Assembly (NCBI GenBank): GCA_026418055.1
Contig: JAOACB010000014.1
Location: 1-55,703, forward strand
Direction: 5' to 3'
From: Fimbriimonadales bacterium
GTDB lineage: Bacteria > Armatimonadota > Fimbriimonadia > Fimbriimonadales > Fimbriimonadaceae
Length of the DNA: 55,703 nt
Shown here: one piece after another, positions 1-55,703 of the stretch
Numbering within the stretch: position 1 is the stretch's first letter
Layout: each line of letters starts with the position of its first letter
Made by a program: the position numbers and the translations under genes
Notes under the pieces: model-generated
Told to the model about the DNA's origin: nothing
The model's database searches: none
Seen by the model: the letters and a program-made list of their open reading frames with translations, nothing else

Positions 1-77
1 CCCTCCCGCAGGGCGGGAGGGGGAGGATCGGACCTCCCTCCTCCCTCTCCGAGGGAGGAGGGTTGGAGTGGAGGGTG
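1..77. repeat. BIME-like repeat unit 1 (cut by window edge)
   Basis: Two perfect inverted repeats lie side by side. The left hairpin is at 1-21 (stem CCCTCCCGC, loop AGG) and the right hairpin at 36-62 (12-bp stem, loop TCC). The whole 77-base stretch is repeated at 157-233. The paired-palindrome layout resembles bacterial interspersed mosaic elements. No coding sequence is evident. Confidence 0.8.
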
Positions 78-156
78 ACGGCGGAAGTCCGGCCACAGTC
101 GCGGAGAAGCTGGACCGGTTCGAAGGAAGCCGGCCAGCCGTCCTCCCCCTCGATCC

Positions 157-233
157 CCCTCCCGCAGGGCGGGAGGGGGAGGATCGGACCTCCCTCCTCC
201 CTCTCCGAGGGAGGAGGGTTGGAGTGGAGGGTG
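157..233. repeat. BIME-like repeat unit 2
   Basis: Copy of bases 1-77 with the same spacing: left hairpin 157-177, right hairpin 192-218. The left palindrome is extended outwards by GATCC on one side and GGATC on the other. Confidence 0.8.
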
Positions 234-393
234 GCCGGTCACCTTCGGACGGTAGTCCGCGAAGGTTGCCGCCGTGTGGCCTGGGCGGAGGGCCGGAGGC
301 TCCCGTCCAGGACAGGGACGCGCTTGGTGCCGGAAGCCGGGCGACACCCGCCTTGGATCTCAGACGGTCTGAAGGAAGGACGCCGGCCTGCCG

Positions 394-458
394 CCCTCCC
401 CCGCAGGGCTGGATGGGGAGGTAACGATGCACCCTCCTCCCTCTCCGAGGGAGGAGGG
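394..458. repeat. BIME-like repeat unit 3, left half degraded
   Basis: The right hairpin at 432-458 is identical to those of units 1 and 2. The left half (about 394-422) has several substitutions and no longer forms a perfect stem. This suggests an older copy. Confidence 0.7.
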
Positions 459-561
459 TGCGGCCTGGGGGACGCCTTGGCGCAAGCCATACGGCTCGGC
501 CCGCGGGCGAGGCCGCTGACGCCAGTCTCGGGCGCGCGCTTCGGAACGCACCCTCCCCTTT

Positions 562-592
562 GATCCCCCTCCCGCAGGGCGGGAGGGGGAGG
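562..592. repeat. BIME-like repeat unit 4, left half only
   Basis: Only the left hairpin is present (567-587, stem CCCTCCCGC, loop AGG, with outer GATCC). Directly after it begins sequence that looks like the remnant of a coding gene, so this copy may have inserted into or replaced the front of that gene. Confidence 0.7.
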
Positions 593-892
593 CGGACCCG
601 GAGGAGGTCGGCCGTCTGCTGGAGGCGTGGGAGCGTTGGCGGGCGAGGGCCTACCCGCCGGGCAGGGACGCCCTCAGGGCCCTGGGTCTCGGAGGCCGGG
701 GTCGCTGAGCGCCCCGTCTGCGGGAACCGCTCGATGCGTGCGGGCGCGGATCGCTGGGAGTGCCGGACCTGCGGGGAGGGCGGAGACTGGAGGAGCCTCT
801 GGTCCGCGTCCCGCTCCATCCGGCCGGATCTCGCCGCGCTGGACCTGAAAGAGCGTCTGGCGACGGAGGCGCGGCGGAAACGGGCGTTCTAG
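592..892 (+). pseudogene. Remnant of a zinc-ribbon protein gene, frameshifted
   Basis: Two adjoining frames both look protein-like. Frame one (592-708) reads a charged helix containing EEVGRLLEAWERWRARAY and then stops at 706-708. Frame two, shifted by one base, continues to a stop at 890-892 and holds PVCG...WECRTCG, the second half of a CxxC...CxxC zinc ribbon. The first Cys of the expected CPVCG is Arg (CGC where TGC would be needed). A frameshift plus loss of a zinc ligand points to decay. No start codon is visible; the left side runs straight into a hairpin repeat. The original function is not recognisable, and the whole call rests on composition and a short motif. Confidence 0.35.
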
Positions 893-989
893 GGCCCAAA
901 AAGGGGAGCGGACCGACGCGGGGCCGGGGTCCGGCGGGGCTCCGGCCCTTCCGCTCTCCGGGGTCAGGTTAACGGAAAAACCCGATTCC

Positions 990-1012
990 TTAGGCTACAC
1001 TTTAGGCTACAC
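990..1012. repeat. Short direct repeat TTAGGCTACAC
   Basis: An 11-base direct repeat (990-1000 and 1002-1012, one base apart) lies just beyond the 3' end of the tRNA gene. It may be a trace of an old insertion, but no integrase or element boundary accompanies it. Confidence 0.5.
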
Positions 1013-1069
1013 CTGACGGGTTGGAGACCCCGTTCGCTACGTTCTGTGTAGCGATTTGAACCTGAAAGG

Positions 1070-1145
<76 letters not shown>

Positions 1146-1937
1146 GCGGGAAGCTCAATCGTACCACGGTGGCTCGACTCGACGCAACCGTCCCGCACCG
1201 CCGGTCGCCCAGCCAACCGGAGCCACTCAGCGATCCCCCGATCCCATGCGGAGCCGCGCGCGACAAGCGGAACTTCGGCTCCAACCCATCGAGCGAAGCC
1301 TTCCGGAAGCGCGCCTCAGGCACGCGGCCGCCTGCGCACCCGCGCTTCAGCCAGCGGCTGGCCCCAAACCCCGCACCCGGCGGAAAGAACGCCCACAGAG
1401 CTTCCCAATCCTGCTCGACGCGGTCCGCGGGCGCAAGCGCTCTCGACTCCCTCTGCCCGGGACCACGGCCCACCGCACGGAACCCAAGTCGGCAGGCGAC
1501 CCAACCGACCTCCCCCTTGATTCTCCGAGGGCGCGCCGGCCGACGACCCAGGAGCGGCACGCCGGGCCCCAATCCGCGGTCCTTTCCTCCGGCCACGCAC
1601 GTCTCTCCCGGGCCCGAAGAACTCGCCACCGCCGCAGCAGCCCTTGGGTGCGAGCCCGGTCCGACCTGCCCCTGCGTTCCAGCGCGGACCGTATTGGGAG
1701 GGGACTGAACCGAGGCCGACGGCCTGAGCCTGCACAGCGGACGGCCAAGCCGGGCCAGGCCTTTGGCGCTCGAAGCGCCACCATCTCGGATTGGAGGTGT
1801 CTTTCGGCGGCTCACCACCGGCGTCGAGCCCCGTGGCCTACCGATCGTAGGCCTTCGCACAACGGCAGGCGCGTGCCCGAGGGAGGCGGGCGTGCCGAGC
1901 CGCAGGCCTTCGCCCTGTTCCGGTAAGCTGGACTCCA
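1146..1937. other. Intergenic stretch without a recognisable gene
   Basis: About 790 bases of high GC between the tRNA and the next gene. Several long open frames exist on both strands, but their translations are rich in Arg, Pro, Gly and Ala, show no motif and no ribosome-binding site, and look like GC-driven artefacts. I looked for signatures of RNase P RNA, tmRNA and SRP RNA on both strands and saw none. A small perfect hairpin (GGCCTAC/GTAGGCC, 1835-1853) is the only clear structure. Confidence 0.6.
1924..1929 (+). promoter_or_regulatory. Probable -10 box of a leaderless transcript
   Basis: TAAGCT ends 8 bases before the ATG at 1938. A transcript starting about 7 bases after it would begin at or next to the start codon. 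No Shine-Dalgarno sequence fits in the gap. No clear -35 box. Confidence 0.45.
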
Positions 1938-2228
1938 ATGACAGCCGAACGGTGGAAGAGGCTCTTCCGCAACCAAAGGTGGATCGTCGGTGACCGAGTT
2001 GCTCCCGCTCTCGCCGAGAGCGAAGACATCGTGGTCGTGCTGCGTTCCTCGGAGGAGCGGGCCTTCCCGATCAAGGATCTCATCCTGGCAACCGAGGACT
2101 TCCTGGTGTTCCAGGGGGTGTACGACGGTTCGGCCGAGACGGCCGAGCCCTACAAGGTCTGGTTCTGCTGGGAGGACATCCTGGCGGTTTGGGACTATCG
2201 AGACCCCCTGCGCTCCGACCAATGGTGA
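1938..2228 (+). CDS. Conserved-looking hypothetical protein, 96 aa
   Basis: I do not recognise this protein. It is 96 residues long, acidic overall and soluble, with no signal peptide or membrane segment. The middle (about 28-60) alternates hydrophobic and charged residues (DIVVVLRS, KDLILATEDFLVF), suggesting a small beta-rich fold, and the C-terminal half is rich in Trp and aromatic residues. The start at 1938 is the only good choice and has no ribosome-binding site, but a TANNNT box 8 bases upstream suggests a leaderless message. The stop overlaps the next gene's start by 7 bases, so the two are probably cotranscribed and translationally coupled. Confidence 0.7.
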   Translation: MTAERWKRLFRNQRWIVGDRVAPALAESEDIVVVLRSSEERAFPIKDLILATEDFLVFQGVYDGSAETAEPYKVWFCWEDILAVWDYRDPLRSDQW

Positions 2229-2743
2229 TCCGTCCCTACTCGCAAGGCGACGAGCGTGGAGTGGTCGCCGCCGTCAAGGCGGTGTACGACGAGTACGGAT
2301 TCGAGTGGGATCCGGACGGTTACCACGCCGACCTGTACGACGTGCCGTCGCATTACGCCAACGGAGCCTTCTTCGTGGCCGAGGTCGATGGCGCGATCGT
2401 GGGCACGGCCGCGCTGCACCTCTTCCCCCCGTTGCCCGACGAGGCCGAAACCGTCCTGCAAGAGGGCGTGGTGCGGGTGGGCGGCGCGGATTGCGCCATG
2501 GAAAGGCTCTATGTCGTGAGGGAGCAGCGCCGCCGTGGCGTCGGCAGGGCGCTGTGCGACGCCTGCATCCGCGAGGCTAGGCAGGCATCGCGCCGAAGGA
2601 TGGAGATCTGGAGCGACAAGCGCTTCCTCGAGGCCCACGCGCTGTATCGCTCTCTCGGCGCGAGGCTGGTGGGGGAACGGATCTGCCACGATCCGGAGCA
2701 GAGTCCGGAGTGGGGCTTCGCGCTGGATCTCGTCCGAGGATGA
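2222..2743 (+). CDS. GNAT-family N-acetyltransferase
   Basis: A 173-residue acetyltransferase of the GNAT fold, which transfers an acetyl group from acetyl-CoA to an amine. The N-terminus MVIRPYSQGDERG is the usual first strand and helix; the acetyl-CoA-binding motif A appears as RLYVVREQRRRGVGRALCDA (R/QxxGxG/A type) near residues 96-115; the late motif LEAHALYRSLGA is the typical motif B. The substrate cannot be told from sequence. The ATG at 2222 lies inside the end of the preceding gene, implying coupling. A hairpin at 2751-2774 follows and probably ends transcription. Confidence 0.85.
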   Translation: MVIRPYSQGDERGVVAAVKAVYDEYGFEWDPDGYHADLYDVPSHYANGAFFVAEVDGAIVGTAALHLFPPLPDEAETVLQEGVVRVGGADCAMERLYVVREQRRRGVGRALCDACIREARQASRRRMEIWSDKRFLEAHALYRSLGARLVGERICHDPEQSPEWGFALDLVRG

Positions 2744-2750
2744 CGAGGGC

Positions 2751-2774
2751 GAGGCCCGGATTGCTCCGGGCCTC
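2751..2774. terminator. Hairpin between convergent genes, likely bidirectional terminator
   Basis: GAGGCCCGG and CCGGGCCTC form a perfect 9-bp stem around loop ATTGCT, between the stops of the GNAT gene (2743) and the periplasmic protein gene (2803). No U-tract follows on either side, so termination may be weak or factor-assisted. Confidence 0.6.
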
Positions 2775-2802
2775 GATCCAAGGAGCCTGGAAGAAAGCCG
2801 CC

Positions 2803-3264
2803 TTACTTCTTTCCGCCGCTCGCCGCCTTCTTGCTCTGAGCCGCCTGTTCGGCCTTCTTGGCGGCGTTGGCCGGAGCGACCTGGGGGCCACCCCGCTGCT
2901 GGCGCAGCTTCTGCATCTCCGCGTCCAGCTTCTTCTTCTGCTCGGCCGTCAGGATGGTGTCCAGCTTCTCGCGGAACGATCTGCTCGCCTCCCGCATCTT
3001 CGATCGGCGCTTCTCCCTGTCCTGCTCCGTGCGGGCGGACTCCACCGCCTTGCGCCACTCCTCCCTGGCCTTGTCCACCTGCTGCTTCTGCTTCGGGCTC
3101 AGGTTGAGCTTCTCCAGCACCTGCTGCATGGCGCGGCCGCGCTGGCCCTGCTGCGGTTGCGCCGAATTGCCAGGACGCTGGCCTGGCCCGACCCCTTGCG
3201 CCCACGCGCCGACGAAAAGAGACCCCAGTGCGACGAAGACGCCGAGCTTCCCGCTGAATCGCAT
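2803..3264 (-). CDS. Secreted Spy/CpxP-like (LTXXQ) protein
   Basis: A 153-residue exported protein. The N-terminus (MRFSGKLGVFVALGSLFVG, cleavage near AWA-Q) is a classical signal peptide. The mature part is almost entirely helical and charged, with two repeated motifs of the CpxP/Spy type: LNLSPKQKQQVDKAREEW and LTAEQKKKLDAEM. Such proteins are periplasmic helical chaperones or metal/envelope-stress sensors; the specific role here is unknown. The C-terminal tail is Ala/Lys-rich and low in complexity. ATG at 3264 is preferred over an upstream GTG because GAGG lies about 11 bases before it. It stands alone and converges with the GNAT gene. Confidence 0.8.
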   Translation of the reverse strand: MRFSGKLGVFVALGSLFVGAWAQGVGPGQRPGNSAQPQQGQRGRAMQQVLEKLNLSPKQKQQVDKAREEWRKAVESARTEQDREKRRSKMREASRSFREKLDTILTAEQKKKLDAEMQKLRQQRGGPQVAPANAAKKAEQAAQSKKAASGGKK

Positions 3265-3395
3265 GCTACCGATCACCTCGATGTTAAGTCTACGCCCGCA
3301 CGGACGCTCGGCGTTCCCGAAAGTTCGGTCCCTGCGAGAATTCCGAGCGTTCGGGTATCCTCCTCAACCTGGCGGAGTACGCCGGACAGCATCCT

Positions 3396-3914
3396 ATGTT
3401 CCCCTTACCCGACATCCTGAACAAGTACCCGCATGGTCGGTTCGTCCTGGCCAATCTCGCCGCGAAGAGGGCCAAAATGCTGAAGGAGGGTGCCATCTCT
3501 CCGATCGTCGACTCCGAATCCAAGCACCCCTTGACGATCGCTCTGCTGGAGATCGCGCGAGAGCACGTGAAACCGAGGTTCAAAGACGATCTCCCGGTTG
3601 TGGAGCAGCACGACGAAGTCGCCGAACTCATCGCGGCCCACTCGGCCCACGTGCCGATCGTGGAGCCCACTCTCGGCGTGACGCTCGAGGACGAGGAGCT
3701 TCCCGCTCCGTCGCTGGCCGACGCTGAATTCGAGGACGAGGAGGCCGACGAGACCGAGCTCACGGCGGAAACCTTGTCCGACGTTTTTGGGGACGTCGAG
3801 GACGAGACCGAGGAGGAGCCCGTGCCCGTTGCAGACGACCCCGACTCCATGTCCCTCACCGACATCGAGACGCAGGAGAATCTCGCCGAGGAGGACGAGG
3901 AAGAGGACGTCTAG
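3396..3914 (+). CDS. rpoZ: DNA-directed RNA polymerase subunit omega with acidic tail
   Basis: Omega binds the beta' C-terminus and helps assemble RNA polymerase. The family signature is in the first 60 residues: PHGRFVLANLAAKRAKML, then a hydrophobic helix LTIALLEIAREHVKP. Usual omega is 70-100 residues; this one is 172 because of a long, very acidic, probably disordered C-terminal tail (from about residue 95, Glu/Asp clusters ending DEEEDV). The gene is the first of a close set with dnaJ, prmA and rsmE (24-base gap to dnaJ). Confidence in the identity rests on the omega core; the tail's role is unknown. Confidence 0.85.
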   Translation: MFPLPDILNKYPHGRFVLANLAAKRAKMLKEGAISPIVDSESKHPLTIALLEIAREHVKPRFKDDLPVVEQHDEVAELIAAHSAHVPIVEPTLGVTLEDEELPAPSLADAEFEDEEADETELTAETLSDVFGDVEDETEEEPVPVADDPDSMSLTDIETQENLAEEDEEEDV

Positions 3915-3938
3915 GACCTCCGAGGCGCCACAGGGCAG

Positions 3939-5036
3939 ATGAGGGACCCGTACGAGGTTCTCGGAGTACCGCGGGACGCGTCGCAGGAGGAGATCAGGTC
4001 CGCCTTTCGCCGCCTCGCGAGGGCCTACCATCCCGACGTCAATCCGAACGACCCCAGCGCCGAGGAGAAGTTCAAGGAGGTCGGGGAGGCCTACGCCATC
4101 CTCTCCGACCCCCAAAAGCGAGCGCGCTACGATCGGACCGGCTCACCCGAAGAGGCACCCGTAGATCCCTTCGCCAACTTCCAGGACATCTTCGAGATGT
4201 TCTTCGGCGGGAGGGTCGGCCCAGCGAACCGGCGGCAGGGCCGAGACGGAGAGGATCTCAGGGCGGACGTCGAGATCAGCCTGAGGGAGGTCGTCTCCGG
4301 GGCGCAGCGGGAGGTCCGAGTCCGCCGCATGAGCCAGTGTCCGGACTGCATGGGCTCGGGATCCGAAGCCGGCAGGCCGCCCGAAACCTGCCCTAACTGT
4401 CGGGGAGCGGGGGCGGTCACGCAGATCCGGCAGACGTTCATAGGCACCGTCCGAACCTCCGCCACGTGCGCCAGGTGCTCCGGTACAGGCCAGGTGATCG
4501 CGTCTCCCTGTCCAAAGTGCCGGGGGCAGGGTCTGGTGCCGGAAGAGGCGAGGGTCAACGTGCACATCCCGCCGGGCATCCGCGACGGCGACACGATCCA
4601 CCTGCCCGGACAGGGCAGCGACGGAACCGGCATGGGACGGCCGGGAGACCTGTACGTGGTCGTTTCGGTGGAGGACGATCCTCGGTTCGAGAGGCAGGGG
4701 CGCAACCTGCTGGGCCTGCTCACCATTTCCTACCCCAAAGCCGTCTTGGGCGGCGAGGTTCAGGTCGAGGGTCTCGACGGCCCCGTGAGGGTGGCCGTTC
4801 CGCCGGGAACGCAACCCGGAACCGTTCTGACCGTGCCGGGGGCCGGTCTCCCGCCGTTGCGGGGCGGGGCGCGTGGGGACCTGTTGGTGGAGATCACCGT
4901 GGATGTTCCCAAGAGGCTCACCGACGAGCAGAAGAGGCTGGTGCGACAGCTGGAGGAGGCGCTCGATGGCCAGCGGCGCTCCGAGGACGACGGTGGAGGC
5001 CTGCTGGCCAAGCTCTTCCGCAAGAGGAAGCCATGA
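3939..5036 (+). CDS. dnaJ: Chaperone protein DnaJ (Hsp40)
   Basis: Co-chaperone that delivers unfolded substrates to DnaK and stimulates its ATPase. All class I domains are present: J domain (residues 1-70, with the essential HPD in [11 protein letters not shown]), a Gly/Phe-rich linker, a zinc-finger domain with four repeats ([32 protein letters not shown]), and the C-terminal substrate-binding beta domains. Length 365 is normal. dnaK and grpE are not in this window. The stop overlaps the next start (ATGA), so dnaJ and prmA are coupled, an order common in many bacteria. Confidence 0.97.
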
Positions 5037-5872
5037 ACTGGCTCAAGATCACGGCCGAGCTTCCTCAAGAACCATTGGACTGGTCTCCTTGGGCTTTGGC
5101 GTTCGAGGATGCGGGTTGCCCCAGCACCCAGATCCTCTCGTCGCCGCCCCGCATGGTGGGCTACCTCGAGCAGTCCGAAGGGGCCCGCGAGAGGGCCTGC
5201 CTTCTGATTCAGAGGCTGAGGGCAATGGATGCCGAGGCATCCATAGAGACTGTGGCGGAAGAGGACTGGGCGGAGGCTTGGAAGCGGTTCTTCCGACCCT
5301 TCCGGGTGGGCGAGAGGCTCGTGATCCGTCCCTCTTGGGAACCGTTCCAACTCTCTCCAGGAGACGTCGAGGTGGTCATCGATCCGGGCCAAGCGTTCGG
5401 AACCGGAGACCACCCGACGACGCGCCTTTGCCTGCGGCTCCTCGCAGACCGCGACTGGACGGGTCTGAGCGTGGCCGACGTGGGTTGCGGAAGCGGCATC
5501 CTCGGGATCTCCGCCGCCAAGCTCGGCGCCGCCTGCGTGGTTGGCGTGGACATTGAGGCGGGTTCCGTCGAGATCGCCTCCGCCAACGCGCGACGCAACG
5601 GGGTGCGGGCCGAGTGGCTGGTCGGGGACGCTTTCGAGCCGTTGCTTGGAAGAAGCTTCGACGCGGCGTTCAGCAACATCATCAGCGCGGTCCTCATCCG
5701 CATCGCGCCAGACGCCGCCCGTTGCCTTCGACCCGGAGGGCTGTGGATCGTGAGCGGGGTGATCGAAGCGAACTGGTCCGATGTGCGCGAGGCGGCGGAG
5801 CGCGCTGGATTCGATCTGCAGCAGAGGTTGCAGGAGGGCGAATGGCTCGCGGCGACGTTCCTGCGCCCCTGA
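5033..5872 (+). CDS. prmA: Ribosomal protein L11 methyltransferase
   Basis: SAM-dependent enzyme that trimethylates ribosomal protein L11. The 279-residue protein has the family's N-terminal substrate domain with the [21 protein letters not shown] motif split by a hinge, then [18 protein letters not shown] and the SAM-binding motif [19 protein letters not shown], with SNIISAVLI as the motif IV equivalent. The ATG at 5033 overlaps the dnaJ stop by four bases. The 3' end overlaps rsmE by 31 bases. Confidence 0.95.
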
Positions 5873-6579
5873 GGTCTCTTCCCCGATCCTTCGTGTCCGG
5901 AGCCACGACGGAAGCTCCCTTCGAATTGCCGCCGGAGGAGCTCGAGAAGCTGAGGAAGGTCCTGCGCCTGCAATCCGGCGCCGAGATCGCCGTGTTGCCC
6001 GGCGACGGGTCTCTCCTGCGGTGCCGTCTCGAGGGTCGGCAAGCCGTCCCGCTCGCCGTGGAGCATCCCGCCACGGAGCCGTTGCACCACCTGACGCTGG
6101 CGCAGGCTCTTCCCAAACCCGACAAGCTGGATGCGGTGATCCGCATGGGAACCGAGGTGGGTGTCAGCGAGTTCGTGGTCTTCCCTGCGGAGCGGTCTCT
6201 CGCGCGCTGGGAAGGCCAGAAGGTCGAGGATCGGTTGCGGCGTCTGCGAACGATCGCCCGCGAGGCCTGCGAGCAGTGCTACCGCACCCGTGTCCCGAAG
6301 GTTCGCTGGGCGCCCGGCCTGCGGGAGGTGTTGGAGCTGTTGCCGAACGCGATCGTCCTTTCGGAAGTCGAGGGGGTCTCCAGGCCGCTGCCCTTGGATC
6401 CGTTGCCAGAAGCGATCGTCATCGGACCTGAGGGAGGATGGGCGCCCCGGGAGGTGGTTTGGATCGCCGATCGGGCTGCCACGCTCGGCCCGCGGGTGCT
6501 CCGAGTCGACACTGCCGCGGTTGCCGCCGCTTCCCTCATCCTGCTTCGCGCGGAGCTTGCGGCCGTGGGCAACGGATAA
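5842..6579 (+). CDS. rsmE: 16S rRNA (uracil1498-N3)-methyltransferase
   Basis: SPOUT-class methyltransferase that methylates U1498 in 16S rRNA. The 245-residue protein shows the family blocks LAQALPKPDKLDAVIRMGTE, EFVVFPAERS, and the knot-forming SAM site IGPEGGWAPREV, followed by LGPRVLRVDTAAVAAASLIL. The ATG at 5842 is chosen because GGAGG stands just upstream (5833-5837) and the upstream in-frame extension is unrelated to the family. It starts inside prmA (31-base overlap), the last gene of the rpoZ-dnaJ-prmA-rsmE set. Confidence 0.93.
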   Translation: MARGDVPAPLRSLPRSFVSGATTEAPFELPPEELEKLRKVLRLQSGAEIAVLPGDGSLLRCRLEGRQAVPLAVEHPATEPLHHLTLAQALPKPDKLDAVIRMGTEVGVSEFVVFPAERSLARWEGQKVEDRLRRLRTIAREACEQCYRTRVPKVRWAPGLREVLELLPNAIVLSEVEGVSRPLPLDPLPEAIVIGPEGGWAPREVVWIADRAATLGPRVLRVDTAAVAAASLILLRAELAAVGNG

Positions 6580-6582
6580 ACT
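6577..6582 (+). promoter_or_regulatory. Probable -10 box of a leaderless transcript
   Basis: TAAACT ends 6 bases before the GTG at 6589 and overlaps the rsmE stop. There is no Shine-Dalgarno sequence in the gap. It would allow the lactonase gene to be transcribed separately from rsmE. Confidence 0.4.
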
Positions 6583-6588
6583 GGCAGC

Positions 6589-7440
6589 GTGGAACCATTC
6601 CTGAGCGTGCGTTGCCACCTTGGCGAAGGGCCGCTCTGGCACCCGACGGAGAGGGCGCTGTTCTGGACGGACATCGAGCGAGGCGACCTGCACCGGTGGG
6701 ATGCCGCCTCGGGGCGACACATGAGCTGGAGGGTCTGTCGGCAGCTCGGCGGCTTCACCTTCCAGAGCGATGGTTCCCTGCTGCTGTTCTGCGAGCGTGG
6801 TACGGTCCTGACGTTGCGGGAAGGCCGCGTCGAGCCGTTCGCCGCGGTGACGGGAGAGGATCCGGCCGGTCGCTTCAACGATGTTTCCGCCGACCCGGAC
6901 GGCGGCGTTTTCTGCGGCACCATGCCATGCGAGGGTCGGTTGGGCAAGCTTTACCGCCTGACTCCCGATGGTGTGTTCGAGGTTGTCGCGGACGAAGTCG
7001 GTTGCTCCAACGGCCTCGGGTTCTCTCCGGACGGTCGAACGATGTACTTCGTGGAATCTCCCCTGAGGCGGGTCGATGCGTTCGACTACGTCGATGGACG
7101 AGCCTCCAACCGCAGGGTGCTGGCTGATTTCTCCGACCTGCCCGGGGTTCCCGACGGACTGACCGTGGACAGCGAGGGGTTCCTTTGGATCGCCTTCTGG
7201 GATGGATCCCGAGTGCTGCGTCTCGCACCCGACGGAACTCGCGCTCGGGAGGTGCCGACTCCTGCGAAGAAGCCGACGAGCATCGCGATCGGCGGCCCGG
7301 ACGGCCGCACGGCTAACGTCACGAGCTTCGGCGGGTCCGAACCCGCCGCTGATGACCCTCTGGGTGGCAGGCTGTTCACCTTCGACGCGGGAGTCCATGG
7401 CCTTGCCGAGCGCTTGTCCAGCGTCCGTTTGAAGGGCTGA
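6589..7440 (+). CDS. SMP-30/gluconolactonase family sugar lactonase
   Basis: A 283-residue six-bladed beta-propeller hydrolase that opens aldonolactones using one divalent metal. Expected metal ligands are visible: Glu in CHLGEGPLWHP, Asn in SNGLGFSPDG, Asp in PDGLTVDSEG; the substrate-site motif GRFNDVSADPDGGVFCGTM is also present. Such enzymes act in gluconate, arabinonate or rhamnonate routes. The next gene, an FAH-family hydrolase 23 bases on, fits the same sugar-acid pathway, but the actual sugar is not determined. Start is GTG at 6589, placed right after a TANNNT box. Confidence 0.88.
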   Translation: MEPFLSVRCHLGEGPLWHPTERALFWTDIERGDLHRWDAASGRHMSWRVCRQLGGFTFQSDGSLLLFCERGTVLTLREGRVEPFAAVTGEDPAGRFNDVSADPDGGVFCGTMPCEGRLGKLYRLTPDGVFEVVADEVGCSNGLGFSPDGRTMYFVESPLRRVDAFDYVDGRASNRRVLADFSDLPGVPDGLTVDSEGFLWIAFWDGSRVLRLAPDGTRAREVPTPAKKPTSIAIGGPDGRTANVTSFGGSEPAADDPLGGRLFTFDAGVHGLAERLSSVRLKG

Positions 7441-7463
7441 GCCAGGCACTTCCGGGGAGACCG

Positions 7464-8261
7464 ATGAAGATCGTCCGATACATCGCAGCTTCGGATGGCG
7501 CCACGCGATGGGGCCGCTGGGTCGAGCCGCTGGTTGCCGAACGGATCGAGGGCAGCCTGTTCGCCGACTGGTCGCCGACGGGGCGCACCGACCGCATCGC
7601 GAAGCTGCTCGCTCCCGTGCAGCCACCTTTGATCGTCGGGATCGGCCTCAACTACCGCCGCCATGCCGAGGAAACCGGCGGCAAGCCCCCCGAGTGGCCG
7701 GTGGTGTTCTACAAGAGCCCTGCGAGCCTGCAAAACCCTGGCGATCCCATCCGCCTCCCAAGGCGCATTCCGACCGAAGAGGTGGACTACGAGTGCGAGC
7801 TGGCGGTCGTCTTAGGACGGGAGGCGAGAGACCTGCCGCGGGAGCGCGCTCTGCAGCACGTTCTGGGCTACACCGTGGCCAACGACGTCAGCGCTCGAGA
7901 CTGGCAGCTGCGGCGCAGCGGCCGCCAGTGGTGTCGGGCGAAGTCCTTCGACACGTTCTGCCCGCTCGGTCCTTGCCTGGTGACGGCCGACGAACTGCCC
8001 GATCCGAGCGCGCTGCGACTGGGAACCCGCCTGAACGGCGATACGATGCAGGACTGGACAACGGCCGACCTGATCTTCGACGTTCCCGCCCTGCTGGAGT
8101 TCCTCACTGCGGACACGACCCTGCCGCCGGGGACCGTCATTCTCACGGGCACTCCCCACGGGGTCGGAATGGCGCGGAATCCCCCGGTTTGGCTCCGGCC
8201 GGGGGATTCCATCACGGTGTGGGTCGAGGGGATCGGCGAGCTGACCAATCCCGTCGAATGA
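7464..8261 (+). CDS. Fumarylacetoacetate hydrolase (FAH) family protein
   Basis: A 265-residue member of the family that hydrolyses or decarboxylates 2,4-diketo acids with a Mg/Mn ion. The metal-binding acids lie in EEVDYECELAVVLG, and the conserved VANDVSARDWQ, KSFDTFCPLGP and ILTGTPHGVG blocks are present. Possible roles include 2,4-diketo-3-deoxy-sugar-acid hydrolase, ureidoglycolate lyase or catechol-pathway isomerase. The preceding sugar lactonase favours a sugar-acid route, but this is inference. The start has a clear GGGGAG ribosome-binding site (7453-7458). It converges with fusA (9 bases between stops). Confidence 0.85.
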   Translation: MKIVRYIAASDGATRWGRWVEPLVAERIEGSLFADWSPTGRTDRIAKLLAPVQPPLIVGIGLNYRRHAEETGGKPPEWPVVFYKSPASLQNPGDPIRLPRRIPTEEVDYECELAVVLGREARDLPRERALQHVLGYTVANDVSARDWQLRRSGRQWCRAKSFDTFCPLGPCLVTADELPDPSALRLGTRLNGDTMQDWTTADLIFDVPALLEFLTADTTLPPGTVILTGTPHGVGMARNPPVWLRPGDSITVWVEGIGELTNPVE

Positions 8262-8270
8262 TGCGGGCGC

Positions 8271-10394
<2,124 letters not shown>

Positions 10395-10455
10395 GGCAGT
10401 CACTTAGTTCGATAGGTCTTTCGGAGGGAGAAACTCCAAGGTCCCGTACACGAGA

Positions 10456-10481
10456 ACGCCCCCGTCCGTCGGCAGGGGCGC
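10456..10481 (-). terminator. Hairpin in the fusA leader, possible attenuator
   Basis: GCGCCCC and GGGGCGT pair (7 bp, one G-U) around a short inner stem, about 60 bases upstream of the fusA start and just after a 17-codon open frame. The bases after it are only weakly U-rich (TTCTCG), so it may be an attenuator, a pause site or just a stable leader stem. Confidence 0.35.
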
Positions 10482-10499
10482 TTCATCGTAGAGACACGA

Positions 10500-10553
10500 T
10501 CAAGCCTGAACCCGCTGGCCAACCTCCTGCGTCATCGTTGCCGAGAGGCTCAT
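10500..10553 (-). CDS. Possible 17-aa leader peptide upstream of fusA
   Basis: An open frame of 17 codons (MSLSATMTQEVGQRVQA) begins about 13 bases after the expected transcription start, has a GGGGAG ribosome-binding site 3-4 bases before ATG, and ends 19 bases before a GC-rich hairpin. This layout is that of a leader peptide coupled to an attenuator. No obvious stalling motif or run of one amino acid is seen, and so short a frame may arise by chance. Confidence 0.25.
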   Translation of the reverse strand: MSLSATMTQEVGQRVQA

Positions 10554-10572
10554 GATCTCCCCTTGTACTCGA

Positions 10573-10578
10573 ATTATG
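10573..10578 (-). promoter_or_regulatory. Probable fusA -10 box
   Basis: CATAAT on the minus strand, the same -10 form as at rpsL and rpmE. A start near 10566 would give a leader of about 170 bases before fusA. No convincing -35 box. Confidence 0.45.
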
Positions 10579-10650
10579 GCTTTCCGAAACCCTCGCCCGC
10601 TAGGACCCAGGAGTTGGGTGGGCCATAGGGTCGCGAACCTTTAACAGAAG

Positions 10651-10681
10651 GAGCGGGGCCCGCCGACCGAGGGCCCCGCTC
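10651..10681 (-). terminator. Terminator after rpsG
   Basis: GAGCGGGGCCC and GGGCCCCGCTC form a perfect 11-bp stem around a 9-base loop, 20 bases after the rpsG stop. On the minus strand it is followed by TTCTGTT, a partial U-tract. It should separate rpsL-rpsG from fusA. Confidence 0.75.
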
Positions 10682-10700
10682 CGCCATCCGATGCCGCCGA

Positions 10701-11174
10701 TCAGAACCGGTAGTGTGCGAACGCCTTGTTCGCATCCGCCATGCGGTGCGTATCCTCTTTCTTCTTGACCGCTCGGCCGGTGTTGTTGTAGGCGTCCAGA
10801 AGCTCCGCCGTGAGCTTCTCGGTCATCGACTTGCCGTCCTTTCGGTTCCGAGCCTCCGTGATCAGCCACCTCAGAGCCAGGGTGCGGCGGCGCTCCGGTC
10901 GAACCTCCATCGGAACCTGGTACGTCTGGCCTCCGACGCGCCTGGGCCGGACCTCCACCTGAGGCATCACGTTCTGCAGGGCCCTCTCGAAAACCTCGAT
11001 GGCCGGAACACCGGCTTTCTGCTCGCAGGCCTGCATCGCCTGGTAGAAGATCTTCTCGGCGACGACCTTCTTGCCGTCGATCATCATCCGGTTGATGAAC
11101 CGCTGAACGAGCTCGCTGCCGTAGATCGGGTCGGGCAGAATCTGTCTCTTCGGGGCGGGTCCTTTTCTCGGCAT
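10701..11174 (-). CDS. rpsG: 30S ribosomal protein S7
   Basis: Primary binding protein of the 3' domain of 16S rRNA that organises the 30S head. The 157-residue length and the family blocks ([72 protein letters not shown]) are typical. It follows rpsL by 14 bases and shares its promoter; a strong hairpin after it ends the unit. Confidence 0.98.
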
Positions 11175-11188
11175 CCTTTCCTATCCTC

Positions 11189-11575
11189 CTACTTCTTCGC
11201 GGCGGCCTTGGGTCGCTTCGTTCCGTACTTGCTTCGGCCCTGCATGCGGTTGTTCGTTCCAGCGGCCTGCTCGGCGCCGCGAATGATGTGGTAGCGCACG
11301 CCGGGCAGATCCTTCACGCGTCCGCCGCGCACCAGAACCACGGAGTGCTCCTGCAGGTTGTGTCCGATGCCAGGGATGTACGCGGTCACCTCGATGCCGT
11401 TGGTCAAGCGCACGCGAGCCACCTTCCGCAACGCCGAATTGGGCTTCTTCGGGGTCACGGTTCGGACAACGGTGCACACGCCGCGCTTCTGCGGGTTGTT
11501 CTTCAGCGCGGGCGACTTCGACTTGTAGGTGGGCTTCTTTCGGCCCTTGCGTACGAGCTGGTTGACCGTCGGCAT
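11189..11575 (-). CDS. rpsL: 30S ribosomal protein S12
   Basis: Decoding-centre protein. The 128-residue sequence starts [14 protein letters not shown] and holds [20 protein letters not shown] and the universally conserved loop [10 protein letters not shown]. The Lys positions linked to streptomycin resistance (in KKPNS and the later [11 protein letters not shown] region) are wild-type. ATG at 11575 has AGAGGA 4-5 bases upstream; the longer open frame is not family sequence. First gene of the rpsL-rpsG unit. Confidence 0.98.
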
Positions 11576-11633
11576 TCGTTCCTCTTCGTTCGACTCTTCT
11601 GTCTTCGGATGGCTCAGGGGGCCCCTCTCGCCA

Positions 11634-11663
11634 CGAAGGCCCGTCCTTCCGGATGGGCCTTCG
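11634..11663 (-). promoter_or_regulatory. GNRA-capped hairpin in the rpsL leader
   Basis: A 13-bp stem (one G-U pair) is closed by GGAA, a GNRA tetraloop, in the 190-base leader of rpsL-rpsG. Its place suggests a regulatory RNA element, perhaps a binding site for S7, which represses this operon in Escherichia coli, or an attenuator. Function not shown. Confidence 0.4.
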
Positions 11664-11774
11664 TCGTCAAACCGCTGGAAGACTTCCCTTCTTCTGCCCT
11701 CTACGGTCCCTCCCGACGTGCCAGCCTCCCGGTCACGGACGCTCCGCGGACTGCTGGAGTCCACGCAAGGACGG

Positions 11775-11804
11775 ATTATGAGGCCTCGGCCGCCGCTTTG
11801 TCAA
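11775..11804 (-). promoter_or_regulatory. Strong sigma-70-type promoter of rpsL-rpsG
   Basis: On the minus strand TTGACA (complement of 11799-11804) is followed after 18 bases by CATAAT (complement of 11775-11780). Expected start near 11768, a leader of about 190 bases. This is the best-matching promoter in the window. Confidence 0.75.
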
Positions 11805-11825
11805 GCCCTTCGCCCCACCGCAGAC

Positions 11826-13058
11826 TCAAGCCCGACGCTCCAACACCCTCCGTTCGTACGCTCGGGCCTCTTCGATCCAGCCCGCGCCCGGCGGAACCCC
11901 CATCCGCTCGCAGTGCTCGTCCCAAACTAGGCCGACGGGCAGCGACTTGGCCTCCTCCTGCAAGGCGAGCCTCTCGAATCCTGCCGCTTCGGCCAACCTC
12001 GCACGGGGCTCGAGCAACGCCTCGAGCAAGGTCCGCAGGAAGGCTCGCATGCCGATCACCCAAGCCGCCACGCGGTTGATCGAGGCATCGAAGTAGTCCA
12101 GGGCGAGGTGGCACCTCCCCAGAAGTCCCGCCCGCACGATCTCCCGCGCCAACAGCCGCACGTCGTCGTTCACCACCACCACGTGGTCGCTGTCCCACCG
12201 CACGCCGCGGCTCACGTGGAACAGCAACTCCCCGAAGAAGGGCGCCAAGGCGCTCACCTTGTCGGCGACGCTCTCCGTCGGGTGGAAGTGGCCCATGTCC
12301 AGACAGAGCGCCAAACCCCTCCTCAGGGCGTAGGCGAGGTAGAACTCGTGGGACCCCACGACGAACGTCTCGCTTCCGATCCCAAAGAGCTTGCTCTCCA
12401 CGGCGTCCGTCACGCCCGTCCGAGGGATCTCGTAGATGGCGTCCAGGCTCTCCCGAAGCCGCTCTCGGTACGGCAGGCGCTCCACCGTGTCGTCCTTGGC
12501 TCCGTCCGGAATCCAGAGGTTGTGCACGCTGCGCTCGCCCAGCTCCGAAGCGAAGCGCTCCGCGATCTCTCGGCAACGCTGGACGTGCTCGATCCAAAAC
12601 CTCCTCGTCTCCTCGCTCGGGTGCGAAAGCGTCCAGCCGTCGTCCGCCCTGGGATGGGAGAACAGCGTGGCGTTGAAATCCAGACCGAGGCCCAGGGTGC
12701 GGCACCACCCGACCCAAGAGGCGAAGTGCTCGTAGCGGACCTCGTTCCGGTCCACCCTCCGACCACCGAAGTCGCCGTAGATCGCGTGCAGGTTGAGCTT
12801 GTGGCTCCCCGGGATCAACCGAAACGCCTGCTCCAGATCTTGGCGCAGCTCGTCGATGGTGCGGGCCTTTCCTGGAGCATTGCCCGTCACCGCGAGGCCG
12901 CCTCCCAAGCCTCCTTGACTGGCTTCGAAGCCCCCCACGTCGTCGCCCTGCCAGCAGTGCATCGAGACGCGCACGGACGCCAGCGTCCTCAGCGCAGCCT
13001 CCACATCCACGCCCCATTCGGCGTACTGTTCCCTCGCCAGCTCGAACCCCTTCGCCAT
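11826..13058 (-). CDS. rhaA: L-rhamnose isomerase
   Basis: Converts L-rhamnose to L-rhamnulose, a metal-dependent aldose-ketose isomerization in the cytoplasm. The 410-residue TIM-barrel protein has the family blocks MHCWQGDDVGGFE, HKLNLHAIYGDFGG, LDFNATLFSHP, SVHNLWIPDGAKD, and the metal-site motifs ALCLDMGHFHPTE and VVVNDD. Its start is 2 bases after the rhaB stop and has GGAGGG upstream. With rhaB it makes the first two steps of rhamnose breakdown; the aldolase RhaD is not in this window. Confidence 0.93.
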   Translation of the reverse strand: MAKGFELAREQYAEWGVDVEAALRTLASVRVSMHCWQGDDVGGFEASQGGLGGGLAVTGNAPGKARTIDELRQDLEQAFRLIPGSHKLNLHAIYGDFGGRRVDRNEVRYEHFASWVGWCRTLGLGLDFNATLFSHPRADDGWTLSHPSEETRRFWIEHVQRCREIAERFASELGERSVHNLWIPDGAKDDTVERLPYRERLRESLDAIYEIPRTGVTDAVESKLFGIGSETFVVGSHEFYLAYALRRGLALCLDMGHFHPTESVADKVSALAPFFGELLFHVSRGVRWDSDHVVVVNDDVRLLAREIVRAGLLGRCHLALDYFDASINRVAAWVIGMRAFLRTLLEALLEPRARLAEAAGFERLALQEEAKSLPVGLVWDEHCERMGVPPGAGWIEEARAYERRVLERRA

Positions 13059-13060
13059 GT

Positions 13061-14533
13061 TCAACGACCCTCCACCAACTCCACGAACCCCGGCCAGCGA
13101 CGGTCCCAATCCGACTTGGCGACGGGATCGTACCGGGTGAGCCCGCTGGAGACGCGCATGACCTCGCGAACCTCCTGCCAACCCGAGAGGCGTCCCATCG
13201 CCAAGGCCTGCGTCAGGAGGTTTCCCGCGGCAGTCGCCTCAGAGGGACCAGCGATCACCGGCACGCCGACCGCGTCGGCGGTCATCTGACAGAGCAGGGC
13301 GTTCTGCGAACCCCCTCCGATCACGTGCAACAGGCGGGGCCTGACCACCCCAGCTTCCTGCAGCTTGTCCGCGATCCAGCGGTACTTGAACGCCAGCGAT
13401 TCCAGCAAGACCCTCACCTGCGAGCCCGTGTCGGAAGGCCATCGCTGGCCCGTCGCCTCGCACTCCTCCCGCGCGGCTTGGGCCATGTCCTCCGGGTTCA
13501 GGAAGGCAGGGCGGTCCGGGTCCACCATCGCCTGGAAAGGCTCAGCGGCGGCGGCCCAAGCCGCCAGGTCCGCATAGGACGGCCTCGGCTCGGGCAACCG
13601 CGCCCTCAGGCGTTGGATCAGCCAGAGACCCATCACGTTCTTCATCAGGAGGTTGCCGCCGCTCGCCGAGCCCTCGTTGGTGAAGCCCGCCCTGTACGTG
13701 GCCTCGGTGACCACCGCCGCAGGAGTCTCCACGCCCATGATCGACCAAGTGCCAGAGCTGATGAAGCCCCACCCGTCCCCTTCCGCCGGGGCCGCGGCAA
13801 CGGCGGAGGCGGTGTCGTGGGAGGCTACGGCGACAACCGGAACGCCGAAAAGCTTGCCACCGATCGAACGGCACACATCGTCGGACAATGGCCCGAGCGG
13901 CGTGCCCGATGGCACGACCTCTCCGAGCATCCCGGGCTGCAGCCCCACCGCTTCGACGAGCTCTCCAACCCAGCTCCTCGTCCGGGTGTCGTACAGCTGC
14001 GAGGTCGAGGCGAACGTGAATTCCGTCTTCGCCACCCCGGTCAACAGGTGCGACAGCAGCTCCGGCAGGAACACCACCCTCGACCCCGCCTCGAGCCAAA
14101 CAGACCCCTCGAGCCGCAGGGCCTCCATCTGGAAGAGGCTGTTGAACGGCAGGATCTCCGTGCCCGTGAGCTCGTAAACCCGCTGCCGCGGGAACCGGCG
14201 GAAGAAGCTCTCCATGGCCCTGGGGTTCCTCTCGTCCCGGTAGGCGAACGGCAAGCCCATCAGCATCCCGTTTCGGTCGAGCACGCCGAAGTCGACCCCC
14301 CAGGTGTCGATGCCGATCGACTCCACGTCGTCCGGCGCCATAGCCAAAGCCTCGAGAATGTGCTCGTACAGGCGGTACACGTCCCAGTGCAGGCGTCCTC
14401 GAACGGGAAGCATCCGATTGGGGAAACGGTGGATCTCCTCCATCGCCAAGCGCCCGTCGCGCAAGGTTCCCACAACGGCCCGGCCGCTCTCCGCGCCCAA
14501 ATCGATCGCAAGGTGCTTGCTGGGAGACGCCAT
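13061..14533 (-). CDS. rhaB: L-rhamnulokinase
   Basis: FGGY-family kinase that phosphorylates L-rhamnulose at O-1. The 490-residue protein shows the N-terminal phosphate-binding motif AIDLGAESGRAVVG, the family block IGIDTWGVDFGVLDRNG, and the C-terminal ATP site HVIGGGSQNALLCQMTADA with AGPSEATAAGN. It heads the rhaB-rhaA operon. The ATG has GAGAGG about 10 bases upstream and a -10 box at 14554-14559. Only 72 bases separate it from the divergent lysS. Confidence 0.93.
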   Translation of the reverse strand: MASPSKHLAIDLGAESGRAVVGTLRDGRLAMEEIHRFPNRMLPVRGRLHWDVYRLYEHILEALAMAPDDVESIGIDTWGVDFGVLDRNGMLMGLPFAYRDERNPRAMESFFRRFPRQRVYELTGTEILPFNSLFQMEALRLEGSVWLEAGSRVVFLPELLSHLLTGVAKTEFTFASTSQLYDTRTRSWVGELVEAVGLQPGMLGEVVPSGTPLGPLSDDVCRSIGGKLFGVPVVAVASHDTASAVAAAPAEGDGWGFISSGTWSIMGVETPAAVVTEATYRAGFTNEGSASGGNLLMKNVMGLWLIQRLRARLPEPRPSYADLAAWAAAAEPFQAMVDPDRPAFLNPEDMAQAAREECEATGQRWPSDTGSQVRVLLESLAFKYRWIADKLQEAGVVRPRLLHVIGGGSQNALLCQMTADAVGVPVIAGPSEATAAGNLLTQALAMGRLSGWQEVREVMRVSSGLTRYDPVAKSDWDRRWPGFVELVEGR

Positions 14534-14553
14534 GCTGGTGCCCTCTCGGAGCG

Positions 14554-14559
14554 ATTATG
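14554..14559 (-). promoter_or_regulatory. Probable rhaBA -10 box
   Basis: CATAAT on the minus strand, 20 bases before the rhaB start. No good -35 box, as would fit an activator-dependent sugar promoter. It lies within 40 bases of the divergent lysS -10 box. Confidence 0.4.
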
Positions 14560-14591
14560 CGCGAGCTTCGGTCGAACCTGGCCCGATCCAG

Positions 14592-14597
14592 TAAAAT
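14592..14597 (+). promoter_or_regulatory. Probable lysS -10 box, leaderless
   Basis: TAAAAT ends 8 bases before the lysS ATG (14606). There is no Shine-Dalgarno sequence in between, so the message probably begins at or beside the start codon. Confidence 0.5.
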
Positions 14598-14605
14598 GAG
14601 CCGCC

Positions 14606-16120
14606 ATGAGCGAGGAATCCAGCATCCGCGCCGTCCGCCTGCAGAAACTGGAGGAGATGAGGCGGCTCGGCGCGGACCCTTACGCGGTCGAGCGCTTCGA
14701 GACCACCCACGACGCGAGGACCCTGCTCGAGCGCTTCGAGGAGCTGGAGGGCCAGCCTGTCCGCTTCGCAGGACGCATCGTGTCCTACCGGCTGATGGGC
14801 AAGGCGGGCTTCGCGCATCTGTCCGACGGTGAGGCCAAGATCCAAGGGTACTTCCGAAGGGACGATCTGGGCGAGCGATGGTTCGAAGTGTTCAAGCTGC
14901 TCGACATCGGCGACCACGTCGGGGTTGCGGGAGAGCTGTTCCTCACGAAGACCGGCGAACGCTCGATCCACGTGCGAGAGCTGACGCCGCTCAGCAAGTC
15001 GCTGCAGGTGCTGCCGCTGGGCAAGGAGAAGGACGGAGAGCGTTGGTACGGCCTCCAGGACACCGAGCTGCGCTACCGCCACCGCCACCTCGACCTGATC
15101 TGCAACCCCGAGGCCCGGCGCATGCTGCTCGACCGCATGCGCATCGTCTCGGCGGTACGGCGGTTTCTCGATTCGAAGGGGTTCCTCGAGGTGGAGACGC
15201 CCGTGCTGCAGCTGGAGGCCGGAGGCGCCGCCGCGACCCCGTTCAAGACGTTCTACAACGCCTATGACCTCGAGGTGAAGCTCCGGATTTCGCTGGAGCT
15301 GTACCTGAAGAGGGTCATCTGCGGAGACGTCCCGAAGGTGTACGAGATCGGACGAGTGTTCCGCAACGAGGGCGTCAGCAACCGCCACAACCCCGAGTTC
15401 ACGCTCCTCGAGTTCTACCAAGCCTACGCCAACCTCGAGGACATGATGGACCTGGTCGAGGAGCTGTTCCGATCCGTGTGCCAAGACGTGTTCGGCACTC
15501 CCGTGGTCGACGTGAAGACCGCCGACGGCTCCGTGCACCAGATCGATTTCTCTCGGAGGTGGCGCAGGGTGGACCTGCTCGAGGAGATCGAGCGGCACGC
15601 GGGCGTCCGCCCGGAGGAGTTCGCCACGCTGGAAAAGGCGAAGGCCGCCATGGAGCGGTGCGGCCTGCCCACCGAGAACGAGCACCACGTGGGAGGCATC
15701 ATCGAGAAACTGCTCGAAAGGTTCGTGGAGCCGACGCTCATCGATCCCACCTTCGTCGTGGGGTATCCCCTCGAGACCTCGCCGCTGGCCAAAAAGGACC
15801 CCAACAAGCCCGGCTTCACGCGCAGGTTCGAGGGCTATGTGCGAGGCCGGGAGGTCTGCAACGCGTTCAGCGAGATCAATGACCCGATCGACCAGCGCGA
15901 GCGCTTCGAGCAACAGCTCGGCCAGAGGATGGGAGGTGCGGACGAGACTCACCCCTACGACGAGGAGTTCCTGTTCGCGCTGGAGGGCGGGATGCCGCCG
16001 ACCGGCGGCTGCGGCATCGGCATGGACCGGCTTGCGATGGTGCTCACCGGGGCGGACGTCCTCCGGGAGGTGATCCTCTTCCCGATGATGCGACCCGAGG
16101 CGCCGCCAGACCGCGATTAG
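14606..16120 (+). CDS. lysS: Lysyl-tRNA synthetase, class II
   Basis: Charges tRNA-Lys with lysine. The 504-residue protein has the N-terminal OB-fold anticodon-binding domain (about 50-150; VRFAGRIVSYRLMGKAGFAHL) and a class II catalytic core: motif 1 around GFLEVETPVL, motif 2 GRVFRNEGVSNRHNPEFT, motif 3 GGCGIGMDRLAMVL. All residues needed for adenylate formation look intact. Its stop overlaps the convergent DUF192 gene's stop by 4 bases. Confidence 0.97.
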   Translation: MSEESSIRAVRLQKLEEMRRLGADPYAVERFETTHDARTLLERFEELEGQPVRFAGRIVSYRLMGKAGFAHLSDGEAKIQGYFRRDDLGERWFEVFKLLDIGDHVGVAGELFLTKTGERSIHVRELTPLSKSLQVLPLGKEKDGERWYGLQDTELRYRHRHLDLICNPEARRMLLDRMRIVSAVRRFLDSKGFLEVETPVLQLEAGGAAATPFKTFYNAYDLEVKLRISLELYLKRVICGDVPKVYEIGRVFRNEGVSNRHNPEFTLLEFYQAYANLEDMMDLVEELFRSVCQDVFGTPVVDVKTADGSVHQIDFSRRWRRVDLLEEIERHAGVRPEEFATLEKAKAAMERCGLPTENEHHVGGIIEKLLERFVEPTLIDPTFVVGYPLETSPLAKKDPNKPGFTRRFEGYVRGREVCNAFSEINDPIDQRERFEQQLGQRMGGADETHPYDEEFLFALEGGMPPTGGCGIGMDRLAMVLTGADVLREVILFPMMRPEAPPDRD

Positions 16121-16623
16121 AACTCGAGCTTGGCCCCCGGCCGGATCCCCAGGCGCTGGAACGTGCCTCGGCGGACCTCCAGCACGAACTGCGCCGGTCC
16201 CTCGCTCGCCACGGGGTCGAGGCTGTGCGGCTTCCCCTGTCCCACGTTCAGCAGGATTCGGTCCGCCGAGAAGAACGCGATGTCGAGGGCCGTGGGCGTG
16301 TTCTTCATCCAGAAGCTGCGCTCCTCGGCGGTTGGGAACACGAACAGCATCGCCCGGTCGCCGAGCTGTTCCGGAGGAACCCACATCAGGCCCTCCTCGT
16401 GCTTCTCGGGCGTGTCGGCCAGCCATGCCCGGAAACTCGCCTTGCCCACCCGCACCTCCATCGTCGCGAGGCTCTCCAGCGGGAACCGCCGCCCCCGAGG
16501 CTCCGCAGGGGCCGTCTGGGCGCGCGGCGGCGTCTCGGACGTCGCAGGGGGAGCCTCGCCGTCGCCGCAACCGCACGGCGCCGCCAGCGCGATCCAGCCC
16601 AGCAGGGCGATGACGGACCTCAT
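16117..16623 (-). CDS. DUF192 family protein, probable lipoprotein
   Basis: A 168-residue exported protein. The first 20 residues (hydrophobic, then APCGC) resemble a lipoprotein signal with Cys at about 17, and a low-complexity Pro/Thr linker runs to about 45. The rest is a DUF192 domain: RAWLADTPEKHEEGLMW, FWMKNTPTALDIAFFSAD and the C-terminal VLEVRRGTFQRLGIRPGA. The family's function is not firmly known. Its start overlaps the leuD stop (ATGA), so it is cotranscribed with leuD, although no shared role is apparent. Confidence 0.85.
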   Translation of the reverse strand: MRSVIALLGWIALAAPCGCGDGEAPPATSETPPRAQTAPAEPRGRRFPLESLATMEVRVGKASFRAWLADTPEKHEEGLMWVPPEQLGDRAMLFVFPTAEERSFWMKNTPTALDIAFFSADRILLNVGQGKPHSLDPVASEGPAQFVLEVRRGTFQRLGIRPGAKLEF

Positions 16624-17195
16624 GGACGATGCCTCTCCTCGAAGGCGGCGATCTCACGCTCGAGCGTGAGCGTCGTCCCGATGAGATCCAGTCCCTGCAG
16701 GAGCGCATCCTTCGTCGCCGGCGCGATGTCGAACCCCGCCTCGCGTCCACCGAAGCGAACCTGCTGACTTGGAAGATCGATCTCGACCTCCGCGCCTTGG
16801 CCGAGCCCGGCCAGAGCGGCGTGCGCCTCGGGCTGCAGCTCGATCAGCAGCAACCCGCAGTTCGCGGCGTTCTGCCGGAAGATGTCGCTGAAGCCCGGCG
16901 AGTCGGGATCCTTCCGTGCGATCACCGCGGCGAAGCCCGCCTGCTGGATCGCCCACACCGCATGCTCGCGAGACGAGCCGCAACCGAAGTTGGTCCCCAC
17001 CACGAGAACGGTAGCCCCGCGAGCCTCCGGCTGGTCGAGGGGGAACGCCTCCCCCCTGACGTCCTTGAACAAAAGCTCTCCATAGCCCGACCTCGTGACC
17101 ATCGACAGAAACCGGGCAGGAATGATCCGGTCCGTGTCGATGTGGTCCTCGAGGTACAGCGCCGTGCGTCCTTGGTGCACCTGGAAACCAGGCAT
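16620..17195 (-). CDS. leuD: 3-isopropylmalate dehydratase small subunit
   Basis: Small subunit of isopropylmalate isomerase, which interconverts 2- and 3-isopropylmalate in leucine synthesis. The 191-residue protein carries the swivel-domain signatures HIDTDRIIPARFL, GTNFGCGSSREHAVWAI and the DIFRQNAANCGLL block. The iron-sulfur large subunit LeuC is not in this window. A paralogue serving homoaconitase or citramalate pathways cannot be excluded from the small subunit alone. Start ATG at 17195; divergent from trpE, with 63 bases between. Confidence 0.9.
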   Translation of the reverse strand: MPGFQVHQGRTALYLEDHIDTDRIIPARFLSMVTRSGYGELLFKDVRGEAFPLDQPEARGATVLVVGTNFGCGSSREHAVWAIQQAGFAAVIARKDPDSPGFSDIFRQNAANCGLLLIELQPEAHAALAGLGQGAEVEIDLPSQQVRFGGREAGFDIAPATKDALLQGLDLIGTTLTLEREIAAFEERHRP

Positions 17196-17244
17196 GGCGC
17201 TAGTTTGGCACGCGGCGGGGTCTGGGGGCTGGAGCGCGATCGGG

Positions 17245-17250
17245 CATAAT
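17245..17250 (+). promoter_or_regulatory. Probable trpE -10 box, leaderless
   Basis: CATAAT ends 8 bases before the trpE ATG. There is no room for a trp leader peptide or attenuator, so transcription attenuation of the classical kind is not used here. Confidence 0.5.
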
Positions 17251-17258
17251 CCGGTTCG

Positions 17259-18737
17259 ATGATCGTTCCCTCCCGGGAAGACTTCCTCCGCCATGCGCAC
17301 GAGGGCCGGCGCATGCCCGTGCACGCCGACCTCCTCGCCGACATGGAAACGCCGCTCTCGGCGTATTGGAAACTCGCCCACGATGAGCCGCACAGCTTTC
17401 TTCTGGAGAGCGTCACGGGAGGCGAGCACCTGGCCCGCTACAGCATGATCGGCGTGCGTCCCCGGCTGGTGCTTCGAACCAAGGGCCGCATGGTTCGCAG
17501 GATCACGCACACAGGGGAGACGAGGAGCCACCTCCCCGACGGCTTCGATCCGCTCCACCTGCTGGAGCAGGAGCTGACCGCCGAACCGGTCCTGGATCAG
17601 CCGGGCCTCCCCCGCTTCGTGGGCGGAGCGGTCGGGATGTTGTCGTACGACCTCGTTCGGTTCTTCGAGCGGCTCCCGGACAACGGTGTCGACGACCTGG
17701 ATTGCGACGATCTCGCGATGATGCTCGTCGACTCCGCCGTGGTGTTCGACCATGCCAAGAACCTCATCCGGGTGGTGGTGCTTGCCGACGGCACCTCGCG
17801 AGCCTACGAGCAGGCCGCGGCCGAGATCGAGAGGATCGTGGCGCGGCTGCGGCGTCCTCTGCCCCCTTTGCCGATGGGACGCTTCGAGGCGCACCCGCTC
17901 GCCAGCAACATGGCCGAAGGGGAGTACGAGGAGGGTGTGCGGCGCGTGGTGGAGTTGATCGCCGCCGGCGACGGGGTGCAGATGGTGCTCAGCCAGCGCT
18001 TTCAGACGCAGACCGAGGCCCACCCCTTGACGATCTATCGCGCCCTGCGATCCCTGAACCCCTCGCCGTACATGTTCCTGTTGCGGTACGGCGACTTCGA
18101 CGTGGTCGGCGCCTCGCCGGAGCTGCTCGTGGGTTTGGAGCACGGAGTCGCCAAAGTGCGACCGATCGCCGGGACGCGCCATCGCGGCGAGAGCCTCGAG
18201 GACGATGCGCGGCTCGAGCGGGAGCTCCTGGCAGACGAGAAAGAGCGCGCCGAACACGTCATGCTCGTGGACTTGGGCAGAAACGACCTTGGACGCGTCT
18301 GCGAGTTCGGCTCCGTGCGCGTGGACGAGCTGATGACCGTCGAGCGATACTCGCACGTCATGCACATCGTCAGCTCGGTGTCGGGAAGGCTGGCGAAGGG
18401 CAAAAGCGCCTACGACCTGGTGCGAGCGACGTTCCCTGCCGGCACGGTGAGCGGCGCGCCGAAGATCCGGGCGATGGAGGTCATCGACGAGATCGAGCCC
18501 ACCCGGCGGGGTCTCTACGCTGGCGCGATCGGATACTTCGGCGCGAGCGGCGACATGGACCTCTGCATCGCCATCCGGACGATCCTGCTGAAGAGCCACA
18601 CCGCCTACGTGCAGGCCGGAGCGGGAATCGTCTTCGACAGCGTCCCCGAGCGGGAGTCCATGGAGTGCCGCAACAAAGCCATGGCGTGCCTCCGGGCCAT
18701 CGAACTCGCCCAGAAAGGACTGCAGGCGGCCCTGTGA
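17259..18737 (+). CDS. trpE: Anthranilate synthase component I
   Basis: Makes anthranilate from chorismate with ammonia supplied by TrpG, the first step of tryptophan synthesis. The 492-residue protein contains the tryptophan-feedback element LLES (residues 48-51, in HSFLLESV), the chorismate-site blocks YEEGVRRVVELIAAGDGVQM, GASPELLV, PIAGTRHRG and PAGTVSGAPKIRAMEVIDE. The LLES motif and length distinguish it from PabB. It stands alone; trpG and other trp genes are not here. A -10 box directly upstream suggests a leaderless message. Confidence 0.94.
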   Translation: MIVPSREDFLRHAHEGRRMPVHADLLADMETPLSAYWKLAHDEPHSFLLESVTGGEHLARYSMIGVRPRLVLRTKGRMVRRITHTGETRSHLPDGFDPLHLLEQELTAEPVLDQPGLPRFVGGAVGMLSYDLVRFFERLPDNGVDDLDCDDLAMMLVDSAVVFDHAKNLIRVVVLADGTSRAYEQAAAEIERIVARLRRPLPPLPMGRFEAHPLASNMAEGEYEEGVRRVVELIAAGDGVQMVLSQRFQTQTEAHPLTIYRALRSLNPSPYMFLLRYGDFDVVGASPELLVGLEHGVAKVRPIAGTRHRGESLEDDARLERELLADEKERAEHVMLVDLGRNDLGRVCEFGSVRVDELMTVERYSHVMHIVSSVSGRLAKGKSAYDLVRATFPAGTVSGAPKIRAMEVIDEIEPTRRGLYAGAIGYFGASGDMDLCIAIRTILLKSHTAYVQAGAGIVFDSVPERESMECRNKAMACLRAIELAQKGLQAAL

Positions 18738-18747
18738 GCGCCGGCCT

Positions 18748-19626
18748 TCAGCGCAGGCGGTCCCGAGGAATGCCGAACAGGTCGAGCCAGCGCCGCACGC
18801 GGTCCTTGGCGTACTCGTCCAGCCCACGGAACGCCTCGCCGGCGCCGCCTTGCGGATCCATCTCGCACTCCACCCGGAGGATCGCCAACAGCGCGCCGTA
18901 GGCAGGTTCATCCTGGTCCAGGCTCTTCGCGAAGTCGACGGCGCGCACCGCATCCTTGTGCCGCCCGAGGCGCCAGAAGGCCACGCCGCTGAGGAGGAGG
19001 AAGTGGTCGTCCCCGGGCGACAGCTCGACGGCGGCCCGCAACGATCGCAAGGCCTCCTCATACCTGCCCATGGCGATCAGCAAGTCCCCGCACCAGAAAT
19101 GGAAGTGGGCCTCCTCCGGCTTCAGCGTCACAGCCCTCTGGATGGCCTCCAGAGCCTTCTTCCTCCATCCGGCCTCCCGAAGCAACTCGGCCATCTTCGC
19201 CCAGAGGTACGGATCCGCAGGGTGCGCCTCTAGGGCCTGCTCCAAGCGCTCGATCGCCTCTCGGTAGCGCCCCTCCTGCCGGAGAACCGAGGAGAGGCCG
19301 AGCCCGGCCTCCAACGAGCTCTCCGCCGACTGAAGGGCCTTGAGGTACTGCTCGATGGCTGCGGGCAGATCGCCTCCGAACTCATGCGCCGCGGCCAGGT
19401 CCAGCGCGAGGTGCGGGTCTTCGCCGCCCTTCTGCTCGATCGCGCGCTTGTAGTGACGGACCGCCTCGGCGACGTTGCCGTCGGCCAGGTGCGCGGCGGC
19501 GATCTCCGCGCTCTCGGCGGCGGTCCTCCCCTCCGTCGGAAGCCTGCGGCGGGTTGCCTCGGAGCTCGGCCCTTGCGGAAGGACGAAGCCGAACAAGTCT
19601 GCGATGTCGCCGTGTTCGGGTCTCAT
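18748..19626 (-). CDS. TPR-repeat protein
   Basis: A 292-residue soluble protein made mostly of tetratricopeptide repeats (from about residue 40 to 250): for example AVRHYKRAIEQKGGEDP, AAIEQYLKALQSAESS, EAIERLEQALEAHPADP, KALEAIQRAVTLKPEEA and EALRSLRAAVELSPGDD. TPRs mediate protein-protein contacts. No catalytic domain or export signal is seen. It follows the large secreted protein gene by 4 bases and probably shares its transcript with glgP upstream. Its partner is unknown. Converges with trpE (10 bases apart). Confidence 0.85.
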   Translation of the reverse strand: MRPEHGDIADLFGFVLPQGPSSEATRRRLPTEGRTAAESAEIAAAHLADGNVAEAVRHYKRAIEQKGGEDPHLALDLAAAHEFGGDLPAAIEQYLKALQSAESSLEAGLGLSSVLRQEGRYREAIERLEQALEAHPADPYLWAKMAELLREAGWRKKALEAIQRAVTLKPEEAHFHFWCGDLLIAMGRYEEALRSLRAAVELSPGDDHFLLLSGVAFWRLGRHKDAVRAVDFAKSLDQDEPAYGALLAILRVECEMDPQGGAGEAFRGLDEYAKDRVRRWLDLFGIPRDRLR

Positions 19627-19630
19627 CGCG

Positions 19631-21451
19631 TCATCTCGCGGCCGAGAGGCGGTCGACCTCCCGAATCACCAAGGTCGCCGGATAGCTGCTGCCGGACAGT
19701 GGCAGGGTAAGGATCGCGAACCTGCGGCTGCGGCGCGGCTCGAGCCTCGTCCGAACCAGTCGGAACTCTTGCTTCGGTTGCAGGAGGGGCGTGCGGACGT
19801 ACTGGTTGTCCACTACGAACAGCGCGCCGCTGTACCCGGCGCTGGCCTCGAACACCACCTCCACCTCCTTTGGAACGGAATCCTCGTTCAGAGCTTCCGC
19901 TTCGATGCGGTACACCACGCCGAAGTTGCCCAGCAGCGCCCCTTGGCCGTCGGCCCGGTCGATGGGGCGCTGACCGATGCGCACGAAGGCATGCCGACCT
20001 CCGGTCCTGTAAACCACCGATTCCTTTCGGAATGGAGTCGGGTACACGTGTTGGCTCGAAGGCCCTGGCCTGCCATCGTCGGGCTCCGTTCTCAAGGGCG
20101 GCAAGAACCTCCAAGGGGCCTCCGACCACTGGAAAGCCAAACCCTCGTATTCCATCGGAAGCCGCGCCGAGGCGAGCAGGCGAACCGAGCCCGGGCCGCC
20201 CGGCAGCAGCCGGATCGCTTGGAGTCCGCTCGCGGTGTCCCGCGGAGCGAGCCGCCGGAGCGCGATGGGAACGCGGCTTCGGGGCGGCACCGCCACGACC
20301 TCCGCCGAGCCGGTGAGCCAGTTGCGCAGGAACTCGTCCCCGGCCCGCAGTCCCGCGAGAACGGGGTTGGGATCCGGGCGGCTATCGCCGGGAATGATGG
20401 CGAGCCGCGCCTCGAGGTCCGAATCGTTCTGGATGGAAACTTCCAAGACGAGAGGGACCGGCGACTGATTGGAGTGGTGAAACAGCAGGCGCACGGGCTT
20501 CGCCACGGCGAGAGACTCGCTGAAGAGCCTTCCCGGGCCCACCAAGTTCTCAGGATCGTTGCAGTACCACAGCTCGGCCTCCCGCAGCACCCCCAGGCCG
20601 AGGTTCACGACCTCCACCTCGACCAAGCCCGAGTTCTCCACCGAGTCGGGCGCCCAAGCCGACACGCGCACCCGGGCAGCGGCGCGTTGCCCGGCCGGTA
20701 CGCTCGGAACGTCGAACGCACCCCAAGCGAGCCGAGCGCCCTCGCGAGCGACCAGCCGCTTGCGCAACGCGGCTTCGACCGCCCCCCGCACCACCTCCCG
20801 CGTGGCCGGCGAACCCGACACCCAAGCCGAGACCCTCTGCGGAAAAACCGCGGCGTAGGGCAGCACCGTCACGGCGACGCTCACCGATTCGCCGCCTGAC
20901 GAAACGATCAAAGTGCCCTCGCCCTCCGCTCGAGCCGCCAGATGGATGGCTCCGGGCGAGCGCGACACCATCACGGGCAACCCTTGACCGAGCAGGGCCG
21001 CGGTGCGGGCCTTGGAGCCCAGGAGACTCACGGTCGCCCTGCCGTCGGGACCCAAGCGAACGACGCTCGGCTCGACCAGCAACGGCGGCAGCGCCAGCGC
21101 CCTCCGCAGGTTGCCGGCCCACTGCTCGGCAAGGGCCTTGGGTGAGAGTCCGGCGGCCTTGGCTTCCTGCGGCTTCACGTTGAGTGCCTGCCTCCCGCCG
21201 ATCAGCACTTGGGCGGACCTCTTGCCCGCCGCTACGGTCACCGCACCGACTCCGAGCGACCGAAGCTTGACCGCGGCCTGAGCCGCGCGGGCAGCAGGGG
21301 CCCCGCCGGCTCTCGTCCGCAGGGTGAGCACCGGGAGCTCGTTCACGTAAACCGTTGGGCCGACGGCGCGCGCGTCGAACGCCCAGGCAACCGTGGCGCA
21401 AACAAGCCCCGCCAGCGAGAGGATCCATCGGGAGAGGATTCGACCGGTCAT
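19631..21451 (-). CDS. Large secreted protein of unknown function
   Basis: A 606-residue exported protein. A signal peptide is clear (basic start, hydrophobic LSLAGLVCATVAWAF, cleavage about residue 27). The first 100 mature residues include VGPTVYVNELPVLTLRT and ...KAAGLSPKALAEQWAGNLRR, resembling the periplasmic N-terminal module of some cyanobacterial-type mechanosensitive channel proteins. The rest is beta-rich, Ig- or adhesion-like (repeated VEVVNLGLG, LVLEVSIQND, VEVVFEASAG) with no enzyme motif and no transmembrane anchor. ATG at 21451 is preferred because the longer frame lacks a signal peptide start. Lies between glgP and the TPR gene; role not recognised. Confidence 0.75.
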   Translation of the reverse strand: MTGRILSRWILSLAGLVCATVAWAFDARAVGPTVYVNELPVLTLRTRAGGAPAARAAQAAVKLRSLGVGAVTVAAGKRSAQVLIGGRQALNVKPQEAKAAGLSPKALAEQWAGNLRRALALPPLLVEPSVVRLGPDGRATVSLLGSKARTAALLGQGLPVMVSRSPGAIHLAARAEGEGTLIVSSGGESVSVAVTVLPYAAVFPQRVSAWVSGSPATREVVRGAVEAALRKRLVAREGARLAWGAFDVPSVPAGQRAAARVRVSAWAPDSVENSGLVEVEVVNLGLGVLREAELWYCNDPENLVGPGRLFSESLAVAKPVRLLFHHSNQSPVPLVLEVSIQNDSDLEARLAIIPGDSRPDPNPVLAGLRAGDEFLRNWLTGSAEVVAVPPRSRVPIALRRLAPRDTASGLQAIRLLPGGPGSVRLLASARLPMEYEGLAFQWSEAPWRFLPPLRTEPDDGRPGPSSQHVYPTPFRKESVVYRTGGRHAFVRIGQRPIDRADGQGALLGNFGVVYRIEAEALNEDSVPKEVEVVFEASAGYSGALFVVDNQYVRTPLLQPKQEFRLVRTRLEPRRSRRFAILTLPLSGSSYPATLVIREVDRLSAAR

Positions 21452-21516
21452 GGCACTGGGCCCCGTCGCCACGAGGTCGACGGGGCCGCAGGAACAGGAT
21501 ACCCCTCGCTCCAGCA

Positions 21517-24087
21517 CTACCTGGGTTCCCAACACACCAACGGCAGCTCGCTCCTCACGTTCACGTCCTCATGCTGAGGAACGATGCGCGTCGCGTAGCC
21601 CATGTGTCCCGGCTCGCGGCACTCCACGGTCCCGGAGAACCGGAAGACCGAGCCGTCCTTCTCAACGAAATCCAGCACGAACCGGTCGACATCCGTGAGT
21701 TCGCGCCCCCCGGAGACCCGCCCCACGAGCGCCTCCACCCGCACATCCTCGGGCGAAAGCGCGCCCAGGTTCGCCTCGACCGTGATTTGGAACGTCGCGC
21801 CGAGAGAGTTCGAGGCCTTGGCGGTGTCCCACACGTTCACGATCCTCACGTTGCTCCACGCCGAGCGCACCCTGTCCCTCCATGCCAGCGCCGCCTTGGC
21901 CCGCGCCAGTCCATCCTGCTGCAGGCGCAGGTAGGCGTCCGAGGCCGGGATGTAGAAGCGTTCGGTGTACTCGCGAACCATTCGGGAGGTCGAGAAGCGC
22001 GGCACCAGCTCCGCGATCGAGCGCTTGACCATCTCCAGCCAAGAGGTCGGCACTCCCCCATCAACCCGGTGGTAGAAGCGCGGAGCGATCTCCTGCTCGA
22101 TGAGGCGGTACAGCGAACGGGAGTCGAGCCAGTCTTGCTGGCCCTCGTCCGGAACGTCGATCCGGTCGCCGATCGCCCAGCCCAAGCCCGGGGTGTAGCC
22201 CTCGTCCCACCAACCGTCGAGCACCGAGCAGTTCAGGCCGCCGTTCATCAGCACCTTCATTCCGCTCGTGCCGCTGGCCTCCATCGGTCGGCGAGGGTTG
22301 TTCAGCCACACGTCCACGCCCTGCACGAGAGCCCGGGCGAGCTGCATGTCGTAGTCCTCGAGGAACACCATCCGGGCCCGGGCACCCTCGTGGTTGATGA
22401 AGTGCATCAGCTCCTGAATGATGCGCTTGCCTGCGTCGTCGCGGGGGTGCGCTTTGCCCGCGATCACGATCTGGATCGGGCGCTCGGTGTGGAACAGCAG
22501 CTCCTTGAGGCGCTCGCGATCGTGCAGCATCAGGTTGCCCCGCTTGTACGTCGCGAAGCGGCGAGCGAAGCCGACGGTCAGGATGCGAGGATCCAGGATG
22601 TTGTTGATCAGGCCGATGTCGAGCCGGCCGGCGTTGCGGCGCTTCAGGTCGTTCTGCAACCGCCTCCGGATGTAGCGGACGAGGTCGCCCCTCTGGTTCT
22701 CAAGAGCCTCCCAAAGCTCGTGGTCGGGAATCCGGTACACACCCTGCCAGATCTGGGGATCGTCGCAGCGTCGCCGCCAGTCCCCCTCGAGGTAGCGGTC
22801 GAAGAGGTCCGACATGCGTCGGCACACCCATGTGCACGTGTGCACACCGTTGGTGATCGCCTCCACCGGAACCTCGTCCTCGGGGTAGCCGGGCCAGCGG
22901 GCTTGGAACATCGAGCGGGTCACGGCCGCGTGCAGCTTCGAGACGCCGTTCACGTGGTTCGACATCTCCATCGCGAGCACGGCCATGTTGAACGCCTCGG
23001 CGGGGTTGTCCTCGTCGATGCGACCGAGCTTCACAAAGTCAGGGAACGGAAGCTTGACGGCTCCCACGCTGGCGCCCATGTAGCGCTCGAGCAGGTCGGG
23101 CGTGAAGAAGTCGAAGCCCGCGGGCACGGGGGTGTGGGTCGTGAACACGTTGCCGTTGACGACCACCTGCCTCGCCGTGCGGAAGTCGCAATGGTGCTCC
23201 TCCATGAACTGGCGGATGCGCTCGATGCTCATGAACGCAGCATGCCCCTCGTTCATGTGGCACACGGTGGGCTGGATGCCCAGCGCCCGCAGAGCTTTCA
23301 GTCCGCCGATGCCGAGGATCATCTCCTGGCGGATCCGCATCTCGTTGTCCCCGCCGTACAGCGTGTCCGTGATCGTTTGATCGGACGGCGCGTTCTCCAA
23401 AACGTTGCTGTCCAGCAGATAGAGCGCCACCCTTCCGACGTCCGCCCGCCAGAGCTGGCACGTCACGGTGCGGTCGGGAAACTCGACCTCCACTCGAACC
23501 GGCTGGTCGTTCGCACCTCGGACGAGCTTGAGGGGCATCTGGTGGAAGTCGTAGTTCGGATAGAACTCCTGTTGCCAGCCGTCCGGATTGAGGTACTGGC
23601 GGAAGTACCCCCGCGCGTACAGCAACCCCACTCCGACCAGCGGAATACCTAGGTCGCTGGCCGCCTTGAGGTGGTCTCCCGCCAGCACCCCGAGGCCGCC
23701 CGAATAGATCGGCAGGCACTCGCTCACGCCGAACTCCGCGCAGAAGTAAGCGATGCTCAGCTTGCCCACCTGCTCGGGGTACGCCTGCTCGAACCAGGTC
23801 TTGCTCGAGAGGTACTCGTCCAGCTCCGCCTCGCTGGACCGCAACCGGGCCAGAAACACGGGATCGTTGGCCAGCTTGTCGATGCGCTCCGCCGTCAGGG
23901 AAGCGATCAGCTGCATCGGGTTGTGGCCGACTTCGTCCCAGAGCTGACGATCCACCTCGCGGAAGAGGTCTCGAGTCGGATGGTGCCAAGTCCACCGGAA
24001 ATTCGAGGCCAGCTTCGACAGCGGCCGGAGCGCCTCTGGGAGTTCGAACACCACCTCGAACGAGTGCGAGTAGCGGATGTGCTTCAT
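21517..24087 (-). CDS. glgP: Alpha-glucan (glycogen) phosphorylase, short GT35 type
   Basis: Releases glucose-1-phosphate from the ends of alpha-1,4-glucans with a pyridoxal phosphate cofactor. The 856-residue protein belongs to the short subgroup lacking the classic allosteric region: IAYFCAEFGVSECLPIYSGG and GVGLLYARGYFRQ at the N-terminal side, FTTHTPVPAGFD, VCRRMSDLF, and the cofactor site EASGTSGMKVLMNGGLN whose Lys binds PLP. ATG at 24087 is chosen because GGGGAA lies 4 bases upstream. First of a probable operon with the secreted protein and TPR genes. Confidence 0.95.
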   Translation of the reverse strand: MKHIRYSHSFEVVFELPEALRPLSKLASNFRWTWHHPTRDLFREVDRQLWDEVGHNPMQLIASLTAERIDKLANDPVFLARLRSSEAELDEYLSSKTWFEQAYPEQVGKLSIAYFCAEFGVSECLPIYSGGLGVLAGDHLKAASDLGIPLVGVGLLYARGYFRQYLNPDGWQQEFYPNYDFHQMPLKLVRGANDQPVRVEVEFPDRTVTCQLWRADVGRVALYLLDSNVLENAPSDQTITDTLYGGDNEMRIRQEMILGIGGLKALRALGIQPTVCHMNEGHAAFMSIERIRQFMEEHHCDFRTARQVVVNGNVFTTHTPVPAGFDFFTPDLLERYMGASVGAVKLPFPDFVKLGRIDEDNPAEAFNMAVLAMEMSNHVNGVSKLHAAVTRSMFQARWPGYPEDEVPVEAITNGVHTCTWVCRRMSDLFDRYLEGDWRRRCDDPQIWQGVYRIPDHELWEALENQRGDLVRYIRRRLQNDLKRRNAGRLDIGLINNILDPRILTVGFARRFATYKRGNLMLHDRERLKELLFHTERPIQIVIAGKAHPRDDAGKRIIQELMHFINHEGARARMVFLEDYDMQLARALVQGVDVWLNNPRRPMEASGTSGMKVLMNGGLNCSVLDGWWDEGYTPGLGWAIGDRIDVPDEGQQDWLDSRSLYRLIEQEIAPRFYHRVDGGVPTSWLEMVKRSIAELVPRFSTSRMVREYTERFYIPASDAYLRLQQDGLARAKAALAWRDRVRSAWSNVRIVNVWDTAKASNSLGATFQITVEANLGALSPEDVRVEALVGRVSGGRELTDVDRFVLDFVEKDGSVFRFSGTVECREPGHMGYATRIVPQHEDVNVRSELPLVCWEPR

Positions 24088-24112
24088 TTGTTCCCCAGAC
24101 GAATACTGGGTC

Positions 24113-24118
24113 ATTATG
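24113..24118 (-). promoter_or_regulatory. Probable glgP -10 box
   Basis: CATAAT on the minus strand, 25 bases before the glgP ATG, leaving a short leader that contains the GGGGAA ribosome-binding site. Confidence 0.4.
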
Positions 24119-24181
24119 GACGCATCCGGTAGGGTGACCTCCCGGAGATTCCACGATCGGGTAGAACGCGACGTGCCCGCG

Positions 24182-24883
24182 ATGCTGGAGATTCGTGGCC
24201 TCGACGTATCCTACGGTGCGATCCGCGCCCTCCGGGAAGTCGACCTGGACGTCAACGCCGGCGAGATCGTGGCCATCGTCGGCTCGAATGGAGCCGGCAA
24301 GAGCACCCTCCTGCGCACGATCAGCGGGCTCGTCAGGCCCAGGGCGGGCAAAATCGTCTTCGAAAGCCGCCCCATCGTGGGCTTCAAGCCGCACCGGATC
24401 GTGGCGATGGGCATCAGCCACGTGCCCGAGGGCCGAAGGATCTTCACCGATCTCACCGTGTGGGAGAACCTGGCCCTGGCGGCTCAGTTCCGCAAGCCAT
24501 CGACGTTCGACCAGGACTTGGAGACCGTCTGCCGCTGGTTCCCGAGGATTCGGGAGCGGCTCAAGCAGAGCGCCGGCACTCTGAGCGGCGGCGAGCAACA
24601 GATGCTCGCCATCGGAAGGGCGATCATGGCCCGACCGAAGCTGCTGCTCCTCGACGAGCCCAGTCTAGGTCTCGCGCCCAACCTCGTGAAGGAGATCTTC
24701 CGGATCCTCCAAGACATCAACCGCGCCGGAACGACCGTGTGCCTCGTGGAGCAGAACGCCCACATGGCTCTGGAGGTGGCGCATCGGGCCTACGTGCTGG
24801 AGACCGGACAGGTGGCGCTGTCGGGGCCCGGCCGAGAGTTGCTGGACGATCCTCGGGTGCAAGCCGCATACCTGGGTGGATGA
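24182..24883 (+). CDS. livF: LivF-type ABC transporter ATP-binding protein (orphan)
   Basis: ATPase of the branched-chain amino acid/urea transporter class. The 233-residue protein has Walker A GSNGAGKST, Q-loop region, LivF-specific HVPEGRRIFTDLTVWENL, signature LSGGEQQMLAIGRA, Walker B LLLLDEPSLGLAP and H-loop VEQN. The permeases LivH/LivM, the second ATPase LivG and a binding protein are not adjacent, so it must work with components encoded elsewhere. The ATG at 24182 aligns with the family start; no strong ribosome-binding site. Its stop overlaps rimI (ATGA). Confidence 0.88.
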   Translation: MLEIRGLDVSYGAIRALREVDLDVNAGEIVAIVGSNGAGKSTLLRTISGLVRPRAGKIVFESRPIVGFKPHRIVAMGISHVPEGRRIFTDLTVWENLALAAQFRKPSTFDQDLETVCRWFPRIRERLKQSAGTLSGGEQQMLAIGRAIMARPKLLLLDEPSLGLAPNLVKEIFRILQDINRAGTTVCLVEQNAHMALEVAHRAYVLETGQVALSGPGRELLDDPRVQAAYLGG

Positions 24884-25341
24884 TGCGCGTGGAGATGCGC
24901 CCCCTGGACGAAGGCTTGCTCGCGCCGGTCTTGGAGATCGAGCGGGCATCCAATCCCGCTCCTTGGTCCGAGGCCAGCTTCCGGGCAGAGATCGGTTCCA
25001 CCGAGGGGGAGTTCCTGGTTTTGCTGGTGGATCAAAGGCCCGTCGGTTTCGGCGGGTACTGGTCCGTCGTCGACGAGGCCCACATCACCAACGTGGCCGT
25101 CGAGCCCGAAAGCCGCCGGCAGGGTTGGGGCAGGAGGATCATGGAGGAGCTTCTCAGACGCGCCGCCAACCGCGGCATGCGCTGCAGCACGCTGGAGGTG
25201 CGGGCCTCGAACCATCCGGCGGTGAGGCTGTACGAGTCGCTCGGGTACCAGGCCGTCGCCAGAAGGCGGCGTTACTATCCGGACAACGGCGAGGACGCTC
25301 TGGTGATGTGGCTGTACGACTTGACGACATGGAAGACGTGA
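24880..25341 (+). CDS. rimI: Ribosomal protein S18-alanine N-acetyltransferase
   Basis: GNAT enzyme that acetylates the N-terminus of ribosomal protein S18 (and possibly others). The 153-residue protein shows the RimI pattern: early EIERASNPAPWSEASF, ITNVAVEPESRRQGWGRRIM (acetyl-CoA site), ASNHPAVRLYESLGYQAVARRRRYYPDNGEDALVMW split over the conserved C-terminal block. It overlaps livF by 4 bases and tsaD by 13. The rimI-tsaD pairing is common in bacteria and supports the call. A second ATG at 24883 is equally possible. Confidence 0.9.
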   Translation: MMRVEMRPLDEGLLAPVLEIERASNPAPWSEASFRAEIGSTEGEFLVLLVDQRPVGFGGYWSVVDEAHITNVAVEPESRRQGWGRRIMEELLRRAANRGMRCSTLEVRASNHPAVRLYESLGYQAVARRRRYYPDNGEDALVMWLYDLTTWKT

Positions 25342-26396
25342 ACCGTCGGCTAGCCTACTGGGAGGGTCCGTTGCTGGCGATCGAGACCAGTTGCGACGAG
25401 ACCTCGGCGGCGGTTCTCGACGGAAGGTCCATCCTGTCCAACGTCGTGTCCTCCCAAGTCGACCTCCATGCGCAGTGGGGGGGCATCGTGCCCGAGGCGG
25501 CCGCCCGCGCGCACATCGAAACCATCGGTCCCGTGGTGGACGAAGCCGTGCGTGCGGCTCGTCTGGAGCCGGGCCGGATCACGGCCGTGGCCGCGACCAG
25601 CCGACCAGGCTTGGTCGGTGCCCTGAGCGTGGGGCTCACCTACGCCAAAGGGCTCGCGCACGCTCTGCGGAGTCCTTTCCTTGGGGTGCATCACCTCGAG
25701 GGTCACGTTCTTTCCAGCCTTGCGTGCGAGCCAGCGCCCCCGTTTCCGCACGTTTGCTTGGTGGTTTCCGGCGGGCACACCGAGCTCATTCAGGTGGACG
25801 CCCCCTTCCGGTACCGGCTGCTCGGGCAGACCCTCGATGACGCGGCTGGCGAGGCCTTCGACAAAGGCGCTCGCCTTCTTGGACTCGGATACCCGGGGGG
25901 CAAGGCGATCGAGCAGGTCGCCGAGGGAGGAGACGCGAAGCGCTACCCGCTGCCCCGGGGTCTCTCCGGTGAGACGGCGGACTTCTCCTTCTCCGGGCTC
26001 AAAACGGCTCTGCTCCGACTGGTGGAGAGGGAGGGATCCCGGTTGCGGATCGCCGACGCCGCCGCCAGCCTCCAAGAAGCCATCGTGTCGGTGCTCTCCG
26101 AGCGGGCGGTTCAGGCGTGCGTGCGCCAGGGGTTGCGGCATCTGACCGTTGTCGGGGGCGTCGACGCCAATCGGGCGCTGCGGGCCCGTCTGTCGGTCCT
26201 TGGCGAGCGGGAGGGTGTGCGGGTTTTCGTGCCGGATCCGAGCCTCTGTACCGACAACGCCGCGATGATCGGCCTGGCGGCGAGCCTGCGTCTTGCCGCC
26301 GGCGAACGGCACGGGTGGGACCTCGACGCCCAGCCCCAGGCCGAGCTTCCGGGACCGCCTAAGCCCTGGGATGCGACGATCGGTACTTCCGTCTGA
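25329..26396 (+). CDS. tsaD: tRNA N6-adenosine threonylcarbamoyltransferase
   Basis: Transfers threonylcarbamoyl to A37 of ANN-decoding tRNAs, working with TsaB, TsaC and TsaE. The 355-residue ASKHA-fold protein starts with AIETSCDETSAAVLDG and has the metal-binding His pair in GVHHLEGH, the LVVSGGHTEL block, DDAAGEAFDKGARLLGLGYPGG and the C-terminal CTDNAAMIG. ATG at 25329 lies inside the end of rimI. Its last 38 bases overlap the convergent xerD gene, an unusually long antisense overlap. Confidence 0.96.
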   Translation: MEDVNRRLAYWEGPLLAIETSCDETSAAVLDGRSILSNVVSSQVDLHAQWGGIVPEAAARAHIETIGPVVDEAVRAARLEPGRITAVAATSRPGLVGALSVGLTYAKGLAHALRSPFLGVHHLEGHVLSSLACEPAPPFPHVCLVVSGGHTELIQVDAPFRYRLLGQTLDDAAGEAFDKGARLLGLGYPGGKAIEQVAEGGDAKRYPLPRGLSGETADFSFSGLKTALLRLVEREGSRLRIADAAASLQEAIVSVLSERAVQACVRQGLRHLTVVGGVDANRALRARLSVLGEREGVRVFVPDPSLCTDNAAMIGLAASLRLAAGERHGWDLDAQPQAELPGPPKPWDATIGTSV

Positions 26397-27261
26397 CTTC
26401 CTCCACGTCCAGTTGCGTGTACACCTGCGTGGTGGCGATGGATTCGTGGCCCAGCAGCTCTTGCACCGCCCGCAGGTCGGCTCCGCCCCGCAGCAGGTGC
26501 ACGGCAAACGTATGCCGCAGGGTGTGCGGGCCGAGCGACCCGTGGACTCCAGCGGACCTGGCGAGCCTCTCCAGCCGGTCGTACACCGTCTGGCGGCAGA
26601 GGCGCAACCCGCGGTCGGACAGGAAGAATGCCGGGTTCGAGCCGCGAGCCAGCCTTCGCCGCCCGTCGCGCAGGTAGCGCTCCAGCCACATCGCCGTTCC
26701 CTTGGGGACGGGCAAGACCCTCGTCTTGGACCTCTTGCCAGTGACCCGCAGGCATCTTCCCTCCGGATCCCAGTCGCCAAGGTTCATTCCGATAGCCTCG
26801 GACACGCGGAGCCCGCAACCGTAGAGGACCTCGAAGAGCGCCCGATCCCGCAATCCCTCGGGCTTGTCCACCTCGATCGCCTCCAACAGCCGCCCCAAGG
26901 AAGACTCGTCCAACGCCTTCGGAAGCCGCTTCGGCTTGCGGTAGCCGCCGGTCGGCGGCAGATCGCCTTCAAAGCCCGCTCCCTCGCGCTTGAGAAACTT
27001 GAGGAACGACCTCAGGCTGCTCATCTTCCGTTGGCACGTTGCCGTGGCGAACCGCTCCCCCAGCCACGCTTGGTAGCGGGAGACCGCCACAGGGCCCACT
27101 TCGGACCAATCCGCGCATCCGATGGATGCGAAGAACCCTCGCGCCTGCGCGAGGTCGTTCTCGTAGCTGGCCACCGTGTGCCTGCTGGCGCCCCGGTCCA
27201 CCGCGAGGTAGTCCAGGAACCAGGCGAGGCGCTCGTCGATCACGGGGTCTTGCGCACCCAC
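26359..27261 (-). CDS. xerD: XerC/XerD-type tyrosine recombinase
   Basis: Site-specific recombinase, probably resolving chromosome dimers at dif. The 300-residue length and two-domain layout match Xer: SAM-like N-terminal domain (10-95, SYENDLAQARGFF) and catalytic domain with Arg in YGCGLRVSEAIG, Lys in TGKRSKTRVLPVP, HTLRHTFAVHLL, the GHESIATTQVYTQLD block with His and the nucleophile Tyr. XerC versus XerD cannot be settled here; only one Xer gene is in the window. It is the last gene of a minus-strand operon and overlaps the glycosyltransferase gene by 22 bases. Confidence 0.92.
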   Translation of the reverse strand: MGAQDPVIDERLAWFLDYLAVDRGASRHTVASYENDLAQARGFFASIGCADWSEVGPVAVSRYQAWLGERFATATCQRKMSSLRSFLKFLKREGAGFEGDLPPTGGYRKPKRLPKALDESSLGRLLEAIEVDKPEGLRDRALFEVLYGCGLRVSEAIGMNLGDWDPEGRCLRVTGKRSKTRVLPVPKGTAMWLERYLRDGRRRLARGSNPAFFLSDRGLRLCRQTVYDRLERLARSAGVHGSLGPHTLRHTFAVHLLRGGADLRAVQELLGHESIATTQVYTQLDVEEVRRKYRSSHPRA

Positions 27262-28898
27262 ACGAACACCTCCGGCCTGACGTAAGCCAAGTCGTGCACG
27301 CGGCTCGCAGGGCCGCCCACCATGCGCTCCAGCCTATAGTCGCGTTGCAGGCGTTCGTAGAAAGCCATGGCTTCGGGCACCTTCAGGCGGAAGGCATCGT
27401 AGGCTTCGAAGCTCGAGAACACGACGACGTCGGGCCGAATCTCGTCAAGGAGTCGAAGGTCCCAGTCGCGCCGATCCTTGGGGTCCGGCGGAAGATAGCG
27501 CGCCACGCGCGGCCTCTCGGCTCGGGCCATCGCCTCCAGTCTGGCCCCCAGCGGCGCCCACGGCCCCAAGCCCACTTCGGGATACAGCGCCGGGGTGTAG
27601 AACCATGGATCCGAGACAAGGCCCACGGTCGCCTCGGCGTGCTTGGAACGGATCTCCCGCGCCGCCTGGTCGCGCGGATCTTCGAGCAGCATCCATCCGG
27701 TCACGCGAGCCCCGGCTGCCGCGCCGCCTCCGTCCACGCCGCCCACCGCCAAGAGGGCCAGCGCGGCCCAAGCCCGACCCCACCTTCCTGGGCTGTTGTG
27801 GCGCAACCCTGCCCAAGCCCCAACCGCGATCGCAAGCGGCGCGAAAAGCGGCAGCGTGTATCGGAAGAACATCACCTCTGCGCGGCCGATCAGCACGTAG
27901 TGCAGCAACGAGAACAGGGCGATCGGATAGAACCATCGGACCCTCTCCCGAAGCAGCAGCGCGGTGCTAGCCAGCGCCAGCACGGCCAGAAGGGGCCCCA
28001 TGCCTGCGGCGAGGTTCATCAGGTGGGTCACGAATCCGGACGGATAGCCGACGAACACCAAGCCATGGCCGGTGGCGGAATGGCTCACCTCGTACAGGAA
28101 GTCCCTGCGGAACGCAGGCCAGTTGACCAACACCCCGGGAGTCGTGAGAAGGAACGCCAGGGCGCAGAGGCCTCCGGAGACCAACAAGGAGCGCCAGCGC
28201 ATCGGCCTTGGAACCCAAAGCCAAACCGCCAGCCAGATCGCCGCCAAAACCAAAACGCCGGTGTACTTCGTTCCCGCCGCCAGCCCTGCGGCTATGCCCG
28301 ACCAGGCTGCCAGCCGCAGCGGGTTCTCCTCGCCCTCCAAGCGGTCCGCCAGCCAGATTGCCACAGCCACCCAGAACGCCGCTAGCACGTCCACAGCCTG
28401 GAACCGGCTGTGCATCAGGTGTCCCGGAGCCACAGCAACGGCGGCCGCTCCCAACCAGGCGGCGAACCGGCCGATCCTGCGGCGCAGCAACAGGAACACC
28501 ACGACGGCGGAACCCGCTCCCGCCGCCGCCGACACGAACCTCCCGGCGAGGTGGCACCGACTCACATACCGCCAATAGCCTTCCGGCGTGTCCTCCGTGG
28601 GAGCGTACGCCGTCACGACGTCGCTGGCCACGCGCAGGATGGTGAGGTAGAGCGTCGGGTAGTTGTAGAAGTCAGGGTCGAAGTCCAGCTTCGCCGGTTC
28701 GATCTGCTGCGCGTAGCCCCACGTCACCGGCTCGTCGGGGTGGTAGCTGACGAAGTGCAGGTCGTTCTGAAGGCCCCAGCCGATCCCAAGAAGCCGGAGG
28801 AGCAGGGCGATCCCCAGCACCAGGGCGGGCTCGATCCACTGCCTTCGGTTATGCGAGCCTTGGCTCTGCGGCGGGTTTTCCTGGCTGTTCCGATCCAT
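27240..28898 (-). CDS. Integral-membrane glycosyltransferase, GT39/ArnT-like
   Basis: A 552-residue polytopic protein with about ten hydrophobic segments. The first segment is followed by an acidic pair in FVSYHPDEPVTWGY, matching the catalytic D-E loop of lipid-phosphosugar-dependent GT-C transferases. The C-terminal 150 residues are a soluble, probably extracytoplasmic domain. Such enzymes move sugars from polyprenyl phosphate to lipids or proteins; the substrate is unknown. ATG at 28898 has GAGGAA upstream. It overlaps the genes on both sides, so it belongs to the operon of HD-domain genes and xerD. Confidence 0.82.
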   Translation of the reverse strand: MDRNSQENPPQSQGSHNRRQWIEPALVLGIALLLRLLGIGWGLQNDLHFVSYHPDEPVTWGYAQQIEPAKLDFDPDFYNYPTLYLTILRVASDVVTAYAPTEDTPEGYWRYVSRCHLAGRFVSAAAGAGSAVVVFLLLRRRIGRFAAWLGAAAVAVAPGHLMHSRFQAVDVLAAFWVAVAIWLADRLEGEENPLRLAAWSGIAAGLAAGTKYTGVLVLAAIWLAVWLWVPRPMRWRSLLVSGGLCALAFLLTTPGVLVNWPAFRRDFLYEVSHSATGHGLVFVGYPSGFVTHLMNLAAGMGPLLAVLALASTALLLRERVRWFYPIALFSLLHYVLIGRAEVMFFRYTLPLFAPLAIAVGAWAGLRHNSPGRWGRAWAALALLAVGGVDGGGAAAGARVTGWMLLEDPRDQAAREIRSKHAEATVGLVSDPWFYTPALYPEVGLGPWAPLGARLEAMARAERPRVARYLPPDPKDRRDWDLRLLDEIRPDVVVFSSFEAYDAFRLKVPEAMAFYERLQRDYRLERMVGGPASRVHDLAYVRPEVFVWVRKTP

Positions 28899-29541
28899 CG
28901 TTTCCTCGCAACGCCGAGTCCGTCACGATCCTGCCGAGCTGCCGCAGCATCCTCGCGTCCGCCACCGCCTGCGTCCGGCGCAGAACGGCGTAGGCGTCCA
29001 ACGGACCCAGCTGCGACTGCAGGAGCGCGTAGTCCAGCGCCAGCCGGACGACTGCCGCCTCTCCGTCCACGGGGCCGCCGAAGAGCCAACCGTCCGCCGC
29101 GGCCCGCAACGCCTTCCGGTTCAACGGGAACGAGACGCACGGCTCCAGAGCCCGCCAAGCCGCGGCTGCAACCGGACCCCAGGCCTCACGGGGAGTCGCC
29201 ACGGCCAGAGACCTGCGCCATCGGACGAGCTCCTCATCACCCATGGAGGCCAGACCGGTCCAGAACAACCGCAGCGTGCACGACACCCTCTGCTCTCTCG
29301 AGCGACTCCAGCCCAAGCGCCGGCCGAGCTCCTTCACCGTCCTCTCCGCGGCCTCCTGATATTCCCCGACCTCGGCGGCGCGCTCGAGCGCGGCGGCCGC
29401 GAAGGCCACGGAGGCTCCTCGGACCCGGTCGGACAGCCTTCGCGGCATCCAGCGAGCCTCGAACCAATGGCCCACGAGCCACGCGCCAACCAGCGCGAGC
29501 CCTCCGCTCGCCAACAGCTGCCATCCGTCAGCGACCGGCAT
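28849..29541 (-). CDS. Membrane-anchored protein resembling a degenerate HD domain
   Basis: A 230-residue protein with one N-terminal hydrophobic segment (about 8-25). The helix EYQEAAERTVKELGRRLGWS and the following helices match in spacing the HD-GYP domain encoded just upstream (YTHGHSQRVAKLAVQLGERLG, then GLLHDIGK), but the His and Asp residues are absent. It may be a catalytically dead duplicate; this is inference from a visual comparison. ATG at 29541 is chosen because GGAGG precedes it. Overlaps the upstream gene by 14 bases and the downstream gene by 50. Confidence 0.6.
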   Translation of the reverse strand: MPVADGWQLLASGGLALVGAWLVGHWFEARWMPRRLSDRVRGASVAFAAAALERAAEVGEYQEAAERTVKELGRRLGWSRSREQRVSCTLRLFWTGLASMGDEELVRWRRSLAVATPREAWGPVAAAAWRALEPCVSFPLNRKALRAAADGWLFGGPVDGEAAVVRLALDYALLQSQLGPLDAYAVLRRTQAVADARMLRQLGRIVTDSALRGNDGSEQPGKPAAEPRLA

Positions 29542-30466
29542 CAAGGACCTCCGTCAGAGCGCGCACAACCCGCGCATCGAACTGCGTGTCCGAGTGCCGA
29601 TGGAGCTCTCCAAGGGCTTCGTCTCGGCTCACGGAGGAACGGTAGCAGCGCTCCGAGCCGGCCGGCCCCCCGGTCATCGCGTCGAAGGCATCGGCGACTG
29701 TGAGAATCCGACACAGCTGCGAGAGCTCGGCACCGCAAATGCCGTCCGGATATCCCCGGCCGTCGGGCCGCTCGTGATGGTGCAGGATGATCTCGGCCAC
29801 CTCTCGAAACGGCGGGGCAAGCGCGGCCACCCTTGAGCCGATCCTTGGGTGCAGGCGGATCTCGCCGCGCTCCTCCTCGGTGAGGCTTCCCGGCTTGTCC
29901 AGCACTCTCCTCAAGAGCGCGACCTTGCCGATGTCGTGCAGAAGCCCGGCCCTTCGCAACCTGCGGAGGCCGGCCCTGCTCACCCCCAGCCTCTCCCCGA
30001 GCTGCACGGCGAGCTTGGCCACCCTTTGGGAGTGGCCGTGCGTGTACGGATGCGCCGCGCGCAGAAGCTGGCCCAAGTCCTCGCAGAGACGATCGTCCAG
30101 CTCCTCCCGCCTTCTGCTCCACTCCGCGGACCAACCCAGCGCCGCGGCAAAGGTCAAGAGAAGGCTCAGGGGCCACACGAAGCCTCCGGCCCAGAACCCT
30201 GCGACCAACGCGACACCCAAGCCGATCGCCACCGCGGGCCACACGGCTTCCATGGTCCAACGTTGCCTCAGCCAAGGCAGACCTGCCAGCCAGCCCGCCG
30301 CAAACCAGCAAAAGAAACCCAAGGCGGCTGGCAACAGCACCGCCAGCGTAGCGATCGTCAGGACGACCACCGAGAGGAGCGCCAAGCACCGGCCAACCTG
30401 CGCCCAGCTCTCCCATGACCGGCTGGGAGTCCACGCGAGGACCCAGCCCCCCATCTTCCTTGCCAT
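29528..30466 (-). CDS. Membrane HD-GYP domain protein
   Basis: A probable cyclic di-GMP phosphodiesterase or related metal hydrolase. The 312-residue protein has an N-terminal half with about three or four membrane segments and a C-terminal HD-GYP-like domain: HSQRVAKLAVQLGERLG, LLHDIGKVAL (metal ligands), HPRIGSRV, HHHERPDGRGYPDG and CRILTVADAFDAMT. The GYP motif appears as GRGYPDG. The membrane part may sense a signal. ATG at 30466 has GGAGG 10 bases upstream, better than an upstream GTG. Follows the secreted-protein gene by 34 bases. Confidence 0.88.
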   Translation of the reverse strand: MARKMGGWVLAWTPSRSWESWAQVGRCLALLSVVVLTIATLAVLLPAALGFFCWFAAGWLAGLPWLRQRWTMEAVWPAVAIGLGVALVAGFWAGGFVWPLSLLLTFAAALGWSAEWSRRREELDDRLCEDLGQLLRAAHPYTHGHSQRVAKLAVQLGERLGVSRAGLRRLRRAGLLHDIGKVALLRRVLDKPGSLTEEERGEIRLHPRIGSRVAALAPPFREVAEIILHHHERPDGRGYPDGICGAELSQLCRILTVADAFDAMTGGPAGSERCYRSSVSRDEALGELHRHSDTQFDARVVRALTEVLDAGR

Positions 30467-30500
30467 CCTTGGCACACCTCCATCCCCCGGCTCCCCGAGG

Positions 30501-31436
30501 TCAATTGTTCGGCAGAAGCCTCATCAGCGTTCTGCCACGCATCCTCTGCTCCAGGACAGGCTCCGCCTGGCGGGTGGTGACGACCTCGGCCTGGGCCTGA
30601 CTCGTCGCCAGCGCCCGCAGAGTGCGGCGTGTGCCCAGGTCCAAGTCGAACTCCATCTTCGATTGTAGCTTGAACGGAATCGCTTTGAGGCCCGTCTGGT
30701 CCGGTTTTCTGCCGATGCTCTGATGGAGGAACTCGGCCAAGTCGGTGTCGACCGTCAGCTCCGCCGTCACCCGGTGCACCTTGCGGCCGTTCGACTCCAC
30801 CACGCCATGGTAGCGATAGGTGTAGTCCAACCTCTGCACGGCCGACTTGCCATCCTGTCCAGCCAGCCTCTGAGGAGAGTAGCCCGCGGTGCGCCTCCAA
30901 GTGTCCCCCGGACGAACGTCGTCGAAGGGCAGCTTGGGGGCGAAGTCGAGACCGCTGTCGATCGAACCGATGAACAGCACCATCTGCCCCAGACCGTCCA
31001 CGAAGGTGTCGAGGAGCTCGCCGAGCTGCCGTCGGTGGAGGGTCTTTCGTCCCGTTGCCGGCCTCTTGTTCTCAGCGACATTGAGCAGCTCGTTGATCGG
31101 GGACACCGTGAGCGTGGCGTCGATGTCGACCCTCTCCACCTTGGTCTTCGGCGCCGAGTCGACGGTCTCACCCTCCGTGATCGTCATCGTCGGCCGCCGG
31201 TACAGCAAAACCGCGATGCCGTCCGCCTTCAGCTCCGTGACGGCAGTCTCGAAGCGGTAGACGATGTCCGTATCGTGCGGAACGAACGTCCTCAGGCCCC
31301 CTCCGCGCGACTCCTCCACGAGGTGCGCCTTCACCTCGTACCGCGATCTTTCGCCCTTGCTGAACACGCGATGCAGCGACACCGTCTCGGCCGGCGCTGC
31401 GAGAGCGAGAGCTGCGATCAAGGGGACGAGAGCCAT
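30501..31436 (-). CDS. Secreted protein of unknown function, 311 aa
   Basis: An exported protein with a short signal peptide (MALVPLIAALALAAPAETVS). The mature part is beta-rich with no cysteines, alternating strands such as RYEVKAHLVEES, KVERVDIDATLTVSP and VHRVTAELTVDTDL, and a segment LPFDDVRPGDTWRR that recalls a group of uncharacterised beta-barrel-like periplasmic proteins. I do not recognise it. A TAAGCT -10-like box lies about 45 bases upstream of the start. It leads the operon that continues with the HD-GYP gene. Confidence 0.65.
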   Translation of the reverse strand: MALVPLIAALALAAPAETVSLHRVFSKGERSRYEVKAHLVEESRGGGLRTFVPHDTDIVYRFETAVTELKADGIAVLLYRRPTMTITEGETVDSAPKTKVERVDIDATLTVSPINELLNVAENKRPATGRKTLHRRQLGELLDTFVDGLGQMVLFIGSIDSGLDFAPKLPFDDVRPGDTWRRTAGYSPQRLAGQDGKSAVQRLDYTYRYHGVVESNGRKVHRVTAELTVDTDLAEFLHQSIGRKPDQTGLKAIPFKLQSKMEFDLDLGTRRTLRALATSQAQAEVVTTRQAEPVLEQRMRGRTLMRLLPNN

Positions 31437-31512
31437 GGCCTTGTTTGCTCGGATCGAGGTCGGGATGGACAGCTGGCAGAGCTTAGCACAGCCCTGTCCG
31501 CATAAGACGAAT

Positions 31513-31538
31513 CCCCGCCGGACTCGCGTTCGGCGGGG
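31513..31538 (-). terminator. Terminator after rplT
   Basis: CCCCGCCG and CGGCGGGG form a perfect 8-bp stem around a 10-base loop, 22 bases after the rplT stop; ATTCGTCTT follows on the minus strand. It ends the infC-rpmI-rplT unit before the next same-strand gene. Confidence 0.65.
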
Positions 31539-31560
31539 ACATGCGAACAGTGGAAAGGTC

Positions 31561-31920
31561 CTACGATGCGGAGACGCCGGTTGCCTGCTGCACGAGCACC
31601 CGGAACGCGGGCATGTCGTGGATGGCCAGCTCCGACAGCATCTTCCTGTTGACGGCGATGCCGTTCTCCTGAAGGCCGTGGATCAGCTGGTTGTACTTCA
31701 CCCCGCACTCCGCGCAGGCGGCCGAGATCCGAGCGATCCAGAGCCTGCGGAAATCGCGCTTGCGAGCCCGGCGGTCCCGGAAGGCGTACTGCCCGGACTT
31801 CATCACCTGCTCGTTGGCGCGCTTGAAGACGTTCTTCTTTCTGCCCCAGTACCCCGAGGCCTGCTCGATGATCTTCTTGTGTCTCTTGTGGCGCATCAGG
31901 CCACGCTTGACTCTTGCCAT
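31561..31920 (-). CDS. rplT: 50S ribosomal protein L20
   Basis: Early assembly protein of the large subunit and, in several bacteria, a repressor of this operon. The 119-residue sequence MARVKRGLMRHKRHKKII... with ASGYWGRKKNVFKRANEQV and ECGVKYNQLIHGL is typical. AAAGGAG lies 6 bases before the ATG. Last gene of infC-rpmI-rplT, 75 bases after rpmI. Confidence 0.98.
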   Translation of the reverse strand: MARVKRGLMRHKRHKKIIEQASGYWGRKKNVFKRANEQVMKSGQYAFRDRRARKRDFRRLWIARISAACAECGVKYNQLIHGLQENGIAVNRKMLSELAIHDMPAFRVLVQQATGVSAS

Positions 31921-31995
31921 AGGTTGCTCCTTTTTGTCTGCGACCGCTTCCCAGCCCGCAAGCGGGCGGTGGCGGTAGGTTGCTTCGCAGCTGCG

Positions 31996-32190
31996 TCAGA
32001 TCCCGAGAAGCCGGCGCACGCGCTTCTTCTCGCCCTTGAACAACTCCGGCTCCTGCTCCAGCCTCCGCTTCTGCGAGGCGCTCTTGTGCAGGAACATGTG
32101 GTTGTTATGGGACTTCCGGCGCGTGATCTTGCCGCTCCCGGTGATCTTGAACCGCTTGGCCGCCGTCTTGTTGGTTTTCAGCTTTGCCAT
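31996..32190 (-). CDS. rpmI: 50S ribosomal protein L35
   Basis: Small basic large-subunit protein, 64 residues, with the family pattern [20 protein letters not shown] and [17 protein letters not shown]. The start (ATG 32190, GGAAAG just upstream) lies inside the 3' end of infC, whose different reading frame runs on for 86 bases. Translational coupling to infC is likely. Confidence 0.96.
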
Positions 32191-32737
32191 GTTTCTTTCC
32201 TGACTGAGGCCGAGGCGCGAGAACCATCACCATCATCTTGCCGTCCATCGTGGGCGGACGCTCGACGATCGAGATCTCCGTGAGCGCCTGAGCCATCTTC
32301 TCCATGCGCTTTTGGCCGATCTCGGGGTGCGTGATCTCCCTCGCCCGGAACCTGCACACGACCTTGACCTTGTCGCCGTCCCGCAGGAACTCGTCGGCCT
32401 TCTTGAGCAGGTGCTCGAGGTCGTGGTCCGCGATTCGCGGACTGATCTTTATACCCTTAACGTCCTGCTGCTTGCGCTTGTTCTCGCGCTCGCGCTTCTC
32501 CTGGTCGTACTTGAACTTCCCGTGATCGATGATGCGGCAGACCGGAGGCTCGGCGTTCGGCGCCACCATGACCAAGTCCAAGCCCTCGTCTCGGGCGAGG
32601 TTCAGCGCCTGTCTGCTGGGCATGATCCCCAGCTGGGTTCCGTCGCTGCCGATGACCCTGAGCTCGCGGAAGCGGAGGCATCGGTCGTTGATGAGAGGCC
32701 CGGGTTCAGGCCGGACGTTTCTCGAGAACCTTCTTAT
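32105..32737 (-). CDS. infC: Translation initiation factor IF-3, non-standard start
   Basis: IF-3 binds the 30S subunit and checks start-codon and initiator-tRNA pairing. The family sequence begins [20 protein letters not shown] and runs through [18 protein letters not shown] to [13 protein letters not shown]. No ATG, GTG or TTG precedes the conserved N-terminus in frame: the upstream frame closes with TGA two codons before an ATA at 32737, and that ATA follows GAGGTGA by 6 bases. The annotated start is therefore ATA. Alternatively a frameshift is present, since another frame reads [13 protein letters not shown] from ATT at 32759 before stopping. The C-terminus runs 86 bases into rpmI. IF-3 genes often use rare start codons for self-control. 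Confidence 0.85.
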
Positions 32738-32784
32738 CTTCGTTCACCTCTGAGCGAATGGGACTTTGCCTGAATCAAGCCTAC

Positions 32785-32814
32785 AGTATAGCGTCGGTCG
32801 CTCGGAGGCGTCAA
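32785..32814 (-). promoter_or_regulatory. Promoter of infC-rpmI-rplT
   Basis: On the minus strand TTGACG (complement of 32809-32814) is followed after 18 bases by TATACT (complement of 32785-32790). Expected start near 32778, about 40 bases upstream of the infC start region, too short a leader for an L20-type pseudoknot. Confidence 0.7.
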
Positions 32815-32875
32815 CGAGATTGGGCCGGCCGTGCCCCGAGCGTCGCCGGAGCGTCTGGCTATGGGGAGAGCCTCT

Positions 32876-35029
32876 ATGCCTACCAAAGACCGGCTGGCGC
32901 TGTTCGGCAGCGACGCGTGGACCGTCGAGCTGGCAGCTCACGCCGCGAACTCTGGCATCGAGACCCTGCTCGGGGCCTCGAACGCCGCGGAAGCGCAAGG
33001 CGCGACGGAGTCTTTGCTCAGGAAGCGCGACACTCTGCTGTGGATGCCGCAGTTCGCTGCTCGGGTTCGATGTCTCGCCTGGCCCGACTTCCTTCGGGAG
33101 GCACCTGGCGCTCGCTGGGTGGTCGGCTGCGCCGATGGTTCCGGGGAGGACCTTCGCGTTCCGATGTTGGCGCTCTCCACGAGGCTTCGCGGAAACCAGA
33201 CGCTGTTCGTCCACGCGCCCGCGTCCTCTGCCCAATGCCTTGCCGAGCTCGTTTCCTTCGGCCCGGCAGACCCTCGGGTCTTCGGCCTGCGGCTGTACCC
33301 CGACGTTCCGAGATCGGGCATGGTCGGGCTGGTGCCGATCGAGGGCTCCCTGCCGAAGCACAGGGCGGAAGCCTTGGCGCTGTGGGACCGCACCCTCGGC
33401 TTGCGAGCCTTCTGGTTCCCCGACTTTCCGGGCTCCGGCGGATGGGGGCTTTGGCTTGCGGCCTCCCTGCGTGCCCTGGCGATCGCCGAGCGTCTCGAGG
33501 CTCCGATCGAGGCGATCGATGCGGCAACAGCCGCTCTGGGCCTCTCTCGCCACGGGATCTTCACCGACCTCGACCACTTCGGCCTCGACCGCGCGCTGCG
33601 CCTCGCGACCGAGCTCCACCGGGCTTGGGAAATCCCCGTGCCCGAAACGCTGAGGAAACTCGTGGAGCGCGGCCGGGTCGGCTCGCGCTCCGGACAGGGC
33701 CTGTTCCGCGTGGAGGCGGCTCGGGACGCGATGCCCCTCGAGCTCTCCACGCTCGCCTACCGCGAGCCTAGGGATCCTCCCCGACTGCCTGGCTTCACGA
33801 ACGACCCCATCGCCGCGATCCGAGAAGCGGCCCGACCGGGCGACGCCGTGGGCGAGTTTCTCCGGATGTGGATCCCAGCCTTGGTTCGCCACGCCGTGGA
33901 CAACCGCAGCGCCACCGCTCGAACGGCATGGGAGGCGGACTCGGCACTGGTGGACGGCTTCGGCTGGCGCATGGGCCCTTTCCGACTCGCCGAATCGTTG
34001 CTGACAGGGAGCAGTCTGGAAGAGGCGCCTTACTACGAGCCCGGACGCACCAGGGTCTTCGGCGGCGGCTGGGCCGCGATCGTCCGTCCAGAGGGTTGCG
34101 AGCCCCTGGCAGAACTCCCTGTGATCGATCAGGACGAGGGTTGGACGCTTCGCGAGTCGAGCCGTGGCCCGGTGCTGTGCTTGGCCGCGGAGGGAGGCGT
34201 CCTTCGTCTTCGAGACATCCATAGCCTCGAACGTTTCCTGGCGGACGGTTCGGAACGCTCGATCCTGCTCGCTGCACCCGCCGGCTGGCCCGTTTGGCTC
34301 GATCCCGAGGGTCTCTTGGAGGTAGCCGGCACCGGTCGTCTGGAAGCCGTTGGCGAGTTCCTCGAGGCGTTCGATCGGCTGTGTCTGCTGATCGAGAGAA
34401 GGGTTCGGGCCAGCCTGGTCGACCGTCCGTGCCTCGGGGTGGGTCTGTCCTTGGCTCTGTCGGCCACCGTGGCGATCGTGCACGCTCCATGCCCCCTCGG
34501 CTTCCCGGAGACGTCGATCGGACTGAATCCGCTGGGCTTGGGACCGGTCCGTCTGCTCTCGTCCAGCCTCGGCCGAGGACCCGGAGTCGTCGCGGAGTTC
34601 GCAGGGAGCCTGTTCCGTGGCGAGATCGCCTGGAACGCATTCTTGGCCCAATCCGTCGGTCTGCTGCGCTCGGTCGACCGTATCGCGCTCCACCGCGACC
34701 GGTTGCTCGAGGCGATTCCCGACGAGCTCTCGCAGGTTGGCACGGATGAGTCCTGGCCCTCGACCGGGGCGGAGGCCGGGTTGCTCCGCGCTTTGGACGG
34801 GTTGCGGAAGACGCGCGGGGCGGACGCGCTGCAGCTCAAAGCGGCGCAACGCATCAAGGGGGCGTGGAGCCTAGCCCTTGACTGGCGCCAGGCCCTCGAG
34901 CTTCAGAGGAGGGCTTTCGTCGAAGGCTTGGCGTCGGCGGCTTGTCAGGCGCGCCTTCGGTCCCGTCCCCTTGCGGGCGGTCCCGCGCAACCATTGCGCC
35001 GCTGGTTCGTCTCTTCGCATGGGGCCTGA
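32876..35029 (+). CDS. FadN-like 3-hydroxyacyl-CoA dehydrogenase/enoyl-CoA hydratase fusion, probably inactive
   Basis: A 717-residue protein with the FadN order: dehydrogenase-like N-terminal half and crotonase-like C-terminal part. The link to FadN comes from layout plus scattered blocks (RLALFGSDAWTVELAAHAANSG at the start, split here by its Trp; GDAVGEFLRMW in the middle; FPETSIGLNPLGLG in the C-terminal part). The Gly-rich NAD loop is replaced (GSDAWT), the catalytic His region is not seen, and the crotonase oxyanion glycines are absent (VGLSLALSATVAIV). It may be a pseudoenzyme with another role. ATG at 32876 has GGGGAGAG upstream. The next gene begins 16 bases later. Confidence 0.65.
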   Translation: MPTKDRLALFGSDAWTVELAAHAANSGIETLLGASNAAEAQGATESLLRKRDTLLWMPQFAARVRCLAWPDFLREAPGARWVVGCADGSGEDLRVPMLALSTRLRGNQTLFVHAPASSAQCLAELVSFGPADPRVFGLRLYPDVPRSGMVGLVPIEGSLPKHRAEALALWDRTLGLRAFWFPDFPGSGGWGLWLAASLRALAIAERLEAPIEAIDAATAALGLSRHGIFTDLDHFGLDRALRLATELHRAWEIPVPETLRKLVERGRVGSRSGQGLFRVEAARDAMPLELSTLAYREPRDPPRLPGFTNDPIAAIREAARPGDAVGEFLRMWIPALVRHAVDNRSATARTAWEADSALVDGFGWRMGPFRLAESLLTGSSLEEAPYYEPGRTRVFGGGWAAIVRPEGCEPLAELPVIDQDEGWTLRESSRGPVLCLAAEGGVLRLRDIHSLERFLADGSERSILLAAPAGWPVWLDPEGLLEVAGTGRLEAVGEFLEAFDRLCLLIERRVRASLVDRPCLGVGLSLALSATVAIVHAPCPLGFPETSIGLNPLGLGPVRLLSSSLGRGPGVVAEFAGSLFRGEIAWNAFLAQSVGLLRSVDRIALHRDRLLEAIPDELSQVGTDESWPSTGAEAGLLRALDGLRKTRGADALQLKAAQRIKGAWSLALDWRQALELQRRAFVEGLASAACQARLRSRPLAGGPAQPLRRWFVSSHGA

Positions 35030-35045
35030 GGGCTCCGGAGGGTGC

Positions 35046-36020
35046 GTGTTCAAGATCCTGGCTTTTCTCGTTGCTGTTTCCTCGGCCAGTCTGACGTGGG
35101 CGCAGCTCGACCCGAACAGGGTGGTCGCCACCGTCAATGGGGAGGAGATCAAGGCCGCCGAGTACTACCAGAGGATGGAGTTCCTGCCCGGCGTTGGCAA
35201 GCGTGTCGGCGACCGTTTCGCCGAACTGCCTCCGGGCTTCATGACGCTCGAGCAACTGATCACCGAGAGGCTCGTTCTGCAACTGGCCAAGAGCAAGGGT
35301 TGCCTGCCCACCGACGCAGAGGTGCAGGCGGAGTTCGAACGCCGGAGGCGCGACGAACCCCAGCTCGTGGAACGGTGGACCGCCTCGGGGCGGACCATTC
35401 CCGAGCTGCTGCACGACATCCGCGTGAATCTCGCCGGGTTCAAGCTCAAAACGTTCGGAATCACGATCACCGACCAGGAGGTGCAGGATTTCTACCGTCG
35501 CAACCCCACGCTGTTCACCATCGAGAAGCGTTACCGCCTGAGGGTGATCGTGGTGGACACCGCCTCCAGGGACAAAGTGGACGCCGCACTGAAGGCCGGC
35601 CGGCCCTTCGCCGATGTGGCCAGGGAGTCGAGCCTGGACCTCACGAAGGTCGAGGGAGGCTTGGTGGGGGTGGTGCCGGCGTCTCGACTGAACGAGGCGT
35701 CGCGCAAAGCCGTTGAGAGCGTGCGCATCGGCCAGACCACCGACTGGATCTCCACAGGGGATCGCCACGCCAAGTTCCTCCTGGAGGACGTTCTGCCGGA
35801 GCAAGTTCTGCCCCTGGACGCGCGCTTGAAGGAAGACATCCGTCGCAGGCTCATGCTGGACCGGGGCAACGTCCGCAACAACGTGCAGAGGGAGATGACC
35901 GAACTGCGGAGGAAGTCCAGGATCGATATCAGGAATCCGGAGTTCGCCGAGATCTACCATCGGATGATCGATTCCTACCTAGCGCAGGAATCCGCCAAAG
36001 CCCAGGGGTCCAAACCCTGA
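35046..36020 (+). CDS. PpiC/SurA-type peptidyl-prolyl isomerase, exported
   Basis: A 324-residue periplasmic folding factor. GTG at 35046 gives a clean signal peptide (MFKILAFLVAVSSASLTWAQ) and has GGAGG 4 bases upstream, whereas an in-frame ATG at 35019 does not. The mature start VVATVNGEEIKAAEYYQRM and the long helical region to about 165 match the SurA/PrsA chaperone module. The parvulin domain (about 180-270: RPFADVARESSLDLTKVEGG, then RIGQTTDWISTGDRHAKF) is recognisable but short. Its stop overlaps mazG by one base. Confidence 0.85.
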   Translation: MFKILAFLVAVSSASLTWAQLDPNRVVATVNGEEIKAAEYYQRMEFLPGVGKRVGDRFAELPPGFMTLEQLITERLVLQLAKSKGCLPTDAEVQAEFERRRRDEPQLVERWTASGRTIPELLHDIRVNLAGFKLKTFGITITDQEVQDFYRRNPTLFTIEKRYRLRVIVVDTASRDKVDAALKAGRPFADVARESSLDLTKVEGGLVGVVPASRLNEASRKAVESVRIGQTTDWISTGDRHAKFLLEDVLPEQVLPLDARLKEDIRRRLMLDRGNVRNNVQREMTELRRKSRIDIRNPEFAEIYHRMIDSYLAQESAKAQGSKP

Positions 36021-36993
36021 TGGTGCGGTTCGTCCGTCTTCCCTCCCCTGCTCCGGAGGAGTGGGGCGAGCAGCTGTGGAGGACGATCCGGGACGCCGAG
36101 TCGCTCTGGTGGCTGGGCGAACGGGACAGAGCCTACGACCGCTTGGTTGCCGAGGGCCTGCCCATCGCCCTCGCCGAAGACGCCATTCCCGACAGAGCCA
36201 CCGTGTTGCTTCCCGCCGCCGGCCGCTCGCCGTTGGAGGATGTCGCCTGGGTGGTGGATCGCTTGCTCGGACCGGGAGGATGCCCTTGGGACCAGCAACA
36301 GACCCACGCGTCGCTCCGCCGCCACCTGCTCGAAGAGGCTTACGAGGTGATCGAGGCGATCGACGCCGAGGATTGGGACAAGCTGCGCGAGGAGCTGGGG
36401 GACCTGCTGATGCAACCGGTGATGCACGCACAGATGGAGAAGCTGCAAGGCAGGTTCGACATCCACGACGTGGCCCGCGACCTCGTCGACAAGCTCGTGC
36501 GGCGCCACCCCCACGTGTTCGGCGACCGAGAGGTGGCCGATGCCGACGAGGTCCTGCGCAACTGGGACAGCATCAAGCAGAGAGAGAAGGGCGGATCGCC
36601 GGAGTCGATCCTGGCCGGGGTGCCCAAGGCCATGGCCGCGTTGCTGCGAGCCTACGAAGTGAGCAAGCGTGCGGCGAGGGTTGGTTTCGAATGGCCCGAT
36701 CTGGAGTCGGTGTTCGGGAAGCTCAGGGAGGAGGAATCGGAGCTTCGAGCGGCCATCGCCTCCGGGCAAGCCCGGGAGATCGAGGCCGAGGTCGGAGACC
36801 TGCTCTTCACCGCGGTGAACCTGGCGCGATGGGCAGGGACCGACCCTGAGAACGCGTTGCGGCGCATGCTCGATCGTTTCACGGCGCGCTTCCAAGCCAT
36901 GGAAAGGCAGGCCGGCAAGCCTTTGGTGGAGCTCACGCCGGAAGAGTGGGACGAGCTTTGGAACGCATCGAAGCGAGATCCGGCCCTGGAGGG

Positions 36994-36997
<4 letters not shown>
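36020..36997 (+). CDS. mazG: Nucleoside triphosphate pyrophosphohydrolase MazG
   Basis: Hydrolyses NTPs and dNTPs, including aberrant ones, to NMP and pyrophosphate. The 325-residue protein has the tandem MazG layout: [23 protein letters not shown] with the metal-binding EExxE and EELGDLLMQ in the first domain, and [10 protein letters not shown] ... [15 protein letters not shown] in the second. An N-terminal region of about 75 residues before the first domain is not part of standard MazG (about 260 aa) and shows no methylase motif. Start ATG shares a base with the previous stop. Ends 4 bases inside the convergent DUF255 gene. Confidence 0.92.
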
Positions 36998-39156
<2,159 letters not shown>

Positions 39157-39162
39157 GGGGGC

Positions 39163-39168
39163 AGTATA
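39163..39168 (-). promoter_or_regulatory. Probable -10 box of the DUF255 gene, leaderless
   Basis: TATACT on the minus strand ends 6 bases before the ATG at 39156, in the gap after glyA. No Shine-Dalgarno sequence in between. Confidence 0.45.
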
Positions 39169-39181
39169 CGCCCCCCTCTTC

Positions 39182-40453
39182 TCAGACCCGGTGCACCGGG
39201 AAGGCCGAGCACAACTCCGCGACGGACGATCGCACGGCGTTCCGTTCGGACTCGCTCTCCCATCCCCTCAAAGCGCGCGCGATCAGGCTCGCGATGGCAG
39301 CCATCTCCGGTTCGCGCATCCCGCGCGAGGTGACCGCCGGCGTGCCGAGCCGGATGCCGGACGTCACGAACGGCTTCTCGGGGTCGAACGGGATGGCGTT
39401 CTTGTTGCAGGTGATCCGCACGGAGTCGAGCACCGCCTGCGCCTGCTTGCCGGTGATCCCGAACGGCCTGAGGTCGACCAGCATCAGGTGGCTGTCGGTT
39501 CCGCCGCTCACGATCCGGAAGCCCTCCTGGGCCAGAGCCTCGCACAAGGCCTTGGCGTTCCTCTTGATCTGCGCCTGGTACAGCCTGAAGCCCGGCTGCA
39601 GCGCCTCGAGGAAGCACACTGCCTTCGCGGCGATCACGTGCAGGAGCGGCCCACCCTGCACGCCCGGGAACACCGACTTGTCGATCTCCTTGGCGAACGG
39701 CTCGTCGCACAGGATCATCCCGCCGCGCGGACCTCGGATGCTCTTGTGGGTCGTCGAGGTGACCACCTGCGCCTGGCCGATCGGGCTAGGGTACTCGCCG
39801 GCGGCGACGAGCCCGGAGTAGTGGCTCATGTCGGCCATGTGGATCGCTCCCACCTCGTCGGCGATCTTGCGGATCTCGGCGAAGTCGAACTCGCGGGGAT
39901 AAGCGGTGGCTCCGCTGACGATCACCTTCGGCCTGTGCTGCCGAGCGAGCCTGCGCAACTCGTCGTAGTCGATCGTCTCCGTCTGCGGGTCGACGCCGTA
40001 GGGCACGATGTTGTACAGACGGCCGCTGAAGTTGACAGGGCTGCCGTGCGTCAGGTGGCCGCCGTGCGCCAGGTTCATGGCCATCAAGGTGTCGCCCGGC
40101 TGCAGCAGCGCGAAGTACACCGCCATGTTCGCCTGGGCTCCGCTGTGCGGCTGCACGTTGGCGTGCTGAGCTCCGTAGAGCCGCTTGGCACGCTCGATCG
40201 CGAGCGATTCAACCTGGTCGACCACCTCGCAACCGCCGTAGTAGCGCCTGCCCGGATAGCCCTCGGCGTACTTGTCCGTCAGCACGCTGGCCATCGCCTC
40301 GCGCACCGCGCGGCTGGCGACGTTCTCGCTCGCGATCAGCTCCAGGTGGGTCTCCTGCCGCTCCTCCTCCTTCCGGAGCAGATCGAAGATCTCCGGGTCC
40401 ACGTCCGCGAGCGGAAGACGGTGCTGCTGAATCTCCGGCCGAGGAATGGTCAT
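39182..40453 (-). CDS. glyA: Serine hydroxymethyltransferase
   Basis: PLP enzyme interconverting serine and glycine while loading tetrahydrofolate with a one-carbon unit. The 423-residue protein has [33 protein letters not shown]-like [46 protein letters not shown] and the cofactor Lys in [14 protein letters not shown]. All are typical. A CATAAT box ends 6 bases before the ATG, so there is no leader that could hold a glycine riboswitch. Confidence 0.97.
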
Positions 40454-40459
40454 GGACGG

Positions 40460-40465
40460 ATTATG
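40460..40465 (-). promoter_or_regulatory. Probable glyA -10 box, leaderless
   Basis: CATAAT on the minus strand ends 6 bases before the glyA ATG. No ribosome-binding site in the gap and no good -35 box. Confidence 0.5.
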
Positions 40466-40564
40466 AACGGTGGCCCCAGCCTGCGGCCCGGCGACCCCCG
40501 CAAAGCGAAAGGGCCCGGCGACGATGCCGCCAGGCCGTGGAGAGGAGAAGCCATGAACGCGGAG

Positions 40565-40825
40565 CTACTTCTTCTTGCGGGCGGCCTCGAGCTGCGCGCC
40601 GTACCGACGCATGAACTTCTCGACGCGGCCGGCGGTGTCGACCAGCTTCTTCTGGCCGGTGTAGAACGGGTGGCTGAACGAGCTGATCTCCAAGCGAACC
40701 ACGTAGTGCGGAACACCGTCCACCTCGCGCACCTCGCCCGTCTTGAGCGTCGAAACGCCGGTCCACTCGTGGTCGCCGTCGACGTACAGCACGGGATACA
40801 GGGTCGGGTGGATGCCTTGCTTCAT
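40565..40825 (-). CDS. rpmE: 50S ribosomal protein L31, zinc-free type
   Basis: L31 forms a bridge between the subunits. The 86-residue protein [20 protein letters not shown] ... [20 protein letters not shown] is L31. It lacks the CxxC zinc ligands of the C+ form and has the length of type B, the form usually used under zinc limitation; whether a zinc-binding paralogue exists cannot be seen here. GAGAGG lies 9 bases before the ATG and a strong promoter is further upstream. Confidence 0.95.
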
Positions 40826-40852
40826 GGTGGAGAACCTCTCAGACAGCCAGCC

Positions 40853-40882
40853 ATTATGGCACGCCCGACCGTCCACCGTCAA
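40853..40882 (-). promoter_or_regulatory. Strong promoter of rpmE
   Basis: On the minus strand TTGACG (complement of 40877-40882) and CATAAT (complement of 40853-40858) are 18 bases apart. Expected start near 40846, giving a 21-base leader with a GAGAGG ribosome-binding site. No Zur-like palindrome is evident. Confidence 0.7.
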
Positions 40883-40931
40883 GCTCGTCGAGGCCGAGCG
40901 GGGTGCGAGGACGAGCCTCGGCCGCGGAAGG

Positions 40932-40937
40932 TACACT
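40932..40937 (+). promoter_or_regulatory. Possible ppdK -10 box
   Basis: TACACT, 64 bases upstream of the ppdK ATG; -35 box not evident. The intergenic stretch is shared with the divergent rpmE promoter. Confidence 0.3.
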
Positions 40938-41001
40938 CGTTGCCAGTCGCCGTCCGTGGGTCCTTCGACCCGCCGCCGCGACGCGAGGAGAAGCGATTCC
41001 G

Positions 41002-43674
41002 ATGAGCAACAAACTCGTTTACCTTTTCCACGAGGGCAACAAGGACATGCGCGACCTGCTGGGCGGCAAGGGCGCGAATCTGGCCGAGATGACCAACATC
41101 GGCCTGCCCGTTCCCCCCGGCTTCACCATCACGACCGAGGCCTGCAACCTGTATTACGCCCAAGGCGGGCAGTTCCCCGAGGGGTTGATGGATCAGGTGA
41201 AGGCCGCCCTCGCCGAGGTCGAAAAGGCGATGGGCAAGCAGTTCGGCGACGCGAAGAACCCGCTGCTCGTCTCGGTCCGCTCCGGCGCCAAGTTCTCCAT
41301 GCCGGGCATGATGGATACGGTTCTGAACCTCGGTCTGAACGACACCACGCTGCAGGCGGTGATCGAGCTGACCGGCAACCAGCGCTTCGGCTATGACAGC
41401 TACCGGCGCTTCCTGATGATGTTCTCCGACATCGTGCTTTCCGGCGACTACCCGGCGCTCAAGAAGCACGAGTTCGAGCACATCTTCGACAAGCTGAAGG
41501 CCGAGGTCGGTGCGAAGCAGGACACCGACGTGGACGCCGAGGGCTTGAAGAGGCTCTGCGACCAGTACAAGGATTACTTCAGGTCGATCACAGGCAAGGA
41601 CTTCCCGAGCGATCCGATGGAGCAGCTGACGCTCGCGATCGAGGCGGTGTTCAAGAGCTGGAACAACGAGCGCGCGATCATCTACCGCAACCGCGAGAAG
41701 ATCCCCCACGACCTGGGGACGGCCGTCAACGTGCAGTCGATGGTCTTCGGCAACATGGGCGACGACTGCGGCACCGGCGTGGCGTTCACGCGCGACGCCG
41801 CGACGGGCGACAAGCACATCTACGGCGAGTTCCTGATGAACGCCCAGGGCGAGGACGTGGTGGCCGGCGTGCGAACGCCGCAGCCCGTGAGCCAGCTGGA
41901 GCAGACGATGCCCGATGTCTACAAGGAGTTCGAGCGCATCGCCCAGCTGCTCGAGAACCACTACAAGGACATGCAGGACATCGAGTTCACCATCGAGAAG
42001 GGCAAGCTCTACATCCTGCAGTGCCGTGCCGGCAAGCGCACGGGCGTAGCGGCCGTGAAGATCGCGGTCGACATGGCCAACGAGGGCCTGATCAGCAAGG
42101 AGGAGGCGGTTCTTCGGGTGACCCCCGAGCAGCTCGAGCAGCTCCTGCACCCGCGCCTGGTCAATTCGAAGAAGGTCAAGCCGATCGCCAAGGGTCTGAA
42201 CGCCGGACCCGGTGGAGCCGTGGGCCACATCGCCCTCACGAGCGCCAAAGCCATCGAGATGGCCAACGAGGGCAAGCCGGTCATCCTGGTTCGCAAGGAG
42301 ACCAACCCCGACGACCTGGGTGGCATGCTGGCTTCCAAGGGCGTTCTGACCAAGCTGGGCGGACGAACGTCGCACGCCGCCTTGGTCGCCCGGCAGTACG
42401 GCATCCCGACGATCTGCGGCTGCGGCGCCGTGGACCCCGACGAGGCCAAGGGAGTGTGCAGGATCGGGGACGTCGTGTTCCAAGAGGGAGACGTGATCTC
42501 GATCGATGGCACGCTGGGCGAGGTGTACGGCGAGGCCCTGAGCACCGAGCCCGCCTCCGTGACGGGCGACTTCGGAACGCTGATGGGATGGGCGGACTCG
42601 TTCCGCAAGCTCGGGGTGCGCGCCAACGCCGACAGCCCTGAGCACGCCGAGGAGGCCGTCGGCTTCGGAGCCGAGGGCATTGGTCTCTGCCGCACGGAGC
42701 ATATGTTCCTCGGCGACCGCGTGCCTCTCGTGCAGGAGATGATCCTCGCGGAAGACGAGGCCACGAGGGACGCGGCCCTGGCCAAGCTCCTGCCCCTGCA
42801 GCGCGAGGACTTCGTCGGCATCTTCAAGGCGATGGGCTCCCGCCCGGTGACCATCCGCCTGATCGACCCGCCGTTGCACGAGTTCCTTCCGCGCCTGGAG
42901 GACCTGCTCGTGGAGACCACCGAGATGCGTTGCACCGGCAAGACGGGGGCCGAGTACGAGGCCAAGCTGAAGCTGCTGAAGAAGGTGCAGGAGCTGCACG
43001 AGGCCAACCCCATGCTGGGTCTGCGCGGTGTGCGTCTGTCCATCTACTTCCCGGGCATCGTGAAGATGCAGGTCGCCGCGATCATCGGCGCCGCCTGCGA
43101 GGTGAAGAAGTCCGGCGTGGACGTGCATCCCGAGATCATGATCCCGCTCGTCGGCATCGTCACCGAGCTGACCCACATCAAGGAGCAGCTCGAGCAGGTG
43201 GCGCAGGACACCATGAAGGCCGAGGGAATCGAAGTCGACTACATGTTCGGTACGATGATCGAGATCCCGCGAGCGGCGCTCACGGCCGACGAGATCGCCA
43301 AGGAGGCCCAGTTCTTCAGCTTCGGCACGAACGACCTGACCCAGATGACCTACGGCCTCTCGCGGGACGATGCCGCGAAGTTCCTGCCGGTCTACTTGGA
43401 CAAGAAGATCATTAAGGTCGACCCGACCGAAGAGATCGACCAGAAGGGCGTCGGCAAGCTGATGGAGATGTGCGTCCGCGACGCCAAGGCCGTGAACCCT
43501 GGCATCAAGCTGGGCATTTGCGGCGAGCACGGTGGCGAGCCGAACTCCGTCAAGTTCTGCCACAAGATCGGTCTCACGTACGTGAGTTGCTCCCCGAAGC
43601 GCCTGCCGGTGGCCCGCTTGGCCGCGGCGCAGGCCGCGCTGGAAGAGAGGATCACGGTCGCCCGAGACAAGTAG
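41002..43674 (+). CDS. ppdK: Pyruvate, phosphate dikinase
   Basis: Interconverts pyruvate, ATP and phosphate with phosphoenolpyruvate, AMP and pyrophosphate, linking glycolysis and gluconeogenesis. The 890-residue protein has the N-terminal ATP-grasp domain ([20 protein letters not shown]), the swivelling domain with the phosphorylated His in [17 protein letters not shown], and the PEP/pyruvate barrel with [27 protein letters not shown] and [16 protein letters not shown]. Length and motifs fit PPDK rather than PEP synthase. GAGGAG lies about 11 bases before ATG at 41002. A strong terminator follows. Confidence 0.97.
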
Positions 43675-43695
43675 GGTTCTCTGGCTCTCGAATCA

Positions 43696-43731
43696 GCGCC
43701 CTCCCCGCCCTGAGGGGAGGGCGCTTTCGTT
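43696..43731 (+). terminator. Rho-independent terminator after ppdK
   Basis: GCGCCCTCCCC and GGGGAGGGCGC form an 11-bp stem around loop GCCCTGA, followed by TTTCGTTT, 22 bases after the ppdK stop. It insulates the cmr operon from ppdK transcription. Confidence 0.85.
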
Positions 43732-43808
43732 TCGAGCTCTAGGTCCTTAGAGGAAAGTCTGAAGTCCTTGCAGGAGAACGCGGGCCTGCATAGAAGAGAG
43801 TTCTCGAG

Positions 43809-45059
43809 ATGCGTCCCGCGAGCCTCCATTTCGTCGTCCGCGAACCGGGGGACTTTCTTCGCCTCAGGGTGAGCCTTCTCACACCGATGCTGGGCGGCGG
43901 CCCGAGCCAGCGAAAACCCGACCTCGAGCAGCCCTTCCGCGCCAAGTCGATCCGTGGCAACCTGCGGTGGTGGTACCGGCGCGTCGTGAGCGCCGCGGAT
44001 CAGGATGAGCTTTGGGAGAAGGAGTCCCAGCTGTTCGGGTCCGCGGGCAGGGATCCCGACGACGCTCAACCGGGAAGGGTGCGGATCGCGGTGGATCAGG
44101 AGCGCGCTCCCGAAAGCGGGCAGGAGAACGTTTCCGCTCTTTCACTTCATCGGTACGCTTGGGGTTTTTTTGGGAAGCCCGACACCATCCGGAAGGAGGG
44201 ACCCTTCCTCCTTCGCAAGCACTCGGCGGTTGTGACCATCTCGGGGCTGGACGACGACTGTCGTCTGGCTGTGGCGGCTTGGCTTCTGTTCGGCGGGATC
44301 GGAGCCCGAACCCGGCGAGGGTTCGGCTCGCTGCGGTGCGAGGAGGGAGCCGAGAGCCTCCCTGACTACGACGACGTCCTCCAGGCGCTGCGGAGCGGCG
44401 GTCTGGCGATCGCGGGAGGAAAAGGCTGCCTCGTTTTTCGGTCTCGAGCCACTCAGCCGAAGCACGGGAGAGTCGAAGAAGCAGGGCTGGAGGCTTGGCA
44501 GATCGCACTCGGGTGGTACGAGGCGTTCCGCAAAGGCAACCTGTCACCGAACCTGCACCGCGATTCCGATGGGCCGAACTCGCACTCCCGCTGGCCTGAG
44601 GCGAACTCGGTGCGCCTCGCCACCGGCAGGAGGCAAACGCCAGAGGCCGCAGTGCGGCAACAGGTGTTCCCACGCGCCTCTCTGGGGTTGCCACTCGCCG
44701 TTCGGAGCACTCCCAACCCCTCGCAGTACGGATTCGATTCGGTGGAGCTCGAGGTGGAGGGCGGACGGAGATGGCCGTCGCCGGTTCTCACCAAAGCCGT
44801 CTGGCGGGATGGGGAGGCCGAGCCGACGATCGTCATCCTGCTCGGTGGAGGCCCGAGGCCCGGTGAGGTCCGGGCCTCTGGAGGAAACACGGTCGCCGCC
44901 GAAAGCCTCTCCGCGAAGGAGCACCCGACGGAGTGGTACGACGGACAGAAGTTCCGCGCGATTCCCGAGATCCAAGGAGACACAGCGAGGGAGAAGCTGG
45001 CGTCCTATCTCCGATTCGTGAAACAGAAGGGCGAGAAGGTTTGGGAGGAAGTGCTGTGA
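43809..45059 (+). CDS. cmr1: Type III-B CRISPR RAMP protein Cmr1
   Basis: Cas7-family RAMP at the 3' end of the crRNA in the Cmr complex, which binds and cuts target RNA. The 416-residue protein shows PFRAKSIRGNLRWWYRR (RAMP helix) and the Gly-rich loop FGGIGARTRRGFGSLRC. The family is about 300-450 residues. The codon run for GFFG contains seven T in a row (about 44165-44171). It begins the cmr operon; no clear promoter is seen between the ppdK terminator and the ATG, and the ribosome-binding site is weak (AGAG). Stop overlaps cas10 by four bases. Confidence 0.88.
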   Translation: MRPASLHFVVREPGDFLRLRVSLLTPMLGGGPSQRKPDLEQPFRAKSIRGNLRWWYRRVVSAADQDELWEKESQLFGSAGRDPDDAQPGRVRIAVDQERAPESGQENVSALSLHRYAWGFFGKPDTIRKEGPFLLRKHSAVVTISGLDDDCRLAVAAWLLFGGIGARTRRGFGSLRCEEGAESLPDYDDVLQALRSGGLAIAGGKGCLVFRSRATQPKHGRVEEAGLEAWQIALGWYEAFRKGNLSPNLHRDSDGPNSHSRWPEANSVRLATGRRQTPEAAVRQQVFPRASLGLPLAVRSTPNPSQYGFDSVELEVEGGRRWPSPVLTKAVWRDGEAEPTIVILLGGGPRPGEVRASGGNTVAAESLSAKEHPTEWYDGQKFRAIPEIQGDTAREKLASYLRFVKQKGEKVWEEVL

Positions 45060-46687
45060 ACCGCTACCTCTTCCGCATCTCGTTCGGCCCCGTGCAACCG
45101 TTCATCGCCGCCTCGCGACGAACCAGGGATCTGGCGAACGGGTCGGAACTGCTGGTTCGGGTGGGCCGCTGGATCGCGTCGGAGGCTCAGAGGAGGGCGG
45201 CAGATCTCGTCTGGATCTTTCCGCACGACCCTCAAGCGAAGGCCGCCAACGTGCTGCAGTTCGTCGCCACCGTCGAGGATCCGCGCCGGTTCGCCGCAAC
45301 CTGCCGGGCAGCCGCGGTGGAGGGCTTCCGGCAGGAGTACGATCGCGCGAACCTCCCGATGCCCCAGCTCGCGCAGGATCAGTTCGACGCGTACCTGCAG
45401 TTCTTCGCTGCATGGGAGCCTTGTCGTGAGGACGCAGACTACCGAGCCGCCAACAGGCGCGTGACCCAGAAACTGGCCGCTCGCAAGCTTCTGCGTGCCT
45501 TCCCGTCGGCGCCGTCTCACCCAGGGGAGAAGGTCGACGGCCGCGTGCAGTTCCCTCCGAAAAGCCCGCTCTTGCCCTCGCTGGACTGCGTGTTGCCTCT
45601 GACGAACCTGGTGGTCTCCGAATCCGTTCAGGAGAGGCATCTCGTCGGGGCCTACGAGTTCCTCGACGGAATCTCCCTGCTGAAGCGCCGCATGCGAACG
45701 AAGGACGCCTTCCCAAGCACCCTCACCGTCTGCGCCTACGGAGCGGTCAGCCAGCTGCAGGACGAGGCCGCCATGGCCCGCTTCAGGCAGTTGGTCCAAC
45801 AGGCTCTGCGAGAGGATTGGGACGAGGACCCGGGCGACCTGCTCTACCGCAGAGATGAGGAGGCCGATGGCGATCCATGCCGCCGTCCGGCCCCGAAGGA
45901 AATCCATGACGAGGTGAACGCCCTCAGATCCAGGTTGAAGGCGGAGGGAGTCGGCCTGCGAGCCTACTATGCCGTTCTGCACGCGGACGGGGACGGCATG
46001 GGGAGTCGGCTGTCGGAACTCGACACTCTCGAGCATCACCGACAGTTCAGCCGCACCTTGGCAACGGAGTTCGCCGATCGAGTACCGGAAATCGTCGACA
46101 GGCATCACGGCAGCTGCGTCTACGCGGGAGGGGACGACGTGCTGGCGTTGGTCCCGGTGCAGACCGTGCTGCGGTGCGCCCAGGAGCTGAACCGGCTCTT
46201 CTGCGAGAAGATCCAAGGATGCACGCTGTCGGTTGGGGTGGCGATCGTCCACGCTCAACACAGTCTCCAGCACGCGGTGGGACTCTCTCGCGAGTTGGAG
46301 CGGATGGCGAAGGCCCAGCAAGGAAAGAACTCGCTCGCCGTCGGGGTGTTTCCCCGCAACGGAGGCGAGACTCGTGTCGTCTTCCGCTTCGGCGAGCAGC
46401 AGGACAGCCCCTTCAACCTCGACCGCTTCCTCGAGCACGCGGACCGGTGGAGGGACGGCGTGCCCCGCTCCCTTCCCTTCGACCTCCGCGACGAGGCGCA
46501 GAGGTTGCCGCCGAGCTCCCTGCCATGGGTCGTTCCCGGCGCCTACCAGCGCATCGTGAAGCGCAAGCGGCTGGAGGGGCTGCACGCCCAGTTTCCTCCA
46601 GGCTGGGTCGACAGCCGCGAGCAGCTGCTGCGCTACGCCGACCACCTGGCGGTGGCCCACTTCCTGACCCGAGGAGGAAGATCGTGA
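45056..46687 (+). CDS. cas10: Cas10/Cmr2 subunit lacking the HD nuclease domain
   Basis: Large subunit of the type III-B complex. The 543-residue protein starts straight with the Cmr2 palm-associated region (FRISFGPVQPFIAASRRTRD) and has no HD nuclease domain, so it should not cleave DNA. The catalytic palm is intact: HADGDGMG (Asp311, Asp313) and YAGGDDVLALVP (GGDD at 358-361), predicting synthesis of cyclic oligoadenylate on target RNA binding. Start GTG at 45056 overlaps cmr1's stop and has GGGAGGA 6 bases upstream. No partner effector with a CARF domain is in the window. Confidence 0.92.
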   Translation: MNRYLFRISFGPVQPFIAASRRTRDLANGSELLVRVGRWIASEAQRRAADLVWIFPHDPQAKAANVLQFVATVEDPRRFAATCRAAAVEGFRQEYDRANLPMPQLAQDQFDAYLQFFAAWEPCREDADYRAANRRVTQKLAARKLLRAFPSAPSHPGEKVDGRVQFPPKSPLLPSLDCVLPLTNLVVSESVQERHLVGAYEFLDGISLLKRRMRTKDAFPSTLTVCAYGAVSQLQDEAAMARFRQLVQQALREDWDEDPGDLLYRRDEEADGDPCRRPAPKEIHDEVNALRSRLKAEGVGLRAYYAVLHADGDGMGSRLSELDTLEHHRQFSRTLATEFADRVPEIVDRHHGSCVYAGGDDVLALVPVQTVLRCAQELNRLFCEKIQGCTLSVGVAIVHAQHSLQHAVGLSRELERMAKAQQGKNSLAVGVFPRNGGETRVVFRFGEQQDSPFNLDRFLEHADRWRDGVPRSLPFDLRDEAQRLPPSSLPWVVPGAYQRIVKRKRLEGLHAQFPPGWVDSREQLLRYADHLAVAHFLTRGGRS

Positions 46688-47865
46688 AGCGCGCAGTGTA
46701 CGCCCTTTCGAGCCTCGAGCCGCTGGTCTTTGGAGACGCGCGGCCTTTCGCCCCGGCGGCCGGAAGCCGTTCTCGGACCACGCTCGAGATGCCCCACCCC
46801 TCGACGCTCTATGGCGCCCTCGTCAAGGAGCTGTTCTCCCAGCGCCTTAGGACGGACCCAGACGCGACCCGCAAGCGACTCCGCGACTTCATCCTCTCCG
46901 GTCCGTTCCTGCTCGTGGATGGTCGGCCCGCCTATCCCACGCCGGCATGCTGGATCCCGGCGGCGTCGAACGGCAACGGATTGCGGGCCCTCGCGGTCGT
47001 GCCTTCCGATGCTGCAGAGGGTTGCGACTGGCCCGAGCCCTGCGCGGCGGGGCTCGCGATTCCGGAGATGGCGGCAGAGCTCAGGACCAAAGCGGCTCTT
47101 CCGCCAAGGGTATCGGGCAGGGTGCTCGCCGACCTGCTGAACCCGCAGCCTTCCGCGGCTGTCGAGATCGACGAGCTGCTCCCGGCGCCGCCCCGGCAAC
47201 GGACCACTCACGTGGCGATCCACCCCGAGTCGGGAAAGGCCCGCCAAGGACAGCTCTACTCCGCAGAAGGGATCCGCCTCCAGCGGACCCTGGACAACGG
47301 AAACGGCTTCGACAGCCACTCCTTCGAAGTGCTTTTCGCACTGGAATCGCCTTTCGAGGAGGAGCTGCCGGAGAGCATCCACCTCAACTTGGGCGGCGAG
47401 CGGCGCAACGCCTGCGCCACGCGCTTGGAGGGCGGAAGAGAGCATCTGCAATGCATCGAGGGGGCTCTGCCGACAGGCCCGAGGGTCTTGCTCTCCTTGG
47501 CCACGCCGGGTCAGTTCGAACACGGCTGGTTGCCGCGCTGGCTGGCCGAGGGGATGCCCTGCCCGAACGTCGGCCTGCGGTTCCGTCTGGTGTCGGCGGC
47601 CGTCCCGGGCTTCGAGGCGGTCAGCGGCTTCGGCCAGACCGAGCGCAACTTCGGACCCAAGCCGGCGCTCTGGCTCGCCCAAGCAGGCTCCGTGTACTTC
47701 CTCGAGGCCGTCGATCCGGCCGGCAATCCTCTCGGGGGCGACGACCTCGCGGACCTCAGGCGGCGCCTCGCCGAGGCTTGGCTCAAGCCCGTGTCCGATC
47801 AACCCAAGTTTCGACGCAAGGGATTCGGAGCCGCGCTGTGGGGCTCCTGGACGCCCGCGCTTTAG
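46684..47865 (+). CDS. cmr3: Type III-B CRISPR protein Cmr3
   Basis: Cas5-family RAMP that holds the 5' repeat tag of the crRNA. The 393-residue protein begins LSSLEPLVFGDARPFAP and HPSTLYGALVKELF and later has HVAIHPESGKARQGQLYSAE, the usual Cmr3 marker region, and ends in a Gly-rich RKGFGAALWG. GTG at 46684 overlaps the cas10 stop; GAGGAGGA is just upstream. Twelve bases separate it from cmr4. Confidence 0.88.
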   Translation: MKRAVYALSSLEPLVFGDARPFAPAAGSRSRTTLEMPHPSTLYGALVKELFSQRLRTDPDATRKRLRDFILSGPFLLVDGRPAYPTPACWIPAASNGNGLRALAVVPSDAAEGCDWPEPCAAGLAIPEMAAELRTKAALPPRVSGRVLADLLNPQPSAAVEIDELLPAPPRQRTTHVAIHPESGKARQGQLYSAEGIRLQRTLDNGNGFDSHSFEVLFALESPFEEELPESIHLNLGGERRNACATRLEGGREHLQCIEGALPTGPRVLLSLATPGQFEHGWLPRWLAEGMPCPNVGLRFRLVSAAVPGFEAVSGFGQTERNFGPKPALWLAQAGSVYFLEAVDPAGNPLGGDDLADLRRRLAEAWLKPVSDQPKFRRKGFGAALWGSWTPAL

Positions 47866-47876
47866 GTGGAACCAAC

Positions 47877-48764
47877 ATGAGCAAAACCGTTGCTGTCATT
47901 CGAACTCTCACGCCGACGCACGTCGGCACCGGGCAAGCGGTCGGTCTGATCGACCAGCCGATTGCGCGCAGCACCGCCACCGGCTGGCCGATCCTTCCAG
48001 CCCAGGGTCTCAAGGGAGTGCTCAAGAGCGTGCCGCTCAAAGAGGCCTACGAGAGGCATTTGGCGGACGGCAAGTCGGCCGACGAGGCCGTCCAAGCGGC
48101 CGAAAGGGATCTCGCCGACGTCTTCGGCCACCCCGACAAAGGCCTGGGCTCGCTGCGCATCGCCGAGGCTCAGCTGGTTCTCTTCCCCGTGCGCAGCGGA
48201 TTCGGCACGTACGCTCTGGTCACCTGCCCCTTGGCTCTGGAGAACCTCGCCATCCTCGCGGGCTTGGCCGGGATGCGATTCCAGGCGCCGAAGGTGCCGG
48301 ATGCCGCCGGGGGCTCCGACGGCAAGTTGCCAGTCTGGCTCTGCACGGGATCGGCCCTCCAGCAAAAAGGTCTCGTCGTGTTCGACGAGTACGATCTTCA
48401 GCCGCAGAGCGATGCTTCGCTCGGTGACTCCGCCGCAGAGAGCCTGGCGGGCATGCTGCGCCTCGAGAGGGACCATCTGACGAAGCGCCTTGCGATCGTG
48501 GGGGACGACCTGTTCACCCACCTCGTCCGTTTCTGCACCGAGGTTCGGACCACCACCGCCCTCGAGGTGGCCACCAAGAAGGTCAAGCAGGGCACTCTGC
48601 GCACCGCGGAGTTTCTCCCGCCCTACGCGGTGTTCGCTGCCTACGCCGAGGTGCCGGACGAGTGGTTGGAGGATGCCTCGCCGTTCCACGACCCGGTCGT
48701 GCAGCTCGGCGCGAACGAGAGCACCGGCGCCGGCATCGCCCGCATCCACTGGAGCCGACCATGA
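47877..48764 (+). CDS. cmr4: Type III-B CRISPR protein Cmr4
   Basis: Cas7-type backbone subunit that cuts target RNA every six nucleotides. The 295-residue length is typical. Family blocks: LTPTHVGTGQAVGLIDQPIA, PILPAQGLKGVLK and the C-terminal QLGANESTGAGIARI. The active-site Asp normally in the thumb loop near residue 26 may be the Asp of LIDQP. ATG at 47877 has AGGTGGA 6 bases upstream. Stop overlaps cmr5 (ATGA). Confidence 0.92.
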   Translation: MSKTVAVIRTLTPTHVGTGQAVGLIDQPIARSTATGWPILPAQGLKGVLKSVPLKEAYERHLADGKSADEAVQAAERDLADVFGHPDKGLGSLRIAEAQLVLFPVRSGFGTYALVTCPLALENLAILAGLAGMRFQAPKVPDAAGGSDGKLPVWLCTGSALQQKGLVVFDEYDLQPQSDASLGDSAAESLAGMLRLERDHLTKRLAIVGDDLFTHLVRFCTEVRTTTALEVATKKVKQGTLRTAEFLPPYAVFAAYAEVPDEWLEDASPFHDPVVQLGANESTGAGIARIHWSRP

Positions 48765-49141
48765 ACCGAGCCCAACGCTGCTACAACATCGCCTTGCAGC
48801 ACGCCCACAAGTCGTCCAACGTCGCGCAGCTGCTGATCGCGGCCAACAACGCCCGGAACCTGCTGCTCAGCTCGGGGCTCTGCACCACCCTGGCCTTCCT
48901 CGGATCCCACCAAGGGGGATCCTCCGCTCAAGACAAGGCGTACACGGAGGTCTTGAGCGCCTTGGCCGAGTTCGCCGAGCAGGCACCCAAGGACTTCGTG
49001 ATCAAGGCGGCCTCCGCACCGACCGCGGAGTATCTGCGGCTGTCCGAGCTGGCTCGGGAGGCGCTGATCTTCCTTGCCCGGGCCGCCGAGATGAGGAAAC
49101 ACGCGGAGAATGCTGGCTCGGCAGAGCAAGAGAGGCCATGA
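48761..49141 (+). CDS. cmr5: Type III-B CRISPR small subunit Cmr5
   Basis: Cas11-type small subunit lining the crRNA-target duplex. The 126-residue all-helical protein begins MNRAQRCYNIALQHAHKSS and contains NARNLLLSSGLCTTLAFL and YLRLSELAREALIFLARAAE, as in Cmr5. It overlaps cmr4 and cmr6 by four bases each, which together with its length makes the call secure. Confidence 0.9.
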   Translation: MNRAQRCYNIALQHAHKSSNVAQLLIAANNARNLLLSSGLCTTLAFLGSHQGGSSAQDKAYTEVLSALAEFAEQAPKDFVIKAASAPTAEYLRLSELAREALIFLARAAEMRKHAENAGSAEQERP

Positions 49142-50193
49142 GACAAGCGATCAGCAACCTGCACACGAACCACCTCGGGATCGCGTTCAACCATGCTCTG
49201 GGAACACAACCCGAGCAATGGATCGAGGACAAGGAGAGGAGGAACCGGGCCAAGGAGGAGCTCATCGAGAGGCTTGTTGGGATTTGCCCGGATCCGATGC
49301 CCTACAGGAGCTACCTCGAGGAGCTTCGCTCCGTGCTGGGCGATCCGATCGAGGTGCGCTTCGCCGGACCCTTGGCGGTGGGGCTGGGTCAGGGACACCT
49401 GCTCGAACAGGGCCTGACTCTGCACTGGCTCTTCGGCACACCGCTGATCCACGGCTCGGCGGTCAAGGGCTTGTGCCTGAGGGAGGCTCTGCTTCAGTGC
49501 GGCCTGCTCGAAGCCGCCGAGCAGGCTGCCAGGCTTCACCCTGCGAGGATTCTCGACTTTGGGTTGCTCATCGAGCGCCTCGAGAGCCACGGCAGGCACG
49601 ACGAGGCCGAGCGGGCCCGCGGCCTGCAGCAGGTGTTCGGAGACCCCGAGGGCTCGGGCCAAGTGCGCTTCCACGACGCGCTGTGGGTGCCGGACGGCAA
49701 GGCGCCCCTGGTCGCGGACGTCACCACGCCCCACAATCAGAAGTGGTACATGCCGGAGAGCAACGGCGCGCGACCGTTGCCCGACGACATGCTCCCTCCG
49801 ATCCCCGTCAAGAACCTCGTGGTCCGACCCGGCAGCCAGTTCCTCTTCTGGGTCGTCCCTCGGCACGACGAGTGGCGCGAGCCGTTGACCAAGCTTCTCC
49901 TTTCGGCGCTTCAGAACCTCGGGATCGGAGCCAAGACCAATTCCGGCTACGGAGCCGCGTTCCCCTCCGTCGCCAGCGCAACCCCGCGGCGAGTCCAAGG
50001 AGATGCGGCGGACTTCGAAGGTGGCAAACCGGTGCAGGGACAGTTCACGCGGCGGGGCGTGCAGGCCATCTTGCAGCTGCCTCGGGGCGATTCCCTGGTC
50101 ATCGTCAATCCCGAGGCTTGCGGAGACGCGGTCGGCAAGAAGTTCCGCGGGCGTGCGAAGGGCAACCAAGTTTGGATCGACGGGCAGGCCTAG
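49138..50193 (+). CDS. cmr6: Type III-B CRISPR RAMP protein Cmr6
   Basis: Cas7-type RAMP capping the 3' side of the Cmr backbone. The 351-residue protein has FGTPLIHGSAVKGLCLREAL and the Gly-rich loop NLGIGAKTNSGYGAAF. An N-terminal helical region (about 1-70) and a C-terminal OB-like tail (from 290, QFTRRGVQAILQLPRGDSLV) are extra. Last gene of the operon; 31 bases separate its stop from that of the convergent ABC transporter gene. Confidence 0.9.
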   Translation: MRQAISNLHTNHLGIAFNHALGTQPEQWIEDKERRNRAKEELIERLVGICPDPMPYRSYLEELRSVLGDPIEVRFAGPLAVGLGQGHLLEQGLTLHWLFGTPLIHGSAVKGLCLREALLQCGLLEAAEQAARLHPARILDFGLLIERLESHGRHDEAERARGLQQVFGDPEGSGQVRFHDALWVPDGKAPLVADVTTPHNQKWYMPESNGARPLPDDMLPPIPVKNLVVRPGSQFLFWVVPRHDEWREPLTKLLLSALQNLGIGAKTNSGYGAAFPSVASATPRRVQGDAADFEGGKPVQGQFTRRGVQAILQLPRGDSLVIVNPEACGDAVGKKFRGRAKGNQVWIDGQA

Positions 50194-50224
50194 CTCCGCA
50201 GGCCGGCCCGGACAGGTCCGTGAT

Positions 50225-51157
50225 TCAGGGCGTGTCCGCCTTCCCAGCTTGGAACAGCTTCTGCAGACCGATGAACGCCAACAGCAACAGGCCCACGGCG
50301 ATGCGCGTCCACCAAGAGCTCAGAGTTCCCTCGAAGGAGATCACCGTCTGGATCGTTCCCAGGATCAGCACGCCCAGCAGCGTGCCGAACAGATGGCCCA
50401 CGCCGCCCGTCAGCAGCGTGCCGCCGATCACCGCCGCGGCGATCGCATCCAGCTCCAGCGTCATGCCCGAGTTCGCGTTCCCGGAGAGCGTGTAGAACGC
50501 GAACACCACGCCGCCCAGCGACGAGCAGAAGCCGCTGAGCGCGTACACCTGCGCCTTCACCCGCCGCACCGGCAACCCCATGAGCAACGCCGACTGCTCG
50601 TTGCCTCCCACAGCGTACACCGCCCTGCCGAACGGCCGGAAGTTCGCCAAGTACACGCCCAGCAGCAGAACGGCCACGAACAACCCCGGAGCGACCCACT
50701 TGCTGTGCCCCAAAGCCTCGAACAGCGGGTCGTCGATGCGCAGAGCCTCCATGCTGATCACCAGCGCCAGCCCGCGCAGCAGGAACATGCCCGCGAGGGT
50801 CACCAAGAACGGCGGAAGACTGTACCACGCGATCAAGGCACCCATCCCCAGCCCGAACAGCGTGCCGATCGCCAGGGCCAGCGCGATCGCCAGCCACCCC
50901 GGCACACCGGCCTGCATCAGCGTCGCGCAGAACACCCCGACGAAGCCGATCATCGCGCCCACCGACAGGTCGATGCCGCCGGACACGATCACGAACGTCA
51001 CGCCGATCGCCGCCAAGCCTAGGAAGGCGTTGTCGCGCAACAGGTTCAGGAACACGTCGAAGCTGAAGAAGTGCTCGTAGCGCAGCGACGCCCCCGTCAC
51101 CGCCAGAACGAACACCGCCAGGGTGGCCCACACGGGCAGGTTCGAGCGCCGGAACAT
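50225..51157 (-). CDS. Sugar ABC transporter permease, YjfF-like
   Basis: A 310-residue inner-membrane permease of the BPD_transp_2 class (ribose/galactofuranose type), with eight or more hydrophobic segments and the motif SGGIDLSVGAMIGFVG that contacts the ATPase. Starts 2 bases after the stop of the first permease gene. The best match in layout is YjfF of the galactofuranose system; the actual sugar is unknown. No periplasmic binding protein gene adjoins the operon. Confidence 0.88.
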   Translation of the reverse strand: MFRRSNLPVWATLAVFVLAVTGASLRYEHFFSFDVFLNLLRDNAFLGLAAIGVTFVIVSGGIDLSVGAMIGFVGVFCATLMQAGVPGWLAIALALAIGTLFGLGMGALIAWYSLPPFLVTLAGMFLLRGLALVISMEALRIDDPLFEALGHSKWVAPGLFVAVLLLGVYLANFRPFGRAVYAVGGNEQSALLMGLPVRRVKAQVYALSGFCSSLGGVVFAFYTLSGNANSGMTLELDAIAAAVIGGTLLTGGVGHLFGTLLGVLILGTIQTVISFEGTLSSWWTRIAVGLLLLAFIGLQKLFQAGKADTP

Positions 51158-51159
51158 CC

Positions 51160-52143
51160 TCACGCCGCAGCCCTCCTCGCCAGAACCTTCGCGCGGAACT
51201 CCTCGCTCTGCAGCAGGCACACGAGCAGCACCGCCACGGCCTTCACCACCAGAGTCCACTGCACGGGCACTCCCTTGGTCAGGATCGTTGTGGTCAGCGT
51301 CTGCAGGATCAGCGCACCGACCACGGTGCCGAGCAGGGTGAACCTCCCTCCGGTCATCGCGGTGCCGCCCGCCACCACCGCCAGGATCGCGTCCAGCTCG
51401 AGGTACAGCCCGGCGTTGTTGGCGTCGGCGGCCTTGGTGAAGCTGCACACGATCAGGCCCGCCACCGCCGAGCCCACTCCCGCGACCAGGTACGCCCCCA
51501 GCTTGATCCATCGCACCGGCACGCCGGAGAGCAACGCCGCGCGCTCGTTGTCTCCCACAGCCTCCACCATCGTGCCGAAGGCCGTCCAGCGCGCCAGAAC
51601 CGCCACCAGAGCCAAGCCGGCGGCCGCGACCATCACCGGATTCGGCATGCCCCACACCGAACCTCCGGCCACCGAAGCCAGGCCGGGATCCTGGAAGGTG
51701 ATGATCTGTCCGTCCGTCAGCAGCTGCGCGATGCCACGCCCGCTCACCATCAGCACGAGCGTGGCCACCATCGGCTGGATGCCGAGCACCGACACCAACA
51801 GCCCGTTCCACGCGCCCAGCGCCAGGCCGACCCCTATGGCCACCATCGCCACCTGCGCCAGCGGCGCCTGGCCCTTGGTCACCATCAGCGCGGCCACGGC
51901 TCCCGAGATCGCCACCACCGAGCCCACCGACAGGTCCACGCCCTTCGTGGCGATCACCAGCGTCATCCCCAGAGCCGCCAGCAGCACCGGCGAACTGTGG
52001 TTCAGCACGTCGATCAGGCTGCCGTACAGCCTGCCGTCCCGAACTCCCACGTGGAAAAATCCGGGCGTCAGAGCCAGGTTCGCTGCGAGCAGCAGAACCA
52101 GCGCCAAGAGCGTCCAAACGGTGGGGTGCAACGATCTACGCAT
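51160..52143 (-). CDS. Sugar ABC transporter permease, YtfT-like
   Basis: A 327-residue polytopic permease of the same class, with TKGVDLSVGSVVAISGAVAA as the coupling motif and LDAILAVVAGGTAMTGGRFT near the C-terminus. It overlaps the ATPase gene by 8 bases. Two different permeases with one double ATPase is the YtfRT-YjfF arrangement. Confidence 0.88.
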   Translation of the reverse strand: MRRSLHPTVWTLLALVLLLAANLALTPGFFHVGVRDGRLYGSLIDVLNHSSPVLLAALGMTLVIATKGVDLSVGSVVAISGAVAALMVTKGQAPLAQVAMVAIGVGLALGAWNGLLVSVLGIQPMVATLVLMVSGRGIAQLLTDGQIITFQDPGLASVAGGSVWGMPNPVMVAAAGLALVAVLARWTAFGTMVEAVGDNERAALLSGVPVRWIKLGAYLVAGVGSAVAGLIVCSFTKAADANNAGLYLELDAILAVVAGGTAMTGGRFTLLGTVVGALILQTLTTTILTKGVPVQWTLVVKAVAVLLVCLLQSEEFRAKVLARRAAA

Positions 52144-53659
52144 CGCCGCCTCCTGCGATCGTCCTCAGGATCTCCCCGGTTTCCACCCCCGCGCCCTCCA
52201 GCGATCCCACCTGCCTCCTGTCGCGCAGCACGCACACACGGTGGCAAGCCCGAACCACCTCCTCCAGCTCGGAGGAGATGAACAGCATGCCCAACCCCTG
52301 CCTGCGCAGGTCCGCCATCAGCCGCTCGATCTCCGCCTTCGAGCCCACGTCGATGCCACGCGTCGGCTCGTCCAGAATCAGGAAGCGCGGCTCGCTGGCC
52401 AGCCAGCGAGCCAGGATCACCTTCTGCTGGTTGCCTCCGCTCAGCGTTCCCACGGCTTTCTCGGCGTCGGGAGTCGCGATTCCCAGCGCCTCGATGAACC
52501 GGTTGGCCAGCTCCCGCTGCCTCTTGGGACTGAGCCGACGGAGCCACCCCCGTCTGGCCTGCAGCGCCAGAGCGATGTTCTCCCGCACGCTCAGACTCGG
52601 GACGATCCCCGCGCTCTTCCGGTCCTCGGGACAGAACCCGAACCTCAGGCGCAGGGCGTGGCGGGGCGACCGGATCCTGACCCGCCGACCCTCCAGCCGC
52701 ACCTCTCCCCGGTCCGGACGGTCCGCACCGAACAGCAGCCTCGCGGCCTCCGTGCGCCCGCTCCCCAGAAGGCCCGCCAGCCCCACCGTCTCGCCGGGCC
52801 TCACCTCGAGCGTCACCCCCTCGACCGCTCCGCGGCGACCCAGGTCGCGAACCTCCAGCATCGGCGGCGCGCCGGGGGCCGGATCCGGCCTGCGGCTCAG
52901 GCTCTGCTCGTCCACTTCCCTGCCCAGCATCAACGAGACCAACCTCAGACGGGTGGTCTCGGCGGCGGGAAGCTCGCCGACCAGCCTGCCGTTCCGTAGC
53001 ACGGTGAACCGATCGCTCACAGCGAACACCTGATCCAGGAAGTGCGACACGAAAAGGATTCCCAAGCCCTCCTCGCGCAGGCGGCGCATCACCCCGAACA
53101 GGCTCTCCACCTCGCGCGCATCCAGGCTCGAGGTCGGCTCGTCGAGCACCAGCACCCTCGCGTTCTGGTCCAAGGCCCGTGCGATCGCCACCATCTGCTG
53201 GACCGCCAGCGAGTGCGATCCCAAGGTGGAGGCCGGGTCCACGCAAACGTCCAGCCGCTCCAGCGCCTCCGCCGCCCGACGGTTGGCCTCGCGCCAGTCG
53301 ATCCGGCCGCGTCGAAGCGGTTCCCGGCCCAGCACGAAGTTCTCCGCGACGGTCAGGTAGGGCACCAAGTTGACCTCTTGGTATACCGTGCTGATGCCGA
53401 GCGCCACGGCGTCGTGCGCCGAGCGCGGCCGGATCCGCCTGCCCTGCAGCTCGATCGTCCCCGCCTCCGGCTGGTGCACGCCGGTCAATACCTTGATGAG
53501 CGTCGACTTCCCGGCGCCGTTCTCGCCCATGAGCGAGTGGATCTCCCCCGCACGAAGGGTGAAGTCCACGCCGTCCAGCGCCACCACTCCCGGAAATTCC
53601 TTGCGGATGCCCCTCAGTCGCAGCAGCTCGGGGGCGCTCCGCGCCGCATCCCCGTCCAT
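52136..53659 (-). CDS. Sugar ABC transporter ATP-binding protein, YtfR-like
   Basis: A 507-residue ATPase with two nucleotide-binding domains. First domain: Walker A GENGAGKSTLIK, Walker B VLVLDEPTSSLD, with the signature reduced to SLAVQQMVAIAR. Second domain: degenerate Walker A GLLGSGRTEAARL, signature LSGGNQQKVILARWL, Walker B FLILDEPTRGIDVG. This asymmetry is normal for the ribose/galactose class. ATG at 53659 is preferred because the family begins here; its ribosome-binding site is weak. Divergent from cas2, 146 bases apart; its place inside the CRISPR locus is unusual. Confidence 0.9.
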   Translation of the reverse strand: MDGDAARSAPELLRLRGIRKEFPGVVALDGVDFTLRAGEIHSLMGENGAGKSTLIKVLTGVHQPEAGTIELQGRRIRPRSAHDAVALGISTVYQEVNLVPYLTVAENFVLGREPLRRGRIDWREANRRAAEALERLDVCVDPASTLGSHSLAVQQMVAIARALDQNARVLVLDEPTSSLDAREVESLFGVMRRLREEGLGILFVSHFLDQVFAVSDRFTVLRNGRLVGELPAAETTRLRLVSLMLGREVDEQSLSRRPDPAPGAPPMLEVRDLGRRGAVEGVTLEVRPGETVGLAGLLGSGRTEAARLLFGADRPDRGEVRLEGRRVRIRSPRHALRLRFGFCPEDRKSAGIVPSLSVRENIALALQARRGWLRRLSPKRQRELANRFIEALGIATPDAEKAVGTLSGGNQQKVILARWLASEPRFLILDEPTRGIDVGSKAEIERLMADLRRQGLGMLFISSELEEVVRACHRVCVLRDRRQVGSLEGAGVETGEILRTIAGGGDA

Positions 53660-53805
53660 CGGCTCGCTTTTACTCCAAACCCGCCTCGAAAGTCCCGCGC
53701 GCCGACCTTCGCGCAAACCGGCATGGTTGCCTGCATCCCCAGAGGCCCGATTCCGGTGGTACCGAAGGAAGGAGGCGGCCGTGGCGCCGAGGCCGCGATG
53801 GGAGC

Positions 53806-54120
53806 ATGTGGCTGTTGCTCACGTTCGATCTGCCCATGGAAACCAAGGTCCAGCGCCGAAGCTACCGCCGCTTGGTGCATCGCCTCCATCGCTGGGGTTT
53901 CCGGCGCATGCAGCTCAGCGTGTTCGCGCGCTTCGTCCGAGGCGACGAGCAGGCGAAGCTCTTCGAGCTGTACCTTCGAACGCACTGCCCGCCCGAGGGC
54001 GAAATCCGCCTCATAAGACTCACGGACGCGCAGTACGACGCGATGGTGGTGATCCGGGGTGGAGCCCGGGTCCAGCCGGAGGACCAGCCCGATCAGTTCG
54101 AGCTGTTCGGCGACTCCTGA
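53806..54120 (+). CDS. cas2: CRISPR-associated endoribonuclease-like Cas2, type II-like
   Basis: Structural partner of Cas1 in spacer integration. The 104-residue protein has the ferredoxin-like fold pattern with LLLTFDLPMETKVQRRSYRR (metal Asp in FDLP), GFRRMQLSVFARF, IRLIRLTDAQYDAM and a C-terminal PDQFELF. The FDLPxxTKxxRxxYRxF start, the TDxQ strand and the QxELF tail are features I associate with the Cas2 of type II systems rather than typical type III neighbours. ATG at 53806 has only a very close GGGAG upstream. Confidence 0.9.
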   Translation: MWLLLTFDLPMETKVQRRSYRRLVHRLHRWGFRRMQLSVFARFVRGDEQAKLFELYLRTHCPPEGEIRLIRLTDAQYDAMVVIRGGARVQPEDQPDQFELFGDS

Positions 54121-54324
54121 GCCTGCTTCCGGCGGGGGGACGGCTCTTGGAGCTCGAGCCCCATGCTGGCTTCTGGTTCCGAAGGCGCCGCGCCTCGGCA
54201 AGGCGGTCCGCGGCGGCGCAGCGGGTGCCCTGCCCCTTGGGCCGCCCGAAACCCGCGCGGCCCTCTCTGCGACGCTGGGCCACCTCGCCCGTTCGGCACG
54301 CTTCTTGCCGCAAGGCACCGCACG
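54121..54324 (+). other. Unexplained 204-base gap between cas2 and cas1
   Basis: cas1 and cas2 usually touch. Here 204 GC-rich bases lie between. The cas1 frame stays open back to an ATG at 54163, which would add 54 residues (Arg/Pro/Gly-rich, unlike any Cas1). All three forward frames are largely open, as expected from GC content. I see no promoter or clear hairpin. Confidence 0.5.
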
Positions 54325-55308
54325 GTGGCCCTGCAGGACATCTTCATCGAGGCCCATCAGTCCGAACTCCGCTCCGAGGGAGGCCTGTTCCGCGTGGTGC
54401 GCCAAGGCGACACGCTCGGCGCCGTGCCCGAGGGCCTTGTGCGAGGGGTGTGGCTCCTCCCGGGCTGCTCCCTCTCCCGCCGTGCGCTCGACCGGCTCGC
54501 CGCCAATCGCACCCCCTGCGCGTTCCTTTCGGAGTCGGGCCGCCTGCAGGCATGCCTGCTGTATCCGGAAACGGTCCACCTCGAGGCCCGGCTGGGCCAG
54601 GTGCGGGCGTTCACCGATCCCCAGATGCGCCTTGGGTTCGCCTCGCGGATCGTCGCGGCGAAGCTCGCCTCCCAGCGCCTCTTCCACCGCTCGCTCCAGA
54701 AGAGGGGCTTGGTGGCAGCCCTCCCCAAGTCGCTGGGCGCGGCCCCCACAGCGCCCGATCTCGAGACCCTTCGAGGAGTCGAGGGTGCGGCGGCGCGGGA
54801 TGCGTTCTCGCTGCTCATGGAGGCTGCGCCCACGCAATGGAGGTCTCCGGGCCGATCCTACCGACCCCCGACCGACCCTGCCAACGCGCTGCTCAGCCTG
54901 GGATACAGCCTGGCCACCTCGGCAACCCTTGCCTTCCTCCTTGCCGAGGGTCTCGACCCGTTCCTCGGCATGCTCCATCAGCCGCACCACTCGATGCCTG
55001 CCTTGGCCGTCGACTTGGTGGAGCCGTTTCGGGCTCCGCTGGCCGAGGCGTGGTTTCTGCGCGTGGCGCGGTCCGGCATGCTCCAACCCTCCGACTTTGA
55101 GCCCGCCGAACAAGGCGGCTGCCGCCTGGCCAACCGCGACCTGTTCCGCGCCTGCGTCCGCTCCTTCGCCGAGGCCTGGACGTCCGACCTGGTCGGTTGC
55201 CGGCTGGGTGCCGCCAAGACCGCGCGGGACGCCATGCTGGCCTTCGTCCGCTCGGCTCGGGAGGCGTTCTCCGCCGGCGATCCCGAACGCATCCTGCTGC
55301 CGCGGTGA
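54325..55308 (+). CDS. cas1: CRISPR-associated integrase Cas1, one catalytic Glu apparently replaced
   Basis: Metal-dependent integrase that inserts spacers. The family start aligns with GTG at 54325 (ALQDIFIEAHQSELRSEGG), giving 327 residues; an ATG at 54163 would add an unrelated extension. The N-terminal beta domain includes VRQGDTLGAVPEG and RTPCAFLSESGRL; the core has NALLSLGYSLATSATLAF, GLDPFLGMLH, LAVDLVEPFRAP. By alignment to the usual NALLSxGYxLLxxEV pattern, the first metal ligand Glu is Ala200; His218, Asp230 and Glu233 are present. The core resembles type II Cas1. It may be inactive or use another acid. Confidence 0.88.
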   Translation: MALQDIFIEAHQSELRSEGGLFRVVRQGDTLGAVPEGLVRGVWLLPGCSLSRRALDRLAANRTPCAFLSESGRLQACLLYPETVHLEARLGQVRAFTDPQMRLGFASRIVAAKLASQRLFHRSLQKRGLVAALPKSLGAAPTAPDLETLRGVEGAAARDAFSLLMEAAPTQWRSPGRSYRPPTDPANALLSLGYSLATSATLAFLLAEGLDPFLGMLHQPHHSMPALAVDLVEPFRAPLAEAWFLRVARSGMLQPSDFEPAEQGGCRLANRDLFRACVRSFAEAWTSDLVGCRLGAAKTARDAMLAFVRSAREAFSAGDPERILLPR

Positions 55309-55605
55309 CGTTGCGCCGCCTCGCCCGGCATGGTTCTTAACAATCGGTGGCAAAATCCGCGGTTTTTGGGTTCTTGATGATCCGAAAACTTGAATCCTCT
55401 TCAGCTTTTGCCCGCCTTGCAGGAAGATTCTTCTTGTTTGGAGCCTAACTGTGGAGTGCCACGGTTTGGGAGGGATCGGGGGCGTCGGGAACCTGAGGCG
55501 GTTTCAAAAGGCGGCATTTTTCTTTCGAAATTCGGAACAGGGTGGCAAAACGCCGCTCGGAGAGCTTGCGCCAGGTTCGAAAAGGGTGTAGACTCCAGTC
55601 ATAGG
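55309..55605 (+). promoter_or_regulatory. CRISPR leader
   Basis: About 300 bases between cas1 and the first repeat, poorer in GC than the surrounding genes, with A and T runs (for example 55353-55366, 55516-55531). No gene. A 10-base direct repeat GGTGGCAAAA occurs at 55346-55355 and 55541-55550. The promoter for the array is at its right end. Confidence 0.75.
55566..55594 (+). promoter_or_regulatory. Promoter of the CRISPR array
   Basis: TTGCGC (55566-55571), 17 bases, TAGACT (55589-55594). The expected start near 55601 is about 5 bases before the first repeat, so the primary transcript would begin almost at the repeat. Confidence 0.6.
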
Positions 55606-55703
55606 GTCTCAGGGGAAACCCTGGGGCCGTGAGTTGAAACCTTGGGGCAGACCACGAGCACCCTGTCCTGAGGTTCCAGAAGTCTCAGGGGAAACCCTGG
55701 GGC
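55606..55703 (+). CRISPR. Start of a CRISPR array, cut by the window end
   Basis: The first repeat is 55606-55640 (35 bases, beginning GTCTCAGGGGAAACCCTGGG and ending GTTGAAAC); spacer 1 is 55641-55681 (41 bases); the second repeat starts at 55682 and matches for all 22 bases left in the window. The repeat contains CAGGG-GAAA-CCCTG, a 5-bp hairpin, and ends in GTTGAAAC, the usual 8-nt tag of Cas6-processed type I and III crRNAs. The array is read rightwards. The repeat length of 35 could be off by one because only one complete copy is seen. Confidence 0.9.

Follow-up and report, generated by a model that had tools for sequence, protein, structure and literature searches.

The gene P0001, on the forward strand of the 55,703-nucleotide stretch of Fimbriimonadales DNA that was analyzed as a whole (the window), probably encodes a single-copy pseudoenzyme that arose by conversion of fadN itself and is kept by selection. 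This reading, which is built on sequence comparison, combines the end-to-end homology of the protein to FadN, the place of the gene at the fadN locus, the loss of catalytic residues, the failure to find another copy, and a low dN/dS ratio. The protein is best named a FadN-derived pseudoenzyme, not FadN; the latter name would attribute to the genomes concerned a pathway the rest of which could not be found. We take Bacillus FadN to be the named counterpart of the FadN-type dehydrogenase/hydratase referred to here.

As had been predicted, the ORF is intact: it runs from the ATG at 32876 to the TGA at 35029 over 717 codons without an internal stop. It is carried on contig C40 of a 2.89-Mb genome (135 contigs, 96.8% complete), and the distance from the ATG to the FGS motif is the same in another member of the genus (L071). 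The closest relatives of P0001 are encoded in two other genomes of the same uncultured Fimbriimonadaceae genus (45–46% identity), the genus sample thus comprising three genomes (97%, 95%, and 73% complete). The features of the gene, all on the + strand, are as follows.

32876..35029: candidate FadN-derived pseudoenzyme P0001, 717 aa (ORF, profile alignment, and residue comparison)
32876..33415: Rossmann (NAD) domain, residues 1–180; retains its fold in the model but not the NAD loop or the catalytic residues
32906..32923: GSDAWT in place of the canonical GAGTMG, residues 11–16 (alignment)
33290..33292: R139 at the position of the catalytic His (human HAD His158; alignment)
33326..33328: G151 at the Glu position (human HAD Glu170; alignment)
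33416..33730: 3HCDH C-terminal domain, residues 181–285, the only domain to pass Pfam (Pfam)
33437..33439: G188 at the Asn position (human HAD Asn208), beside a two-residue deletion (alignment)
33731..34105: second C-terminal region and linker, residues 286–410 (alignment)
34022..34105: block of residues 383–410, conserved between the window and L002 (identity comparison)
34106..35026: crotonase domain, residues 411–717 (alignment)
34295..34297: W474 replacing the first-loop glycine (alignment)
34448..34450: S525 replacing a catalytic Glu (rat ECH Glu144; alignment)
34508..34510: E545, an acidic residue that is kept (rat ECH Glu164; alignment)

The FadN-like domain order proposed in the original prediction was borne out. 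When the genus trio was aligned with nine canonical FadNs using hhalign, the match extended from residue 4 to the end over 699 columns (probability 100%, E 7.2e-66), and P0001 has the architecture of FadN, with the HAD domains preceding the crotonase in a protein of ∼720 aa that can be aligned over its whole length. The sole Pfam domain of P0001 over its gathering score was 3HCDH (C-terminal; 44 bits, cut-off 22.1), whereas a canonical protein (L004) passed for 3HCDH_N, 3HCDH, and ECH_1; the best NCBIfam match was Staph_FadB (NF052272) for both (E 1e-10 for P0001). Matches to P0001 were present in 109 of the 113 genomes of the order, and the phylum-wide search for FadN gave 113 of 205 genomes. 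The residue counts given below use 30 loci fetched from these 109 matching genomes, namely three of the genus, one of genome G018, and 26 canonical ones. The genus trio is 23–28% identical to the 26 canonical FadNs, which are 48.5–99.6% identical among themselves. In the tree, the genus formed one side of a branch (100/100), on a stem too long to place it and with a bootstrap that had not converged; orthology rests on gene order. No relatives of P0001 were found in the viral contigs searched. The genome_contigs scan gave none with P0001 alone and two matches with the A1 query, and the plasmid search returned 12 records with weak matches (23–28% identity), nine of which are annotated as 3-hydroxyacyl-CoA dehydrogenase types. 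A 701-aa ORF overlies the fadN-like gene in antisense (32744–34849, − strand); as it is in pieces in the genus region L049, it is probably an artefact of high G+C.

The catalytic roles of His158, Glu170, and Asn208 in human HAD are described in the part of the source available to us (PMC10988713). At the corresponding positions, R, G, and G are found in all three genus members, and H, E, and N in all 26 canonical FadNs compared, none of which shares the substitutions. Thus, the dehydrogenase His motif is indeed absent, as originally proposed, and its loss is common to the relatives. By an ungapped phmmer alignment, W190 instead of G188 would correspond to the Asn, which P0001 thus lacks under both alignments. 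The NAD loop, correctly read beforehand as GSDAWT, is GSGRSA in L002, where two of the three glycines are still present; L003 is cut off there, and the canonical L007 row is gapped at residues 11 and 13, its start having been set too far in. Neither a GxGxxG loop nor the acidic end of the second strand was found, the position of D34 being occupied by A, V, and V in the genus. Over the full protein length compared, no His is conserved across all three genus proteins, a result to be read with the G+C content in mind (67% for the window and 69–73% for the genus genes), which lowers His and Lys in itself when high.

The N-terminal Rossmann fold is, according to the AlphaFold model, kept while the active site is lost. 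This part of the model is confident for approximately residues 1–115 and fair to residue 180. Compared with 3-hydroxyacyl-CoA dehydrogenases and their relatives, it gave Z values of 18.8–21.8 among the matches listed (best 50), and residues 3–188 could be placed on residues 14–209 of 1f0y (Z 19.9; 2.8 Å over 179 residues). Sharing a fold is in itself no proof of function. With a pLDDT of 45.6 (from four alignment rows), the model of the full-length protein is poor and leaves the crotonase domain without a usable model.

For the hydratase part, catalytic roles of Glu144 and Glu164 of rat ECH are given in the accessible portion of PMC5651017. The position of Glu144 (525) is occupied by S in all three genus members and by Glu in all 26 canonical FadNs compared; that of Glu164 (545) is E in the window and D in both other members. 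The two catalytic Glu residues of the hydratase part of FadN are accordingly not both found in the genus. The original claim that the oxyanion glycines of the crotonase domain had been replaced stood for the first loop, where residue 474 is W, Q, or H, but not for the second, whose G521 and G523 are present in all three proteins; the exchange of E525 for S, which had not been part of that claim, is the clearer hydratase loss. D476 is conserved in all three as well. Of 177 columns near-invariant in FadN, 61 are kept by the genus; 40 are shared replacements, three are deleted in both, and 73 are other. In a leave-one-out control, the canonical FadNs kept between 175 of 189 and 177 of 178 such columns. 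The NAD domain of each genus protein retains 12–14 of 61 columns, compared with 20–22 of 49 for the next domain, 13–14 of 22 for residues 286–410, and 24–27 of 45 for the crotonase domain; judged by alignment, the largest loss is thus that of the NAD domain. The block of residues 383–410 behaves differently: its two halves are identical between the window and L002 at fractions of 0.79 and 0.93, versus 0.29 and 0.34 for five canonical pairs. The heavy loss of NAD-domain columns, together with this new block, would fit a protein that gave up NAD chemistry and whose remainder serves as a binding body.

The same residues could be taken to mean that the enzyme was repurposed, its crotonase pocket using the acidic residue 545 and the GxG for some other CoA-ester reaction without the His or the second Glu. 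G521, G523, D476, and an acidic residue 545 are kept in all three proteins, the crotonase domain and the second C-terminal region retain more columns than the NAD domain, and 40 derived residues are shared, all of which would suit such an enzyme. However, the first-loop glycine is not only lost but variable (W/Q/H), and residue 545 itself alternates between E and D, which makes this reading rather unlikely. That P0001 might still be a working dehydrogenase/hydratase whose residues have migrated seems highly improbable. The original prediction had allowed for an intact pocket at other positions; in a partial look, the Rossmann fold of the N-terminal model and the two loop glycines retained by L002 spoke for it, but no His is common to the three genus proteins, the equivalents of Glu170, Asn208, and Glu144 are lost in all of them, and neither thiolase nor PF02770 was found in the three genomes.

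The fadN-like gene is flanked by the following genes.

31561..31920, − strand: rplT, synteny marker (name from sequence)
32105..32623, − strand: infC, divergent neighbor and synteny marker (name from sequence)
35019..36020, + strand: SurA-like PPIase (family match; start at 35019 chosen from the sequence)
36020..36997, + strand: mazG (family match)

The names infC and rplT were assigned to the two ORFs from their sequence and are our assumption. The periplasmic chaperone gene and mazG that had been predicted to follow were confirmed as encoding a SurA-like PPIase and MazG. Gene order was compared over 20 fetched regions, two from the genus and 18 from outside. In 11 of the 18 outside regions, infC adjoins fadN; none was detected by the script in the other seven. 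PPIase and mazG lie downstream of fadN in three of the 18, in all three with a pair of genes in between that, by sequence, reads as etfB-etfA. PF01012 matches directly after fadN occur in further genomes (e.g., G031, G070, G074, and G001), one of which (G001) belongs to another family of the order; the fadN-etf arrangement therefore looks ancestral. In the window and in L049, the order is infC, fadN-like gene, PPIase, mazG, without the etf pair, which is also absent from L050, a region that starts within the fadN-like gene. Most likely, the pair was removed from the operon of the genus. The shared gene order identifies the P0001 gene as the positional orthologue of the family's fadN, between infC/rplT and PPIase-mazG. 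Adjoining mazG is an ORF (window 36994–39156, − strand; counterpart L050:4091-5455) whose 720-aa product carries a CHWCH motif, is presumably YyaL-like, and shows 64–67% identity within the genus.

Selection was assessed with a codon model on one genus pair, L002 and L003 (79% identical), the dS of the window's own gene being saturated. For this pair, dN/dS was 0.076 (bootstrap 0.053–0.092, 60 resamplings). The five other frames of the same DNA gave 1.7, 7.2, 1.3, 0.198 (antisense), and 10. That the real frame is so low and the other frames are mostly above 1 indicates that its coding character is not due to chance. The protein is under purifying selection in these two closer genus members. 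In the same pair, dN/dS was 0.023 for the PPIase and 0.033 for mazG, the value for the P0001 gene being approximately threefold and twofold higher, respectively. After pairs with saturated dS or near-identical sequence had been left out, one canonical FadN pair of similar dS remained (L004 and L017), with a dN/dS of 0.032. The constraint is thus weaker than that on active FadN and on the neighbors, but strong. It covers the whole protein (0.070, 0.046, 0.026, and 0.105 over the four domains), which speaks against the gene being kept solely as a leader whose translation is coupled to that of PPIase and mazG downstream; the chosen PPIase start does overlap the P0001 stop codon in the window, but some 700 constrained codons would be needless for that purpose, and we regard this explanation as having next to no probability.

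Compared with its surroundings, the gene has changed fast. Between the window and L049, identity is 46% for the FadN-like protein, 77% for the PPIase, 83% for mazG, 91% for rplT, and 93% for infC; in three canonical regions, it is 46–54% for FadN, 36–41% for the PPIase, and 54–66% for infC. The protein of the genus has diverged fast and is now held by selection. Fast divergence could also mark a gene in decay, a fadN that remained when β-oxidation was lost, and the copy of UBA8783 (L003/L072) has a single in-frame TAG, at codon 224 of the L003 fragment, where L002 has Gln; this TAG is either an assembly error or real decay. Yet, the low dN/dS makes decay very unlikely (among the alternative frames, four exceed 1 and the fifth gives 0.198), as does the fact that two species whose proteins are only 46% identical have open frames of 717 and 709 codons. 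Recoding of TAG as Gln was rejected because ORFs of the window, rplT included, themselves end in TAG: of the 25 that match relatives, some of them spurious overlapping frames, nine end in TAG, 13 in TGA, and three in TAA. The genus-wide losses and the dN/dS of this one informative pair uphold the prediction that selection keeps a protein unable to act as a normal β-oxidation enzyme. What is expected of a pseudoenzyme, a fold kept while catalytic residues are lost, is seen here by model for the N-terminal fold and by sequence for the other domains.

The searches for thiolase and acyl-CoA dehydrogenase covered the order, that for FadN also the phylum. Thiolase (PF00108) was found in none of the three genus genomes (107 of 113 in the order), nor was acyl-CoA dehydrogenase by PF02770 (108 of 113) or 3HCDH_N at E ≤ 1e-10 (107 of 113). 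An intact fadN elsewhere was sought and not found: in its own genome (96.8% complete), there is one P0001 match and no second copy. Nine weaker 3HCDH_N matches in that genome, 32–47 positions long and in other ORFs, three of which pass the family cut-off, were taken for Rossmann loops of other enzymes. One enoyl-CoA hydratase is retained in each genus genome, and AMP-binding (acyl-CoA-ligase-type) proteins gave two, two, and one matches. Although the partner thiolase and PF02770 acyl-CoA dehydrogenase are missing from all three genomes, a divergent ACAD-like gene exists. The ordinary β-oxidation cycle thus looks broken in the genus, but some acyl-CoA chemistry remains. The weak ETF signals in the genus trace to the cluster that contains this gene.

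L070:644-6593; L069; G000:C102:43903-46077: ACAD-like/ETF-QO-like/EtfB-like/EtfA-like cluster

The cluster encodes a 743-aa ACAD-like protein in which no PF02770 middle domain was recognized; its other products are an ETF-QO-like protein carrying Fer4 and two divergent proteins, one EtfB-like and one EtfA-like. The ACAD-like protein, to which the order-wide search of the cluster was confined, is 91–96% conserved within the genus; among 110 other genomes of the order, only G026 and G111 have close relatives (63–67%), and ten further genomes gave weak matches (E 1e-6 to 1e-4). A degenerate pathway as a whole was rejected, the ACAD-like protein being well conserved and the cluster being taken for a separate system.

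Outside the genus, one genome (G018, 99% complete) has no thiolase, PF02770, or ETF matches and has kept a full-length FadN (L051, G018:C23:60000-79999). His139, Glu151, and both hydratase Glu residues are present in it, and Asn188 is replaced with Ser; it is 46–52% identical to the FadNs of four genus mates, which are 54–61% identical among themselves. G018 may stand at an earlier point on the same path, or its FadN may still be used alone. Another genome (G112) contains thiolase but has no PF02770, ETF, or P0001 match (canonical L004 matches at E 1.5e-27), indicating that FadN-like genes are not retained in every case.

How a pseudoenzyme could have come about from the only copy of fadN can be sketched as follows. 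β-Oxidation would have been dismantled in the genus while the FadN-like protein stayed, its large acyl-CoA-binding body already having, or gaining, a noncatalytic role. The C-terminal and crotonase domains might bind acyl-CoA or an acyl chain, as a carrier, sensor, or scaffold, and the block of residues 383–410 might be a contact site. An acyl-CoA-binding role in the manner of EchA6 is an analogy that we put forward tentatively. It is conceivable, if doubtful, that the FadN of the family generally has a second, noncatalytic role independent of β-oxidation, which became its sole role in the genus after the pathway had been lost, so that the sole copy turned into a pseudoenzyme without duplication, perhaps with G018 at an earlier stage. 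Against the pseudoenzyme reading count the TAG in UBA8783, the fast evolution, the single pair behind dN/dS, the acidic residue kept at position 545, and the acyl-CoA enzymes that remain in the genus. Within the bounds of three genomes and one informative pair, the significance of the case lies in an unduplicated enzyme of central metabolism that seems to have been converted in place on loss of its pathway, in a family that provides canonical orthologues for comparison; together with the possible intermediate G018, it makes a hidden noncatalytic role of a β-oxidation enzyme testable.

In the literature searched on pseudoenzymes, inactive enoyl-CoA hydratases, fadN-etfB, and Fimbriimonadaceae, no account of this protein was among the matches listed, and none was found that pairs pseudoenzyme with hydroxyacyl-CoA dehydrogenase. 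P0001 resembles the FadN-type enzyme of Fimbriimonadaceae in domain order, length, place beside infC, and end-to-end alignment, but lacks the NAD loop, the dehydrogenase His, Glu, and Asn, and one hydratase Glu of the canonical protein. With EchA6 of Mycobacterium tuberculosis it shares a crotonase homologue and a weak sequence match (E 0.006); EchA6 is reported, in the portion of PMC5964476 available, to lack catalytic residues and to shuttle fatty acyl-CoA. In contrast to EchA6, a lone crotonase domain in a 263-residue chain, it is a whole FadN fusion that is degenerate here, and its acyl-CoA binding is putative. Pseudoenzymes in general, as characterized in the available section of PMC10211241, retain the fold although the catalytic motifs are gone, and P0001 is like them in both respects. 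Gene duplication is named in PMC6549527 as the driver of their evolution; unlike pseudoenzymes of that origin, in this genus it was the only copy found that was converted.
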